Source: Metallyticus violacea
Taxonomy: Eukaryota; Arthropoda; Insecta; Mantodea; Metallyticidae
DNA length: 64,000 nucleotides
Reading direction: 5' to 3'
Assembly: GCA_030762175.1 (NCBI GenBank)
Contig: CM060831.1
Coordinates: 126,501-190,500, forward strand
A program made the position numbers and the translations under genes. The notes beneath the pieces are model-generated. The model did no database searches. It saw nothing but the letters and a program-made list of their open reading frames with translations, and was not told the origin of the DNA. Of the stretch, positions 1 through 64,000 are shown piece after piece; the stretch's first letter is position 1; every line of letters begins with the position of its first letter.

Positions 1-111
1 GACTTTAAAATCGTGAATATAGATTTAAGGAACGGTTACGGTGATTTCTTGCCATTTGTAGACGGGCTTTCCTCCACTATAGTTCTAACGTTTCGTCCAA
101 AACAGACATAA
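1..111 (+). CDS. C-terminal end of a penton-like capsid protein (partial, Polinton/adintovirus-like)
   Basis: An open frame enters from the left edge and ends at TAA 109-111 after 36 codons. The tail pattern (a short 'NGYGDFLPF' turn followed by a beta-strand ending in 'LTFRP') resembles the C-termini of single jelly-roll penton or minor capsid proteins of Polintons and adintoviruses, as I know that family. The neighbours agree: a pX/pVI-like gene and then a hexon-like gene follow, which is the usual penton-X-hexon order. The stop codon overlaps the next ATG by one base (TAATG), suggesting tight packing. Only the end of the gene is visible, so the identification leans on context. Confidence 0.5.
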   Translation, partial: DFKIVNIDLRNGYGDFLPFVDGLSSTIVLTFRPKQT

Positions 112-526
112 TGGAGCTGGATGCTGTCACCAGATATTACTTAAACCAGGCAGGAGGAGCATTATACAATGGAGATTTTCAATTGTGCAGTGGCAAGCGT
201 TATCAAAAGGGTAGCGGCTTGATCTCTGCTCTCGGTAATCTTTTCAGAACCGTGCTCCCGTTTTTGAAGAGCAGTGTGAAAGCTATCGGTTAAGAGGCAT
301 TGAAAATGGGGGCCAATGTGCTTGAAGATGTTGCATATCGGGGATACCGCCAAAAGAATCGTTAAAGTCTAGGCTGAAGGAGGCAGGAATTAACTTGAAA
401 AGGAAAGCTGATGTAAAGATAGACTCTATGATAGGCACTGGGCTATTAAAGCGCCCGAAGGGTGAAATATATAATCAGTTTAAGACTCAACGCCGAAGAC
501 GTAAGGTGCTAGACGTATTTTCATAA
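111..526 (+). pseudogene. pX/pVI-like minor capsid or membrane-active protein, broken
   Basis: The frame opens at ATG 111 and encodes about 60 residues. There is a Gly-rich stretch followed by a hydrophobic amphipathic segment (about residues 33-60, 'LFRTVLPFLKSSVKAIG'), typical of the small pX/pVI-like proteins encoded between penton and hexon in adintoviruses and Polintons. An in-frame TAA at 291-293 stops it. Coding similarity continues downstream in shifted frames as a basic Lys/Arg-rich tail that ends at a TAA (524-526) overlapping the hexon ATG at 526 by one base. The premature stop and a frameshift near 340-350 make it a pseudogene. In the related proteins the hydrophobic segment is thought to disrupt membranes and the basic tail to bind DNA; that is family knowledge, not shown here. 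Confidence 0.55.
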
Positions 527-1570
527 TGGCTGACGAATCGTTGGTGCACATGAGTTCCGAACTAGACATCTTTAAAGACTTGCCCGTTCAAATGAACGTG
601 GAGGAGTACCGTTACCATTCTCTAAACCCTCAATTTACACTTATGAAAAAACGCCCCCATCACATTTCATTACTCTGGCAATGCAGACGATTACCTCGAC
701 ATGACTTATGTAGTACTTGAGCTGTTCGTGCGAATAGTGGATGACTGTGGAAACGACTTGAAAGAGGACAAGCAGGTTAGCTTTGTAAACAATTCCCTAA
801 ATTCCTTGTTTCAGCAATTGGAAATTATCACTCAACCATGTCACAGTTTCCATGCTTCAGCCAGGCTACCCCTATAGAACTTGCATAGAAACGTTGCTCC
901 ATTATTCGGAAGATGTCATGAACAGCAGACTACAGTCCTCGCTCTGGAAAAAGGACAAGGGAGGAATGATGGACGCGTATGTAGCAAATGATGGAATTAA
1001 GTGGCGTAACGACTATACCAAAGGAAGCAAAGTTGTGCAGCTAATGGGTAATCTATCCAATGCACTCTTTAATCAGGAAAATCTGCTCTTGAACAATGTG
1101 AGCGTTACCATCAAACTCTCACCCTCTTCACCCAACTTTCATCTCCTTACGCATACAAAGGACTTTAAAGCCTACACAGAGATTCAGTCTGCTAGACTGA
1201 TTTTGAAAGCTGTGAGACCGTCGCCGACCATCAAGCTTGCACATCAGGCGGTGTTAGCAAAGAGTAATGCAAAGTACCATCTCAAAGATGTGGGATTTCA
1301 CGCTCTCATCATTCCAAAGGGGGTTAGTAACATGACTTTCAATGACATTTTCATTGGGCAAATACCCCGAAGAGTGGTTGTGACAATGGTTGCCGACCAG
1401 GCATACAACGGTAACATTAACAAAAACCCATACAATTTACAACACTTTAAAATGAATTCTTTTCAACTGTATGTGAACGGCCAGCCTTTTCCCTCACAAC
1501 CCCTACAGCCCGATTTTGATGCCGGTCACTTACTGCAATGTTTTCAAACATTGTTTTTTTCTTGAACAGC
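526..1570 (+). pseudogene. Hexon-like double jelly-roll major capsid protein (F54H12.2-like family), frameshifted and truncated
   Basis: Three consecutive frames carry one protein: 526 to about 670 (frame 1), about 680-840 (frame 2) and 852-1565 (frame 3). The long third part has the hallmarks of the family often annotated in animal genomes as 'uncharacterized protein F54H12.2-like': a 'YPYRTCIETLLHY' segment, a 'LWKKDKGGMMD' segment, 'LLNNVSVTIKL', 'FIGQIPRRVVV' and 'YNLQHFKMNSF', ending near 'PLQPDFDAGH'. I assign that family to the major capsid (hexon) of Polinton/adintovirus-like elements. Breaks lie near 675 and 845, and the normal C-terminal jelly-roll region after about 1545 is not recognisable. 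Length before the break is about 340 residues, shorter than the usual 400-plus. It is a dead copy. Confidence 0.75.
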
Positions 1571-1738
1571 AAGCAGCAGAAGTTTGCAGCCGTTGGGTTT
1601 TCACCTAAGTCTCTACACAAGATCGTGATGACCGTTGGTGGACGACGCAGCGCGGTGGTTCTGATTTCAACAGAGTGGCAGAAGCTTGCAGAGTCGATAC
1701 CGACTATACAGAGCTCGACTCTTCATCTAAGAGAGTGA
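1571..1738 (+). pseudogene. Small PC4-like fragment following the hexon remnant
   Basis: Frame 2 is open here and encodes about 55 residues ending 'TLHLRE' before TGA. It contains 'VGGRRSAVVLISTEWQKLAE', a pattern (basic Gly-Arg turn, hydrophobic strand, acidic-Trp-x2-Leu helix start) that recalls the PC4/whirly-type ssDNA-binding fold. The following ORF has a similar 'DGRCISLSMQEWRTLE', so the two may be duplicated paralogues. No clear start codon belongs to it; the ATG at 1538 lies in hexon-derived sequence, so the 5' end is probably lost. Function is unproven. Confidence 0.3.
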
Positions 1739-1801
1739 CATTTAACCCACCGACTATCCATGCTTTTTATACGTTTATTTGGCGCACGTAATATAATCAA
1801 A

Positions 1802-2110
1802 ATGGACGGTCGCTGTATATCGCTGAGTATGCAGGAATGGAGGACACTAGAAAGCCTACAGCGTATGGTCACCGACATCATATATCACAAGAAGAAAGAG
1901 GAGTTCGAAGCACAAAATCAAATAGCAGCCCATCGCAAGTATTTGTTTCACGCCCACGTTTCTGGGGGAAAAATGAACTACACCGAATACACAAGATACA
2001 TTCGTTGCGCAACCTTTAGAGTGTTCTTAGAGATGGAGCATTTTCTAAAACCGATATTCACCAGAGTTGGACCAGGAAGCCGTGGACAAGTTCACACAAG
2101 TTCAAGGTGA
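1802..2110 (+). CDS. Small uncharacterised protein with PC4-like N-terminus
   Basis: I prefer the ATG at 1802 to the in-frame ATG at 1760, because an AT-rich TATA-like stretch (about 1763-1798) lies just ahead of it and the recognisable domain begins at once. The protein has about 102 residues. 'GRCISLSMQEWRTLESL' near the start resembles the preceding fragment, followed by a charged helix rich in Lys and Glu, a Tyr-rich stretch and a hydrophobic end. The last 15 codons run into a duplicated DNA segment (2066-2345), so the natural C-terminus may have been altered. The place in the capsid-gene cluster suggests a small structural or DNA-binding protein of the element; this is inference. Confidence 0.4.
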   Translation: MDGRCISLSMQEWRTLESLQRMVTDIIYHKKKEEFEAQNQIAAHRKYLFHAHVSGGKMNYTEYTRYIRCATFRVFLEMEHFLKPIFTRVGPGSRGQVHTSSR

Positions 2111-2345
2111 GGTCGCACCTGTACCGTGATGACGTCACGAAAACACCTGCAAGAACAAGTCCAAACACCAGAACCTCCCGAACAAGTCCAGGCATGACGT
2201 AGAGATGAAGCATCTGATATTCAACAGAGAGTTGGACCAGGTAGCCATGGACAAGTTCAACGCGAGGTTGCACCTGCATCGTGATGAACACACCTGCACC
2301 CCTGCCCAAACACGAACAACTTATTACGTCACGAACAAGTCCAAG
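2066..2345 (+). repeat. Imperfect direct duplication of about 100 bp inside the viral-like block
   Basis: The stretch from about 2066 to 2163 ('agttggaccagg' through 'gaacaagtccaa') recurs at about 2230-2343 with the same ends and a few indels. Shared landmarks are 'gtggacaagttca', 'gcacctg', 'cgtgatga', 'acacctgca' and 'acgtcacgaa'. The copies start about 165 bp apart. The duplication sits between two small ORFs and has probably altered the end of the first and the start of the second. Confidence 0.75.
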
Positions 2346-2360
2346 CAAGGTGAACATATG

Positions 2361-2615
2361 ACAAGTCACCCGCAAACCATGGACCTAGTGATAAAGCTTC
2401 TGAAAAATGGTCGTCGTCTCACAATGATGGAGCCAAATGAACGTCATCTACTAGCCGTGGAGGGAAACGCCATCTTTATTCATCATTCGCCAGTGGATGT
2501 GGACGCTGTATGGGCGGAGCTTACACCAGAAGCTAAAGGAATTTACGCCCCTTACCGCCGCTGCAACCAGCACTACAACCTCCCCCCCTCACCAAACAAT
2601 GCCCAATGTGTGTGA
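2361..2615 (+). CDS. Small uncharacterised protein of the Polinton-like block
   Basis: The open frame begins upstream at 2205, but that part lies in the duplicated segment, so I take the ATG near 2361 as the likelier start, giving about 84 residues. It includes 'LLKNGRRLTMMEPNERHLLAVEGNAIFIHH', another variant of the Gly-Arg-strand-acidic-helix pattern of the two preceding ORFs, and ends in a Pro-rich, low-complexity tail. I do not recognise a named family. It is followed 30 bp later by the next small ORF on the same strand. Confidence 0.35.
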   Translation, partial: TSHPQTMDLVIKLLKNGRRLTMMEPNERHLLAVEGNAIFIHHSPVDVDAVWAELTPEAKGIYAPYRRCNQHYNLPPSPNNAQCV

Positions 2616-2643
2616 GTAGCTAAAGTTCTACAGAGAAGTCAAC

Positions 2644-2952
2644 ATGATCAACGACGCGTTACGCCAACTAACTACAGTAGCGAGCAACTCGGAGTATGTA
2701 TCAGTGTCCACGTTACAGGCGAACGTACCATACGTCGTGGTATGGGTCCGGAACATATCCACAAAGCATGGACCCAGGACGCTTGTTCGCCTCGAAAACG
2801 GGAAAGATGTGTTTCTACCTACAAGATTTAACAATCTTTCTGCAGAACTCATCAACCAGCTCAACTCGTTCGACTTTTACATCGTGTACCAGGGTGAAGA
2901 GGTACTCAGAAGCGGCTACCGGAGACACGTATTGAAGTTTACACCGAAATAA
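2644..2952 (+). CDS. Uncharacterised ~102-residue protein, possible OB-fold-like nucleic-acid binder
   Basis: The frame is intact from ATG 2644 to TAA. The middle reads as two beta-strands around 'STKHGPRTLVRLENGKDVF' followed by 'LPTRFNNLS', then a strand 'FYIVYQGEEV'. A similar arrangement ('FGP..V.L...VFLP.RF' followed by 'Y.G') occurs in small uncharacterised proteins common in metazoan virus-derived and transposon-rich loci. I would guess an OB-like beta-barrel, but no assigned function is known to me. It lies tightly between same-strand ORFs (the next ATG is at 2958), suggesting the compact gene layout of the element has survived here, unlike the broken capsid genes. Confidence 0.5.
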   Translation: MINDALRQLTTVASNSEYVSVSTLQANVPYVVVWVRNISTKHGPRTLVRLENGKDVFLPTRFNNLSAELINQLNSFDFYIVYQGEEVLRSGYRRHVLKFTPK

Positions 2953-2957
2953 ACAAC

Positions 2958-3356
2958 ATGCCCAGTCAAACAGATCCGGTGGTAGTAGGCAACAATGTAT
3001 TTGTCAAACTAGTTTTTGACAACCAAAATCACATCACACAAAGCGGTGAGTACCCCGCAAACATCAACCTCATCTCAACAGAAATGTCCTTTGGCGAAGA
3101 CAAAACTGTTACCGTCAAATTAGCAACCAACAACTCCGACGTCGTGAAAGTCACGTGCCTCCCGTCTAAAGCACTCCACTACGGCATAGACGCACGCTGC
3201 ACCATCTACCTCGGAACCATGGACAAAACGCCAGCCCTAGAATACAAGGTCACATCGGCAGGATGCTTCACAACCGCAGCCATCAGCGATTTCGACGTCC
3301 CAATCGCCATTCCGTCGGCCCAGGTAGACCTCAACATCAACTTTTCCCACATGTAA
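2958..3356 (+). CDS. Uncharacterised ~132-residue beta-rich protein, last gene of the Polinton-like block
   Basis: The frame is intact from ATG 2958 (five bases after the preceding stop) to TAA. The protein has no signal peptide or membrane helix. It is rich in Thr, Val and Asn with alternating hydrophobic residues, as in an all-beta fold ('NVFVKLVFDNQNH', 'KTVTVKLATNN', 'VDLNINF'). That suggests a small capsid-associated or fibre-like protein; I do not recognise the family. It is followed by a repeat-rich non-coding stretch, consistent with it being the terminal gene before the element's end. Lack of stop codons here against the broken hexon gene is notable. Confidence 0.45.
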   Translation: MPSQTDPVVVGNNVFVKLVFDNQNHITQSGEYPANINLISTEMSFGEDKTVTVKLATNNSDVVKVTCLPSKALHYGIDARCTIYLGTMDKTPALEYKVTSAGCFTTAAISDFDVPIAIPSAQVDLNINFSHM

Positions 3357-3477
3357 CTTACCTGCGTCACCACACCACGCGAGGAGGAGGAAAGCAGCAG
3401 CGACGAAGACAGTGAAGTGTCGTTTGTTAAAAAGACATATACCACATATTTTAATAAGAATTTTTTGTAAATCCAGC

Positions 3478-3690
3478 GCAATTTTTGTAAAGCCGTCTGC
3501 GCCATAAACCCACCAGTGATGTGTGAACTGCACAGCCATTTTTTTTGTAACGCCAAACGCTCACAATGTTTGTAAACCCGCCTGTGTCACCCACATGTGA
3601 TGTGTGAACTGCACCGCCATTTTTGTAAAACCGCCCGTGTGCCAACACCAGTGATGTGTGAAATGCACCGCCATTTTTTAAGGGGTAAAA
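3478..3690 (+). repeat. Subterminal tandem repeats next to the Polinton-like genes
   Basis: A unit built around 'tgatgtgtgaactgcac', 'cgccatttttgtaaa' and 'ccgcc' is repeated at about 3517, 3597 and 3649, with a partial unit at 3478. Spacing is 50-80 bp and copies differ by small indels. Such repeats near a terminal gene are plausible subterminal sequences of the element. Confidence 0.65.
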
Positions 3691-3821
3691 CCTCCATTTT
3701 TATTGTTAATTTTTATTTTGTATAATACAAATATTCAGTACCATTATTTTGCATTTTAATTGTATTTAAACCAATTCTTTTTGTTATCACATATATGTTA
3801 ATTTTCTGTATAATAAAAAGA

Positions 3822-3962
3822 ATACCCCTTTTCCGGTGATTTAATTTGAAAAAGTTTTGATATCAAATTGCCTCATCGCTTCCACCCCCACCCAACGACG
3901 CCCACCTTTCCCCACTTTTGATATCATTAGCAATCAATTCAAGCACCGGAAAGGGGATATAT
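3822..3962. repeat. Imperfect inverted repeat (arms about 45 bp)
   Basis: The left arm 3822-3871 begins with 'taccccttttccggtg'; the right arm 3913-3962 ends with 'caccggaaaggggata', its near complement. Inside the arms both sides also carry 'gatatca' and an AT stretch in matching positions. The spacer is about 41 bp and C-rich. It may be a remnant of the element terminus or an unrelated fold-back element. Confidence 0.6.
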
Positions 3963-4104
3963 ACTACTGGTACCTTACCTATTGGCAACATATGTCTGTA
4001 TTATCCGTAAAATTTTTAATCATATTTAGTTAAATATTTACAAAATACTTGCTTTTCACATGTGCAAGAAAATTTAAACACACAAGCCTATTTCATTTAA
4101 AACT

Positions 4105-4505
4105 ATGCCAAAAGTTAAGTGCTCTAATATTACTAATTGATCTGATTTTGTTAAAGAAATAAAGGAAAAAATATTTTAGTAGTGATGGTGAAATTTTACT
4201 TTGTAAATTATGTTAAGTGAAAGTATCGACGAGAAGAATTTACTGTGTAACAACATGCCATATCACCAAACAGAAAAATTGCTATATGTGCAAGCTGACA
4301 TGAAAAGAAGAAAATTGTTGTTTGAGAAATCACAGGTAGCCCATTCACACTCACTTCAATAATGTCAGATACAGTATCAACACTGTTTAAAGCTTAATTA
4401 GAAAAGTTACAGCATTTTGCAATGATGAGAAAGAAAGAGTTCATTATGTGATACCTGCAAATGAGGTAACAAAAAGAACTGCTGCAATGACAGGCAAGAC
4501 ATAAT
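4105..4505 (+). pseudogene. CGGBP1-like / BED zinc-finger relic
   Basis: Starting at ATG 4105 the reading resembles the N-terminus of the multi-copy insect 'CGG triplet repeat-binding protein 1-like' proteins, thought to descend from hAT transposons: 'MPKVK', then 'DGEILLCKLC' (first Cys pair of the finger) and later a degraded His region. Stops occur within the first 15 codons and after the Cys pair, and frames shift. Only fragments remain. The assignment rests on the short Cys motif and its spacing from the start. Confidence 0.35.
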
Positions 4506-4825
4506 GATTGGATTTTTTTTCATTTTTATGCCTGTAATATTTCTATTGTACATTGTCGCACAGGAGTCAGTAAATCACGTTTTTTTTTCTCAAAATAAAA
4601 GTGTACATTTTCAAGAATTATTACACATTGGAAATTGAAAAAGTTAGTTATTATTTTATACATTACTGCATCTTGGCTAATAAAATCTTTCCAATTTATA
4701 CAGGTATGTTGGATCAATTATGAGACATTAGGCTGTCACGGCAAGATGACATGCTCTTTACATGTAGCTAAAAGAGACCAAGAAGTCGATTAATCATAAT
4801 ATATATATAGAAATTAACAGTAATT

Positions 4826-4892
4826 TTGATAGCAGCAAAAGATAAAACACAAAGAAAAAGTCACACTTGAGAAAGGTTCTATGGCAAGAAGA
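4826..4892 (-). repeat. PLE1 terminal motif (3' side of the element)
   Basis: About 65 bp with 'ataaaacac', 'aaagtcacacttgag', 'aggttct' and 'atggcaagaag', matching the order of motifs in the hairpin at 7957-8113. It sits just beyond the coding remnant, where the 3' pLTR is expected for a minus-strand element. Confidence 0.6.
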
Positions 4893-5136
4893 CAAGTAAG
4901 GGTGATAAAAGTAAACATTGAGTATCGAAGGTAACGTTATGCATGGAAAAAGATGAAACTAGAAATGAGAGTGTGGGGTGGGGGATTAATACGTAAGATT
5001 TAAACCAGGTGGTATACGCGCTTTATGTAAAAAAAAAAAAAAAAAAAATAGCTTCCATTTCTCTATCTCTGAGTAAACTTTCAGAGCATTGTGTAGGTGC
5101 AGGTAACGCATCAATAAGTGTTAGGTTAAAATCCTT

Positions 5137-5502
5137 TTAGTAAGATAAGGCATGTTGGGCCACCGGGAAGGGAGACTTGGTTTTAACAGAACGTCTATGA
5201 TTGTTCATGCGTAGCGAAAAAACAGTAGAAGTTAAACCAATATTAAATGCTTTGCAAAGCTTACAAGATAACATATATATGACCATCTTGGAAGAACAGG
5301 TAACAAATGAAGAAATAATAAATTGGGCTGTGGAATGAATGGCAAGGATAATTAGATCAAGTTTTACATTTAGGGCGTTGGCAAGGATATGAGCCAGCAA
5401 AGGGACGTGGTAAATTCGGAGGAGATAGGTTTCGGCGAAATATACTTTTAAGGTTAGGGGGTGTTCTAAAAGTAAGGCGGGGTACAAATTTTGAAAAATC
5501 AT
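5137..5502 (-). pseudogene. GIY-YIG-like endonuclease remnant of PLE1
   Basis: An open minus-strand stretch holds 'VIYMLSCKLCKAFNIGLTS' followed by a 'MNNHRRS' segment. In Penelope-like elements the C-terminal endonuclease has a GIY-type strand, a Cys pair, a YIG-type strand and an Arg/His-rich helix ('R.NNHR'). Here the first motif survives as V-I-Y and the second as N-I-G, so the second catalytic Tyr is lost. The N-terminal part in this frame is not convincing as PLE protein, so frames change upstream. The enzyme would nick target DNA during insertion; this copy is unlikely to be active. Confidence 0.6.
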
Positions 5503-5899
5503 TTAAAGATGAGTGCATTAATAAAGTATCATGACATTCTTTCAAAATAGGTGTGATGGTTTCAATTCCATGCCGTTAAGTAATTACAAGGTTAATGAAG
5601 TTCTTGTTAGAAGTTTTAGGTTTGCATTGGAAAGTTTTGTGCGCTGGGATTATACGGGATTTTAAAAGAGAGGAAGGATAATTTTGGTTTTGGAACTTTG
5701 GAGCTAGGTTTTTAATATACTTGTCAAGAGATGAAAGTTACCATGACGATGACCACGGATTGAAAGAGAAAAAGGAATAAATCTTTTGATATGCAAGGGT
5801 GATAGCTATCAAAATGATACTGTTGTAAATTGGTAGGCTTAATGTGCACAGACCTAAGAAAAGAGCCAATATCAATATCTAGGAACGTAGCAGCATTGG

Positions 5900-6876
5900 G
5901 AGAGACAGAAAAGTGAACCTAACTGAAAATTTGGAGTTAAGATTAGTAAGGAACTGATCGAGAGATTCTGAGCCATGAATCCAAAGCACGAATATATCAT
6001 CAATATATCTCAGCATAATAATGGTGCCAGAGGTTCTGACCTAAGAAATTCCTCCTCTAAGCGATCCATAAAAAGATTGGCATAAGACGGTGCCATTCTG
6101 GTGCGAATCGCAGTACCTTTAATTTGTAAATAATATTTATCATCAAAACTAAACGCATTGCGAGTGAGGACTAGATAAGCAAGATGACGAATGAAATCTG
6201 TGGATAGGGTATGAGGAGGTGGTCGAGAGTCCAAGAAATGTCTAACAGCAGCTAATCCTTCAAGATGGGGAATATTAGTATAGAGTTATGTCACATCGAT
6301 AGTGGCCGGAAGTATATTAGTATGTGCCAAAATGTCAACTTTATTTAGTAAACTCAAAAAATGGATGGAATCTTTGATATAGGATGGCCTAGATGTAACA
6401 AATGGCTGTAACCAACAATCTACTAGAGCGGAAATACGTTCAGTGGGGGAATCGTAGCTGGCTACTATTGGGCGGCCTGGACATTTCTTTTTATGAATTT
6501 TAGGGAGAAAATATATGGTGGGAGTACGAGGGACACGAGGAGTAAGTATAGTGATATCTTGGGAACTAAGTCCTTCAGCAGTACCAGAAGATGCAATAAA
6601 AGAAGCTATTTCTTCATTAAACTTGACTGTAGGGTCGGAAGACAATAGTTTATAATAAGTGACATCTTCAAGCTGTCGGTAAGCTTCAGCATTGTAAGTA
6701 GAAACGTCCCGTAGTACTACTGAGGACCCTTTATAGGCTGGAAGAATAATAATATCAGGATTATTAGATAACCTTTTAAGTGCTGATTTCTCACGCAAAG
6801 TTAGGCTATCTTTCGGAGTGATCTTATCTAGAAATTTGGAATCTCTAATCGAAGTTAAAAATCGATTAATAAACAT
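5900..6876 (-). pseudogene. Penelope-like reverse transcriptase core, frameshifted
   Basis: The piece at 6286-6876 reads as the RT N-terminal half: 'NPDIIILPAYKGSSVVL', 'TPTIYFLPKIHKKK', 'GRPIVAS'. These match PLE RT motifs 'ADKGGAVVI', 'FYGLPKIHK' and 'GRPIVS'. The piece at 6010-6234 carries 'YYLQIKGTAIRTRMAPSYANLF', the PLE motif usually ending 'GTRMAPSYANLF'. The catalytic box Y-I-D-D is present just after in another frame, at about 5997-6008 on the minus strand. At least two frame changes (about 6240-6285 and about 6010) separate these parts. The mutated 'AIRTR' before 'MAPS' is a further lesion. Confidence 0.8.
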
Positions 6877-6990
6877 TTCTAAAGGATGGCTAGAAGGTAA
6901 ACAAGGAGGTTCAAGTTTGGAGGTAGGACGAAACTTGAGAAGGCAAGGAGTAACATTTGAAGTAGGCTGAGAAAATTTAGTATGCCAATA

Positions 6991-7773
6991 CTAACGCCAT
7001 CTTAAATTATGGCAAAATTTAACGCCATCGGAAACAAATTTAAGGCGATTAAATTTGGGAGTTGGGGCAAAAGATAATCCTTTTTGCAGAAGCAATGTAT
7101 CAGCATCAGAAAGTGAAATAGAAGATAAATTAACAACCGCACTATTAATAGTAGGAGAAATACAAGGGGTACATTTGCTATTGGGATGCTGATATGAAAT
7201 ACCGGAGTAAAATTTAGATGGACGGAGTAAATTGAAAATGGAACCCAAGCCAGGAGCTGACGCTACGAGCGGCGGGAAAAGTTTTGGAAGAAAGACGCGG
7301 TAAACTGAATAGGAATACCTGCTCTTAAATATTGTAAATATAACCACGATAGTTTAAGATGTTTCCGATTCAGAGAATATAATAATTTATTCACACTCGT
7401 CAAGATACTATTAACAGTAGTAATATATTTAGGAGAACATGCCAAAATAATTTTGATAAAACTAATTAATTTAGACAAATGAAATTGCTGCAAATATTGA
7501 CAATTATTGAGGATCATCCGTCGAAATTTCTGGGAGATATGGTGCCTAAATAAATGAAATTGACTATGAGTGCTTAGAAGCTTTAGCGGACAATGGCAAT
7601 TGAATTAATATTCCGTTAGGACAAGCACCAGTAATAGCGCAATAAGAAAGAAAACCAACATGCCATGTATACTTGTATTTAACTAATTGCTTAGAATGGT
7701 ACTTACATTTGTTTAACCAAAATTTCATTACATTACTTTGGATAGATGTCATGGTATAAAATGTAATAAACAA
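6991..7773 (-). pseudogene. N-terminal region of PLE1 protein, broken
   Basis: Three open minus-strand pieces (7564-7773, 7263-7517, 6991-7347) follow each other in the direction of the RT. The first has 'GFLSYCAITGACPNGILIQLP', which recalls the PLE N-terminal pattern 'FL..C....P.GL.I..P'. The later ones are Lys- and Leu-rich helical sequence. The pieces change frame and overlap at 7263-7347. I assign them to PLE1 because of orientation, spacing and this weak motif. Confidence 0.5.
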
Positions 7774-7956
7774 TAAAGTCTATGAAAAACACAGAGAAAG
7801 TAAGAAATAAAATTAAAAAAATAATAGATAAATAGTAAAGAAGTCAAAAGCAAAACACACAAAAGCAAATTCAACTTAATAAGCAAAGTAAAAGCAAAAG
7901 CAAATTAAACTCAATAAGCAAAGCTAAGCAGCACCAGAGGTGCAAACAATATATAT

Positions 7957-8113
7957 AAAAGTAGAAAAGGATAAAACACTTAAAGTCACACTTGAAATTG
8001 CTATATTTCGAACTACTAGAGTTCTTCAATGGCAAGAAGCTAGACCATTGGTAGTAGTTCGAAATATAGCAATTTCAAGTGTGACTAAGTGTTTTATCCT
8101 TTTCTACTTTTAT
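7957..8113. repeat. Long inverted repeat (61-bp arms) at the PLE1 5' end
   Basis: Left arm about 7957-8018 and right arm about 8052-8113 are nearly perfect complements, with a 33-base loop. The arms include 'gtagaaaaggataaaaca' on the left and its complement on the right, and 'tttcgaactacta' facing 'tagtagttcgaaa'. The only clear difference is a 2-3 base indel near 'cacttaaagtc'. The left arm plus loop matches the PLE1 3' motif, so the hairpin is a terminal repeat followed by its own inverted copy. Confidence 0.9.
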
Positions 8114-8689
8114 TATTACTGTTAGTGTGTTACATTGTTAATAGAGTTACTTTATTTTTATTTTATATTAGGAAACAAACTTAATACTGTACATAAAGAA
8201 GTACCAACACTTTAGAAAATATTAAAAGTGACATAGGAAGCAACAGATTTTAAGGGTTGAAAGAAACTTAAGGAAAGTTAGCAGGTCCGTGTTAGTTGAA
8301 AAAATATTAAATTGCCGCATAGGCGGTATATTTGAAAATATGAGAGAAGTATCAAGGAGGAAAATTCATTGTACATTTGAATTAAACTGGAATAAATCCA
8401 CATTATAAAGTAAAAAATCCAGGCAAACCACAAACATCATCACCTATAATACTAATGGAGAAAGGTAGGTCATCACTCTAGCCAGAGGCTGCAAGGGTTT
8501 CATCAAGGGTATGTTACTTGTTTTCATTGTGGAGGCAATTATACTATGAAGAGATTCATAGTGGCTTGTTGAGAAACTACTTTGCAATTTACCTACTAAT
8601 TGCATTGCAACTAAAAACCAAGCCTCCATGTGCTGCTAATAAATAGGCAGAGATTCAACAATGGCTAAAACTGAATTATTTGTGGGGGG
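8114..8689. other. No gene seen
   Basis: AT-rich sequence between PLE1 and a mariner relic. No convincing protein similarity or structured repeat was seen. Confidence 0.6.
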
Positions 8690-9165
8690 AGAAAGAAAAA
8701 GAAAAGAGAGAGAGAAAGAAGAAGCTACTTCTGGGAAAATTATGATCATCTCATTTTTTCTATATTGAAGGAAGATGTGGCAGCATTTCATCTCTCATAC
8801 ATAAGTGTAACTGGACAACACTACAGAGACTTCCTGAAAACTCTAAGGTCATACCGCATGCAAAAGGCCACATTTAAGTGCAACAATTTGCATGCTGAAC
8901 CCATGATATTGTACTATTGCACATGGCAAATGTTGGTGAATATCTCATAAAAATATTGATTTTTATGAACTGTATCGATTACCCTCCCTCAAGTCCATAT
9001 TTAGCTGGAGTGATTTTTTTCGAAATTGAATAAACTCCTTCATGGGAGACATTTTACATAATTAGTAGCAGGCATTTCTGCAGAACTGCTTCAAAATGGT
9101 TTCCAACATGTCTTGGAAAACCTGGCAGAAATCCTAAATCAGGTGCATTGCATTCAACCAACATT
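8690..9165 (+). pseudogene. Mariner transposase relic
   Basis: Translation in shifting plus-strand frames gives 'DYPPSSPYLAGVIFFEIE' (about 8977-9030), an eroded form of the mariner motif 'PHPPYSPDLAPSDFFLF' that carries the last catalytic Asp. It is followed by 'SWETFYIISSRHFCRTASKWFPTCLGKPGRNP', matching the C-terminal 'F..W..R..KC' region. Upstream there is a Lys/Arg-rich stretch. The Asp of 'SPDLA' is Tyr here, and frames are broken, so it is dead. A second relic at 55.1-56.1 kb shows the same C-terminal pattern. Confidence 0.6.
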
Positions 9166-9446
9166 AAGAAATATCATTAAAATTATTAGTTAAGTGTTTT
9201 ACATAGATATTTGATACATTTTTTATTCAATGTTATTTTTTATTCGTAATTTAAGAATGCTAGTCAGGTCTTACCACAGTTGTTAAACATTTAATACAAT
9301 ATCTTGATTGCCACTTTGCATAATCAATTCTATTAATTATTAAATATCTACAAACATAAATATTTCAGAATATGATTGCAAATAAAGCAACTTATTATTG
9401 AATCATTCATCTTAAAAACACCATAACTGACATTTTTACAATTGTT

Positions 9447-9447
<1 letters not shown>

Positions 9448-9497
<50 letters not shown>
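9448..9497. repeat. Poly(T) tract, about 50 bases
   Basis: An uninterrupted run of T. It could be the 3' poly(A) of a minus-strand retroelement, but no body is recognisable to its right. Confidence 0.9.
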
Positions 9498-9498
<1 letters not shown>

Positions 9499-9897
9499 GA
9501 AATTGTTATTCTTTGTCTAAAGACAAATGGTTTAGTGTAACAATCTCTCATCTTCAACTCCATAATGTTGACGAATTTGGTATCTAGTTTGTGATTACTG
9601 TAAAAACTACTCAAATAATGCATTTATGGGATTTTTACATCAACCTTTGGTATAGGTGTGTACTTAATTGTAGACAGCCAACAATGCATTAGCATTATGT
9701 TTTGTAAGTTAAAAATTATAAATAAAATATTGAGTTCAAGATGTGGTGATGATGCTGAATGTAATTTATCTACTAAAAAGTTGTAGATGAATTAGAAATG
9801 ATCAGCGATATATAATAGAAATGCAATTAAAAAGCATGATTATGTGGACAACCCTACACTAACCATAGAAAAGTTAGATTGGTGCTGATTTCAAGTA

Positions 9898-9913
9898 CTA
9901 CTACTACTACTAC

Positions 9914-10002
<89 letters not shown>
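9898..10002. repeat. (ACT)n/(ATT)n trinucleotide microsatellite
   Basis: Six or so ACT units merge into about 30 ATT units. It produces a spurious poly-Ile reading frame. Confidence 0.95.
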
Positions 10003-10003
<1 letters not shown>

Positions 10004-10135
10004 AATTTATAGTCAAATATGCAAAAATAGTTGTCCCTTATTTATTTTTTTCCTTTCAACATAAATTGCAGTAATTGAGAAATAAAATGTATACAATTAT
10101 AATTTTTATGGACAGATTAAACATCCTAAGAAATA

Positions 10136-11570
10136 ATGTTACATAGACCCTTGAATTTTCTGGGTGCACAAAGAAATGTTATGCAAGGATTTCCGAGGGA
10201 AATAATTACAATATTTTCCTTGTTCGGGGACCTTAAAAAAAAAACTCAGGACATTCAGCTACAAAGTCATGTCACAGTACAAGGTGCAGAGAGACACATA
10301 ACCAAGAACAAAGATGGCCATACTTCTCATAAACTTACTGTGTCCTTTCAATATCATGTAAAACCATTAGGTTCCTTATTGGAGGTTTGTAAGGTGGCAT
10401 TTTATAACTTCAGATAGTGTCAGAAGGCTATGTAATTTTAAAAGTTATGCATTACTTACAGATTCAAGAGGATAAGCCACTTTAAAACATGCTATTCTTG
10501 GAAAAACCTGCATTGAAGAACACACCAAATCATTTTCCCCCAAAAAACTCACATTACGTCCAACTCCTTACCTTTCAGTTGACATAGCACTAGAGAAAAT
10601 GCATCAACTGTTTAAAGTAAAACATCCTGAGGTAAAAATAAACTATTGGTTCCACTAAAAAATTTTCAAGAAACAATTTAATTCGCATTTTGGAAGACAT
10701 CAGGTAGACACTTGTATTACCAGTGAGTCGCTCAACACCAAAATTAAAAGTCCTGCTCTAAATGAAGCAACTCAACGTTCTGCTGTTGCTAAACCCATTT
10801 TATATAACAGGAAAAGTAAAAAGTTATACCATAAATTGACATATTTGAAGTACATGTCAATTTGATGATTCTATTGACAGACTTTTTTTTTTCCCTCCTC
10901 CCTTCTTTACTTTTTCTCCCATCAAGTATGTTCAGTTAACAAACATTTCAGATAAAGACATTTTTTTACTATCGCCAGCTTAATGTGAACATGTTTGAAT
11001 TACAAATCTTAAAGGTAATTCTTCAAGGATATATGTTTACCAAAAAGGAATTTGTCATAAAGGTCCAGATTAGGTTACTTCATTCATTATGAATAGCTGA
11101 ATGAAATGAACAAGAGTCAAGAAGCTGTCCCTCTTCTGTGATGGTTAGAATAAGAATCTCACATGAAGGTACTGCAATGTATTGAGTGAAAACAACAGGT
11201 TTCATCAATATTATTCAGTTTGAGGCCATTCTTTTCTTTCCCTTGATCAGTCATTTGGGGTAATAAAAACAGCCCTGAAGCAAACTGGCCAAATCTATAT
11301 AATTACCTGCTGAAAGAAATCGTGGTAAATTCATAAAAGAAATTTACTTTCCATATGACTCAAAGGGAGAATGTTTGGAATTTCAAAAATTCTTGACGTT
11401 TCATTTTATAAACTAATGTTGTGTGTTACAGACATTAAATGGTTCACATGTAGCGATAAAAATTAAAAGTACATTTCAAAATTTCACAATTTTCAGAATG
11501 TATACACTGAAACCAAAATAATTACATGAACATGGATGGAGCAGCAAAACTAAAGTGAATAGGAAATATG
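10136..11570 (+). pseudogene. Long decayed copy of an uncharacterised insect repeat-associated protein
   Basis: Across several frames on the plus strand I read pieces that look like one multi-copy insect protein family known to me only as 'uncharacterized'. The pieces are 'KMHQLFKVKHPEVKI', then 'KKQFNSHFGRHQVDTC', then 'KIKSPALNEATQRSAVA' (about 10560-10800), and 'GHSFLSLDQSFGVIKTALKQTGQIY' (about 11228-11300). The family pattern is a Lys-rich helix, 'F...FG.PQVD.C', a 'K.KSP.L...AKR.A.A' helix and, much later, 'GHSF...D..FG.IKRALKK'. It appears to be transposon-derived. The 93-codon ORF at 10136 is the likely N-terminal end. Many stops and frameshifts; no function. Confidence 0.5.
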
Positions 11571-11865
11571 GCTATTGTAGGGTGAGAGGTTGTTTTGCTA
11601 AGGCAGGCAGGCCGGACCCGAGCGGTCGGTAAAGTTGGGTTGAAAGAAATTGTTTTGCATTATTGCAAATCCACCCCCCCCCCCGGCTACTCCACGAAGG
11701 AATGGGAAAGTTGTGTTAGGGACGAAACGAGTTTTTTTCCTTGAAACTCCGTCTTTGTGTTAAGTGAGGGAAAAGTATCGTAAAACCAGGGGATATAAAC
11801 GCTAGTCAATCGAGAAATAACTTCAGAAGAGGGTACAAGAGAACTATTTGAGAGTGCCCAATGTG
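11571..11865. other. Left flank of LINE1, no gene seen
   Basis: GC content rises here. There is a TATA-like 'ggatataaacg' near 11790 and a C homopolymer near 11677. No open frame. Together with 18004-18240 it was the target into which LINE1 inserted. Confidence 0.4.
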
Positions 11866-11959
11866 CCTACGAGTGGTGATGATTATGGTTTAAAGGGCGC
11901 AAAACTGCTACGGTCATTGGTGTCCAAACATACTAAAAACTGGTCCAAGAATAAAATAT

Positions 11960-12360
11960 CTACACCTAAGTCCAATGTAGAAATGGCTTTAAGCACATAG
12001 GGCAATAACAATAAAAAGCCCAAAACAAATAACAGGGGTAAAATAGTCAGCAAACAAAAGACTGGTACTAAAACACAGCCGCAAGAGCGGAAAATCATAA
12101 GTCTTATAATAGCCTAAAATTGTGACAATGAAACCCCAAAACAAAAACAAGGGCATTTTTGGTCAAAAATAAATAAAAACTGGCAGTAAAACGCATCAGC
12201 AAGAGCTGAAAACACAACAGTCTTGTAATGGTATAAAATTGTAGCATTAAAACCCCAAAACAAATAACAAGGGCAATATGCACCACAACAAATAATGACT
12301 GGTACTAAAACGCATCAGCAAGAGCTGAAAACACAACAGTCTTATAATACTCTATTAATG
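11960..12360 (-). repeat. LINE1 3'-UTR tandem repeats (about 3 x 120 bp)
   Basis: Units share 'cccaaaacaaa', 'aacaagggca', 'actggtactaaaacgc', 'agcaagagctgaaaac' and 'agtcttataat' in order, at about 12018, 12134 and 12252. A related array lies at 26440-26880 in LINE2, so repeats in this 3' UTR are a family trait. Confidence 0.8.
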
Positions 12361-13600
12361 CCGTCATGAATAAAAGGATAAAACCTCGCACTTTGCTCCA
12401 GAAACCACAAACACGTATAAAAGGGAGCACTCGCTCAACAGCAACTGCATCATCTGCAATTAACTCCTCAATATAGGAGGGCAAACCGACGGAAAATCTA
12501 AAAGCTGTTAGATGCTGGCAATTAATTAAAATGTGGCGCACAGTAAAGGGTGGTCACAGTGAGGGCAGGCTGGAGCTGGTTGACCATTAAAAAGGTGTTG
12601 GTGACTTAAGGACGACCAGTTAAAACGGGCGGATTTACATTTTCGAAGATAATTGCTAGGGATTAAATTCCACTGCGCGCGCCAGCGCAAGAGAACGCCT
12701 CGACGTAAAGAATGATTGAAATCCCCCGCGTAAAAACGTTGCTCGTACTCAGCAGGGTCTAAAAGGGCGGATTTAGCTGCGACATCTGCAGCCTCTTTGC
12801 CTGGGAGTCCCACAAGTCCAGGTACCCACAGCAATGTTACCCTGACGCCAGCGTCCTGAAGCGTATACACTAATTCCTGAATATGCTGTACAAAAGGATG
12901 GTAGTTGTACAGATTTTTCAAAGATAAAAAGGCACTCAAAGAATCGGAACAAATGACACTGTTCCCCAGCCCATGGTCAGAAATAAATAAAATAGCCCGA
13001 TAGATAGCATAAAGCTCCGCCATAAAAATAGATGCCGCAACGTTAAGACCAAATGTAATTATTTTTTATTGATTCATTTATGGACGCTCTTTAACATCTC
13101 AGGTCATCAGCGTCCCATTCAACTCAGGGCGTGAAACGGCCGACAAATTTTGCTCAGAGGCCTTTCTTTCAGGCTTGAGGTTCTTTTTAGTGCCGTAAAT
13201 GTACGACGGGACCCACGGCTTTACTTCCCTTCCGAAGGAAGCCATACTTAGGATTTTTACGCCCGAAAAAATCCATCGGTCCTGGCCAGGTTCGAACCCA
13301 CGAACTTGGGTATAGGAGGCAAGTATGGTAACCATTACACCACCAGGACGTAAAACTAGCTGCATTAAAAACAAAGGCACATCCTACTCCTGTGTCAGAT
13401 TTAGAGCCGTCGGTAAATATTAAATTCCTTACAATAAAAGAAGAGACGACCTTGCGAAAATGACTACGAACAATAGGTGCTTCGGTCGAGGACTTAGGAC
13501 ACGACGTAAGCCTAAGATGAACGGGGGCCTCTACTGAGAGCCAAGGGGGGAGGAAGAAGTTTCCCCAGCTAAGAAAAAAAGAAGGTAATTGCAAGTACAA
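12361..13600 (-). pseudogene. LINE1 RNase H domain and C-terminal zinc finger, split by a SINE
   Basis: The minus-strand reading has 'FTDGSKSDTGVGCAF' (upstream of the SINE, about 13380-13420), then after it 'MAELYAIYRAI', 'VICSDSLSAF' and 'GKEAADVAAK'. These carry the D, E, D and D catalytic residues of RNase H in order. A 'CPHCDHPLL' Cys pair with a following HxxxxC segment ('RHILINC', in a shifted frame) forms the C-terminal finger seen in I-group LINEs. The SINE (13053-13350) sits between the first Asp and the Glu motif; LINE2 has no such insertion at the same place. RNase H would remove the RNA template during cDNA synthesis. Confidence 0.85.
13053..13350 (-). mobile_element. SINE family A, copy 1 (tRNA-derived), inserted in LINE1
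   Basis: Read on the minus strand, the head is tRNA-like: a 7-bp acceptor pair GTCCTGG/CCAGGAC, an A-box-like 'TGGTGTAATGG', and a B-box 'GGTTCGAAC' with complementary arms. A body with 'TTCCTTCGGAAGGGAAG' and a tail with 'gatgacctgagatgtt' follow. It splits the RNase H domain of LINE1; possible target duplication 'acgttaagac' / 'acgtaaaac'. It is one of four copies in the window (also 20748, 45382, 54731). Confidence 0.85.
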
Positions 13601-15050
13601 CGCAGCTCCCGGGAACGAAAGCCAGCGGGCTTAGGAGTAAAAGACCAAGCAGCATAAAATGGAGCGAGACACACGTTAAAAAACGGGTCGTTCGTGGGAT
13701 GACGAAGTTGCGCAGCTATTCGACAACCCTAAGCAAGAAGTAAAACATACCTATGGTAAAACAACGGAGGCTCTCCATACTCCGCACATAAACTTGACAC
13801 AGGACTGGTTGGGAATGCTCCAACAGCCACACGGATATCCCGGTGATGAATGGGGTTAAGGCGACGCAGAACGGAAGGTCGCGCTGAGTCATAAACTACA
13901 GAGTCATAATCAAGTTTAGACCGGATTAGAGATCGATAAAAATGTAAAAGAACAGTCCGGTCAGCTCCCTAAGATGTGCCACTTAAAACACGTAAAATAC
14001 AAAGAGAACGTTCACACTTGCCTCTGAGTTGTGCTATATGCGATGACCAGCAGAATTTTTTTTTTTTTTCCCTAAGATTAAGCCAAGAAACCTAACTTCG
14101 TCTGCGAAAGCAAGAGCGTCTGGACCAAGACGGAGAGAGGGTGAAGGATTCACCTTATGGCACCAGAAATTCATGCAGACGGTCTTCTCTGCGGAGAATC
14201 GGAACCCGTGGTTTACACTGCAAGTGTAAAGGCGGTCGAGACAGCATTGCAGGCGGCGTTCCAAAAGACAAGTTCTCAGTGAGGAAAGGAAGATGGCAAA
14301 ATATCAACGAACAAAGACGATTGTATTCCTGGGAGTAAACACTCAGTTGCACACTGTTTGGCATTGCTATCAATTTCATCACTAAGTACCGAGCCCTGAG
14401 TTTAGTTCTCTTGACTAAAACTAGATGACAAAACTGATCCCACGCGAACATTATAAAACCCGGTCTTTCATAAATTCCTGAATAAAAATAACATGCGACC
14501 GCGTATATGCCAATCGTGAAGCGTTCGAAGGATACCGCTTCTCCAACAAGCTTTCTCCAGATGAAAGAATACGGCGATCGTTTGGCACTTCCGTACAAAA
14601 CCGTCCATTATATGGGTGGTTAGACACACAAGATGGTCAACTGAGGAGCGATGAACCCGAAAACCGCACTAAGCGTTCGGCAATAAATGCCTCGACTCCA
14701 ATCACCACATAAGCCGCCCGTTAATCATGCGTTCCATCGCCTTGCTGACGCAGCTGCTGAGGGAAATCGGACGGTAACTGGAAGGAAGGTGTGGGTCCTT
14801 ACCAGTTTTAGATATTGGCATGACGGTGGCCTTTCGCCAAGTGCTCGGAAATGTTCCATTGCACCAAACAGAATTAAAAATATGGAGTAAAAAAGCCTTG
14901 CCTTTCGTTGGCAGATGCTGCAACATAGCAACATGGATGCCATCTGGCCCTGGTGCGCAGTGCCGAGAGTTCGTAAGGGCATACTCCAATTCCCTTGCTG
15001 TAAAAGGGACATTATAGTTTTCATGCTGGTCGGAGGCAAAATAGAACCCT
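13601..15050 (-). pseudogene. LINE1 reverse transcriptase domain
   Basis: The fingers segment (14702-14989) reads 'CAPGPDGIHVAMLQHLP' and 'TFPSTWRKATVMPI' through 'PSSYRPISL', the standard non-LTR RT motifs. The later segment (14034-14264) has 'GFRFSAEKTVCMNF' and 'FADEVRFLGLIL', which follow the active site. The active-site box, F-V-D-D in sister LINE2, is damaged here near 14297-14308: one base is lost relative to LINE2, turning the second Asp codon and shifting the frame. A poly(T) insertion at 14047-14060 also interrupts the thumb region. Confidence 0.85.
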
Positions 15051-16285
15051 TTTAACTCGGCCTGCTCCTTTAATGTGCGAAAAGGAGGGTAATTGGCGGA
15101 GCTCGAAACATCAATGAAGGTGCGTCCTAAAATTTTGGCGATATAGGAGTAGTAAGCACTGGATTTGATATTCTAAGACTGGGTATAGGCGTAAATCTAG
15201 GTTTGCCCGCAACGCGGCGTAGCTGTTCCCAAATTACAGATTAAGGCGTTGTGCTGTTAAAAGAGGTAAAAGCAATCCAAGACGCCTTTTTGTTATCCTT
15301 AATAACTCGACGGCATTTGGCGCGCAGTAGTTAATAGCGAATAATGTTTGCTGAAGTAGGGTGAAGACGAAAAACTCGTAGAGCACCTTGGCGAGCACGC
15401 AACGCATCCCGGCATTCATCGGTCTACCAGGGAACCGGAAAGCGTCTGGGGTGGTAAGACGACCGGGGAATAGCCTGATCTGCGGTATAAAGAATGGCCG
15501 TTTCTAGGTGCTCGATCACGGCTTCGATGGATGGAAAATCTAACCTTGAAAAGTCCGATCTCTGGATCGGAAGAGGTGCCAATTCGCCTGTGCAATAAGC
15601 CATCTTGGCGCGCGCTGAGAATGTGCGTGTGAAGAGAGTACTTGTATCTGACACGGAAAGTGGTCACTAAAATATAAATCGGAGGTGACGTTCCGGGTAA
15701 AATGTACAGCAAGTGAGACAGAACAAAAGGCTAAGTCCAAGTGTGAAAAACAATGAGTACTGTCAGAAATAAAAGTAGGTTGACCAGTGTAGCAGAGTGA
15801 GATGGTGGCGATCTAGAAAGTCTGTCAACATGCTACCCCTGGCACACTTCATGTTGTAATCCCATAGGGGATGGTGCGCATTAAAATCCCCAAGAGTAGA
15901 ACAGAGGGTGGTAGCTGAGACAGAAGATTATCGAGATGAACAATTGCGACAGTGGAAGATGGAGGTAGGTAAACAGTGCACACAGAAAAACTAAGGTCAG
16001 AGAAGTGAATTGTAGCTGCAGAAGCCTGTATAGGAATCTGGAGGCTAATTCAAGTACTGTACACGTAATCTAGGATTAAAAGTGCCATGCGCGGGAGAGC
16101 CATCTTCGGGAGGAAGATCAAACCTCACCGAAGAATAACCGCGTAAATTAAAGGAATCTTGCGGGCGAAGTTTGGTCTATTGGAGAGACAAAAGCGGAGA
16201 GTCGGTGGAGCGTAAAAGTAACTTCAGGTCACGTTTTCAACTGCGGAGTCTGCGCACATTCCAATAAAGGACAGTCATTGTTAAA
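15051..16285 (-). pseudogene. LINE1 apurinic-like endonuclease domain (start of ORF2), degraded
   Basis: Alignment to LINE2 by eye places the endonuclease here. Recognisable are the linker region after the endonuclease (15234-15419), an Arg-rich stretch after 'DFPSIEAVIEHLETAI' (15424-15654) and 'MDLAFCSVSLAVHF' (15540-15740). The Asp-Phe-Asn catalytic motif seen in LINE2 lies in the stretch near 15870-15890 but the frame is broken. The enzyme would nick target DNA for target-primed reverse transcription. Confidence 0.65.
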
Positions 16286-16299
16286 ACGAGTTAAAACAA

Positions 16300-17560
16300 A
16301 TAAAAATACCACCTTACTTTTTGCTAGACCCAGGACGAATCAATCGTCCTTTTTTCAATCGCGTGGGACTGGGTGGTTTATTTGGAGCAGGCACATCCTA
16401 CTCCATGATCTCTTCAGAGGAAGGGCTCTCCGATGAGAAGTATCCAACGATTCCAACACCTGGAATTGGTTTGATGTGGAAATCGGCGGTGACGGCGACC
16501 GCCTAGGGGGTTTGCTCCCATTATGGGAGCGGCACCTCCGAGGAGGAGAAGGGCTCTTTTTCTGCTGAACAGGAGTTGATGTTTTCAAAAAGTCAGTTCT
16601 CGTGTAGCTCATCCTGAACTTTATTTACGCCGCATTGAAGACTACCGGCTTCGGTTTCTCGGTAATGCGCTTCGGAGAACTGGGCTTAGTAGGGACCCGT
16701 GTAAATACAAGGTCGCAAGTCTGCGTACTGCTGTCGCTTTTCTTCACCGCTAAAGAAGCTGCAGCGCTGTATGTACCGGTTTTAGGTACTACAGGTTGAC
16801 GAGATTAAAATCGCTTCCGGGTCTCAGTAAAGGAGAGGTTTTCCTTTACCCGGATCTCCTGTATACAGCGCTCCTCTCTAAAACGAGGACAGTTGTGCGA
16901 CGAGGCTGGATGGTCGCCGCGGCAGTTAACCGCAGAGGGGAGCGATGTACATGCTTCTTCATAACTTGCTTGACCGCATGTTGCAAAGATGGAAATGGCA
17001 CTCATACACGATATGCGAGTGTTTCCAAAACGTTGACACTGGAAACGTCACAACGGGCTCGGGATATACGGATGCACTTTAATCTTCTGCGGCAATTCGA
17101 CACTGCTGAACGTGACGAATAGAGCCCGGGTTGACTGTTCCCCCCTTTTTGCCTGCACGCGATAAACAGAAGTGACCCCTTGGTCTTCCAGGCAGCTCTG
17201 GATTTCCGGGTCAGGCATACTGTCTAATACATTGGTGGTAACAACTCGCTACGAATTCAATATCTTATGCTGCTCAACACGGATAGGATAGCCGTGGAGT
17301 AGCGTCGTCTTGAGCAATGAGTTGCTTTGAGACAGCCCAAGTGTCTCCACCAAAAGTGAACCGTTACGTAGACTGGTATAGGACTTAAGGGTCGAGCTAT
17401 AGCATCAATGCCCTTCTGAATCATAAATGGGTATACCTTAGTAAACGACTGACCATTTTCGATAAGACTGAGGACTAAGTAGCGAGGAAATGACTTCTCG
17501 GATACTTCTTTCACGTCAACTCTTTTGCGTTTAAATTGTATATGATTATCGTGTACTACA
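16300..17560 (-). pseudogene. LINE1 ORF1 (gag-like, zinc-knuckle) protein, broken
   Basis: On the minus strand, from 17514 down, an RRM-like half ('NGQSFTKVYPFMIQKGIDA') is followed by 'CATCGQASYEEAC' and 'VNCRGDHPASSHNCPRF', which are CCHC zinc knuckles, then 'CIQEIRVKENLSFTETRKRF' (16805-17005). The C-terminal part is basic and Ser/Pro/Arg-rich ('KKSPSPPRRCRSH', 16355-16612). This is the ORF1 layout of I/Nimb LINEs, which bind the element RNA. Multiple frame changes are present; LINE2 has the same parts. Confidence 0.75.
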
Positions 17561-17994
17561 GCGATTTAATCCTCCACCATTGCAACCGATGGCAGGCTGC
17601 TTCCTGGGCGCCACCCCGGCTCAGGTTACATGCTCTGGCCTGAACAAGGTAACCTCAGGGTCACACCTTCCTGTGGGTTGACAAAAGGACCCAATCGCCT
17701 GAGGAAGTACAACAGCTCATGCAATGGCCCTTCCCCGGGCCTGGCCTTTACCAGGGGATACGCTCCAGTCCTACATGATAACCTAGTGCTGGGAGTTACG
17801 CCGTTACCCAGTCACATTTTACCGTGTCAAACACGGGGACACCCATCAGACGAAGAACAGGGAAGTAGGACGAATAAAAATTAAAATAGAGGGGAAATAA
17901 AATGATTCAAACACGCTGGGCGTGGATGTTCGGGAGCAGCTCGGGTACCTGGGGTCGGTACGCCCCGTACCCAAAAAATTGGGCCCCTGAAGGG
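17561..17994 (-). promoter_or_regulatory. LINE1 5' UTR / internal promoter region
   Basis: This GC-richer segment matches the LINE2 5' region 31745-32183 closely: both have 'ggctgcttcctgggcgcc', 'cccttccccgggc' and 'gtacccaaaaaattgggc'. Similarity stops at the target-site duplication. It probably holds the internal promoter of the element; no promoter motif was confirmed. Confidence 0.6.
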
Positions 17995-18003
17995 GCCTAC
18001 GAG

Positions 18004-19020
18004 CGAGATAATACTTCAGTCTAGTTAAGTGACGCGTCTGTGCTAATGTTACGTTTAGGTCGCTTTTGGCAAGTGAAGAGTTGCGAATTGTCGTTAGTAA
18101 CGCTATCCATCGGACAGAACAAAAGTTAGGTGTTAATTGTTTCTTTGATAGTAGTAAAGAAACAAATTCCCGTAAAAATGACACAAAGCCCCTGAAATCC
18201 TGCATGGAATAGCCGATTCTCCGCCCAGTATTATGGACCTAGACAATTAAAAAAAAATGTGGTAGTGAAAAATTATAAATCGGCTGATATAGTGTCAACA
18301 CCCTCATTCCCTTTTCCCTGTCATACCTAAATGACTAAAATTCCAGTAGCAGTCTCAACAGCTGTGGCAAAACTGTAAGACAGCGGTAACCAACGGCAGA
18401 CAGCGGTAACCATCGGCAGAGAAGAAATAACATTCAAAATAATCTGAGAATTCAAAATAATCTGATAATTTCCTTTTTACAAATTCTTCGCTCCACTCTA
18501 CATATTTTCATTAACCCCCATTCCTGTTTATCAAATATCGCTGCAACACAAAAGTCTTTACATAGGCACAACCGCAATAGTTACATTACTTCGGAATTCG
18601 ATTAAAAAAAAAGAAATTAAATAAATACTTTTGTATATTTATTGGAATTTACATAGGAAAAAAGTCAAGTGATATAAGATATCTGTAAAATAATAAATTT
18701 GGAATTTTTTTTAATAAATTATATGTTCCAAACATATAGGTTTCTGAAATTTCCCGTTATTTTATTCTTCTCTCATCATTTGTATGATACAGTTTGATAA
18801 CAAACACACATTTGTAATCATAATTATTACTGGATTGCGACAATTAGCTTCCTAAAGGCTATAACATCAACCATTCACCAAAATCATGCCATTTTACATA
18901 CTTTTCATATCAAATAAAAATTACTTCCGAATTAAATGGGCTGAAGAAAAGTAACTTATCAGTAATTTAGCTATTTACAACAAAATGTGAGTAACGTGTA
19001 CGCACCTGCATAGACTTATA
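18004..19020. other. No gene seen; two short direct duplications
   Basis: AT-rich non-coding sequence. At 18377-18416 a 20-bp unit ('gacagcggtaaccaacggca') is repeated once with one change, and at about 18432-18468 an 'attcaaaataatctga' unit is repeated. Confidence 0.6.
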
Positions 19021-19023
19021 AGC

Positions 19024-19226
19024 TCAGGCTTGGCCCCAAGAACGCAGGATGAACGTCAGTGTTGCACCGCTCTCTATATCTGAACAATAACGCTGGTTTT
19101 GCTGACTGAAAACATTCATGAGTGACTCAGGACTTCCTGAACCCAACTGAGTAATGAAGTCTGAAAATTGACGATGTGCATGGGCATCGGCGTGGCGACA
19201 TTTGACTTTCAGCACCATCTCTAGGC
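19024..19226 (-). CDS. Candidate host coding exon (C-terminal), unidentified
   Basis: An open minus-strand frame reads into a stop at 19024-19026 with a protein-like composition: 'LKVKCRHADAHAHRQF', then 'DFITQLGSGSPESLM', then 'NVFSQQNQRYCSDIES'. There is no transposon signature. Immediately upstream, on the minus strand at about 19233-19227, is 'caattgcag', a usable splice acceptor; the ATG at 19218 may be internal. I do not recognise the protein. It could also be chance or a pseudogene fragment. Confidence 0.25.
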
Positions 19227-19899
19227 CTGCAATTGAACCATAAAACTGCTAGCACAGCATTCATCAGAACTTTGCGTCAGGTTAACTAACATACTGGAAC
19301 GAAACTCGTCAAACAGAGTTTGACATAATCTAAGGTCACATTTTTGTCTAATTTTATTATCCAAACATTAAATTAAAAATACTGCTAAGTGATCTGCCTA
19401 GCACAATTTTTTAGTTATAAATTATTTCAATATAATATGTGGATATACACTGTCATCACTCATAAATAGCTTCTTGCATTTTATAACCATGTACATTTTC
19501 ATTTCACCATGTGAGTAAAGAAATAATTAGAACGGTCAATAATGCGCAACAATAAAAACATTATTATTGCCATATGTTAAACTATAACAATAGTTGAAGA
19601 AACCTTCTACATCAGAAAGAATTGTACAATATATACTTGGTTTACTTTTACTATATTCTGAGATGTAAGAGAATTTTGGGTGTAAATAATAAAATAATTT
19701 TCGTTTTGCAAATAATACCCTAAATTAGTACTATGTTGATTATTGTAATTGTTTTGACGAGCGGTTTAATTACGATTATGTTATTGACTTCCAAATGCTT
19801 CCTATGTATCCGCGCCCCAACTTTTGAGTGACATTTATTTTTAATTTTCCATATCTGAGATGAAGACATGGATCCCCCCTCGCAATATTTTATTGAAGT

Positions 19900-20135
19900 C
19901 GGCGGCTTTTTATGGCACAGGTGTGTTTAAAGTCCATTGCTGGATCATCCACCGTACAGCCCTGACCTTGCATCGTACGACTTCAGGTAGCTGTTCTGTT
20001 ATCGCTGGAAAAACTTGAAAACGAGTTTAGTACCTTGCCCAAGTAATTAATTCACCTCTGCCTGCAATACCTTAGTTACAAAGAATGTCTTTAATAAATG
20101 CCTGCAATGCTTGTGGCGAGATGGATAGTAAAGTG
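19900..20135 (+). pseudogene. Mariner transposase relic
   Basis: Around 19940-19990 one frame reads 'LDHPPYSPDLASYDF', a clear copy of the mariner motif carrying the third catalytic Asp. Further on, 'KCLQCLWRDG' (about 20095-20125) resembles the C-terminal 'KC...W..R' region. The rest is destroyed. Confidence 0.65.
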
Positions 20136-20747
20136 AAGGTATTCAACACAACCCATGACTTGCATTTAAGTAAATCACTAACGTAACTTGCGAATGCTCC
20201 AAGTAATTTGATATAAACACTTAACAAGATAAAAAATAGAGACAACATTCTTAATAACGAATTCTCTGGTAAATCGAGCCTGTGGAAAGGGTAAAGTAAT
20301 TAGTACACGGTCTTTTATTTTAGGCAATAACATGGATATGAACCTATGACCGTAGTATTCGGTATGAGGGTCAGGCATGGTGGACTTTTCCAGAAACGTG
20401 TTTCGTTAGCCACATAAGTAAAGTACTTTGCAAGTGTTTAATTTAGTAACAAGTAACTCCGCGCGAGTTCAGTTGTATAAAAATTTGAAAGTATTTTAAC
20501 TTTTAAGATACACAAATTTAAAGTTAATTAGCTGAAAGCAAGAAATACCCACAATGCCATTTTCTCAGTTAACTCGTAATATTTGAATTACATTTTGTAG
20601 AGGAAATCTTCAAGGAAATGCTTCACAAATAAAATGACAGTTACACATTTACTATTCTATGATGTTCTGTTATTTAACTTCATTACCTTATTTCTACGGT
20701 TTTCTACAGTGACGACAAACAACGTTGATTTTGGTTTGTTTTTACTT

Positions 20748-21022
20748 AAGGACGCTCTTTAACATCACAGGTCATCAGCGTCACACTCTATTCAGGGCGT
20801 GAAACGACCGACAAATTTTGCTCAGTGGGCTCTTCTTTCAGACTTGAGGTTCTTTTTCGTGCCGTAAATGTACGACAAGGGACCCACGGCTTTACTTCCC
20901 TTCCGAAGGAAGCCATACTTACGATTTTTACGCCCGAAAAAATCCATCGATCGTGGCCGGGTTTGAACCTGCGACCTTGGGTATAGAAGGCAAGTATGGT
21001 TACCACAACACCACCAGGACCG
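20748..21022 (-). mobile_element. SINE family A, copy 2
   Basis: It begins (on the minus strand) with the tRNA-like head at about 21022 and ends near 20748 with the conserved tail. The B-box reads 'GGTTTGAAC' in the form found at 20960. Similarity to copy 1 covers the whole length with scattered differences. Confidence 0.85.
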
Positions 21023-21149
21023 AAACAAACAACGTGCTCTATCAGTCTACAGGAATGCTGGCGCAGCAGACGCCGGAACAAAACCGTCACCCAAACTCCT
21101 GCAAGAGAAGATGAGTCAGTGACAAGATGAAAACATTTGTTGTATCCAT

Positions 21150-21587
21150 AGGCGCCGACAGGAGCCGAGCCAGAGCAGCCTGCCTCTCATCTCCCTTTCT
21201 CAAAGTTCACGCTTTGGTTGCTGATTAGTATATATATATATTTTTTATTTTCGGAAAGTTCAAATTAAAATCTTGAAAGAAAAACGCCAACAGCGACATT
21301 GTACAATACTGCCAACAGTAATTCCTTTCCTTTCATCTCGCAGTTTTATGTGCTCAAATTGCAGCTCACCAAGTTTTCATGCATGAACATTAATAGCTGC
21401 CACGCAAAGTTGCACTCTAAAAAAATTAGGTTATGGATTTTGGACTTTTCCAACCCTTTAAGATAAATGCCTTCAAATAATATTTTAATTAGAACATTGA
21501 ATTTCAGTTCAATGTTCTCCTTGTACAATTGTAAGTGTTGCTTCATATCTGTAGATTGAAATTGAGTATTTGATCACAATTGGACGT

Positions 21588-21618
<31 letters not shown>

Positions 21619-22440
21619 GGACGATATTTATTCTGACAGCCTGAAATTGCATCATAACACAATGGATCTTTTGGAATCAAAGATGAACGAGAATTCCCTA
21701 GATAACTTTTCCTCAGGTATACAGTTTCTAAAAAGTAATGGCTTTGTGAAATTGTTGCGGAGTTAACGATATTTGTAGACTTAAATAGTAATTGCTGAGC
21801 TTTTTATTTCTTAAAATGTTTTTGATTTGGATGTTTACAGTTTATAGATTTTTTAAATACAAAATCTAATAGAAGTGTGCTTCCCCCCTCCCCAAGTTGG
21901 CTCCTATGTTCAAACCTGTAAATATTGTAATTTCACTCTAATGCAAACTGCTGTAAGTCCATTTGCATAAATTTAATAATTTATAATATATGCATGTGAC
22001 GCAATATATTGCAATTGAAGGAACATTGTGATTGAATTTTCCATTGGCTTTCCAATTAAAATTAAGTATTTTGAATGTCATGTTAAATAAAATTACAGAA
22101 GATAAGAATAATTTATTAAAACATTTCCATGCAATTATAAAAGAAAACGATGGAGATAAGGCACTTTAGAAGTTAGCGCACAGGAATTAGTGAAAGTCGC
22201 GTACTTTCATTTCTTGCAAAGGGAAAAAAAAAAAAAATAATAAATTTTAATCTTCGTGTTTTTTCGGATTGGTAGTATTGGGCTAAATGTTTACTTTTCG
22301 GTAGAACGTCAGTTACAAACTAAAACTTATATATAAAAGATAAATGTACATTAAAGTACAACGTTGTACGTTATCTATGTCTGTCTCTCTCCCTGTCCCT
22401 GCACTAAGCAATAACATCCTTCAACTGTCAGTTCTCAGGA
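21150..22440. other. No gene seen; (TC)n microsatellite at 21593-21619
   Basis: AT-rich sequence with a TC dinucleotide run and a poly(A) tract near 22222. No coding similarity recognised. Confidence 0.6.
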
Positions 22441-22459
22441 ATGATAAAGCAGCAGACGA

Positions 22460-22765
22460 TTTTTTTTTTTTTTTTTTTTTTTTTGAGTCGAGCTTAGCGC
22501 TCGTTTTTACTACCGAGGCACCAATGGCGGTAGACACTGATAATACACAAGGTGAAATGATACATTGGAAAATATTTTTTTTTAAGGAAGGAAACGTTCC
22601 AGGCCTAAATTTAAAGTACCTCTACGGCATTGGCCATTGAGGTCTGAGGAAAACCTGTAAAAAACCTACTCAGGAAGGACGGTCCTGCTGGGATTCGAAA
22701 CCCAGACCTTCCGCTCACAAGCCCGCAATAACAACTTCGGCCAATCGTTGCGGTTCAGCAGATAC
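22460..22765 (-). mobile_element. SINE family B (tRNA-derived), minus strand
   Basis: The minus strand reads from about 22765: 'TTGGCCGAAGTTGTTA' (A-box-like, as in type II tRNAs), then 'GGGTTTCGAATCCCAG' (B-box with one extra T and complementary arms), a body, and a poly(A) end, seen here as the T run at 22460-22484. Different body and tail from family A. A single copy was seen. Confidence 0.55.
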
Positions 22766-22909
22766 CGTAAAATCATCTAGCCAGACGAACTGGTTTTCAA
22801 AATGACTTCTACCCTCGTGTAGGTAGTTTTCGTAGTAAGAAAACTAGTCACGTCCATTTTAATTTTGTGGCGATCAAAACCTGCAAGCTGTTCTAAATCG
22901 AACCACACA

Positions 22910-22911
<2 letters not shown>

Positions 22912-22969
<58 letters not shown>
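22912..22969. repeat. (AAT)n microsatellite
   Basis: About 19 AAT units. Confidence 0.95.
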
Positions 22970-23289
22970 TTAACAATAACATGTTGCAATAGATTTTTCA
23001 AAAGTAACAGATTAATATTCCATACATAACCTATGAATCAATTTATTTAACAAAAGCAAATATACAATAAAATAGACTTCAGCTAGCATAACAAAAAATT
23101 GAAAAAAAAAAAAATTAAAAAGGTCCCAACTGTAAGAAAATCATATCCCACAAAATAAGTTATACAAGTTTATGTCCTCATTCAATTCATTATTACTGTA
23201 CTGAACTTTACCAACAAGTACATTTTAGCTGTTCCTAAGGAATTCAATTGTATCCATAAATTATTTTGAAAAAAAATTCTTCAAATGTA

Positions 23290-23850
23290 CATGATACGAA
23301 AATGACAATGAAATAAATATAAGCCACCAGCAAGTACAATTTTTGTTTCTTCTCAACGCAACTCAGTATATAAGTTTTAACCAATCAATTAACAAACGGT
23401 TCGTAGAGTTCGTTTACCAGCAAAATTGACCCATTAGAGGTAAGGGTTAAACTACAGCGAAAATATTTTTAAAATTGAAAATAGCTCTAGTGGCCACAAT
23501 TCTTGTTTTTTCTCAGCGAAAGTATATTTCATTTAGATAAATTAATAAAACAATTTCTGAAAATCAGGGCAATCAGACCGTAAGGAGTGGGGGAGGGGGG
23601 GTTAAAGCGAAGTTTAAAAGTAGGTGTAGATGCCGCAATTTATTTATTTATTTATCTATTATTTCTTTTTTAAGAAAACTCCGCATATATCATTCAAATA
23701 AAATAAAAAAAATAGGTTCCTTAAAAACAGTGAAATCAGATAATTAGTAATGGGTGTTTACCTAAAAATCAACAGTTAAAAATCGCTCTAGCGGCAGCAA
23801 TATTTTCTTTTTCCCAACAAAATTCAGCATATACCATTCAAATAAAATAA
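23290..23850. repeat. Short degenerate tandem array, about 4 x 165 bp
   Basis: Units share 'gcaatattttctttttc'-like, 'cagcatata' and 'attcaaataaaat' landmarks, at about 23330, 23495, 23660 and 23800. A 'gctctag(t/c)gg' motif precedes two of them. Unrelated in sequence to the 185-bp array. Confidence 0.5.
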
Positions 23851-24073
23851 TTTACCAGCCAGAATATCTACCAGGTATTTACATTTTATGGCTGCTATTA
23901 AAGCATGTTGAATATTTGTGGTCCTATATGTAGGTACTGTGTAATTACTTTTAGTCACATTACGTTTTAGCTCATATAAGCAGGTATATTGAGTTGGGCT
24001 AAACATGCTGATCCAACATGAACCTGCTCTAAAAGGTATTCCTTGACAATCCTAAAGGATAGTGGGATCGAGG

Positions 24074-24222
24074 ACTACCCAGCTACTGGCAACCCGGCTG
24101 TCACCCGCTGGCAAGTAAAACTGTGCATTATCGGTACATTCAAGAAGAAAGTCTTATTAGTGTAAAATATTGCTAAACTGGTAGTATTGTCACCAGTGTA
24201 GAGAAACTAAATCACAAAACAA
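24074..24222 (+). repeat. Isolated monomer of the 185-bp satellite family
   Basis: It contains 'ggcaacccggctgtcacc', 'gcattatcggtac', 'attagtgtaaaatattg' and 'tagagaaactaaatcac', in the same order as the array at 36.8-42.9 kb. The last motif is of the type I label E there. It abuts LINE4, so the LINE block may have invaded the array. Confidence 0.75.
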
Positions 24223-24239
24223 CCACCTCGTGTTTATTA

Positions 24240-25660
24240 ATAACGTTACTGGCGCACACGCTGATGTTATCTGTGGGGGGGCTCCCCCTTTCCAATTCAC
24301 GCCACATACTGGTTTGGATGGCGGCGGATTCTCTCCCAGATACTCCTGGCCCGTCTCTCAATGGATTGTGCAACTGAAGGCATGCCCGTCTCCTCGTGAG
24401 TAAAGTTTTTAATAAGAAGCGGTAGCCTCAGTGCTTTCCTTGGCGAGAAATTTTGGATGGTTTGTAAGTGTTGTATTGTCAATTTGGACGCGTGAGCCCA
24501 TGCCACGCAGGCGTACATCATTGATACTATAAAAGACCTGTACAAAATTATTTTACTCCTAATGCCTAATGACTTGCCGCGTAGAATGGACGCGCATAGT
24601 TTCAACCGCTGCCTCCCCCTGTCGGCCACATCTCAGGTGTTTGTTCCAAAGCAGTTTACGTTCCACGCAAACCCCTAAGTATTTTACTTGCTGAGATGAC
24701 AAAATTTTGCCGTCGATCGTTAGATCAACTGCTAGAAGGTGCCGCTGTTAGGAAAAATCGCAAATTGGTACTTGTGGATATTAACAGTAATCTTCCATTG
24801 GTGTAACCAGGACGTGGATTTTTCTATGTAGCGCTGAATTTCGCACGTTCCAAATTTCAAAATTTTGAGTGGTGATAAATTGCGGTGTCGTCAGCATACA
24901 TGTGGATCTTGCATTTGGCGTCCACGGGAAAATCATTAGTGAAAACTATATACAAGTATGGGGCCAGTATGGCTTTTTGTGGAACGCCGTCCTGTATTGG
25001 TCGCATGGTGGATTTGGAGCGATCAACTTGGACATAGAAGCGCCTATTTTCTAAAAACATATGTAAAAGATATAGGTAATTTTAGAGGCCGGGAAATTTC
25101 GGTGCAGTTTATAAATAAGGTCATTGTGCCAGCATCGGTCAAATGTAGTCTATGGTGTTGCACAGCTGTGTTTACAAAGATGGCGGTTCCTCCGAAACCG
25201 TCAGATCTGTCGGTGCGGTGGCAAACGGTGCCTGGGATGGTGATTTTGTTTGAGGCCGTCAACTAGGTTTCCTGCACCATTAGCACCTATATCTGGTGCG
25301 AGAAGAAGTGTATAACTTCCCGGAGTTTGCTCTTAATGCCCCTCGCATTCTAGGAGCACGCCTTGAATGCCATTAGAGTTGTGGCTCCGGAAAATTTACC
25401 AGCCCTTTTGTAGGATAAATTTGAACATTGTGTGGCATAGGATGGTTTCGGCGGGCACGGTTTTGGGCGGGTTAGCAGGGCTTTCGCCAGAAATTCTGCG
25501 AAACTTGTCTGCGCATGGACGGGTATTTTCGCTATTACTTGAAGAAACGTGGCATCTTGCTTGGGTTGTGAGGTGGTTTGACAGCGGTGGTGTCCTGATG
25601 GTTACGTTTACGTTTACACGTTTTATTGAGCTTAAGTGTGCTTGAATCCAGTACAACCGA
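24240..25660 (-). mobile_element. LINE4: internally deleted jockey-like LINE fragment, minus strand
   Basis: From right to left on the minus strand: an endonuclease start region (25396-25656), an endonuclease core with 'DRSDGFGGTAIFV' (25044-25262), then directly an RT piece with 'RRFYVQVDRSKSTMRPIQ' and the active site 'MYADDTAIY' (24857-25060), and the C-terminal region 'YACVAWAHASKLTIQHLQ' (24297-24629). The RT fingers are missing, so about 1 kb is deleted near 25085. The Y-A-D-D box itself is intact. Its 5' end faces the 5' end of LINE3 head-to-head at about 25665. Confidence 0.75.
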
Positions 25661-25675
25661 TCCTTAGATTCTGAA

Positions 25676-26301
25676 GTGGACGATGCTGAATTTCAAGTGG
25701 TAGCCGGCAGGAGAAAGCGGCGAACCCATCCTCATTTTGAAGCAGAAGGCTCCAGTACAGCTGGAAAGCCAAATAAACCAGCTGACGCTACCATCAGTAG
25801 CAACTCGTCCTCTTTACCCTCGAGACGCCTTATCCTACCGATTATCGTGGATTCTTTTCAGGGTGTTACAGGCTTCCTGAAGGAAGTTATGCCGTCCCTT
25901 ATCGCCGAATGCAAGGTAGTACGGAAGGGAAACACATTCAAATTTCAGGCAACGTGTGCTGAGGACTACCAGCGACTGTTAGGAAACCTCAAGAAACGAG
26001 GAATACTACACGTTTCCTTTGCTGTTGATAAAGCACGCGATATCCGTCGCATCTTTAGAGGGCTGCCAGCGGATACTCCGGTGGGAGATATATTTGTCCA
26101 CCTCCAACGCCAGGGCATAATCCCCAAATTGCTCAAACAACTTTCAAAGCCCGTTCAAGGTGACAACCCTTCCGTGAGAATCTCCATCTTCCTCTTCTTG
26201 GTAATAATAGTTGAGCGAGCCGAAGACCCTGAGGTGGCGATAGACAAACTAAGGTCAATATGCCACCTCAATGTTAAAAGTTGAAACTCCCAGACGCCCT
26301 G
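25676..26301 (+). pseudogene. LINE3 ORF1, N-terminal part (jockey-like gag), cut by LINE2
   Basis: ATG 25682 lies within the open frame starting at 25676. A basic Ser/Thr-rich N-terminus (about residues 1-60) leads into an RRM-like domain: 'PIIVDSFQGVTGFLKEV', 'KVVRKGNTFKFQATCAEDYQRLL' and 'IRRIFRGLPADTPVGDIFVHL', all signature phrases of jockey-type ORF1 proteins. The frame ends at TGA 26282-26284 because of one extra A in 'gttaaaag'. Ten bases later the LINE2 target duplication (26294-26301) begins. The zinc knuckles that should follow are found at 32192. The protein would package element RNA. Confidence 0.85.
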
Positions 26302-26900
26302 ATGATTACTGTGTAAGAGGCGCACAACATCCAAGGTCATCAGCGCCCAAACACACTAAAAACTGTGCCAGAATTAAATAAGTAATCTACACAAGATCTG
26401 CGTAGAAGATAAACCCAGCAGCCCTTTAGGCAATAAAATACAATCCCCAAAACAAATAACAAGGGTAATAAACATAACAAACGAGACCGTTACTAAAAAC
26501 TCTGCTGCAAGGGCTGAAAACACAACTGTATTTAATGGTCCCAAAGGTAACCATAACCTCCCCCCCCAAAATAGCAAGAGTAAACTGGCCAACAAACAAA
26601 CAGCGGGTATTAAAACTCAGCCAACAATCTTAATAGCCAAAGTTGTAACAGTAAAAACCCCAAAACAAAAACAAGGGCAATATGGTCAACAATGTATAAA
26701 GACTAAAGCTGAAACGCAAGCAAGAGCTGAACAAACCACATGCTTTTAACGGTCTAAAATGGTAACAACAAAAGCCCAAAACAAACAACAGGGACAATAT
26801 GCAACACAACAATTAAAGATTGGTACTGAAAAGATTCAGCAAAAGCTGGAATAACAACAGTCTTAAAATGGTCTAAAATGCAGTCATGAGTAAAAAGATA
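26302..26900 (-). repeat. LINE2 3' UTR with tandem repeats
   Basis: Repeated landmarks 'cccaaaacaaa', 'acaagggcaa' and 'gcaagagctga' occur at about 26450, 26660 and 26780, as in LINE1. The extreme 3' end (minus sense 'CGCTGATGACCT' then 'GATGTT', 26320-26350) matches the tail of SINE family A. Confidence 0.75.
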
Positions 26901-26905
26901 AAAAC

Positions 26906-27660
26906 TCACACCTTGCTCCAAAAACCACAAACACGGATAAAACGGAGCACTCGCTCAACAACCCCATCATCCGCAAGTAAGTCCTCAATGGATGAGGGCA
27001 AACCTAGGCTATGTCTAAAAGCTACCAGATGCTGGCATTCAATTAAAATGTGACGCACTGTAAAGGGGTGGTCACAGTGAGGGCAAGCTGGAGCGGGTTG
27101 ACCATTAAAAAGGTGACAGTGACTAAATCGGCAATGTCCAATTCTCAAAGTAGCTAAAATTACTTCTTCGCGGCGAACTGCGCGAGAAGAAGTCGACCAG
27201 TTAAAAGGGGCGGATTTACATTACCGAACTTTATTGGCGGATATTAATTCCCACTCATCGCGCCAGCGCGAGCGAGCAAAGTACGTTGCTCGTACTCAGC
27301 AGGGTCTAAAAGGGCGGATTTAGCTGCGACATCTGCGGCCTCATTACCTGGGAGTCCAACATCTCCAGGTACCCATAATAATGCCACCCTGACGCCAGCG
27401 TCGAAAAGATTTAACACTATATCCTGGATCTTCTGTACAAGTGGTTGGTGGTTGTGCAGATTTCTAAAACTGAAAATGGCACTCAAAGTGTCGGAACAAA
27501 TAACAGCATTCCCCATCCCCTGATCAGAAATAAATAAAATCGCCCGATAAATAGCATAAAGCTCCGCTATAAAAATATCATACGTAAAACTTGCCCCATT
27601 AAATACAAAAGCACATCCTACTCCTGTGTCAGATTTCAAGCCGTCGGTATATATAAAATT
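26906..27660 (-). pseudogene. LINE2 RNase H domain and C-terminal zinc finger
   Basis: The minus strand reads 'YTDGLKSDTGVGCAF' (about 27640), 'IAELYAIYRAILF', 'VICSDTLSAI' and 'GNEAADVAAK', so all four acidic residues (D, E, D, D) of RNase H are present. After a break at about 27150-27245 the reading resumes with 'CPHCDHPFTVRHILIEC' (27000-27090), a C-x2-C-x7-H-x4-C finger. The active-site set is complete, but frameshifts elsewhere make the element inactive. Confidence 0.85.
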
Positions 27661-27669
27661 CCAGCCATT

Positions 27670-29250
27670 AAAAGAAGATATAATCTCGCGAAATGACTAC
27701 GAATAACAGGTGCTACGGTCGAAGATTTAGGACAGGACGTAAGCCAAAGATGAACGAGGGTATCTGCTAAAATCAAGGTGGAGAAGAAGTTTCCCCGGTT
27801 AAGAAGAAAGCAGGCAACTCCACGTCCAACGTTCTTAACAGCTCCCGTAAACGAAAGCCAGCAGGCTGATGAGTAAAAGACCGAGCAGCGTAAAAACCAT
27901 CGAAAGAGACATTAAAAAAACGGCCCATTCGTGGGATGGCGAGGTTGCGCAGCTAGGCGACAATCGTAAGCAGAAAGTAAAACATCCCTACGACAAAACA
28001 ACGGAGGTTTTCCAGACTCCGCACATAAACCCAGGACTGGTTTGGGAATGCTCCAATGACAACACGGATACCCCGATAATGAACGGGGTTAAGATGACGA
28101 AGAACGCAGAGTTGTAAACACCACAGCCGTAATCCAGTTTGGACCGGATAAGAGAGCGGTAAAAAGGTAGAAGAACCGTCCGATCAGCTCCCCAGGATGT
28201 GCCACTTAAAACATGTAAAATACAAAGAGAACGTTCACACTTGCCCCTAAGTTGTGCTATATGCGATGACCAACATAATTTTCTATCTAATATTAAGCCA
28301 AGGAATCGAACTTCGTCTGCAAAAGCATGAGCATCTGAGCCTAGATGGAGAGACGGAGATCGATACTCCTTATAGCGCCAGAAGTTCATGCAGACGGTCT
28401 TTTTCTGCAAAGAAACGGAACCCGTGGTGTACACTACAAGCGTAAAGGCGGTCGAGAAAGCACTGGAGGCGGCATTCCAAAAGATAAGTTCTGCTAGAGG
28501 AAAGATAGATGGCAAAATCGTCAACGAACAACGACGATTTTATTCCTGGCGGTAAACACTCAGCGATTAAATTGAAAGCAATGGCAAACAGTGTGCAACT
28601 AAGTATCGAGCCCTGAGGTACGCCGTTCTCTTGAGTAAAACTAGATGATAAAACTGATCTCACGCGAACATTATAAAACCCGGTCTTTCATAAATTCCTG
28701 AATAAAAACAGACACACGATCGCGTAAATGCCAATCGTGAAGCGTCCGAATGATACCGCCTCTCCAGCAAGTATCATACGCTTTTTTCAGATTGAAAAAT
28801 ACGGCGATCGTTTGGCACTTCCGTACCAAACCGTCCATAATATGGGTGGTTAGAGACGCAAGATGGTCGATTGAGGAACGATGACACCGAAAACCGCACT
28901 GAGGGTTCGTTAGTAAATCCCTGGACTCTAACCACCACATAAGCCGGCGTTAATCATGCGCTCCATCACCTTGCAGACGCTGCTGGTGAGGGAAATCGGA
29001 CGGTAACTGGAAGGAAGGTGTGTGTCCTTACCAGGTTTAGGTATTGGTATCACGGTGTCCTTTCGCAAGTGCTTGGAAATATTCCGTTGCACCAAACAGA
29101 ATTAAAGACATGGAGTAAAAAATCTTTGCCTTTCGCTGATAAATTCCGCAACATAGTAACATGAACGCCATCCGGCCCTGGTGCGCAGTGTCTAGAGTTC
29201 GTAAGGGCGTGCACAAATTCCCTGAAGGAAAATGGAACATTATAGCACTC
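27670..29250 (-). pseudogene. LINE2 reverse transcriptase domain
   Basis: The palm carries 'GVPQGSILSCTLF' and the catalytic box F-V-D-D-F-A-I-Y (about 28505-28528), both intact in one 97-codon frame (28370-28663). Upstream 'QCGFRCHRSSIDHL' and 'VFFNLKKAYDT' (28671-28940) are further RT motifs; the Asp usually found in 'FFDLEKAYDT' is Asn in the first position. After the active site 'GFRFFAEK' and 'FADEVRFLGLIL' follow (in 27988-28524). At least four frame changes separate the parts. Confidence 0.85.
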
Positions 29251-30517
29251 CTGCTGGTCGAAGAAAAAACAGGAACCCTTCGACTCGACCTGCTCTTTTA
29301 ACGCTCGAAATGAAGCAGGGTAATTGGCGGAACTCGAAACTCAGCGAAGGTGCGCGCTAAAATATTGGCAACGTCAAGCGGAGTGGAAACCACTCGATTG
29401 GACATCCGTAAACCGAGTATTAGCGTAAATCTTAGTTTGCCTGCAACGCGGCGTAGCTGTTCCCAAACAACAGAGGAAGGCGTTTTGCAATTAAAAGAGG
29501 AGGAAAAGGCAGTCCAAGACGCCTTTTTGCTATCCTTAATGATACGACAGTTGGCGCGCTTTTGCTTGTGGCGAATCATGTTCGCTGAAGTAGGGTGACG
29601 ACGAAAAACTCTTAGAGCACCAAGGCGTGCACGCAACGCATCCAGGCAATCATCGTTCCACCAGGGAACCGGCAAGCGTCTGGAGTGGCTAGACGACCTG
29701 GGAATAGCTTGATCTGCGGTAATAAAGATGACTGTTTCGAAGTGCACGATCACGGTGTCGATGGATGGATAATGCGACCCTGAAAATACGGCCATAGATC
29801 GAAAGAGAGGCCAATTCGCCTTTTCAATGAGCCATTTGGGCGCAGGCTGAGAATATGCGTTTGAAGTGGGTACGTGCATGTGACACGGAAAGTGGTCCCT
29901 AGAATTGAATCAGAGGTGACTTTCCAAATAAAATGTACAGAGAGTGAGGTTGAACAAATGGATAAGTCCAAGTGTGTAAAACTGTGTGTGCTGTCAGAAA
30001 GAAAAGTAGGTTCACCAGTATTGAGCAGTACAAGATTGTGACGGAACAAAAAGTCAGCTGAAAGGCTACCCCTTGCACACTCCGTGGTGGAATCCCATAG
30101 GGGATGGTGCGCATTGAAATCCCCCAAAAGGACAGGGGGTGGTCGCTGTGAAAAAAGATAATCAAGATCAGCCTTGGTGACCGTACCAGACGGAGGCAAG
30201 TAAATACTGCAGATAGAAAAACTAAAGCCAGAGAAGTGAACAGTAGCTGCAGCAGCTTGTAAAGTAATCTGAAGCTGTAATGTAGTGCAGTACGAGTCGT
30301 GTAGAATTAAAATTAAAACTCCGCGGAGAGCGGGAGTGTCATCTGCGTAAGGAAGATCAAACCTCACCGAAGAGTAACCGCGCATAGTAAAAGAATTTTG
30401 TGGTCAAAATTTAGTATCTTGGATACACACAACCGGAGAGTTAGTCGGAAGTAAAAGTAACTCCAAGTCAGGTCTTCGACTGTGTAGTACACCCACATTC
30501 CACATAAGGATAGCCAT
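29251..30517 (-). pseudogene. LINE2 endonuclease domain (ORF2 N-terminus)
   Basis: ORF2 probably starts at the ATG complementary to 30515-30517; its first residues 'MAILMWNVG' resemble the endonuclease opening 'I.QWNC.G'. A stop soon follows. The 211-codon frame 29750-30385 then gives 'TMRGYSSVRFDLPY', 'SICSIYLPPSG', the catalytic 'LLGDFNAHHPLW' and 'THLDLSICS', which are APE-type endonuclease motifs. The C-terminal linker 'VPWWNDDCLDALRARLGALRVFRRHPT' is in 29298-29879. The role is target nicking for target-primed reverse transcription. Confidence 0.85.
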
Positions 30518-30559
30518 TGTTAAAATGAGATTAAAAATAAAGTAAAATATTATCACCTT

Positions 30560-31740
30560 ACTTTTTGGACGGTCCAGGGCGAATCAAAGGTCCTTTCTTC
30601 AGTCGCGTGGGAATCGGTTGGATGTAGGTAAGGGCGATAGCGACGACCGCCCAGCGCGGTTGCTCCCATCATGGGAGCGGGACCTCCGAGGAGGAGAAGG
30701 GCTCTTTTTCTTCTCCGCAGGAGTTGACGATTTCAAAAAGTCTGTTCTCGTGTACCTGATCTTGAACTTAATTTCAAGTGCATTAAAAACAATCGGCTTA
30801 GGCTTCTCGGAGGAGCGTTTCGGAGAACTAGATTTAGTAGGGACCCGTGTAAAGACAAGGTCGCAGGTCTGCGTACTGCTGTCGCACTTCTTCATCGCTA
30901 AAGAAGCGGCTGCGCTGTACGTACCAGTCTTAGGTACTACAGGTGCGCGAGATTGGTATCGCTTCCGGGCCTCAGTGAAGGAGAGATTTTCCTTCACCCG
31001 GATTCCCTGTATACAGTGCTTCCTCTTTGAAACGAGGACAGTCGCGGAACGAGACTGGATGGTCACCGCGGCAGTTGACGCAGACGGGAGCGGATGAACA
31101 TGCTCCCTCGTGACTTCCTTGACCACAGGTTGCACAGATGGAAATGACATTCTTACACGACAGGCTAGTGTGTCCAAAACGATGTCACTGGAAACATCGC
31201 ATCGGGCTCGAAATATATGGGGACTTCAATCAACTCTTATTCCGCTTTAATCTTCAGCGGCAATTCGACCCTGTTAAACGTGAGGAAATGAGTTGTCTGT
31301 AATTCCCCCTATTTTTTGGCCTGCACGCGATAAACAGAAGTGACCCCTTGGTCTTCCAGGCACCTCTGGATTTCCGGTCAGGCATACCGTCTAGCACATT
31401 GGTGGTAACAACTCTTCGGGACAATTTCAAAGTCTTATGTTGCTCGACACGGATAGGATAGCCGTGGAGTAGCCTCGCCTTGAGCAGTGATTTGGTTTGA
31501 GACAGCCCAAGTGTCTCCACCAAAAGTGATCCGTTACGTAGATTGGTACAGGTCTTAACGGGTCCAGCCAGCTATGGCATCAATGCCCTTCTGAATGATA
31601 AATGGATTTACCTTCGTAAACGACTGACCATCTTCAGTACGACTGAGCATTAAGTAGCGAGGAAATGACTACTAGGATACTTCTTCCAAGTCAACTCTTT
31701 TTCATTTCATTTGAAAATGATTAATATTATGTACCATAGG
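30560..31740 (-). pseudogene. LINE2 ORF1 (gag-like) protein, broken
   Basis: Minus-strand order: 'DGQSFTKVNPFIIQKGIDAI' (about 31600), 'ETLGLSQTKSLLKARLLHGYPIRVEQHKTL' (31254-31523), typical of the RNA-binding half of I-group ORF1, then a degraded knuckle region, then 'CIQGIRVKENLSFTEARKRY' and a basic Ser/Pro/Arg tail with 'KKKSPSPPRRSRSHDGSN' (30599-31177). Several frame changes. It matches LINE1 ORF1 region by region. Confidence 0.8.
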
Positions 31741-32183
31741 GATTTAAACCTCCACCATTGCAACTGTCTCCGTTAGCAGGCTGCTTCCTGGGCGCCACCC
31801 CGGCTCAGGTTACTGGCTCCTACCTGAACAAGTTAACCTTAGGGTCACACCTTCTTGTGGGTTGACAATGGAACCCAATCCCTTGGAGGAAGTGAACAGC
31901 TCATGCAATGGCCCTTCCCCGGGCATGGCATTTAACAGGGGATACGCTCCCGTCCTACATGATAACCCTGTGCTGGGATTTACGCCGTTACCCAATCACA
32001 TTTTACCGTGTCAAACACCGGGCACCCATCAGACGAAGAACAGGGAAGTAGGGCAAATAAAAATTAAAATGTAGGCGAAATAAAAAGGAGTCAAACACGC
32101 TTAGCGTGGACGTGCTGGAGCAGCTCGGGTGCCTCATGGTCGCTACTCCCTGTACCCAAAAAATTGGGCTCCTGGGGGGCCAT
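31741..32183 (-). promoter_or_regulatory. LINE2 5' UTR / internal promoter region
   Basis: Near-identical blocks are shared with LINE1 at 17561-17994. Similarity ends at 'gtacccaaaaaattgggc', just before the target duplication, so this copy is close to full length at its 5' end. Confidence 0.65.
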
Positions 32184-32191
32184 ACGTCCTG

Positions 32192-32690
32192 GCTGCCCCA
32201 CAAAGTGCCACCGATGCTTGGACTTCAACCACTTGAGGGAATTCTGTTCCCGGAACCATGGATGCCTTAGATGCGGTGGCCCCCATCCCTGCGAGACCTG
32301 TCAGCGTGCTCCCACGGAGACCCAACTTGTGCAAATTGCAAGGGGGACCACGTGGCCTGTTATGGGAGGTGTCCTATAAGGCTGAGAATAATCAGCAATA
32401 ACAGCAACCGCAGGGTCCAACCTGCCAACAACCCAACACCAACCACTACCACCGCATCGCCTGCAGCAACACGGCCACCAGCCACTGCAACCACTACTTC
32501 AACCATAAAGGCCACCACTACCAGCACTGTAAACGTCTCTTACACTGCAACAGCACGAGGACATCCCTCTGATTCTCGACGGATATCGCTAGCTATAAAA
32601 CAGGCTCCACAAATAAGACCGACAACTACAGGTCCGTCCCAACCAGCTCCCAAGGCAGCGCCGCCCTCCCAGGAGGACTTCAGATGCTGA
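32192..32690 (+). pseudogene. LINE3 ORF1, C-terminal zinc-knuckle part
   Basis: The frame resumes with 'GCPTKCHRCLDFNHLREFC' and 'CLRCGGPHPCETC', two Cys/His knuckles, and in a shifted frame 'CANCKGDHVACYGRCPI', a third. This is the set of knuckles at the end of jockey-type ORF1 proteins. A frameshift near 32325 moves coding to the other frame, and a Thr/Ala/Pro-rich tail follows (32400-32690). Confidence 0.85.
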
Positions 32691-32940
32691 GGGGCAGGGC
32701 TTCACTCCCCAGCAGGGGGAAACCCAGGAGAAACGGTAGCCTCCAAGGCCCTCTCCTAACTCTCCCCTAACCCAACAAGGCGAAAGCACCTTAGACTTGC
32801 TCCAGTGGCTGTTACTACTGTGGCACACATATGACAGGAAGTTACAGGAGCTTCTCGGTCGATTCCGCCATGCACCAGACTCCTACAGCAAATGATAGGT
32901 CTTTGAGGCTTTCTTGTCGATAGCAACCAGGCGACCCAGA

Positions 32941-33600
32941 ATGGCGAAGGGAACTAGGTCTCGTACCTCTTTTCGGTTCGCATTTTGGAACGCTAACGGT
33001 CTTGCCGAAAAGAGGGACGAGCTTCGTCATTTTGCTGCTCGGTTTGCCCTAGACGCCATCTTAGTCAGCGAGACGCACTTCAGCGATATTGCACCTTCCG
33101 TCTTTTGGGCTACACCTGCCTCCGGACTGACCGAAGTGCCCCTGGCGGCGGCACGGCGATATTCATCCGGAGAAATTCACCGTCCAATTCAGATCCCGCA
33201 ACTTCAAGCGCTAGAAGCCACAGCTCTCTTTGTTGAACTTGGTGGAGCGGAGGTACTGATAGTATCTGCATACCACTCCCCATCCAGAGCCTTTGTGGTG
33301 GCTGATTACCAGTCCCTCCTCGCCCTACATATCAGTGTTATCATCGCAGGAGATTTCAATGCCAAACATCCTCGTTGGCATTTTACTCGCCGCGCGGATA
33401 CTAGAGGCAACGCAATCGTTCGCTTAATCGATCAGGACCCTCAGCTAAGAGTACAGAGTCCCTGGCAACCCACCCACCATCCGCTTAATAGAGGACAGTG
33501 ATATGTCATCGACTTTACGATTCTCAAGCACTTCCCTTACCATCTCACATCAATCAACGAACTACATTCCGATCACAGCCCCGTGTTGGCCGAAATCATC
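32941..33600 (+). pseudogene. LINE3 ORF2 endonuclease domain
   Basis: The reading begins around ATG 32941 and has 'FRFAFWNANGLAEKRDEL', 'LDAILVSETHF' and 'VIIAGDFNAKHPRW' (about 33349), all endonuclease motifs of jockey-type LINEs. The frame runs 32914-33501 with one small internal gap in similarity near 33130, then breaks before the 'SDHSPV' motif (about 33570) in another frame. Confidence 0.85.
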
Positions 33601-35601
33601 ACTAGGATTGCCAGGCATGATGTCGCAGGTCTAAACCGGGAGATAGACTGGAAAAACGTTAAGGAATGCCTCAGCACTATCATCCCTCCCAACCCTAAAA
33701 TCACAGACATCTACTCCCTAGAGCCTAGTCTCATTCTCCCTGACAGTCACCAAAGTCACCCACAGTCTCACAATCCATACTTCTGTCCTCTCTTTACGGA
33801 ATGCCATACCGCTAGACCTCGAGCTCATCCGTCGCTCCTGGGCCGCCCGCAGACTCTATCAGCGTCACCGCACGTCGCATCATCGAACTCTGTTAAAGAC
33901 CTTACACCGCCAAGTTAGTGTCCGCCTCCACGAGCACAAGAAGCTCGCGTGGGAGGACATTATGGCAAGACAGAGATTAATTCATGGCGACGTGTGGAGT
34001 ATAGCTAAGAGCCTCCGCGGACAACCAGACAAAGCCTTCCGACACATCCATGGCATCCAGGGCTTCGTATACGATCATCACGTCAAAGGCTATGCTCTCG
34101 CTTTGGAACGCCTATTCAGGTCTAGGGACGACCCCCAGGACGATAGCTTTTCAAGTCAGGTTCGTCGCGACGTCCGTCGATATCTTCGACGGCCGCCGGA
34201 TGAAGATGATTTAAGGTTTCCCATTTTTCACCCCAACGAAGTCCAGGGCGCAATCCAGGGTCTGAACCCCAAAAGGACTACCGGACCTGACGGAATAACC
34301 CCCCCCCTCATGCTCCGCAACCTTCCTTTCAAGGCTGTGCTCTTTGACACAAACGTCTTCAATGTATACATCAGCCTGAGCCACTTTCCACGAGAGTGGA
34401 AGGAGGCACAGGTGATATGCATAATGAAACCAGGCAAAGACCCAACCCACCCTTCCAGCTACCGATCAACCAGCCTGCTTTCCACACTCTCAAAAGTGTT
34501 TTGAGAGATTACTTCTTGACCGTTTGCTTCCCTTGCTGAGAATCATGCAAGCCATCCCCTCTCACCAATTCGATTTCTGTCCTGGGCGTTCTACTACCCA
34601 ACAGCTGCTGAGGGTTATGGAGGCCTCAGCCTTAGGTTTCCAGGAGAGGTCCATCACCCCAGCGGTATCTTTGGATGTAGAAAAGGCCTTCTCGACGACC
34701 TGGCATGCCGAGATCCTATGCAACCTCTTTCACCTGGAGCTACCTAAAACCTACATACAACTACTACACTCATACCTTAAGCACCGCACTTTTAAAGTAG
34801 CGGTAGCGGAAAACAAATCAACACTAAGACCGATACAAGGCGGAATACCCGAAGGTTCTGTTCTATCCCAAATTCTGTTTAACATCTACACATCAGACTT
34901 TCCCCACACAGCAGACGTCAACACCGCTCAATACGCAGACGACATCCTGCTAGACAAAACAAATAGAAACCTAAACAGACATTCCCATACAAAGACTACT
35001 ACACCTAATCGAAAGATGGTGTAGGCGTTGGGGAATGTCAATCAACCCAGCAAAGAGCCACTCCATAATTTTCACAAAACGCCGCGTAGCCGCAACCCCC
35101 TCCCCGCACAGTAACATACAAACAGCAAACGATAAGGTGGAAAAATTCCATAGCCTACTTGGTGTGCAACTCGATATGGGTCTAACCTTCAGGTAACACA
35201 CAGCAGGGACTGCTCACAGGGCACAGGGAGCAATAGTTCCACTGTTTCCTATGCTTAGTTCTAAGGCGATGCCAGTCCGCCTGAAATCACACCTTTTCAA
35301 AGCCCTGGTTATCCATGTCATATTATACGCCTGTGAAATCTGGGGTATGGCGGCTGACAGTTCGTTCGCACTTCTGCAAAGGTACAGAATAAGGGACTCG
35401 GGACCATTTATTCTGTATATCGATGCTTTCCAGTCGGGCTACTTCATTAAGACCTCCTCCTTCCCACATATTGAGGAAATTAGATGCCGGGCCAAAAATT
35501 TCTTCGCCCATTTACCTAATCATGAAAGCGCTCTTGTTCGATCAATTGGCAGCTTTCTTGTCGCAATAGGCCTAAGCCAAAATTCAAGTTGCGACGCCTA
35601 G
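33601..35601 (+). pseudogene. LINE3 ORF2 reverse transcriptase and C-terminal region
   Basis: Finger motif 'TTGPDGITPPLMLRNLP' and 'FPREWKEAQVICIMKPGKDP' (33962-34504), then 'QFDFCPGRSTTQQLLR', 'LDVEKAFSTTW' and the active site 'QYADDILL' (34524-35024). The C-terminal 'HVILYACEIWGMAA' lies at 35251-35601. The Y-A-D-D box is intact, but stops and shifts occur at about 33920, 34504, 35024 and 35195. There is no RNase H, as in jockey-type elements. Confidence 0.85.
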
Positions 35602-35985
35602 CGCGTGGCCACATTGGATAACAAAGGGTAAAACCTAGCAACAGGAAAAACATTCCAACTCCCCAACAAAATAACCATAAAAATAACAATCAGAAAACCA
35701 AGTAACAGTATGCCCATGCTATTTACAAAGTAAGTAAAAACATGCGCGTATCAAGCATAATCCAAAGATGTCAGATATACCCGCTTCAGCAAGGATACAG
35801 ACTACAACAATCTAGCGGGGCTGTTCTTGAGACCCAAAGGCAGAGTCTTATATGGGCGCTTCATAAGCCCGAAAACTGAATATAAAACCACCAATAATTA
35901 TAACCACTATTGTTATTTTAAATTGCAAGGCTGGGTCGATTGTACCAGCTTCAGGCACACCTAACCTTAATAAAACCATATACCA
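35602..35985 (+). other. Probable LINE3 3' UTR and boundary with LINE5
   Basis: A-rich sequence follows the last LINE3 codons. No poly(A) tail or target duplication was identified, so the LINE3 3' end is not fixed. No other gene seen. Confidence 0.4.
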
Positions 35986-36832
35986 TACGCCTCCCTGGAC
36001 CCCACAATTTGACAATGATCGGGGCTCCATGAACCAGAGACTTTGGACTTCGTTGTCACCAAAAATGCAGCATTAACAGAAAATTTCACAGCCTGGATTC
36101 GGATCACTTGCCTGTGCTCTTCGAAATCTGTGGCGCCATGGCGGCCAGGGTTTTGAACCTAGTCCGGGACGCCGACATCGATTGGAAGAAGTAAAAGTTG
36201 CACCTGTATGCGATGGCGCAACCCAGACTGTGCTACAGCAACGAAGTAGATGTTGACGCTGCCATTGAAAACTTCACTGCTTCGCTACATACGGCGAAAA
36301 TAAATGCCACCACCATTACTGTTTCGCCGCCTAGTTTTGTTACGTACCCAGAGGTGTTACACATTTCGACCATACTTTATGGAAATTAGTTAAATCCTTC
36401 AAGATATCCTCCAGCGTATACACTGGCAACGTTGCACTTCACACTCCAGCTGGCCCTATTTTCTCCTCAGAGGAGAAAGCGGAGGTATTTGCTGATGTCC
36501 TCGCAAATCACCTTCAGGAAAACAAAACAACAGACCAGCAGCAGGATCTTCAAGTTAGGTCTTGGGTTCGAGACTGGGCGGCACGGAAGTCCGAGCAACC
36601 ACTCCGCCTAATTACGCCTCAGGAAGTTTTCAAACAGACATGATTACTTAGTAATCGTAAAGTTGCCGGCCCGGACAGGGTGACCAATGAGGACCTTAAA
36701 AATTTACCGATAAAGGCCCTGGTGCAACTGATACAAATGTTTAATGCCTGCTTGCGGCATAATTATTTTCCTTCCAAGTGGAAAGAGGCCAGAATAATTA
36801 CATTACACAAGCAGGGCAAGAGCACCAGAAGT
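35986..36832 (+). mobile_element. LINE5: truncated jockey-like LINE fragment
   Basis: In shifting frames: 'LDFVVTKNAALTENFT' and 'DSDHLPVLFEI', the end of the endonuclease, then 'AGPDRVTNEDLKNLP', 'FNACLRHNYFPSKWKEARIITLHKQGK' (36680-36830), the RT fingers. Similarity stops after 'KQGK', and satellite monomers begin at once. It differs in sequence from LINE3, so it is a separate insertion. Confidence 0.75.
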
Positions 36833-39800
36833 GAAACAAACAGTGATGTCTATTTCATTAAATTGGATAATCAATTTATAATTCCAGTCAAAAAGGCTAA
36901 ATTTTTGACAGTCCTATCCCGCTTAACAGCGGCCGGGATGTAAAACGTGGATTATCGGTAAAATTGAAAATAAATCTTATTTGTCTAAAATATCGTTAAA
37001 CCGACAATATTGCCATCTGTGCAGATAAAATAACAAGCCTATTTCAGTATTAAAACTAGTAATGTTTCCAAAGCAAAATGCTGTATGTATTATGGGCATT
37101 TGTGCTGTTATTGATCGGCGAGAGAATTGCTGTGTTTTCAATAAATTTACAAAAAAAAAAAAAAAAAAATTGATACAAAATGTTCCCAAAGTAATACTAT
37201 TACCACCTGTGCAGAGAAACTGAATTGGGCATGATCATTTCACTATAAAGTGAGTGATCAATTAATATTTCTACGAAAAAAATGAAATGTGTGACAGGTT
37301 TCGGGCTGTTAATGATGGTATATAATATGGGGCATAATCGGTAAAATGACAAATAAGATTTCATTATTGTACAATATTGTCAAAGTACTAATATTGTTAC
37401 CTGTGCAGAGAAAATGGCCTGAGACGGTCCTTTTACGTAAAAATTCGGTATTACATTTATATTACCACCTCAAAGGAGATAAATTTATGATGGACCATCG
37501 GGCTCTTACCTGCTTGCTAGTAAAAGTGTTAATTATAGGAAATTTTTCTTGTAACATATTGTTAGTAATGTCCTGTGCGGGAATATTTATTGAGTCAGTA
37601 ATGCCTATTTCCGTAAAAATTGGATTTTCAATTTATAATTCCATTGTAAATGGACTAAATTTATGAAAGACGATCTGGCTCTCACCTGCCGGCAAGTACA
37701 ATCATGCATTACCGGTAAACTTAAGAATAAAATATTATTAGTGTTAACTATTGCTTAACAGTGCAGAGAAACTAAATCAAGGTCGCCTATTTCCGTATAC
37801 AACTGCATTATCAACTTACATTTCCAATCCGAAAATGCTTAATATGTTATCGTAAATCGTGATATTAATTGACGGCGACAGAATTGCTTCGTTTTTATTT
37901 AAAAAGTCAATAATGCTTTATAAATATAAAATGTTAAAGTAGATTGTACTACCACAGAAACTGAGCCGTTTATATTTATTTCACCAAAAATGTGCGATTC
38001 GTTTAGTTTCCAACGTAAAAAACGAAACCTATGACTGTTTCGGGTGTTACTTCCGGCATGTCAAACAGTGCATTAAAATTTTTAATAAAGAACAATGTTT
38101 TATTATTATAAAACATTTCCGAAGTACCAGTATTTTAATTGTGCAGTGATTAGATATTCCACCAAAATTAATTATTCCATTCAAATTTCCACCTGAAACA
38201 GGCCAAATGACGAGCTATTGGCCTCTTACTTGCCAGCTAATAAAACTGCCCATTATCTCTAATTTTCTAACAAAATATTTTTCTTGTAATTTCTTGCCAA
38301 AATTGTAATAATATCATCTACACAGAAAAACTGGATGCTTATTTCAGTTAAAATTGGTATATCAATTTATAATTTCATCGCAAAAATAATAAATTTGTGA
38401 CTGGGGTTCAAAATCTTACTTGCCGGTAACAGAATCCCTCAATTATCGGTAAAAAAACCAACCACAAATTTTATGTACAATAATAACAAAGTATTTTTTT
38501 CTGTGTGTACAGAAACTGACAAAATGATGCCCTGTTTCAGTTAAAATTGGATAATTATTTTAAAAATCCACGAAAAACGGATAAATTTATGGTAGACTAT
38601 CGGGCTGTCATCTATTAGACAAGTGAAATACTGCATTGGCGGTAAAAAGAACAAATCTTATTAGAAATATAGCTAAACTGGTGATATTGCCACCTGTGCA
38701 GAGAAATAAGACTATTTCAGCATAACACCGTGAAATAAAGTATAATTTCCACTGCCAAATTGATAGATATTCTACTGGCGATCTTGTGGGTAATTACCGG
38801 CAGAAGAATTTCTCAGTTATCGATGAAAATACCAAACATTTTATTGACGAAAAATGTTCACAAAGTGCAGAGAAAGTGAATTGTAAATGTTTATTTCACC
38901 ACATTTTGGCGATTAAATTATATTTCCACAGCGAAAAAAAAATCAAATGTATGACTGGTTTTGAATTGCTACCTATCGACATGACTAACGGTCCATTATC
39001 GAAACAATGTAGAACTTTTACTTATATTAAATATTATTCACAAAGTACTAGTATTTTAACTTGTGAAAGGAAACTGACCAGTGACGTGATTTTCAGCCGA
39101 GGTTAATTTCATGAAGTACAATCGGGCTTTTATCTGCCCGCTAATAAAGCGGTTCAATATCGGTAAAATTATCAACGTGATATTATTCTTATAAATATTG
39201 CCAAATTCCTAGTAATATCATTTTCGCATTACGACTGAATCAGCGATGCCCATTTCGGTTAAAATTGTATGATTAAATTTGAGCCTTTTTCCACAGCAAA
39301 GAGGCTAAATTTATGACCGGCAACCAGGCTCTCACCTGCCGGGATGTAAAACTATGCGTTATTGGCAAAGTCAAGAACAAAATATTTTTGGTATAAAATA
39401 TTGCCAACTGTAAAATATTGATAAAATATATTACCACAGAAAATGAATTGTACATACTAATTTCTCCAAAAAGTGTGAGATCCATCTAAATTCCACCGCA
39501 AAAATTAAAACGTATAACAGTTTTCGGGTTGTTATCTAACGACATGTAAAACGGCGCATTATCGGTAAAATGAAAAGTTACATGTAACATATTATAAAAG
39601 TGCTAGTATTGTAACTTATGCCGACAAACTGCCAAATAATGGATTTTCCGTCATAAAAATAGATATTACTTGTATTTTTCTAACGCAAAGAAGCTAAATT
39701 TATAAAAGGAAATGGGGCCTTACCTGCCAGCTAGTAAAACAATATGTAATAGTGAAATTTACGAACTCATCATTCTTGTAAAATTTTGCTAAAATCCTAA

Positions 39801-42800
39801 TAATGCCCTCTCCAATTTCATAACCGGCAACCGGGCGGTCGACTAGTACTACGCTGCATCATAGGTAAAAGCAAGAGCATGTAACTATTGCTAAACTGCC
39901 AGCTTTGCCATCTGTCCAAAGAAACTAAACCACGGACTCCCATTTCAGTATAACACTGGGGTAATCAACTAAGACTTTCAACACCAAAATACTAAATACG
40001 TCACCCGCGTTCGGGCTGGTAACTGTTGGCAACAGAATTTCTCAGTTATAGATAAAAAAGAGGACAAATATTTAATTGGTGCAAAGTGTTCACAAAGTAG
40101 TGGTATTTCCATCCCTACAGAGAAACTGAAACGTACATGATTACTTCACCAGATATTGGACGATTAATTAATATTTCTACCACAAAATACAACACGGTTT
40201 CAGATTGTTACCTGGCGTCATGTAATATGGAGCATAATCGGCAAAATGAGAAATAACATATAAAATATTGCCGAGTACCTGTGTAGAGAATTCGGCCTGT
40301 GATGCTACTTTTGGGTAAAAATTAGGCATTACATTTATATTTCCAAACGCAAAGAAGCTAAATTTATGACAGGACATCGAGCTCTTATATGATTGTTAAT
40401 AAAACGGTTTATTATCGGTTAAACGGTAAACATTAATTTTATTCTTTTAAAACATTGCCAAATTTCTAGTAATGCCATTTGCGGAAAGAATCTGAATCAG
40501 TGAAGCCTATTTGAGTAAAAATTGATGATTAGTCCATAAATCCACAACAAAAATTTAAATTTATTACAGAGATTCAGGGTCTGAGCTGCCAACACTAAAC
40601 CCAAAATTATCGGTAAAAACTTGAAATACATTGTTTTGTGCAAAATATTCATCTAATTAGTTCACGTGTGCAAGGAAAATGATACAATGATGTTTATTTC
40701 AGTGACACTTTGACGAACAATTTATAATTCAATTTTAAAGGGGGAAAATTTATGATCAGCAATCGGGCTAAGAACTACAGGAAATTAAAATGGTGCATTA
40801 TGGTAACAAGAACAAATTGTAATTAGTGTAAAATATTGTTAAACTAGCACTATTGGCACATATATATAAAAAAAAACAAAGGCATATTTCAGTCAAAATC
40901 CCGGTAATGAACTAATATTTCCATCTCCCAAAAGCTAAATATATTACCGGTGAGAGAGTTTCTCAGTTATCGATAAAAATACAAAAATATTTTATTAATG
41001 AAAAATGTTCACAAAGTAGTGCTATTACAACCTGTGCAGAGAAACTAAGCCTACATGGTTATTTCACCAAAAATGGGTGAATGATTTCACCTTAAAAACA
41101 ACTGAAAAGGGGGAATTGTCACTTGTACAGAGAAACCAACCAGTGGTGGGATTTTTAGTAAAAATAATATGTATTACATTTACATTTGCACCGCAGAGAG
41201 GCTAATGTGCGAGGGCCTCGAGCTATTACCTGCCGGCTAGTAAAACGATTTGGTAAAATTTAAAACATATTCATGACAAATATGGTCACAGTTCTAGAAA
41301 TGCTATTTCGTAAAGAATGTTTCAGTTAATTTATGATCCATTTATAATTAGACCGCTAAAAGGATAAATTTATAACCGGCATTCTGGATTTTATCAGCCG
41401 GCCGCATAACGATACACTGCGCAAAAATTTAAACACTTAATTTTATGTAAAATATTCACAAAGAGTTAGTTTATTTCATATGTGCAAAGAAACTGAAACA
41501 CCGATGCCTATTTATATTACAATTTATTATCAATTTATAATTCCATCATAAAATGTTAAAAATTATTATTGGACATAGCATTTTTCACCTGCCAGGAAGT
41601 AAAACACTGCAATATCGATAAAATGAACATTTTATTGCATTAATGTAATGCCAAAGCACTAATATGGGTTTTTGGGCACAGAAAATAGCCAATGATGTCA
41701 TTTTCAGGCAAACATATATATATACACACACACACACACACGACAAAGAGCCGAAATTCATTACATGCAATCGGGCTCTTACCTGCTCGTAAAACGGTTC
41801 ATTGTCAAATGAACATATTATTCTTTTAAAATATTACCAAATTTCTAGTAAAGCCATTTACGCTGAGAAACTGAATCAGTAATTTTTCAGTTAAATTGTC
41901 ATTATTTAATAATTTCACCGAAAAATGTCAAATTTATAACAATCATTCCAGGTATTCGGCTCCGGTTCCTTGAATTATCGGTATAAACCAATCACATTGT
42001 TATGTAAAGTATTCACACTGTGCTAGTTTTTTTTCTCATTTGTAAAGAAGCTGATACAGTCATGTCAATTATGATACGAATTGTATGATAAAATAATTCC
42101 ACCGTATAGAGCTAAATTGATGACCGGCCATCAGGCTGTTATCTCCCGGCACTAAAAAAATAAACAGAGAGAGATGAATAAAAAGAAAAAGACTATTGGT
42201 AAATCTAAGAAATATATCTTATTAGTGTACAATATTGCTAACTGCTAGTACTACCTATACAGAGAAACTAAATCCCGAACACCTATCTTAGTATGAAACC
42301 GCGTAATCAACAACCTTTTCCATAGCCAAAATGATAAATATATTACCGGCGTTTGGGCTGGTAATTGCCGGCGACCTTTTCTCCGTTTTAGATAAAATCG
42401 GAAAAATATTTCATTGATGAAAATGTCCATACAGTAATGGCATTAAAACTGTGCAGAGAAAATGAAATGTACACGTTTATTTAAGCTAAAAGTGGGTGAC
42501 CAACTTATATTTCCATCTCTAATACCAAACTTGGTTTTGGGTTATCTACCGTCAGGTAAAACGGTGCATTATCTGTAAAATGGCCAACATTGTATTCATT
42601 CACATATTGCCAAAGTATCACTATCTGCACAGAGGAATTGAATTTGGTTAAAATGTGATGATCAATGTATTATTCCACTGCTAAAACGCTAAATTTATGA
42701 CCGGCATTCCAGATCTTGCAAACCGGTAGCATGATCCCTATATTATTATAAAACTTGAACATTTTTTTTTGCAACACATTCACAAATTAATATTTTTTTC

Positions 42801-42950
42801 ATATTTGCAAAGATATTGAAATGGTAATGCCCATTTCAGTTAAAATTAGATTATCAATTTTATAATTCCACCATAAAACGCTGCATTATTGGTAAAAATC
42901 AAGAACATAATAGACTGCTACTTTTGAATAGTATATCGTTTTCATTTCTT
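36833..42950 (+). repeat. Degenerate satellite array, ~185-bp monomer with ~915-bp higher-order order
   Basis: About 32 monomers follow head to tail. Each has, in order, a 'ccggc...gccgg' small inverted repeat, 'gcattatcggtaaaat', 'gtaaaatattgc', 'gtgcagagaaact' and 'ttaaatttatgacc'. The 'gcagagaaact' site recurs about every 185 bp (for example 37203, 37391, 37571, 37761, 37952). Monomers fall into roughly five types (A-E) by the sequence after that site; E-A-B-C-D order recurs. A marker unique to type A, 'ctcagttatcgat' or close variants, is at 38812, 40041, 40962 and 42381. No coding capacity. Units are strongly diverged, so it is old or under weak homogenisation. Confidence 0.85.
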
Positions 42951-43980
42951 CCTTTATTAGCAAAATTTTTACAATAACACTGGATTCTTGATTGTTCCCA
43001 AAATATACAAATCAGATTTTAATAAGGCAAGCGAGGTTAAAAAAAGGAAATAATTCATGTCATATGTTGTTTGTAAGTTACGATATTAATTCATTGTAAG
43101 ATCACATGGACTCACTGGAAACATAAAGAGAAAATTTTCCATTAATTAAAGGACTGACGCAAGCTTGTTAAAAGTAAATAATCAGAAATACAATTTACAT
43201 TACTACAACGAGGTTTAAAAATGCCTCAACATTTGGAATCTATGAAAAGTATCAATTACGGACTCACAATTTCACTGATAAATGGAGAAAAATTACAATT
43301 GAAATGCAAAGAGAAAGTTATAAATACAAGTCAATTGTTCCTGCTGCCAGAAAGTGAACCATCTCACCAACAAAACTTTATTTAACATCTTGGTTATTGG
43401 AGCCTTAACAGATTATTTACGACAACTAATACGTCACTTTGCACCAGTTAAAGAGCTCAAAGATGGTAAATTGGCTATGGCCAAAAACAACAGCATAACG
43501 TGAAGAGAACGACAGTACCAGAGATTCTGATAGAAATACTTTGGTTTTTCCAATTTTTTTCTTTACAAGTCTGTACATAATGTAGGCATTCTAAAATATT
43601 TCCCTCTAATGTGCTTAGAATAATGTTTCATTGAATATTTAAAAAAATCATAATTTTAATTCATTCTTGTGACACATTTTCCTTCTCATTAAATGCAAGC
43701 ATTTATCCTTCTCTTGAGCAAATGTTCAAGTATAACCGACATTGAAGGACTCTCCAAATGGGAGAATAAATGGGTAAAAACAATTAAGGAGGTACACGAG
43801 AGAAATCTTTCCTAACAAAGAAGCAAAATATGACAATGATTACAAATTTAGCTATCATGATAATAAGATGTGAAAAAACCAAGACTTATCTATAATGACT
43901 TGAAATAATATATGTTCTTCCCTTCACAATGGACATGCAGCACATCACCCAGTAGACTTATGTTTCAGAGAGAGAGAGAA
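42951..43980. other. No gene seen
   Basis: AT-rich sequence between the array and the tandem duplication. A patch at about 43230-43500 has few stops in one frame but no recognisable family. Confidence 0.5.
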
Positions 43981-45327
43981 ATAACTATATAGACAACATT
44001 ACATTTCCTGTCATAGACATATAACTATAAACACAAACAAAAAATGCATTTATCAAACGGCGACAGTTTTGAATTTTAAGTTCATGTAATGTACTGCAGT
44101 TTGCTACATATTAGCATTCATTTAAAATTGTACGCAGTACACATTTACAACTTTGAAGCTTGTTATTTCACGTTTTAAAAGCTTGTTTTTTCACAAACAC
44201 ATAGTATGCATATGTTATGTTTTAGGTAAGAAGAAAAGCGAGAGCTTTATGTCAAATAAGGCTGTTGGTCATTAAAATCTCAGTAAACTGCCTGAAATAC
44301 TGTTATAATAATATACAGCGATACTGATGAGAAATTCCTGGAAGACTTTTGCCATACCTTCTCAAATCTAAAGAAAAGCTCAGAAAACATTCAGAACTTT
44401 CTTGGTGCCATAAAGCTGTGAAACATTACTACTTTAAATAAATGGCTAGAAAAATAATATTCATGTACTAAACTCTATAAAGCCACTCAGTTTTAATTAG
44501 GAAGTCCTATTGCAGCACACTTCTGAAAAGGGAAATGGAGATCTCCATAGAGTGATTGACAATGGATTTTTTCTAACAAAGCACAAATATAGAAAATAAC
44601 TAAGTGTGCTAACATTTCTTGGTTTAATAGGTTCGTAACATATTCACCATATTTGTGTGAGGTCATCAACTTATGACGATTAAACCTAAGCCATAAAAGA
44701 CTGTATGAACAATTCTAATTTAAACTTGGCATTTATAGATGTCAGAGGAATCTCAAGTGCCATGTATGTGATAAAATATTCCTTGCACATGATATGGCAT
44801 ACAATTTTATTTTTATACTCAAATGTCAAACAAAGAGAGAGACAAACTGAACCAGGACATACAAAGTAAAACACTACAGTTCCTAAACTTTCATAGCCAT
44901 ATAACTATCAAAATAAGCAAAAATTCACATATAAATACAATTTTAGTCTCCAGGAGAAGTTAATGTAATGTATTTAAGTTTTTTATGTATTAGCATTCAT
45001 TTAAACTTTTATGTAGACACATTTAGAGCTTTGAAGCTTGTATTGAATATCTTTGTAAATGCTCGTTCTTTCACAAAACCATGTATGCATTTCTTAGGTA
45101 AGAAGAAAAGTAACTAATTATGCAAACAATGTCAGGTTGCTGGTCACAACATTAAAATCCCAGGACTATGCAAAGTAATGTGTATAACCGATATAATAAT
45201 AGTTATATTAGGGAAAAGCTCAGAAAAACAAATTCAGTACTTCATTAGAGAACAAAAGTTGTGCAACATTTTAAATTTACAAATAAATGACAAGAAAAAG
45301 AAAAGTAATATACAGTTAAGTCAAGTA

Positions 45328-45330
<3 letters not shown>

Positions 45331-45369
<39 letters not shown>

Positions 45370-45631
45370 TTTTTTTTTTTTATGGACGCTCTTTAACATC
45401 TCAGGTCATCAGCGTTCCATTCAACTCAGGGCGTGAAATGACCGACAAATTTTGCTCAGAGGCCTCTCTTTCAGGCTTGAGGTTCTTTTTCGTGCCGCAA
45501 ATGTACGACACGGGACCCACGGCTTTACTTCCCTTCCGAAGGAAGCCATACTTAGGATTTTTACGCCCGAAAAAATCCATCGGTCCTGGCCGGGTTCGAA
45601 CCCGCGTTTTGGGTTTAGGAGGCAAGTATGG

Positions 45632-45713
<82 letters not shown>
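45331..45713. repeat. (GT)n microsatellite split by a SINE
   Basis: GT runs at 45331-45368 and 45634-45713 flank SINE family A copy 3. Long Cys-Val or Thr-His reading frames here are artefacts of the repeat. Confidence 0.95.
45382..45633 (-). mobile_element. SINE family A, copy 3, head-truncated
   Basis: The body and tail match the other copies; B-box 'GGTTCGAAC' is intact. On the minus strand the tRNA-like head lacks its first about 17 bases, where the GT run begins. The 3' side ends in a short T/A tract. Confidence 0.85.
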
Positions 45714-46090
45714 TCATGTATATAACTTAACTCTCTAAAGGAGCACACAGTTTTAATTCAGAGAACTATTGCAAGATCAATTGCAGTACACTTCTGAAAA
45801 TGGAAATATTCTCAATTGGCAAACTGGCCATTGATTTCTTCTAGTATAAGTGTTACAAAAAAATGAAGCCCAAAGGAGAGAAAATAACCAAGTTTGCTAT
45901 TTTTTCTCAATAGATTGGTAGCATATCCGCCATTTTTGTACTTATTTGGTGATATGCATAAACTTACACAGTATAAACCATTCAAATGTGGTTACACTTA
46001 GCACCTACATATGTCAGAGGAATAGGTCATCATCTCAAGTATCATGTGTATGATAACGTATTTCTTGAACATGAAATGGCAGGAAATATT

Positions 46091-48060
46091 GTCCAGGATC
46101 CATTTTTTTCAGGTATGGAGTTCTTAAACAATCTTTTTAAATGTGGTTAATGGAAAACCTGCTTATGATGGTGCACAAGCTTATCATGACAAATACAGAT
46201 TTACTTCTTACAAAATCTGATGATTTCCTTGTTTCTTATCAATTTCGGTTTACATTTTATTTCTGATATTTATAATATGTGAAGATTCATAACACGGTGA
46301 AGTTGACTTGCATTTACTGTAAGAGTGTTAATATGTATTTCCTTTTAATTTAATGGAGCATTTATTCATAGATTTCTCACTTTTATCAACTTAAAGTTTT
46401 AGTTATCATACTACATCACAGTAGTCAAAAATACCGTAAGTTTAATCCTTTGTTGATAGTATTTTATACAATCTGACGTTTTCTAACAAGTCTCCTGCAA
46501 TACACCGAGGTTGGTTGGTTTGGTTAAATGAAGTTACGAGAATTTTCATTTCTACTATCAATTACGTGTTCTATTTGAGTACATTAAATTACTTTTGACA
46601 ACTCTCAGTTATCAATTTAAAAGAATTTGCACAGCATGTGTAATTTACAGGCCAAATCAGAACTTCTAAAAAAAATTATAAAAAATTATCATATGCATGG
46701 GAAATAAATATTATACTGCCTAATGCCTTATTATGAGTTATAAATGAACAATAGTTCACATTTGATGCTAGTAAAGTATACATTTTTAGATATTTTCTGA
46801 CTATCTTTCTCATGGTAGTCTTATCAATTATGAGGGTGTATCAGAAAGTGAAGGCAAGAACATGTACCACATTTACAACCTAGTAAATGTATGCAAAGAA
46901 ATGTATCATTCTAAGTGCAATCAATCATGACAATGCACTTGAAGCATTATTCCACTAGCTTCTGCATTCTGGTAGAGAACACTACAGATTACAAGAGATG
47001 CAAATGATGATAGAAAGGGCGACATTTGGGCTCTAGGTAGATGTTCCAGAACCTTGAAACCCAAATAATTCATGTTTTTAGCAGTATGGCTGGCTTAATA
47101 TAAAGTTACAACAATATTTATTTAATATGCATTTGCTCCGAATTACTGGTTTCAGATTATTGTCGAGCAAATCACTTCTTGTAATGTTCATCGTTCATAC
47201 CTTTACCCTGCAGTTGATCTTTTGAGTCACAAAAAACTGTTAGCATGGAAATTCTCAACACATTAGTGCCCGTGTTTTTTTTAAACAAAAGATAAAGGAT
47301 ATAAGAGTACAGCAAGAAAGGGGAGGGGAAGTTGAAGTGGGATCAGTCGGGAGCTCTAGAGAGCTCGATGGTGAGGTACTCCATATTTGCATTCAAGGGT
47401 GATGGGTAAGAACGGCGTGCAATGCATGTCCAGTAGATGAAGAAAGGTTGGCTGGGAGACAAGCTTGACCTGGGTTCAGCTTGTCTCCTTGGGAATTAAG
47501 AGTAGTAGTGGTGACAGAGTTGGAGAGGAGTATATTCTTTAATCACCATTTATATTTGTAGTTTGGTTGATGCATCTGTTGTTTGCATTCCGGCGAGTCG
47601 GATTGTGTGACATCAATGTTGTTTTATCTTTTGCGTTCTGTAGCATGTGCGGCAGGGCAGCAGTGTTGCTTGTTGTGTTGTCCTGCGACACGCATTCCCT
47701 TCCTAAGTGCGTCATTAGTCCCCCTCTAAAAGGATGAGGCTGATCAACGGAGAGTCCCATGTGATGATCAGATTCTTGTCATTCTGACTGCTGAGACCTA
47801 TTGGTGCAGAGCATTATGGGGAACGTAATGCTCAGTAGAGAACCGCGTGACTCCGGTGATTTCTGCACTATAGGTGCTGGATTTCTGTGTGGGCTTGTTT
47901 TCTGAACTAGTGTGCTAAACTATGAAGACGTAGGTGATTGGCTGCGGTAGCTGTCGTTGTAAGGTGCGCCTGGTGAAATCAGGCTTGAGATATTTGCAAG
48001 TGGCGGCGGAGTGGCCGAGTTATTGCTCCGAGCGGGCTTGGTTGTTGGAGCAGGGTGGGA
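46091..48060. other. No gene seen; possible mariner end at about 46831
   Basis: Mostly AT-rich, with a GC-richer patch at 47300-48060. 'gagggtgtatcagaaagtgaa' near 46831 resembles mariner inverted-repeat ends, but no partner end was found. Short frames in the GC-richer patch have no recognisable family. Confidence 0.4.
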
Positions 48061-48069
48061 GCGGGCTAT

Positions 48070-48195
48070 AAGAGATGGTTGTGGAAGAAGTTCCAACCCA
48101 CAATGCTGCACTGCCATAGTATGCGGACATGCATTGTCATATTGCAGCAATACACTTCTACAGTGTATTCCTATTCTTTTGCTGCACATTGAAGG
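48070..48195 (-). pseudogene. Mariner transposase relic, minus strand
   Basis: The reading 'SVLLQYDNACPHTMAVQHCGLELLPQP' matches the mariner pattern 'VLLHHDNARPHTA', which includes the second catalytic Asp, followed by the 'LPHP' that precedes 'YSPDLA'. Beyond that the similarity is lost. Confidence 0.55.
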
Positions 48196-48199
48196 TTTC

Positions 48200-49555
48200 A
48201 GTTTTTCTTGTACCTAACCACATTAAGTTTTATTGTACATTGTTTGCCCATGTTACTGAAGTCATCAAATTAGGTTTCATGTCTTTAAAAAATATAACCC
48301 ATTTGTCAGCATGTGCTTCCCTTTTAAATTATTAGCTGCAGAAGTTTCTACTCAATGCTTAGTTTCTTTCTGTCCTGTTATCGAAGGTGGACATCAATTC
48401 TCTCTGAAACGCACACATTTTGTCCGTACTCTTCCTTCATGCATCGTTGCTTGTGCAAATCGTTTGGGAACACCGTGAACAAAGTTTAAAGTATTGCAAC
48501 TCGTCTTGCTATATGGCAAGTGCAAAGCCATAACCGCTATCACATTCTAATGCTATTTCGGATGCTATCCTCTGGTCACGGCATCGCTGTCAATTTGGGT
48601 TTTTTCGAGTGGCGTTGACAGTAACTTTATTAGACCTTTGCTGCAATTGCTCTTCTTATTCACAAATTTCTAACTATTCATAGGCCTATCGTTGATTAAC
48701 AATACGTGAAGGATAACGATCTAACACATGGATTAGATTGCACCGTACTCTCTATTTCTAAGCCGAAAGAAAGCGCACAATGGCACAAAGCTCTTCGATG
48801 ATGCTAGCGATGAAGGCGGTGTTAGTGGATTGCAACTCCAACGGCCGAGCGGTGGTTGTCTGTAGTGGAAATACCATTAATAAACACGAACATATACTTC
48901 CCTATGATTTGGTAACCGCGTAGTTGAAAAACTGTCTTTACCTTCTGATTCACTCTCGTATTATTTCCAATAACATTCAATATTTACAAAAGCATTCACA
49001 AATAATACTCTGAACTTTTAGAAAGCTTCGTTGATATTTGAATATTTCTGCTAAGCATGTTATTATTTGCTGACAAGCAGCACTAAATCATACTGACTTT
49101 ATATGCCCAGTTCAGACCAGGACCATAGCACACCTACTCAAATGTCACAGACATTATTTACACCACCTTCAATTAAGAATGGCAGCCTATTGGCTTGCCA
49201 CATGCCCATAAGTTCCTCTTATGGTGCATTATTATTTTAGTAACCTTCACAGGCTAAGAGTACATTACTTCTATGTGCTAATTACTTTGTTTTGTTTACT
49301 TGCACCCAAAGATGAGTCTAAAACATGATCTCATCAAGATGCTCTCCCATACTGTCCATTGTTAACACTTAAGGTTTGCTCTCCTGTGCAAAAACGGGTG
49401 GGATTGTTGGATACTGATAGCTGCTAATGTTAACGGTGTGGTAGCGTTCTCTTCATAAATGGTTGGCATTTTCAGCGTAGGACTTGGACTAGTGTCAGAT
49501 GAGTGTTGTTTCACAACCGTAAGAGGTGAAAGCACACATTTACAATATAGATGCA
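48200..49555. other. No gene seen
   Basis: Mixed-composition non-coding sequence. No repeat or protein family recognised. Confidence 0.5.
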
Positions 49556-49560
49556 TATAA

Positions 49561-49750
49561 ATGTTTCATGTCAGAGTACTCCCATTTATTATATATGCTT
49601 TCATAACGTACCAGTGCACAGGTAAGACAAAAGCAAACGCTTGGTTGTTTAGTAAGAGCTTGGAGATGGGAGAAGATGGCGATGATAATGACGTTAACGA
49701 GCGTACTCTACAAAACAACCGTCAGATAGAGTCAAGTTTAGTTATGGAAG
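49561..49750 (+). CDS. Candidate first exon of a secreted protein (signal peptide), unidentified
   Basis: ATG 49561 starts a frame whose first about 21 residues ('MFHVRVLPFIIYAFITYQCT') have a basic residue, a hydrophobic core and a plausible cleavage end, like a signal peptide. An acidic stretch ('EMGEDGDDNDVNE') follows. Two good splice donors lie in or at the end of the frame: 'cag|gtaaga' at 49621/49622 and 'gaag|gtgagc' at 49750/49751. There is no transposon similarity. If real it would be a secreted protein or prohormone; I cannot name it and no downstream exon was found within the window. Confidence 0.3.
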
Positions 49751-50492
49751 GTGAGCACATTTCGTGAACCTCCAACATTCCATACCTCTAAGCGTGTTTT
49801 GCTCATGTCTTACCTGCTTGCTTAAATACTAAAACTCACAGACGCGAAACAGTGCTCGCCCAGCTGTCCAAGCAGTGACTTATTACTGCTTCAGTAAGTG
49901 CGAGCCTATGCTGAAAGCCAAACCCAATTCATCAAAAGGCACTGGTACAATTTATTTCTTGTCACCATCTAATAAGACCGGCTAGTAGCTGTCTGAATGT
50001 TGAAATGGTGCTAAATTTGTAAGAAATTAGCACGGTATAACCTTAAGTGCTAACTGGATCGTATCTTTGAAAATTTGTACTAAAGCATGTCCAACCTGAG
50101 GTACTGCATTAGCAAGTTCTCTGTACATGACATGTTAGTACTGGACACACAAGGCCACACACACATTCGAAGAATTTTTGTAATATACACCACCTAAGTG
50201 TTGCAACAATTGTACCGACTATTGTTCTAAAAGTTCTACTATTATCATTCATGCGCAATTCATCTATTATAGTATTTAGTGTAGCATATAAGATTATTAT
50301 AGCAGTAGCCTAAACTCGTTCAGGTTCGAATAAGTTGTAACGTATTAGTGCCCCACCACTCATTGCTTCTTCTTTGTACATAAAATTCATTTTCAATTTC
50401 AAGTTAAGATTTATAATTAAATGTTGAACAAGGATTAGCTAACTTACCCAATATAAAGCATGATTTGCATAATCTGTTCTCTCACATTAGAC

Positions 50493-50825
50493 CAAGTGTG
50501 TCAAACTCATTTGAGATGGGGGTAATTTCCCGTCTCAAACTACCTCTAGCGGCCCAACACGGTTTACACGTTTTCATTAATAGGGTCTCTCGACCCACGA
50601 AACGATGCATTTAATAAGTAATTAAAACATATAATTTGCGCGATTCAACAGTAGATTTAAGATGCGGCATTGTCAATTTTCAGTGATGCGCACGCATTCG
50701 TTTAGGCGACAGTGATGCTCATTTGGGCAATATACGGTGCTTTTTGCGGTAAATTACAAAATTTCTTTCAAAGATGAGGAAGGATGTCAAATAATACGAT
50801 GGACGCCTCAAGTGTGACACACCTT
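50493..50825. mobile_element. hAT-type MITE relic
   Basis: The left end reads 'caagtgtgtcaaactcattt' and the right end 'cctcaagtgtgacacacct'. These are imperfect inverted repeats and resemble widespread hAT MITE ends ('GTGTCAAACTCATTT'). The body, about 330 bp, has no coding sequence. An 8-bp target duplication was not recognisable. Confidence 0.55.
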
Positions 50826-50939
50826 TATTTGATCTTGTTTTTAGCGTAATTATTGTTCCTAAATTGCATATCATCAAATGAATAAAATATAAATCAACTA
50901 ACCTAAACTAAACTATATTACAGTCTACACATAATTAAA

Positions 50940-51165
50940 GAAATGCTTCTTAGTACTCCATTTACGCCCCCCTGTCCTATATAATAGAAGAAAGGTTTCT
51001 TTGATTTGCATTTACCCCTTCCCCATGCAATTAAAACATGTTTCTTAGTGTTTCATTTACCCCCTCCCTATATTATCAAAAATGTTTCTTAGTGTTGCAT
51101 TTACCCCCTCCTTATATTATCAAAAATGTTTCTTAGTGTTGCATTTACCCTCTCCCCATTAACTT
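50940..51165. repeat. 44-bp tandem repeat, about 4-5 units
   Basis: The unit 'atgtttcttagtg' plus 'catttaccccctcc' recurs at 51038, 51082 and 51126, 44 bp apart, with more diverged units to the left at about 50943 and 50992. The later units are nearly identical, so the array is recent. Confidence 0.85.
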
Positions 51166-51263
51166 ACAAAATTTTACGCATATAAACGGAACATTAATTT
51201 GAATGCTAAATTGTACAGGACAGGTCATAACTATATTCTCCTTTTATAACATTTAATGTAACA

Positions 51264-52135
51264 GGTATAATAATAATCAGCCTTTACGAAGTTTCTTTAA
51301 AACACGTTCCAAATGTGCAATGTTTGTCCCATTTGTAACATGATACATATCAAGCCGCTAATCCAGTTCCGCTTAAACTTTCCATACCTCTTCAGCACCA
51401 ATCCTGCGTTCGCTTGTATGCCAATCAGCATATCTTCAAGTGGGTGGTAGAAAGACGCGATCCACGATGAAACCACAAAGATAAAATGACACGGGATGAC
51501 ATTTGTAAGTGTAACATGCAGTGTACCAGTTCTTGATCCATTTCTCTAGTTGAACGGCCATTTTCCGTGGAAGGTCACAATTCTGATTACATATGAAGTT
51601 AACATTTTCTTCCTCCAGTTGCAGCAGTAGTTAACATTTTTTGCAGTGTTTTCCGCAAAGAACAAGATATCAGAAAGTTTTACACGAGCAAAGCCGCTGA
51701 TTTGGAGGGAAATCACATTCATGTTTCTGAATGCGTAGGAATCTTCAGTTCCACAAATCTTCACTTTGTGTCTCTTTACAAGTTCTCACACGTGGAATGT
51801 TGCTTAGCCTCCAAAAAACCAACTTTTCACATAACCATCTTCTGGCGCAGATTTAAACGAAAGAGATCTAACATACGTCATTCTTCAGATCATGTAGAAG
51901 TTGTAGGCAGTAAAGCATCATTAATGCTTCCCCAGTACCAGTCACAAAGTTTTCTGTTTCTCGGCTTGCTTGGTAGGAGCATTTTTGAAATTCCTTGCAT
52001 AACAAGCACTAACATGCTCCACTTCTTCACAGTTGTTAATAACATTATTGTGGTAAGCTACAGCTGGGTGGTCTGTCCCACATTTTATCCGGCAATGACA
52101 ACCCACAACACTTGTTCTTATGAGCAGCACAAAAT
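51264..52135 (-). pseudogene. Possible decayed coding sequence, unidentified
   Basis: The minus strand has a Cys-rich stretch 'SVVGCHCRIKCGTDHPAV' followed by 'NNCEEVEHVSACYARNF' (51942-52130). Later come 'KICGTEDSYAFRNMNVISL' and 'FAENTAKNVNYCCNWRKK' (51546-51764), and then more open stretches with stops between them. Residue choice looks protein-like and no known transposon fits. It may be a decayed gene copy; I do not recognise the family. Confidence 0.25.
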
Positions 52136-52501
52136 TATATGTCCTCTCTTCTCAGCTCATTTTCTTGAAATGTCTCTTATTGGACAAAATAGCGAACATG
52201 CAAAGTCAGCAGGCACATTTAAAACGTTGAAAGTTTATATTTTCAAACTTTACATTTTGAAAAACATTTATTCACTTCATTTCACAAAGAAAAGAAATCG
52301 AGAACATAATTTTGACCTATTCTGTATATTAACAGAACAGGTTATGCATATCATACCATATTTATCTTAACTTCTTTCATTTTTACAATAATTATATTAT
52401 AACAACGATTATGCTACACATTATTTCATTTTTCTTAAGGTGTTTCCCCCCAATATAAGGTATTACCTCATTTGGTTGAAAAGACGTTTTAATTGGTTAG
52501 T

Positions 52502-52577
52502 GTTTCTGAATACTCCAACATGTAGCCTAGAGGTCTTTTGTTTCTGAATACTCCAACATGTAGCCTAGAGGTCTTTT
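52502..52577. repeat. Perfect 38-bp tandem duplication
   Basis: 'gtttctgaatactccaacat' and the following 18 bases are repeated once without change at 52502-52539 and 52540-52577. Confidence 0.9.
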
Positions 52578-52579
52578 AG

Positions 52580-54728
52580 TAAAGTTTACGATAATAATGG
52601 CAGCACTTATTTAATGGCGGTGCTTCCTCGCCATATCGCAGTGTCGTCATAGAGTATATGTGGTATTTATAAGTGTGACTACGCCACTAATCACCCTCCC
52701 ACACTCTGGTAACACTGCTGCCTCTGTCTATGACTGGTTTACCGCTGTTCAGTGCAGATGTCTTCTTTAAAAAAATTTTAACTTCAATGCTTTTTTTTTA
52801 AATATTTCTAAGGAAGCTAGAAATACGTACCTCATTATATTTTCCTTTAATATAATGAATTCTTTTTAAATGCACATTAGCACACTGAAAACAATAGGTA
52901 CTTGTAATTAAGCTGGACAAGTAAGTATAAATAGTCTGGTTATTATATTTTTCTCGCCATTTAAAGTATTTAAAAGAGAAATTCAATAGTAAAAATTTGA
53001 ACATATTTTTACATTATTCTTAAAACTACATTCCTTGCCTACCTGTTTTGGTATAAAGCATCTGTGAGATATATATTTGAATGTATTGCTTCTTACATAC
53101 AAAGTTTATATTAACAGAAATTAACAATTCATAGTATAAGTTAATCATTTTCAACTAGTTGTTGACTGCAGCTTTCTTCTACGTCATTAACATGTATAGA
53201 TTCATTTTAAATGTTTAAGAAACAATTCTGTAGTTGTGCATTAAGAACCACAAATATAGCAATTTGATTTTTCCATGTAACGTTTATAACTGAAAGATAA
53301 AAAACAATCTTCATAAACCGAGTTTACTCATATTCCCCACCAATCTTTCAAATAGTATATTTCCTTAATATACTATTTGTGTGATAAAGCATCGCATAAA
53401 CTGCAAATGATTCACAAACTACATTTATGTAATGTGTGTGCTTACATGGGGAAAAGATGAACTAATCTGAAGGCAGCAAAGCTATTATGTTGAACGTTGC
53501 ACTGTGCTAAAGCAGATCTAGACAAACTTGAGATGATGAACCATGTGTACCTGAAGCTTAGATTTTCTGTTGGGTTTAAAAACTTGATGTCAATATTTTT
53601 GGACAGGCTTATTATTTTTTAATAAAATGACAACTATGTTGTGCTGTTTCAAGTTGTTTTGTGGTAAAGTTTAAATGTTGCCAGTTTCATAACGTGATGG
53701 AAGTCATGGGGAAATGAATTTTTGAGTTACATAATCACTAGTTTGCCATGTAACGTGAAAGTCTGAAAATGAAACTGAAGACAGTGCCAATATGAATACT
53801 GATGAATAGCCGATCTCGTTTGAGAGCTAAGTATAAGTGCTATATATATATAGTTAGAGAATAAAATGTATCATTTCAAAATTTTTCAGAACTCCAAAAG
53901 CTCCTTCGAATAAAGGTAATGAATATAGGATTGCCATATAACACGGAATTAGCGGATTGTCCGCGATTTTATAGTGTATGAACGAAGTCGCCATTTTTAA
54001 TCCAATTGAACAGAAATCAGAAAAATTGCAATAGTTTGGTCATTATAAGTTACCTGGGTATTCACATTTAGAAAGTTATATATATATATTTTAAGGTTAA
54101 AGAGATTGTGTGAGCACACATTTTCAGAGTGCTCGTTATCATAATAAGCTGATGTATTTAGCTTGAAAAGATTTTGCCATTGTCTGGTCACCTTGTTCTA
54201 TAGAACCTAATAGATTACTTGCGTACATGGTTTGAGCTTTTTTTCTGAACATTTTTGCCGGATACTGTTGAATACATTACCTGCGTGAAAAGATGTTGAA
54301 ATTACTTTGAAATAGACATATTGTAAACTAAATGAGAGTCTTGTCTTTGACCAAATGGTCAAACTGAAAAGTTTCCTATCGGAATACTATACAAAATTTA
54401 TATGCTATACAAAAAATAAAGATATGCTTTCAAACAATTTTCTTTATCTTCAATATTTTGTGTCTGTGCAGCAGTATTCAGAATTGTTAAAAAAATAGAA
54501 GTGTTTTACGACGATAAGTAAAAGTTTACTCTTGTTTATGCAAATTTATATAAAATTAAACTGGATTCCAGATGGGATCTCTGTTCATATTATGTGAATA
54601 AATGATATTAGTAATAACTTTGTTCTAATACTAGGTCTGTTCAATACAGAATAATCCATTTTTGCAAGCATAATTTCTAGCACTAAAATATAGCTGTGAT
54701 ATTTTGTTGGCTTAATGAGTAATGTGTC
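52580..54728. other. No gene seen
   Basis: AT-rich non-coding sequence. Short open frames lack any recognisable family or splice context. Confidence 0.55.
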
Positions 54729-54730
54729 GG

Positions 54731-55008
54731 TTCTGGTGGTGTAGTGGTAACCATACTTGCCTTCTAGATCCAAGATTGCGGGTTCAAACCCGGCCAGGAT
54801 CGATGGATTTTTTCTGGTGTAAAAATCCCAAGTATGGCTTCCTTCGGAAGGGAAGTAAAGCAGTGGGTTCCGTGTCGTACATTTACGGCATGAAAAAGAA
54901 CCTCAAGCCTGAAAGAAGAGGCCTGTGAGCAAAAATTTGTCGCCCATTTCACGCCCTGAATAGAATGGCACGCTGATGACCTGTGATGTTAAAGAGCGTC
55001 CGTAAATA
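54731..55008 (+). mobile_element. SINE family A, copy 4
   Basis: The only plus-strand copy. The head reads 'TGGTGTAGTGG' (A-box) and 'GGTTCAAAC' (B-box) with T-arm 'CGGG...CCCG'. The body has 'CTTCCTTCGGAAGGGAAG', a self-complementary site, and the tail 'gctgatgacctgtgatgtta'. An AT-rich 3' flank follows. Confidence 0.9.
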
Positions 55009-55129
55009 AGCAAACAAAAAGGGAAAATGAGTAATGTGCAGTGGTATTAGTATCACTGTTGTCACTTCCAGTACTCACATGCGAGAGGCGTGCAAGTTTA
55101 AACTTTTCACTTCTACCTATAGCAAAAAG

Positions 55130-56105
55130 GATGTGACACGTGACATATAATATACTGCTCTGAAATAAATTTTCATCCGAGGGCTATGCAATATTACACA
55201 GAGCTACGGAGAATGTTTTTCCCTTTAGCACAATTCAAAGATGGTTTAAATAATGGATGAAACCAGTTTTCAAAGGAAGGTGGACACGACGCTCTGATGG
55301 AACAAAGGGTTACACCGCTGCAGTCATTGTGAGAGGATCTTCGAATTACATTAAGAACACTTTCAGAATTTAAAATTTATACTGGGTGCCACCCACATAT
55401 TAAAAAATGAAAAAGTGTACATGACATCTGTTTGTGCATGGTGGGTTTCAATACTTGCCGAACAAAATGATGTTCACATGCAATTTAACATATTACAAGA
55501 TGATGCGAAGTTTTTTCCACGGGTAACCACAACTGATGAAATTTGAGACTTAAATTTCGATTCGGAGAGTAAACAGCAAAACTGTGTGTGGAAATCTCTA
55601 TAATCACAAACAGAGAGAGAAGAAACACGAGGAGGAAAGGAACTGCTTTAACTGGGAAAGTTATAGCCATCTCATTTTTCAATATTCAAGAAAGATTTAC
55701 CAGGATGTACCTGCATTCATATGTAACTGTGCTATACTACAGAGGTGTACCGAAAACTGTGCAACGCCATATTACACGCAAAATGACCACATTTCCGTGC
55801 AACAAACTGGATGCTGCATCACGATAATGCACAACCGCCATCGCATATCAATATGAAGTGTGTCCCACACCCTCCCCATAGCCCAGAATTAGCCTATTGT
55901 GATCTTTCCTTTGATTGAAGAAACACGTTTGTGAAAGTCATTTTTTAATATCTGCAGTGATGAAGACTGCGGAGAGGATTGTATAAAAAACCTGTCAAAA
56001 TGGTTTCCATTATGTCTCTGAAGAACGGCAGAAACGCTGGGACAGGTGTATTGGAGCCAACGGGGACTACTTTTGAGACAGATCATAAAAATTATAAATA
56101 CGAAT
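55130..56105 (+). pseudogene. Mariner transposase relic, long
   Basis: Read in several plus frames from about 55240. Recognisable are the 'ILARQ...HMQFN' linker (about 55450-55480), the 'HDNAQPPSH' region with the second Asp (about 55820-55840), 'CVPHPPHSPELAYCDLSF' with Asp replaced by Glu (about 55860-55915), and the C-terminal 'DEDCGEDCIKNLSKWFPLCL' (about 55960-56020). The upstream part at 55270-55330 matches the helix-turn-helix side. All three frames contribute, so it is extinct, but nearly the whole element length is represented. Confidence 0.6.
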
Positions 56106-56109
56106 AAAC

Positions 56110-58349
56110 ATGAGTTATTATTATAATTATGATTTTATTTTAAACTTTTTCCAACTGAATTCATTTGTTGCATTACAAATAGTGTACTGGATTTTTTTTC
56201 CCCTCCCCATTACGGCAACACAAAATTGATTGCACAATATAATTATAACATTTACAGCAAAACTGTGCAACATTCCGCCAGCAGGCCTAAGATGGCATCA
56301 ACTGCCAAACTGCAACGTTTTAATTAATAAATGACTCCTAACAAAAGATTTAAATGTAAATACAGTTAGGAACTGTACGAATAAATAAGGAAAACAAAAT
56401 ATTTAAAGAAATACGGCCCAACAGATACAAACTACAATATTGTAAATATCAAATATCAACCATGTATGATGGCAAAAGAGATGTACAACTTTAACGCTTA
56501 ACAATGAATAATTATTTAATGCAATGTGGCCTAACGTGGATACCTGTCACCTTTCGAGCAGCTTTTCTACGTATAGTACGCGAAGAAATTTTCTGCTTGG
56601 CTATTTTCTGGTGCACAAAGTTACTCGAAGATTTTCCGCCATTCCTTTGTAAAAAATATTATCACAACTGTCACAAAGCTACATATAATATAGTGGACCA
56701 TATAACTTGGAATACTGAACATTTGAAAACAACCATGACGTTTCAACAGTATATCGTAGCCTTGTGATGTTTCAATAGAATGCAATATTAATAGTTTATA
56801 TCATATTGCTTTAATATGTCCCTCTGACAGGCATAAGGCATTTGCAAACTTGGCTGATTCCCGGACTCTCGTGGTCACTATAACTAAATTAAGATAAAGT
56901 TTAATGCGTGGAATCGATAAGTAAAAATACAATTTTAAATAAATAACTGGTTTTTAGACTTTGTAAGCTTTAAGTTAATAAAGTTAACAATACTTTTATG
57001 TAGTTAATAATCGCAGCAATTTAGCAGGCTTATTAACCTTTACATTTGTTATGTTGCTCCAGTACTTTAACACTTGTAGAGAGAATACCGAATATAATAA
57101 AAAGAAATAAACATCAAAAATAGAATGGGAGAAGAAAGGTACGCTAAACATAATTTTCAGTTTTCTTTACATTAATGTTCAAATACGGAATTTTAGTGCT
57201 AAGATTATCATGCGTATTTACAGCTGAAATTAAGTTTCTAACCAATTTAGTTGGTATTTTTCCACGATATGGTAGATCAGAGTGCGTTATAATAGTCCAG
57301 AATACAGTTTCGCCGGAATTATATGCCAATAGTGGGAGACAAAGTGAAGCTTGGAGTGTCACAGTAAAAGTTAGTAGGGATGTCGACAAACTCTGATAAC
57401 AACCTAGCGAAATGACTTTATCCTAGCAAGTAATAATCAACGAGGAACCAACAGCGTTATAAAGGTTGGCAGGTACAGAGAGCAACAATCATTGAACAGA
57501 ACAGGCTTTAAATGAAATACAATGTGTCGATCATGAAGAAAATATCTTTAAAGCACACAGACATTGGATATATTAAAGAATGTATAAAGCAAGGAAATAA
57601 TACGAGTAGATGAGCCAGAGTTTATAGACGTTTCAAATGGAAACTGTAAAAGTAAATTAAATCAATTACCATATTATTAGGGAATCGGGAGTATAAAAAC
57701 CTGTAGAAAATAAGTGTTTTTGCATTTATTATATAAAACAGGAAAGCAGACTGCATTAAGACTATAGTAAATAATAATTGTCGATTAAACTATAAATACT
57801 TCACACTTGTGGGGAAATAAATAAGCAAATAATTAAAAAATATAAGGATACGTTTGCAATATTGTGCGTTGAATTTATTCCCATCTCTGATTGCTGTTTT
57901 AAACCCACTAAGCATTTTGACAAGTTAAATAATTATCGTTTAATTCTGATAGAAAGAAACACAAGTTGATAACATCGCGACAAAAACTACCTTACAGTTA
58001 CCCATAAGAGAAATTTTCAAGTATCGAATGGCATGATAAATATCTAAATAATAACAGTACATAATAAACATTAGTTACTGCATTTACCACTCTACAAATT
58101 TTATATGAGAATGTAGTTTAAACTAACGTGTTAAAGTAAAAGAAAACATAGCACTAATAGCTGATTATAGAATATGTGGAAATTATTTCTTAGTTTTTTC
58201 ATTCTTTTAATGATGAGAGTGTCAGTTAAGATAGGAATGAAAACAACAAAATCCAATCCTCTATTGTCTAATATTTGGCACCAGGCAAATAGGTATATAA
58301 ATAAATGTACTTATTTAAAATTAACATTTTTTTACTGTTTACAATCTAA
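56110..58349. other. No gene seen
   Basis: Very AT-rich. Open frames at 56504-56767, 57175-57396 and 58174-58395 have no recognisable family and I leave them unassigned. Confidence 0.5.
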
Positions 58350-59330
58350 AAGTAATAATTTTTTTAAAAAAGGAAAATGCAAAATTAAAATCTAAAAACT
58401 GGGTGCAATAATGATTTCATTAGCGGCATTCGTGATGTCACTTCGAATACTGAAGCTTGCAATATCGGTTAGCTACGAACTAAATGTGCTGTATGATTTA
58501 AATAACGAACTGAACTATATTAATTCAAACTATAAACTACTATAATTAACATTTATGTAATAAAAATAGTTTTGACCTCTATTTGTATGCAAAAGTTGGG
58601 TGATCTAATTGCATTACTTTAGAAACAGTTGAAATTTCACTACTGGCATACGGGCTTGTCAACTGTCGGATATCAGAACAGTGGAATATCGGGGAAAATA
58701 CAAACCATATTTCTGTGAAGAAACTCCTTTTAATTCAATTGAAATATACTAAGATCCAATTACAGTTCCTGCTCAAGAACGAAAATTGTACTAATGGCGG
58801 TATCGATGATACTACGAATAAATATTAATATAAAAAATTACTAAACTAGTACCATTGACAACTATGTGAAGAAACAAAGCCATTGACGCTTAATTTAATA
58901 TAGAAAATGGAGAGATATTTCAAACGCTAAAAAGGAAGCTTAACTAACGGAATTCCGACTTTCACGGGCAGGTAGTTTAAAATGTGCACTATAGGTGAAA
59001 TTACAAACTCATAATAATTTAAACAATTAATCAACCAATACTACTTCATTTATTTTTATCAAAATAATGTTTGGTGGCTATTAAAACGTAAAAAATGTGA
59101 ATTGCGTTTTTAAAGAAAAAATCGAGATTTTACTAGCAGCATTCAGGTTGTCCCTTGCCGGCTACTGAATCAGGAGGGTTGTTGGTGAAATTAGGAACCA
59201 AATCTTTATTTAAAAAAACGGAACGATTAGTATTATTATATATGTAGAGAACAGAATTTGGTGCCTATTTCAAAGAATAATCACGATGAACTTATTATAT
59301 TTCAATCACAAAAAAGATATTAAAGTTTTT
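58350..59330 (+). repeat. Second array of the 185-bp satellite family, left part
   Basis: Monomers here have 'gccggc..tgaa', 'atatcgg', 'tgtgaagaaac' and 'taatttaatatagaaaa' in order, a diverged version of the 36.8-42.9 kb unit. Sites equivalent to 'gcagagaaact' lie at about 58720, 58868 and 59245. Confidence 0.7.
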
Positions 59331-59639
59331 ATTTTAAAGACTTTCTTATAATTCTAGATTCGTTTGAACCACTGGCGAGGAACGAAATAGAAATGCTATC
59401 GCACTCTCTCACTGAACACAGTTTCTTTTACAATATCTGCGCGGTACAACTTTTATAACCAATTAAATACTTCGCGTTGCTGTTTTGTTGTTTTATCGCG
59501 ACTTTTTCACACTAAATTCGCCGTAGTGACTTCAAATTTAATAATTTACTCGTCTGGGTGACGAAAGAACAAATATTTCACTTACACAGAACACAGCTTG
59601 AGACTTGTTGAACTACTAGCAACTCCCTGAAATATTTGA

Positions 59640-59960
59640 CTCAAAATATTAGCAACTGTGTAAAACCTCCCCGTGCTATCGTTGCATGAACTATTTGCGA
59701 CACCACGAATAGTTTCCAACTCCCCGAATATCCCAGGAATTTGGTTATTTAAGCGCTCTTAAAGTTTCATGATGCTTGTATTCAAAATAACATTCTGGAA
59801 GCTTCCTAAATTCTATCTTCTTATTGGCTAGATAACTGAATTTCAGAACCTTCTAGGAGCTAGATTCGAAAAACAGCCTTCTGGTTGGCTACAATTCCCA
59901 TTTACTTTTCAAATGGGCGAGTTATCCAAGCTACACTTGGCAATTTTCACATTTTTTAGG
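59640..59960 (-). promoter_or_regulatory. Candidate heat-shock-type promoter in a unique island
   Basis: A perfect heat-shock-element triplet TTCnnGAAnnTTC is at 59793-59805. A second site GAAnnTTCnnGGA (last unit near-consensus) is at 59846-59858. ATTGG (CCAAT on the minus strand) lies at 59823. On the minus strand a TATA-like 'ttaaataa' follows at about 59744-59751, some 40 bp from the first site. The downstream minus-strand sequence is A-rich, like an insect hsp leader, with 'gtgtaagtg' (a possible donor) near 59579. No hsp coding sequence follows; satellite monomers do. Elements are seen; activity and direction are inferred. Confidence 0.4.
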
Positions 59961-60081
59961 AATCGCTAGACAAAAGCACAGAAATTTCAGCTTTGTATCT
60001 ATATTGCTGTTCCAAGGACTTTTTCAGACAATAATAGAAAGGTCGTGGAGAAAACATTACTTGGACCTTGCCACTGACTCC

Positions 60082-60151
60082 GGAGAGTCGTGAACAAACA
60101 TACAACATTCGGGGTAGGAGAGTCGTGAACAAACATACAACATTCGGGGTA
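60082..60151. repeat. Perfect 35-bp tandem duplication
   Basis: The unit starting 'ggagagtcgtgaacaaacat' is repeated exactly at 60082-60116 and 60117-60151, inside the unique island. Confidence 0.9.
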
Positions 60152-60379
60152 GATACAACTTATATCAGCAATTTTGTATGATGAAATTTCTCTTATTATA
60201 TACTTATTCATTTCTCTGATGCGCATATTACCACTCTGCACTCTACTTACTTTCCTAGAATTATTATAGCATTACAAAATTATATACATAGAACAGAACA
60301 TACATTAATAAGCAATTAAATGGCAATACCTCCTATATTTCCGTAAGCCTACGGGAGTCGAAGCTGGGTATCCCGCTTC

Positions 60380-61850
60380 GAGTATTAATGTAAAAAAATT
60401 ACTAAATATTAGTATTGTCATCTATTTGAAGAAACTATGTAAATTTAGCCTTGTTCAATTTAACAATATTGTGGTCTAATTTCACTGCAGTAACGAAAAT
60501 ATGACTGCCGGCATCCAGAATGTCACTTGCCAGCAGCTGAAGCAGTACAGCATCGGTGATTGTACGAACTTAATATTATTAATGTAAAAATGTACTGAAG
60601 GTTTAGTAGTAAAATTATGTGGAAAAAACAGAGTATTTGCGTCTATTTCAATGTACAAGCAGGGCGATTCAATTACATTGCAATCCCAAGCAAAAAAGTT
60701 CTGCCACGACCATTCATGCTGTCACTGGTAGGTAGCTGAATATATGTGTTATTGCTAAAATCAGGAACCAAAATTGATTATATTAAACAATTAATTAATA
60801 TCATTGCCATTTATGTAAATCAACGTGGTCTTTAATGTATATTTAAATGTAGAAATTGTGATCAAATTATATTTGTACTGCATGAACGACATTATACTAC
60901 CGCATTTGGGCTGTCACCTGCTGACTAATTAAGCAGTAGAGTTTCAGTGAAAATACGAATTAAATATTAACATAGAATATATATATATATAGTCTTCTTG
61001 TCATAGAAGAACTCTAGCAGTTCGACATATAGCGATTACATTTGTTAGTGTTTTATTCTTTTCTGCTTTTCTAGTTTTACATATATAATATATAGATATA
61101 TACATCTATGAGGCAAAACTGGGTCATTTCATTAGCTATTTCAATGTAAAAAAAACGCTGATCCAATTAAGAGGACCATCATCTCACTACGAATCAAATA
61201 TAAATGTAAAAATTACTAAGCTATTAGCATTGGCATCTATGGGAAAAAAAACTAGGTCTATTTCATTGCAAAAGTATGGTTACCCTATTACACTTCCACC
61301 GCAAGAATGCAAATTTCACTATCGACATTTGGGCTGTTACCTGCCAGTAATGGAAGCAGTGCAGCTACATACTAAATATTATTTAATGTTAAAATATTCC
61401 CATACTACTGGTATGTCTTGTAAGAGGACAAATTGCTTCAATGATTCCTAATTAATGGGTGATTAAATTATATATCTACTACAAAAACAGTACCTTTACC
61501 ACAGAAGTTGGGGCTATCAGATGATGACAAAACATGCTGTTTAGTGTCAGTGATATCACAAACCAAATGTTACCAGCATTTCTCATTATCACCTTCTGGC
61601 AAATGAATCTGTGCCTCATCAGCAAAACTGAAAACAAAATTTCATTAATGTAAAAATATTAAGAACTATTAATATTTCATCTATATGGAGAAACTAAGGC
61701 TTTGACACCTATTTTAATGTTAATACTGCATGATTAAATTATATTTCAACTCAAAACTAATAAATTTGAAAGTTGCCGCTACTTTCTGATAGGTAAATCT
61801 TAGTAATTGCTGAAACATTATATTAAGAACAAAAATATAAATTGTAAAAT
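60380..61850 (+). repeat. Second array of the 185-bp satellite family, right part
   Basis: Monomers with 'tattaatgtaaaaa', 'tagtattgtcatctat', 'gaagaaact', 'gcctattt' and 'ccggcatc' recur at about 60425, 60617, 60820, 61238, 61425 and 61690, roughly every 185-200 bp. The array is interrupted by a PLE-type fragment at 60983-61080. Confidence 0.7.
60983..61080 (+). repeat. PLE1-type terminal motif inserted in the satellite
   Basis: The plus strand reads 'tcttcttgtcatagaagaac', 'tctagcagttcgacatatag' and 'agtgttttattcttttctgc'. This is the reverse complement of the left arm at 7957-8040, with scattered changes. It is flanked by AT dinucleotides on both sides, like the other copies. No PLE body is attached. 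Confidence 0.75.
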
Positions 61851-62639
61851 GTGCCATAGATAAAATCAACAAAATAAAACCAAATAATAAATATATTAAA
61901 TACGAAGGGAGAATCAACAATATGTAACAGTGAATTGCTTTTTCTAATAAATATTTCAGCTTACAGTAAATTCAAAAGAGCTTTAAACAAATAATATTTA
62001 TCATAGTACAATAAAAATGGCTTATATGTTTAACAGGGAGCAAATCTATATTAAACAGAGTGGACTTTATATACAGAATTGTGTAATTTCATTATATAAT
62101 TGACTTTTTCTTTAACACAAGGCAAATGTCTTATTTTTGAAATAGTTAAAAATTTGTCACATTTACCAACTATTACTAATATTTAACTTAACAAGTTTAA
62201 GAAAATTGACCTTATGTTTTGCTTTTATGTTTGTATTTGTTAGGGCATTTCATTTTTAATTATTTCTGGTACACTTAATTAAATTTTACATTTAGAATTA
62301 TCCCACCAAGATATTGCTTCAGGTATAGCTGTAGTTAAGAATATGCAAAACATTGTATAGTATATTTGAAAAGCTCATATACAAAAACTAAAAGAGAGCT
62401 TCACTTTTGATCAAAAAGAGATATAAAAACTATAGCTATAGATGAGAAGAATACGTATGAACATAAGCTACTAATGATGAAGAAATTGCAATTAAAGATA
62501 CATTTTTATTTTAAATATTTGCAATTGGTAAGAAAAACAAAATATCTATGGCTGCAGATTTTAACAGAAAGACTGCAAAGCAATATAATAAACTTAGGTG
62601 TTCATTTTTTTTATGCTAAATTCCACTTACATAAAAGTT
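61851..62639. other. AT-rich stretch, possible remnant of PLE2 N-terminal region
   Basis: At 62490-62640 one frame reads a Lys/Leu-rich helix-like sequence ('FKYLQLVRKTKYLWLQIL') that might be PLE N-terminal. Otherwise no gene seen. Confidence 0.3.
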
Positions 62640-62641
62640 AA

Positions 62642-62695
62642 GACACATTTCCGGAGAATCTCTCCCATCTTCAGATGTTCGCTGAACCGCCATTA
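62642..62695 (-). ncRNA. Hammerhead-ribozyme-like motif of Penelope-like element terminal repeat
   Basis: On the minus strand the sequence has CTGAAGA (62668-62674), a short stem-loop II (GGAGA pairing with TCTCC around GAT), then GAAA (62648-62651) and TGTGTC ending at 62642. That fits the hammerhead core CUGANGA / GAAA / UH, with the minimal stem III reported for Penelope-like elements and cleavage expected after GTC. Stem I pairing is poor, so activity is doubtful. The same upstream sequence 'ggttc.g.gaaca' appears at the right window edge in plus orientation. Confidence 0.55.
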
Positions 62696-62699
62696 TGTT

Positions 62700-63292
62700 T
62701 GAGCATTAAAACCTCAGTTGATCTAGTCAAAAAACTTAAAAATAGCAGAACTACAGCTAGAGATATAATGGTTTCATTTGATTTAAAAGCCTTATTCCTG
62801 AACATACCTATGGAGAAACCTATGCTTATGCTAAAAAAATGGTTAACATCAATAAATTTAAAAACAGAAGAAATAGAAGATTTAAAAAACCTGCTAACAT
62901 TTGCATTAAACAAAATTACTTCAGCTTCACAAAATAAAAAACCTAACCATGAGAAACCCTTTGTTATTCATAAGTTATTTGAAACACACATCACAAAAGC
63001 CTTCCCTTTAATTTTCAAGTCATGGTATAGGTATGTGGATGATATTTTTGCAATAATACCGAAGAAACAATCAATAGATGCCCTGAAACTTCTTAATTTG
63101 CAACATGAATCTATACAATTTCCCATAGAAGAAGAAAGAAATGGTTGGCTAACATTTCTAGATTTAAAAATCATTAGAAATGGAGATTGTTTGAATTTTG
63201 GAATTTACAGAAAAGAAACACATACAGAAAGCTACATAAAAATGAGAGTTATAACCCCATTCCACATAAGTAAGCAATATTTCATAGTTTAG
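62700..63292 (+). pseudogene. PLE2 reverse transcriptase, internally deleted
   Basis: The frame 62675-63292 starts in terminal-repeat sequence; PLE similarity begins at about 62710. It reads 'DLVKKLKNSRTTARDIMVSFDLKALFLNIPMEK', the 'SFDV.SL.TNIP' RT motif, and later the active site 'WYRYVDDIFAI' (63023-63054), then 'GWLTFLDLKIIRNGD'. The segment carrying 'G..MG...SP..AN' between them is missing, so part of the palm is deleted. The rest is an uninterrupted 205-codon frame, so this copy is less decayed than PLE1. Confidence 0.85.
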
Positions 63293-63538
63293 CACACAGA
63301 TTGATGAATATTCCACTCACAGAAACAGAGTACAAAATAGAATACAAATAATAAAGATGGCTATAATCAATGGTTTCAACCAAGACACAGCAATAAAAAT
63401 TATCAATAAATCTAAGACAAAAAGGGATAAGGGAAGTTTCCACACTGAAAAACACAAAAGAAAAATACAAATTTAAAAGTTTACCTACCATCCAATTTAT
63501 CACACAAGTTCAAGAAAATTATCAAAGAACATGGGATA

Positions 63539-64000
63539 ATGTTAGGCCCAAAGAATAGATACAACATCAAGAATTTATTAGGTTGCACAGTAAAAGACTC
63601 CATATCAACAGAACAGAAATTGGGAATTTATGAAATAAAATGTGCAGATTGTGAGGAGAGCTACTTAGGCAAAACAAAGAAAAATTTGGAAATTGGGAGA
63701 AAGAACATTTTAGGAATATTCAGTTTAAGCAGGTGGATAAATCAGCAGTAGCAGCTCACTTTTGAACCAAAAACCAGGAAATAAAACCAGAAATTAAACA
63801 ACTGAAACATCTTCACAAGCCATTGGAGTTATCCACTTGGAAAAAAAAATTTATATTAAAAAATAGAGAAAACCTAATGAATTTAGAGTTTCCTCCTATG
63901 GATGAACTCGGCAATTTCCTACTTCAAGGAACAGAGGCCACCACAGAAACATCCAGGTGTCCAGCCATTGTTTCGAGTAATGGTGGTTCGGTGAACAACT
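63539..64000 (+). pseudogene. PLE2 GIY-YIG endonuclease and C-terminus, running to the window edge
   Basis: 'KLGIYEIKCADCEESYLGKTKKNLEI' holds the G-I-Y strand, the Cys pair and the Y-L-G strand of the PLE endonuclease; both tyrosines are kept. After 63751 the similarity continues in another frame with 'SAVAAHF' and the PLE C-terminal pattern 'KKKFILKNRENLMNLEFPP' (about 63835-63900). At 63974-64000 the sequence matches the terminal-repeat flank of the hammerhead-like motif and is cut by the window edge just as CTGA would begin. Confidence 0.8.

What the first reader, a model, noticed from the sequence alone, without database searches (positions are those of the whole stretch)
36833..42950. 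Five-part higher-order satellite (about 185-bp monomer, about 915-bp period)
Reading the array by its recurring 'gcagagaaact' site gives about 32 monomers. The sequence after the site sorts them into five types: A 'ttatttcacc..aa.tgg', B 'tttt..gtaaaaat', C 'gaatcagtgatgcc', D 'acaatgatgcc', E 'taaatca...ttcagtataacac'. They recur as A-B-C-D-E, for example from 40112 to 41029 (917 bp) and 37952 to 38864 (912 bp), with some deletions and local reshuffling. The type-A marker 'ctcagttatcgat' reappears at that spacing. A higher-order repeat this diverged, in a TE-rich arm, is unusual and points to an old centromere-like or locally amplified array.
Basis: seen in the sequence. Interest (0 to 1): 0.75.

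Follow-up and report, generated by a model that had tools for sequence, protein, structure and literature searches.

The report
Fossil five-part satellite near chromosome ends

Summary
34 units of ~185 bp fill 36839-42884. Blind clustering plus order tests show a real A-B-C-D-E higher-order repeat: 27 of 33 neighbour steps advance one type, 5 skip one, 1 skips two, none go back. Plain lag-5 identity is only weakly raised because deletions shift the register. In copy L029 the array runs past the window's end as 11 units in perfect order.

"Centromere-like" is not supported. The window starts 126.5 kb from the start of contig C2. Of 40 places found, 34 lie within 1.1 Mb of a contig end, on 22 ends, all facing the same way; 5 are internal, 1 unplaced. 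Only 40 of 401 candidates were scored.

Of 20 fetched 10-kb copies, 19 share the irregular signature EABDABDEA. The closest two match array and flanks at 98.5-98.6%, while units within the array average 57%. Best reading: a decayed pentameric satellite, no longer homogenised internally, carried in subtelomeric blocks exchanged between non-homologous ends. A known kind of feature, unusually well preserved in order.

The parts
36839..42884 (+). main array: 34 units of ~185 bp, order DEABDEABCDEABDABDEABCDEABCDBCDEACD
37955..38868 (+). complete A-B-C-D-E period (A 37955, B 38143, C 38325, D 38510, E 38708)
40119..41037 (+). complete A-B-C-D-E period (A 40119, B 40285, C 40487, D 40675, E 40880)
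38869..40118 (+). irregular stretch A-B-D-A-B-D-E (types missing); the signature EABDABDEA is present in 19 of 20 fetched 10-kb copies
41038..41128 (+). short unit, assigned to type A
35319..45330 (.). segment that aligns as one block to C10L (98.5%) and, over nearly the same span, to C15L (98.6%) and C8L (96.0%)
34428..35021 (+). reverse transcriptase fragment (RVT_1) left of the array
58412..61815 (+). second, more diverged and interrupted stretch of the same monomer family (13 profile hits)
24083..24190 (+). isolated monomer fragment, 80.8 bits
3944..4054 (+). isolated monomer fragment, 31.1 bits

Best explanation
It is a fossil pentameric higher-order satellite carried inside a subtelomeric duplication block. 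Step 1 (inferred from the types): a ~185-bp monomer array diverged, and a run of five adjacent monomers was amplified as a ~915-bp unit. Step 2 (supported by irregularities shared between copies): types were lost, as in A-B-D-A-B-D-E, before today's copies separated. Step 3 (supported by divergence): homogenisation inside the array stopped; units of one array are now ~57% alike on average. Step 4 (copying of the block shown, mechanism inferred): array and flanks were copied together between non-homologous chromosome ends, left and right, keeping their polarity toward the end, most likely by break-induced replication or tip translocation. No sequence-specific function is indicated: in the five close copies measured, array and flanks diverge about equally.
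For: Order tests and, outside the sequence used to define the types, 11 units in perfect order in L029 beyond the end of the window's array. 34 of 34 terminal places, on 22 ends of 13 contigs, face the same way; 33 lie within 540 kb of an end and one at 1.05 Mb. (CCTAA)n starts the fetched left ends of C3 and C15 and follows an N run on C4. All 34 window units fall collinear in 9 of 20 ten-kb copies, at median unit identity 89.1-98.9%. In L014, L015, L017, L018 and L020 the array is 97.6-98.9% and the flanks 96.9-99.5% identical, gaps set aside. The tree of 21 copies splits five from sixteen; on each of the five ends where both kinds were fetched, the first kind lies nearer the end. C12R and C5L are sisters in both groups (100/99 and 100/100), as if one exchange had spanned both positions, 52-58 kb apart.
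Against: 5 of 40 places are internal (C13 at 127.0 and 127.4 Mb, C15 at 67.5 and 69.5 Mb, C7 at 80.5 Mb), and the fetched one on C13 has median unit identity 97.5% to the window; assembly error was not tested. Only 40 of 401 candidates were scored. The first 10 kb of C2 and of C10 show an N run and then other repeats, no CCTAA array. In the two more distant copies measured, flanks are often less alike than the array (L021: array 93%, left 83%, right 69%; L022: array 92%, left 83%, right 93%); global alignment of broken flanks may explain this, but the array could be conserved. Some copies show steps that are not forward, such as the same type twice running (L023, L028, L030-L033, L035), so not every departure is a simple deletion.
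Confidence: 0.88

Rival explanations
1. An old centromere-like array, a remnant of a former or present centromere: units of near-nucleosome length in a higher-order repeat once held a kinetochore.
For: Higher-order organisation is best known from centromeric alpha satellite (review passages); 5 of 40 places are internal.
Against: 34 of 40 places are terminal, and nine contigs (C3, C4, C5, C6, C7, C8, C10, C12, C15) carry them at both ends on opposite strands, which one centromere per chromosome would not give.
Confidence: 0.04
2. An actively used subtelomeric satellite: the array is kept because it seeds heterochromatin or serves as homology for recombination that repairs or lengthens chromosome ends.
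For: Present at 22 contig ends with constant polarity; in two more distant copies the array is more alike than at least one flank (L021 and L022).
Against: In five close copies array and flanks diverge about equally; units within the array are strongly diverged; TTAGG-type repeats exist at contig ends, so the satellite need not be the telomere; no consensus RNA structure and no clear excess of dyads in a rough test.
Confidence: 0.12
3. A tandem-repeat part of a large transposable element that targets chromosome ends, so that its copies spread by transposition and not by exchange.
For: A reverse transcriptase fragment lies left of the array; copies are numerous.
Against: Close copies share both flanks to the limits of the 10 kb fetched, with no break at the array border; orientation is fixed in 34 of 34 terminal places; C12R and C5L are sisters at two positions 52-58 kb apart.
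Confidence: 0.04

Closest known systems
Human subtelomeric duplicons (PMC2323237; passages seen)
   Same: Blocks shared among chromosome ends, the listed large ones at about 90-98% identity, with orientation maintained; explained there by translocation of chromosome tips.
   Different: Here a diverged pentameric satellite is carried inside the block as a readable marker, and the contig ends bear TTAGG-type repeats, the motif given for insects and arthropods.
khipu subtelomeric satellite of Phaseolus vulgaris (PMC3797529; abstract and passages seen)
   Same: Satellite at most chromosome ends, with exchange between non-homologous subtelomeres inferred; some non-terminal copies of doubtful placement.
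   Different: There each subtelomere is a patchwork of distantly related units and local duplication goes on; here the order of units is largely frozen and collinear between ends. khipu has a 528-bp unit, and the word higher-order does not occur in the text searched.
Alpha-satellite higher-order repeats of primates (review passages in PMC5615363 and PMC8122249)
   Same: Several diverged monomers amplified together in fixed order.
   Different: Alpha satellite is centromeric and its higher-order units are homogenised; here units have decayed to 62-67% within blind clusters and lie near chromosome ends.
Chironomus ~350-bp terminal satellites (review passage in PMC9498494)
   Same: Complex satellite at chromosome ends of an arthropod; maintenance by recombination is stated there.
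   Different: There the satellite forms the telomere; here TTAGG-type repeats exist and the arrays lie tens to hundreds of kb inside.

Membership tests
Higher-order satellite repeat | monomer types recur in fixed order beyond chance | tested here: met
   11 units in order in L029 beyond the window's array
Higher-order satellite repeat | units of the same type more alike than units of other types | tested here: met
   at k=5, within clusters 0.62-0.67 (one cluster lumps A and D), between 0.543; clusters are defined by identity, so only the order test is independent
Higher-order satellite repeat | higher-order units homogenised (high identity between periods) | tested here: not met
   the best self matches inside the window's array are 67.6-70.2%; hence called a fossil
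Subtelomeric duplicon | block shared by many chromosome ends | tested here: met
   matches on 22 ends; flanks shared in the fetched copies that I aligned; type order read on 15 of the 22 ends
Subtelomeric duplicon | constant orientation relative to the chromosome end | tested here: met
   34 of 34 terminal places
Subtelomeric duplicon | contig ends are true telomeres | tested here: inconclusive
   CCTAA arrays start 2 of 5 fetched left ends and follow an N run on a third; none in the first 10 kb of C2 and C10; C1 left also starts in the repeat; right ends not fetched
Centromeric satellite | one main site per chromosome | tested here: not met
   nine contigs carry the family at both ends, for the 40 of 401 candidates scored
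Centromeric satellite | bound by centromeric histone | not testable with these tools
   needs chromatin data

The most novel reading that the evidence does not exclude
The frozen unit order works as a natural barcode: one founding array, with its missing types, was present in an ancestral subtelomere and has since been handed on whole to many chromosome ends (matches on 22, order read on 15), while exchange within arrays has practically ceased. Subtelomeric recombination in this animal would then go by blocks of tens of kb and not by local unequal crossing over in the satellite, and the internal copies would mark former chromosome ends (fusions or inversions).
Probability: 0.35. Interest if true: 0.6.

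Novelty: new member of a known kind. Interest (0 to 1): 0.48.

Why it matters
Satellites are expected to stay homogeneous by exchange inside the array. Here the opposite is seen: strong divergence inside the array and near-identity between chromosome ends, with order preserved. That gives a readable marker for how chromosome ends trade sequence and for ordering block exchanges in time, and it may flag ancient fusions at the internal copies.

Tried and rejected
Centromere-like reading: rejected on position and polarity of the places scored. Lag-5 identity as the sole test: weak, replaced by order tests. Structured RNA: no Rfam match in the window at gathering thresholds; the alignment fold of the units gave no structure, and an inverted-repeat scan gave a mean stem of 4.9 against 3.9 in simple shuffles, too rough to use. 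Typing the second array (58.4-61.8 kb) with the five type profiles: only 3 pieces passed 20 bits, so its order is not known. Whether the rest of the window is shared with other ends: the search with the right flank (42900-43900) did not complete. Literature: in eight searches no listed title or abstract pointed to this family; with the organism unknown and most listed papers unread this says little.
Full report
What was claimed and what is there. The reversed window and five dinucleotide shuffles reach at most 4.7 and 5.4 bits. Mean pairwise identity over 32 of the 34 units is 57% (two units too short for that alignment were dropped). Tandem Repeats Finder lists nothing here.

The higher-order repeat is real. 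Clustering by identity without position, then asking whether neighbours predict each other, gives mutual information 1.727 at k=6 against 0.589 +/- 0.124 in 5000 shuffles of order, none as high; k=5, 7 and 8 agree, k=4 gives p 0.0014, and k=2 and 3 show nothing. Collinear pairs of best partners number 25 against 8.2 +/- 3.1, the largest of 2000 shuffles being 22. With five types (the short unit put to A by me), 27 of 33 steps go to the next type, 5 skip one, 1 skips two, 0 go back: what deletions would leave. The marker named for type A lies in type E, and its two exact copies are 2150 bp apart.

Where it lies. The window is G000:C2:126501-190500 of a 2.32-Gb genome in 310 contigs. A 937-bp query from the array gave 84 matching pieces from the best 40 of 401 candidates. 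The 41 pieces with E of 2.8e-132 or lower merge into 40 distinct places, the window included; the other 43 pieces (E 5.4e-48 or higher) were not entered in that count and, by eye, lie beside places already counted. Contig length is known for 39 of the 40. Of these, 34 lie within 1.1 Mb of a contig end (33 within 540 kb), on 22 ends of 13 contigs, and all 34 are + at left ends and - at right ends; 5 are internal. Two of five fetched left ends (C3, C15) start in (CCTAA)n, C4 shows it after an N run, and C2 and C10 begin with N and then other short repeats. C1 also starts in the repeat. The setting is subtelomeric.

Copies and order. I fetched 20 of the 39 other places as 10-kb stretches and 4 more as 4-kb stretches; 15 were not fetched. 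Eight of the 20 (L014, L015, L017-L022) have the window's full type order, differing at most in whether the short A is scored. 19 of 20 hold the irregular signature EABDABDEA; the exception, L023, reads EBDABDEA there. The four shorter stretches show parts of the same order with local breaks; L036 has one unit called on the other strand. Type order was thus read on 15 of the 22 ends. Unit by unit, all 34 window units fall collinear in 9 of the 20 copies (L014, L015, L017-L022, L025) and 21-33 in the other 11; median unit identity runs from 98.9% down to 81.1%. Several copies have gaps, truncations or inserts, and some steps that are not forward, such as the same type twice running in L023, L028, L030-L033 and L035.

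The type profiles were built from the window, so close copies must agree. The more independent check is the part of the array that runs beyond the stretch aligned to the window: in L029 it reads E-A-B-C-D-E-A-B-C-D-E, 11 units in perfect order; L030 shows 9 in order and then a partial second C; L028 shows E-A-B-D-D, which is not in full order.

What moves is the block. L014 and L015 align to the window over their full 10 kb at 98.5-98.6%. I measured array against flanks in 7 of the 20 copies (gaps set aside). In L014, L015, L017, L018 and L020 the array is 97.6-98.9% and the flanks 96.9-99.5% identical. In L021 and L022 the array is 93% and 92%, with flanks from 69% to 93%; broken flanks in a global alignment may explain the low values, but selection on the array is not excluded. 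A tree of ~2 kb from 21 copies (root for drawing only) splits five copies (46-146 kb from their ends) from sixteen. On each of the five ends with both kinds fetched (C8R, C4L, C3R, C12R, C5L) the first kind is the nearer to the end. C12R and C5L are sisters in both groups (100/99 and 100/100), as expected if one exchange carried both positions. The window's copy groups with C10L, C15L and C14L (100/97), not with the other fetched 10-kb C2L copy. Identity between ends (to 99%) far exceeds identity between units of one array (57% mean; 72% to the best partner by local alignment), so exchange inside the array has been rare for long.

Mechanism. Most likely a pentamer was amplified, lost units and stopped being homogenised; later the surrounding subtelomeric block was copied between chromosome ends by break-induced replication or translocation of tips. 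The constant polarity fits, as in human subtelomeric duplicons, where orientation is likewise maintained and attributed to tip translocation (PMC2323237, passages). khipu of common bean shows exchange between ends but with a patchwork of units (PMC3797529, abstract and passages), the main contrast here. The mechanism is inferred; order, position, polarity and block identity are shown for the copies named.

Limits. 

Noticed in passing
58412-61815: Second, interrupted stretch of the same monomer family on the + strand (13 profile hits); 9 of its units average 51% identity to the main array's; type order not resolvable.
   Followed up: partly
24083-24190 and 3944-4054: Isolated monomer fragments of the family on the + strand.
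   Followed up: no
36356-36359: 10 of the 20 fetched copies (L016-L019, L021-L024, L026, L027) carry about 130-175 extra bases at or next to this point; the window, L014, L015 and L020 lack them, although L020 lies outside the window's close group of four in the tree: a hint of mosaic exchange within the block.
   Followed up: partly
L019 (C13:127017800-127027799): A copy with median unit identity 97.5% lies 9.4 Mb from the contig end with right-end polarity: misplacement or a former end.
   Followed up: no
L036 (C15:67.46 Mb) and C15:69.53 Mb: Two internal copies about 2 Mb apart in opposite orientation.
   Followed up: no
L009:2501-7427: About 5 kb of a diverged ~20-bp minisatellite (GACCTTGACCTAGTTGGCCT) next to the N run at the start of C2; CCTGA counts are also high in the first 10 kb of C3, C4, C10 and C15.
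   Followed up: no
43995-44240 and ~875 bp further right: A ~258-column self match of 71.7% at lag 875 in the right flank, outside the array.
   Followed up: no
12006-12349 and 50991-51156: Other short tandem arrays: 119-bp unit x 2.9 and 44-bp unit x 3.8.
   Followed up: no
801-3356: Series of open frames on the + strand; the one tested (801-1562) has no Pfam match.
   Followed up: no
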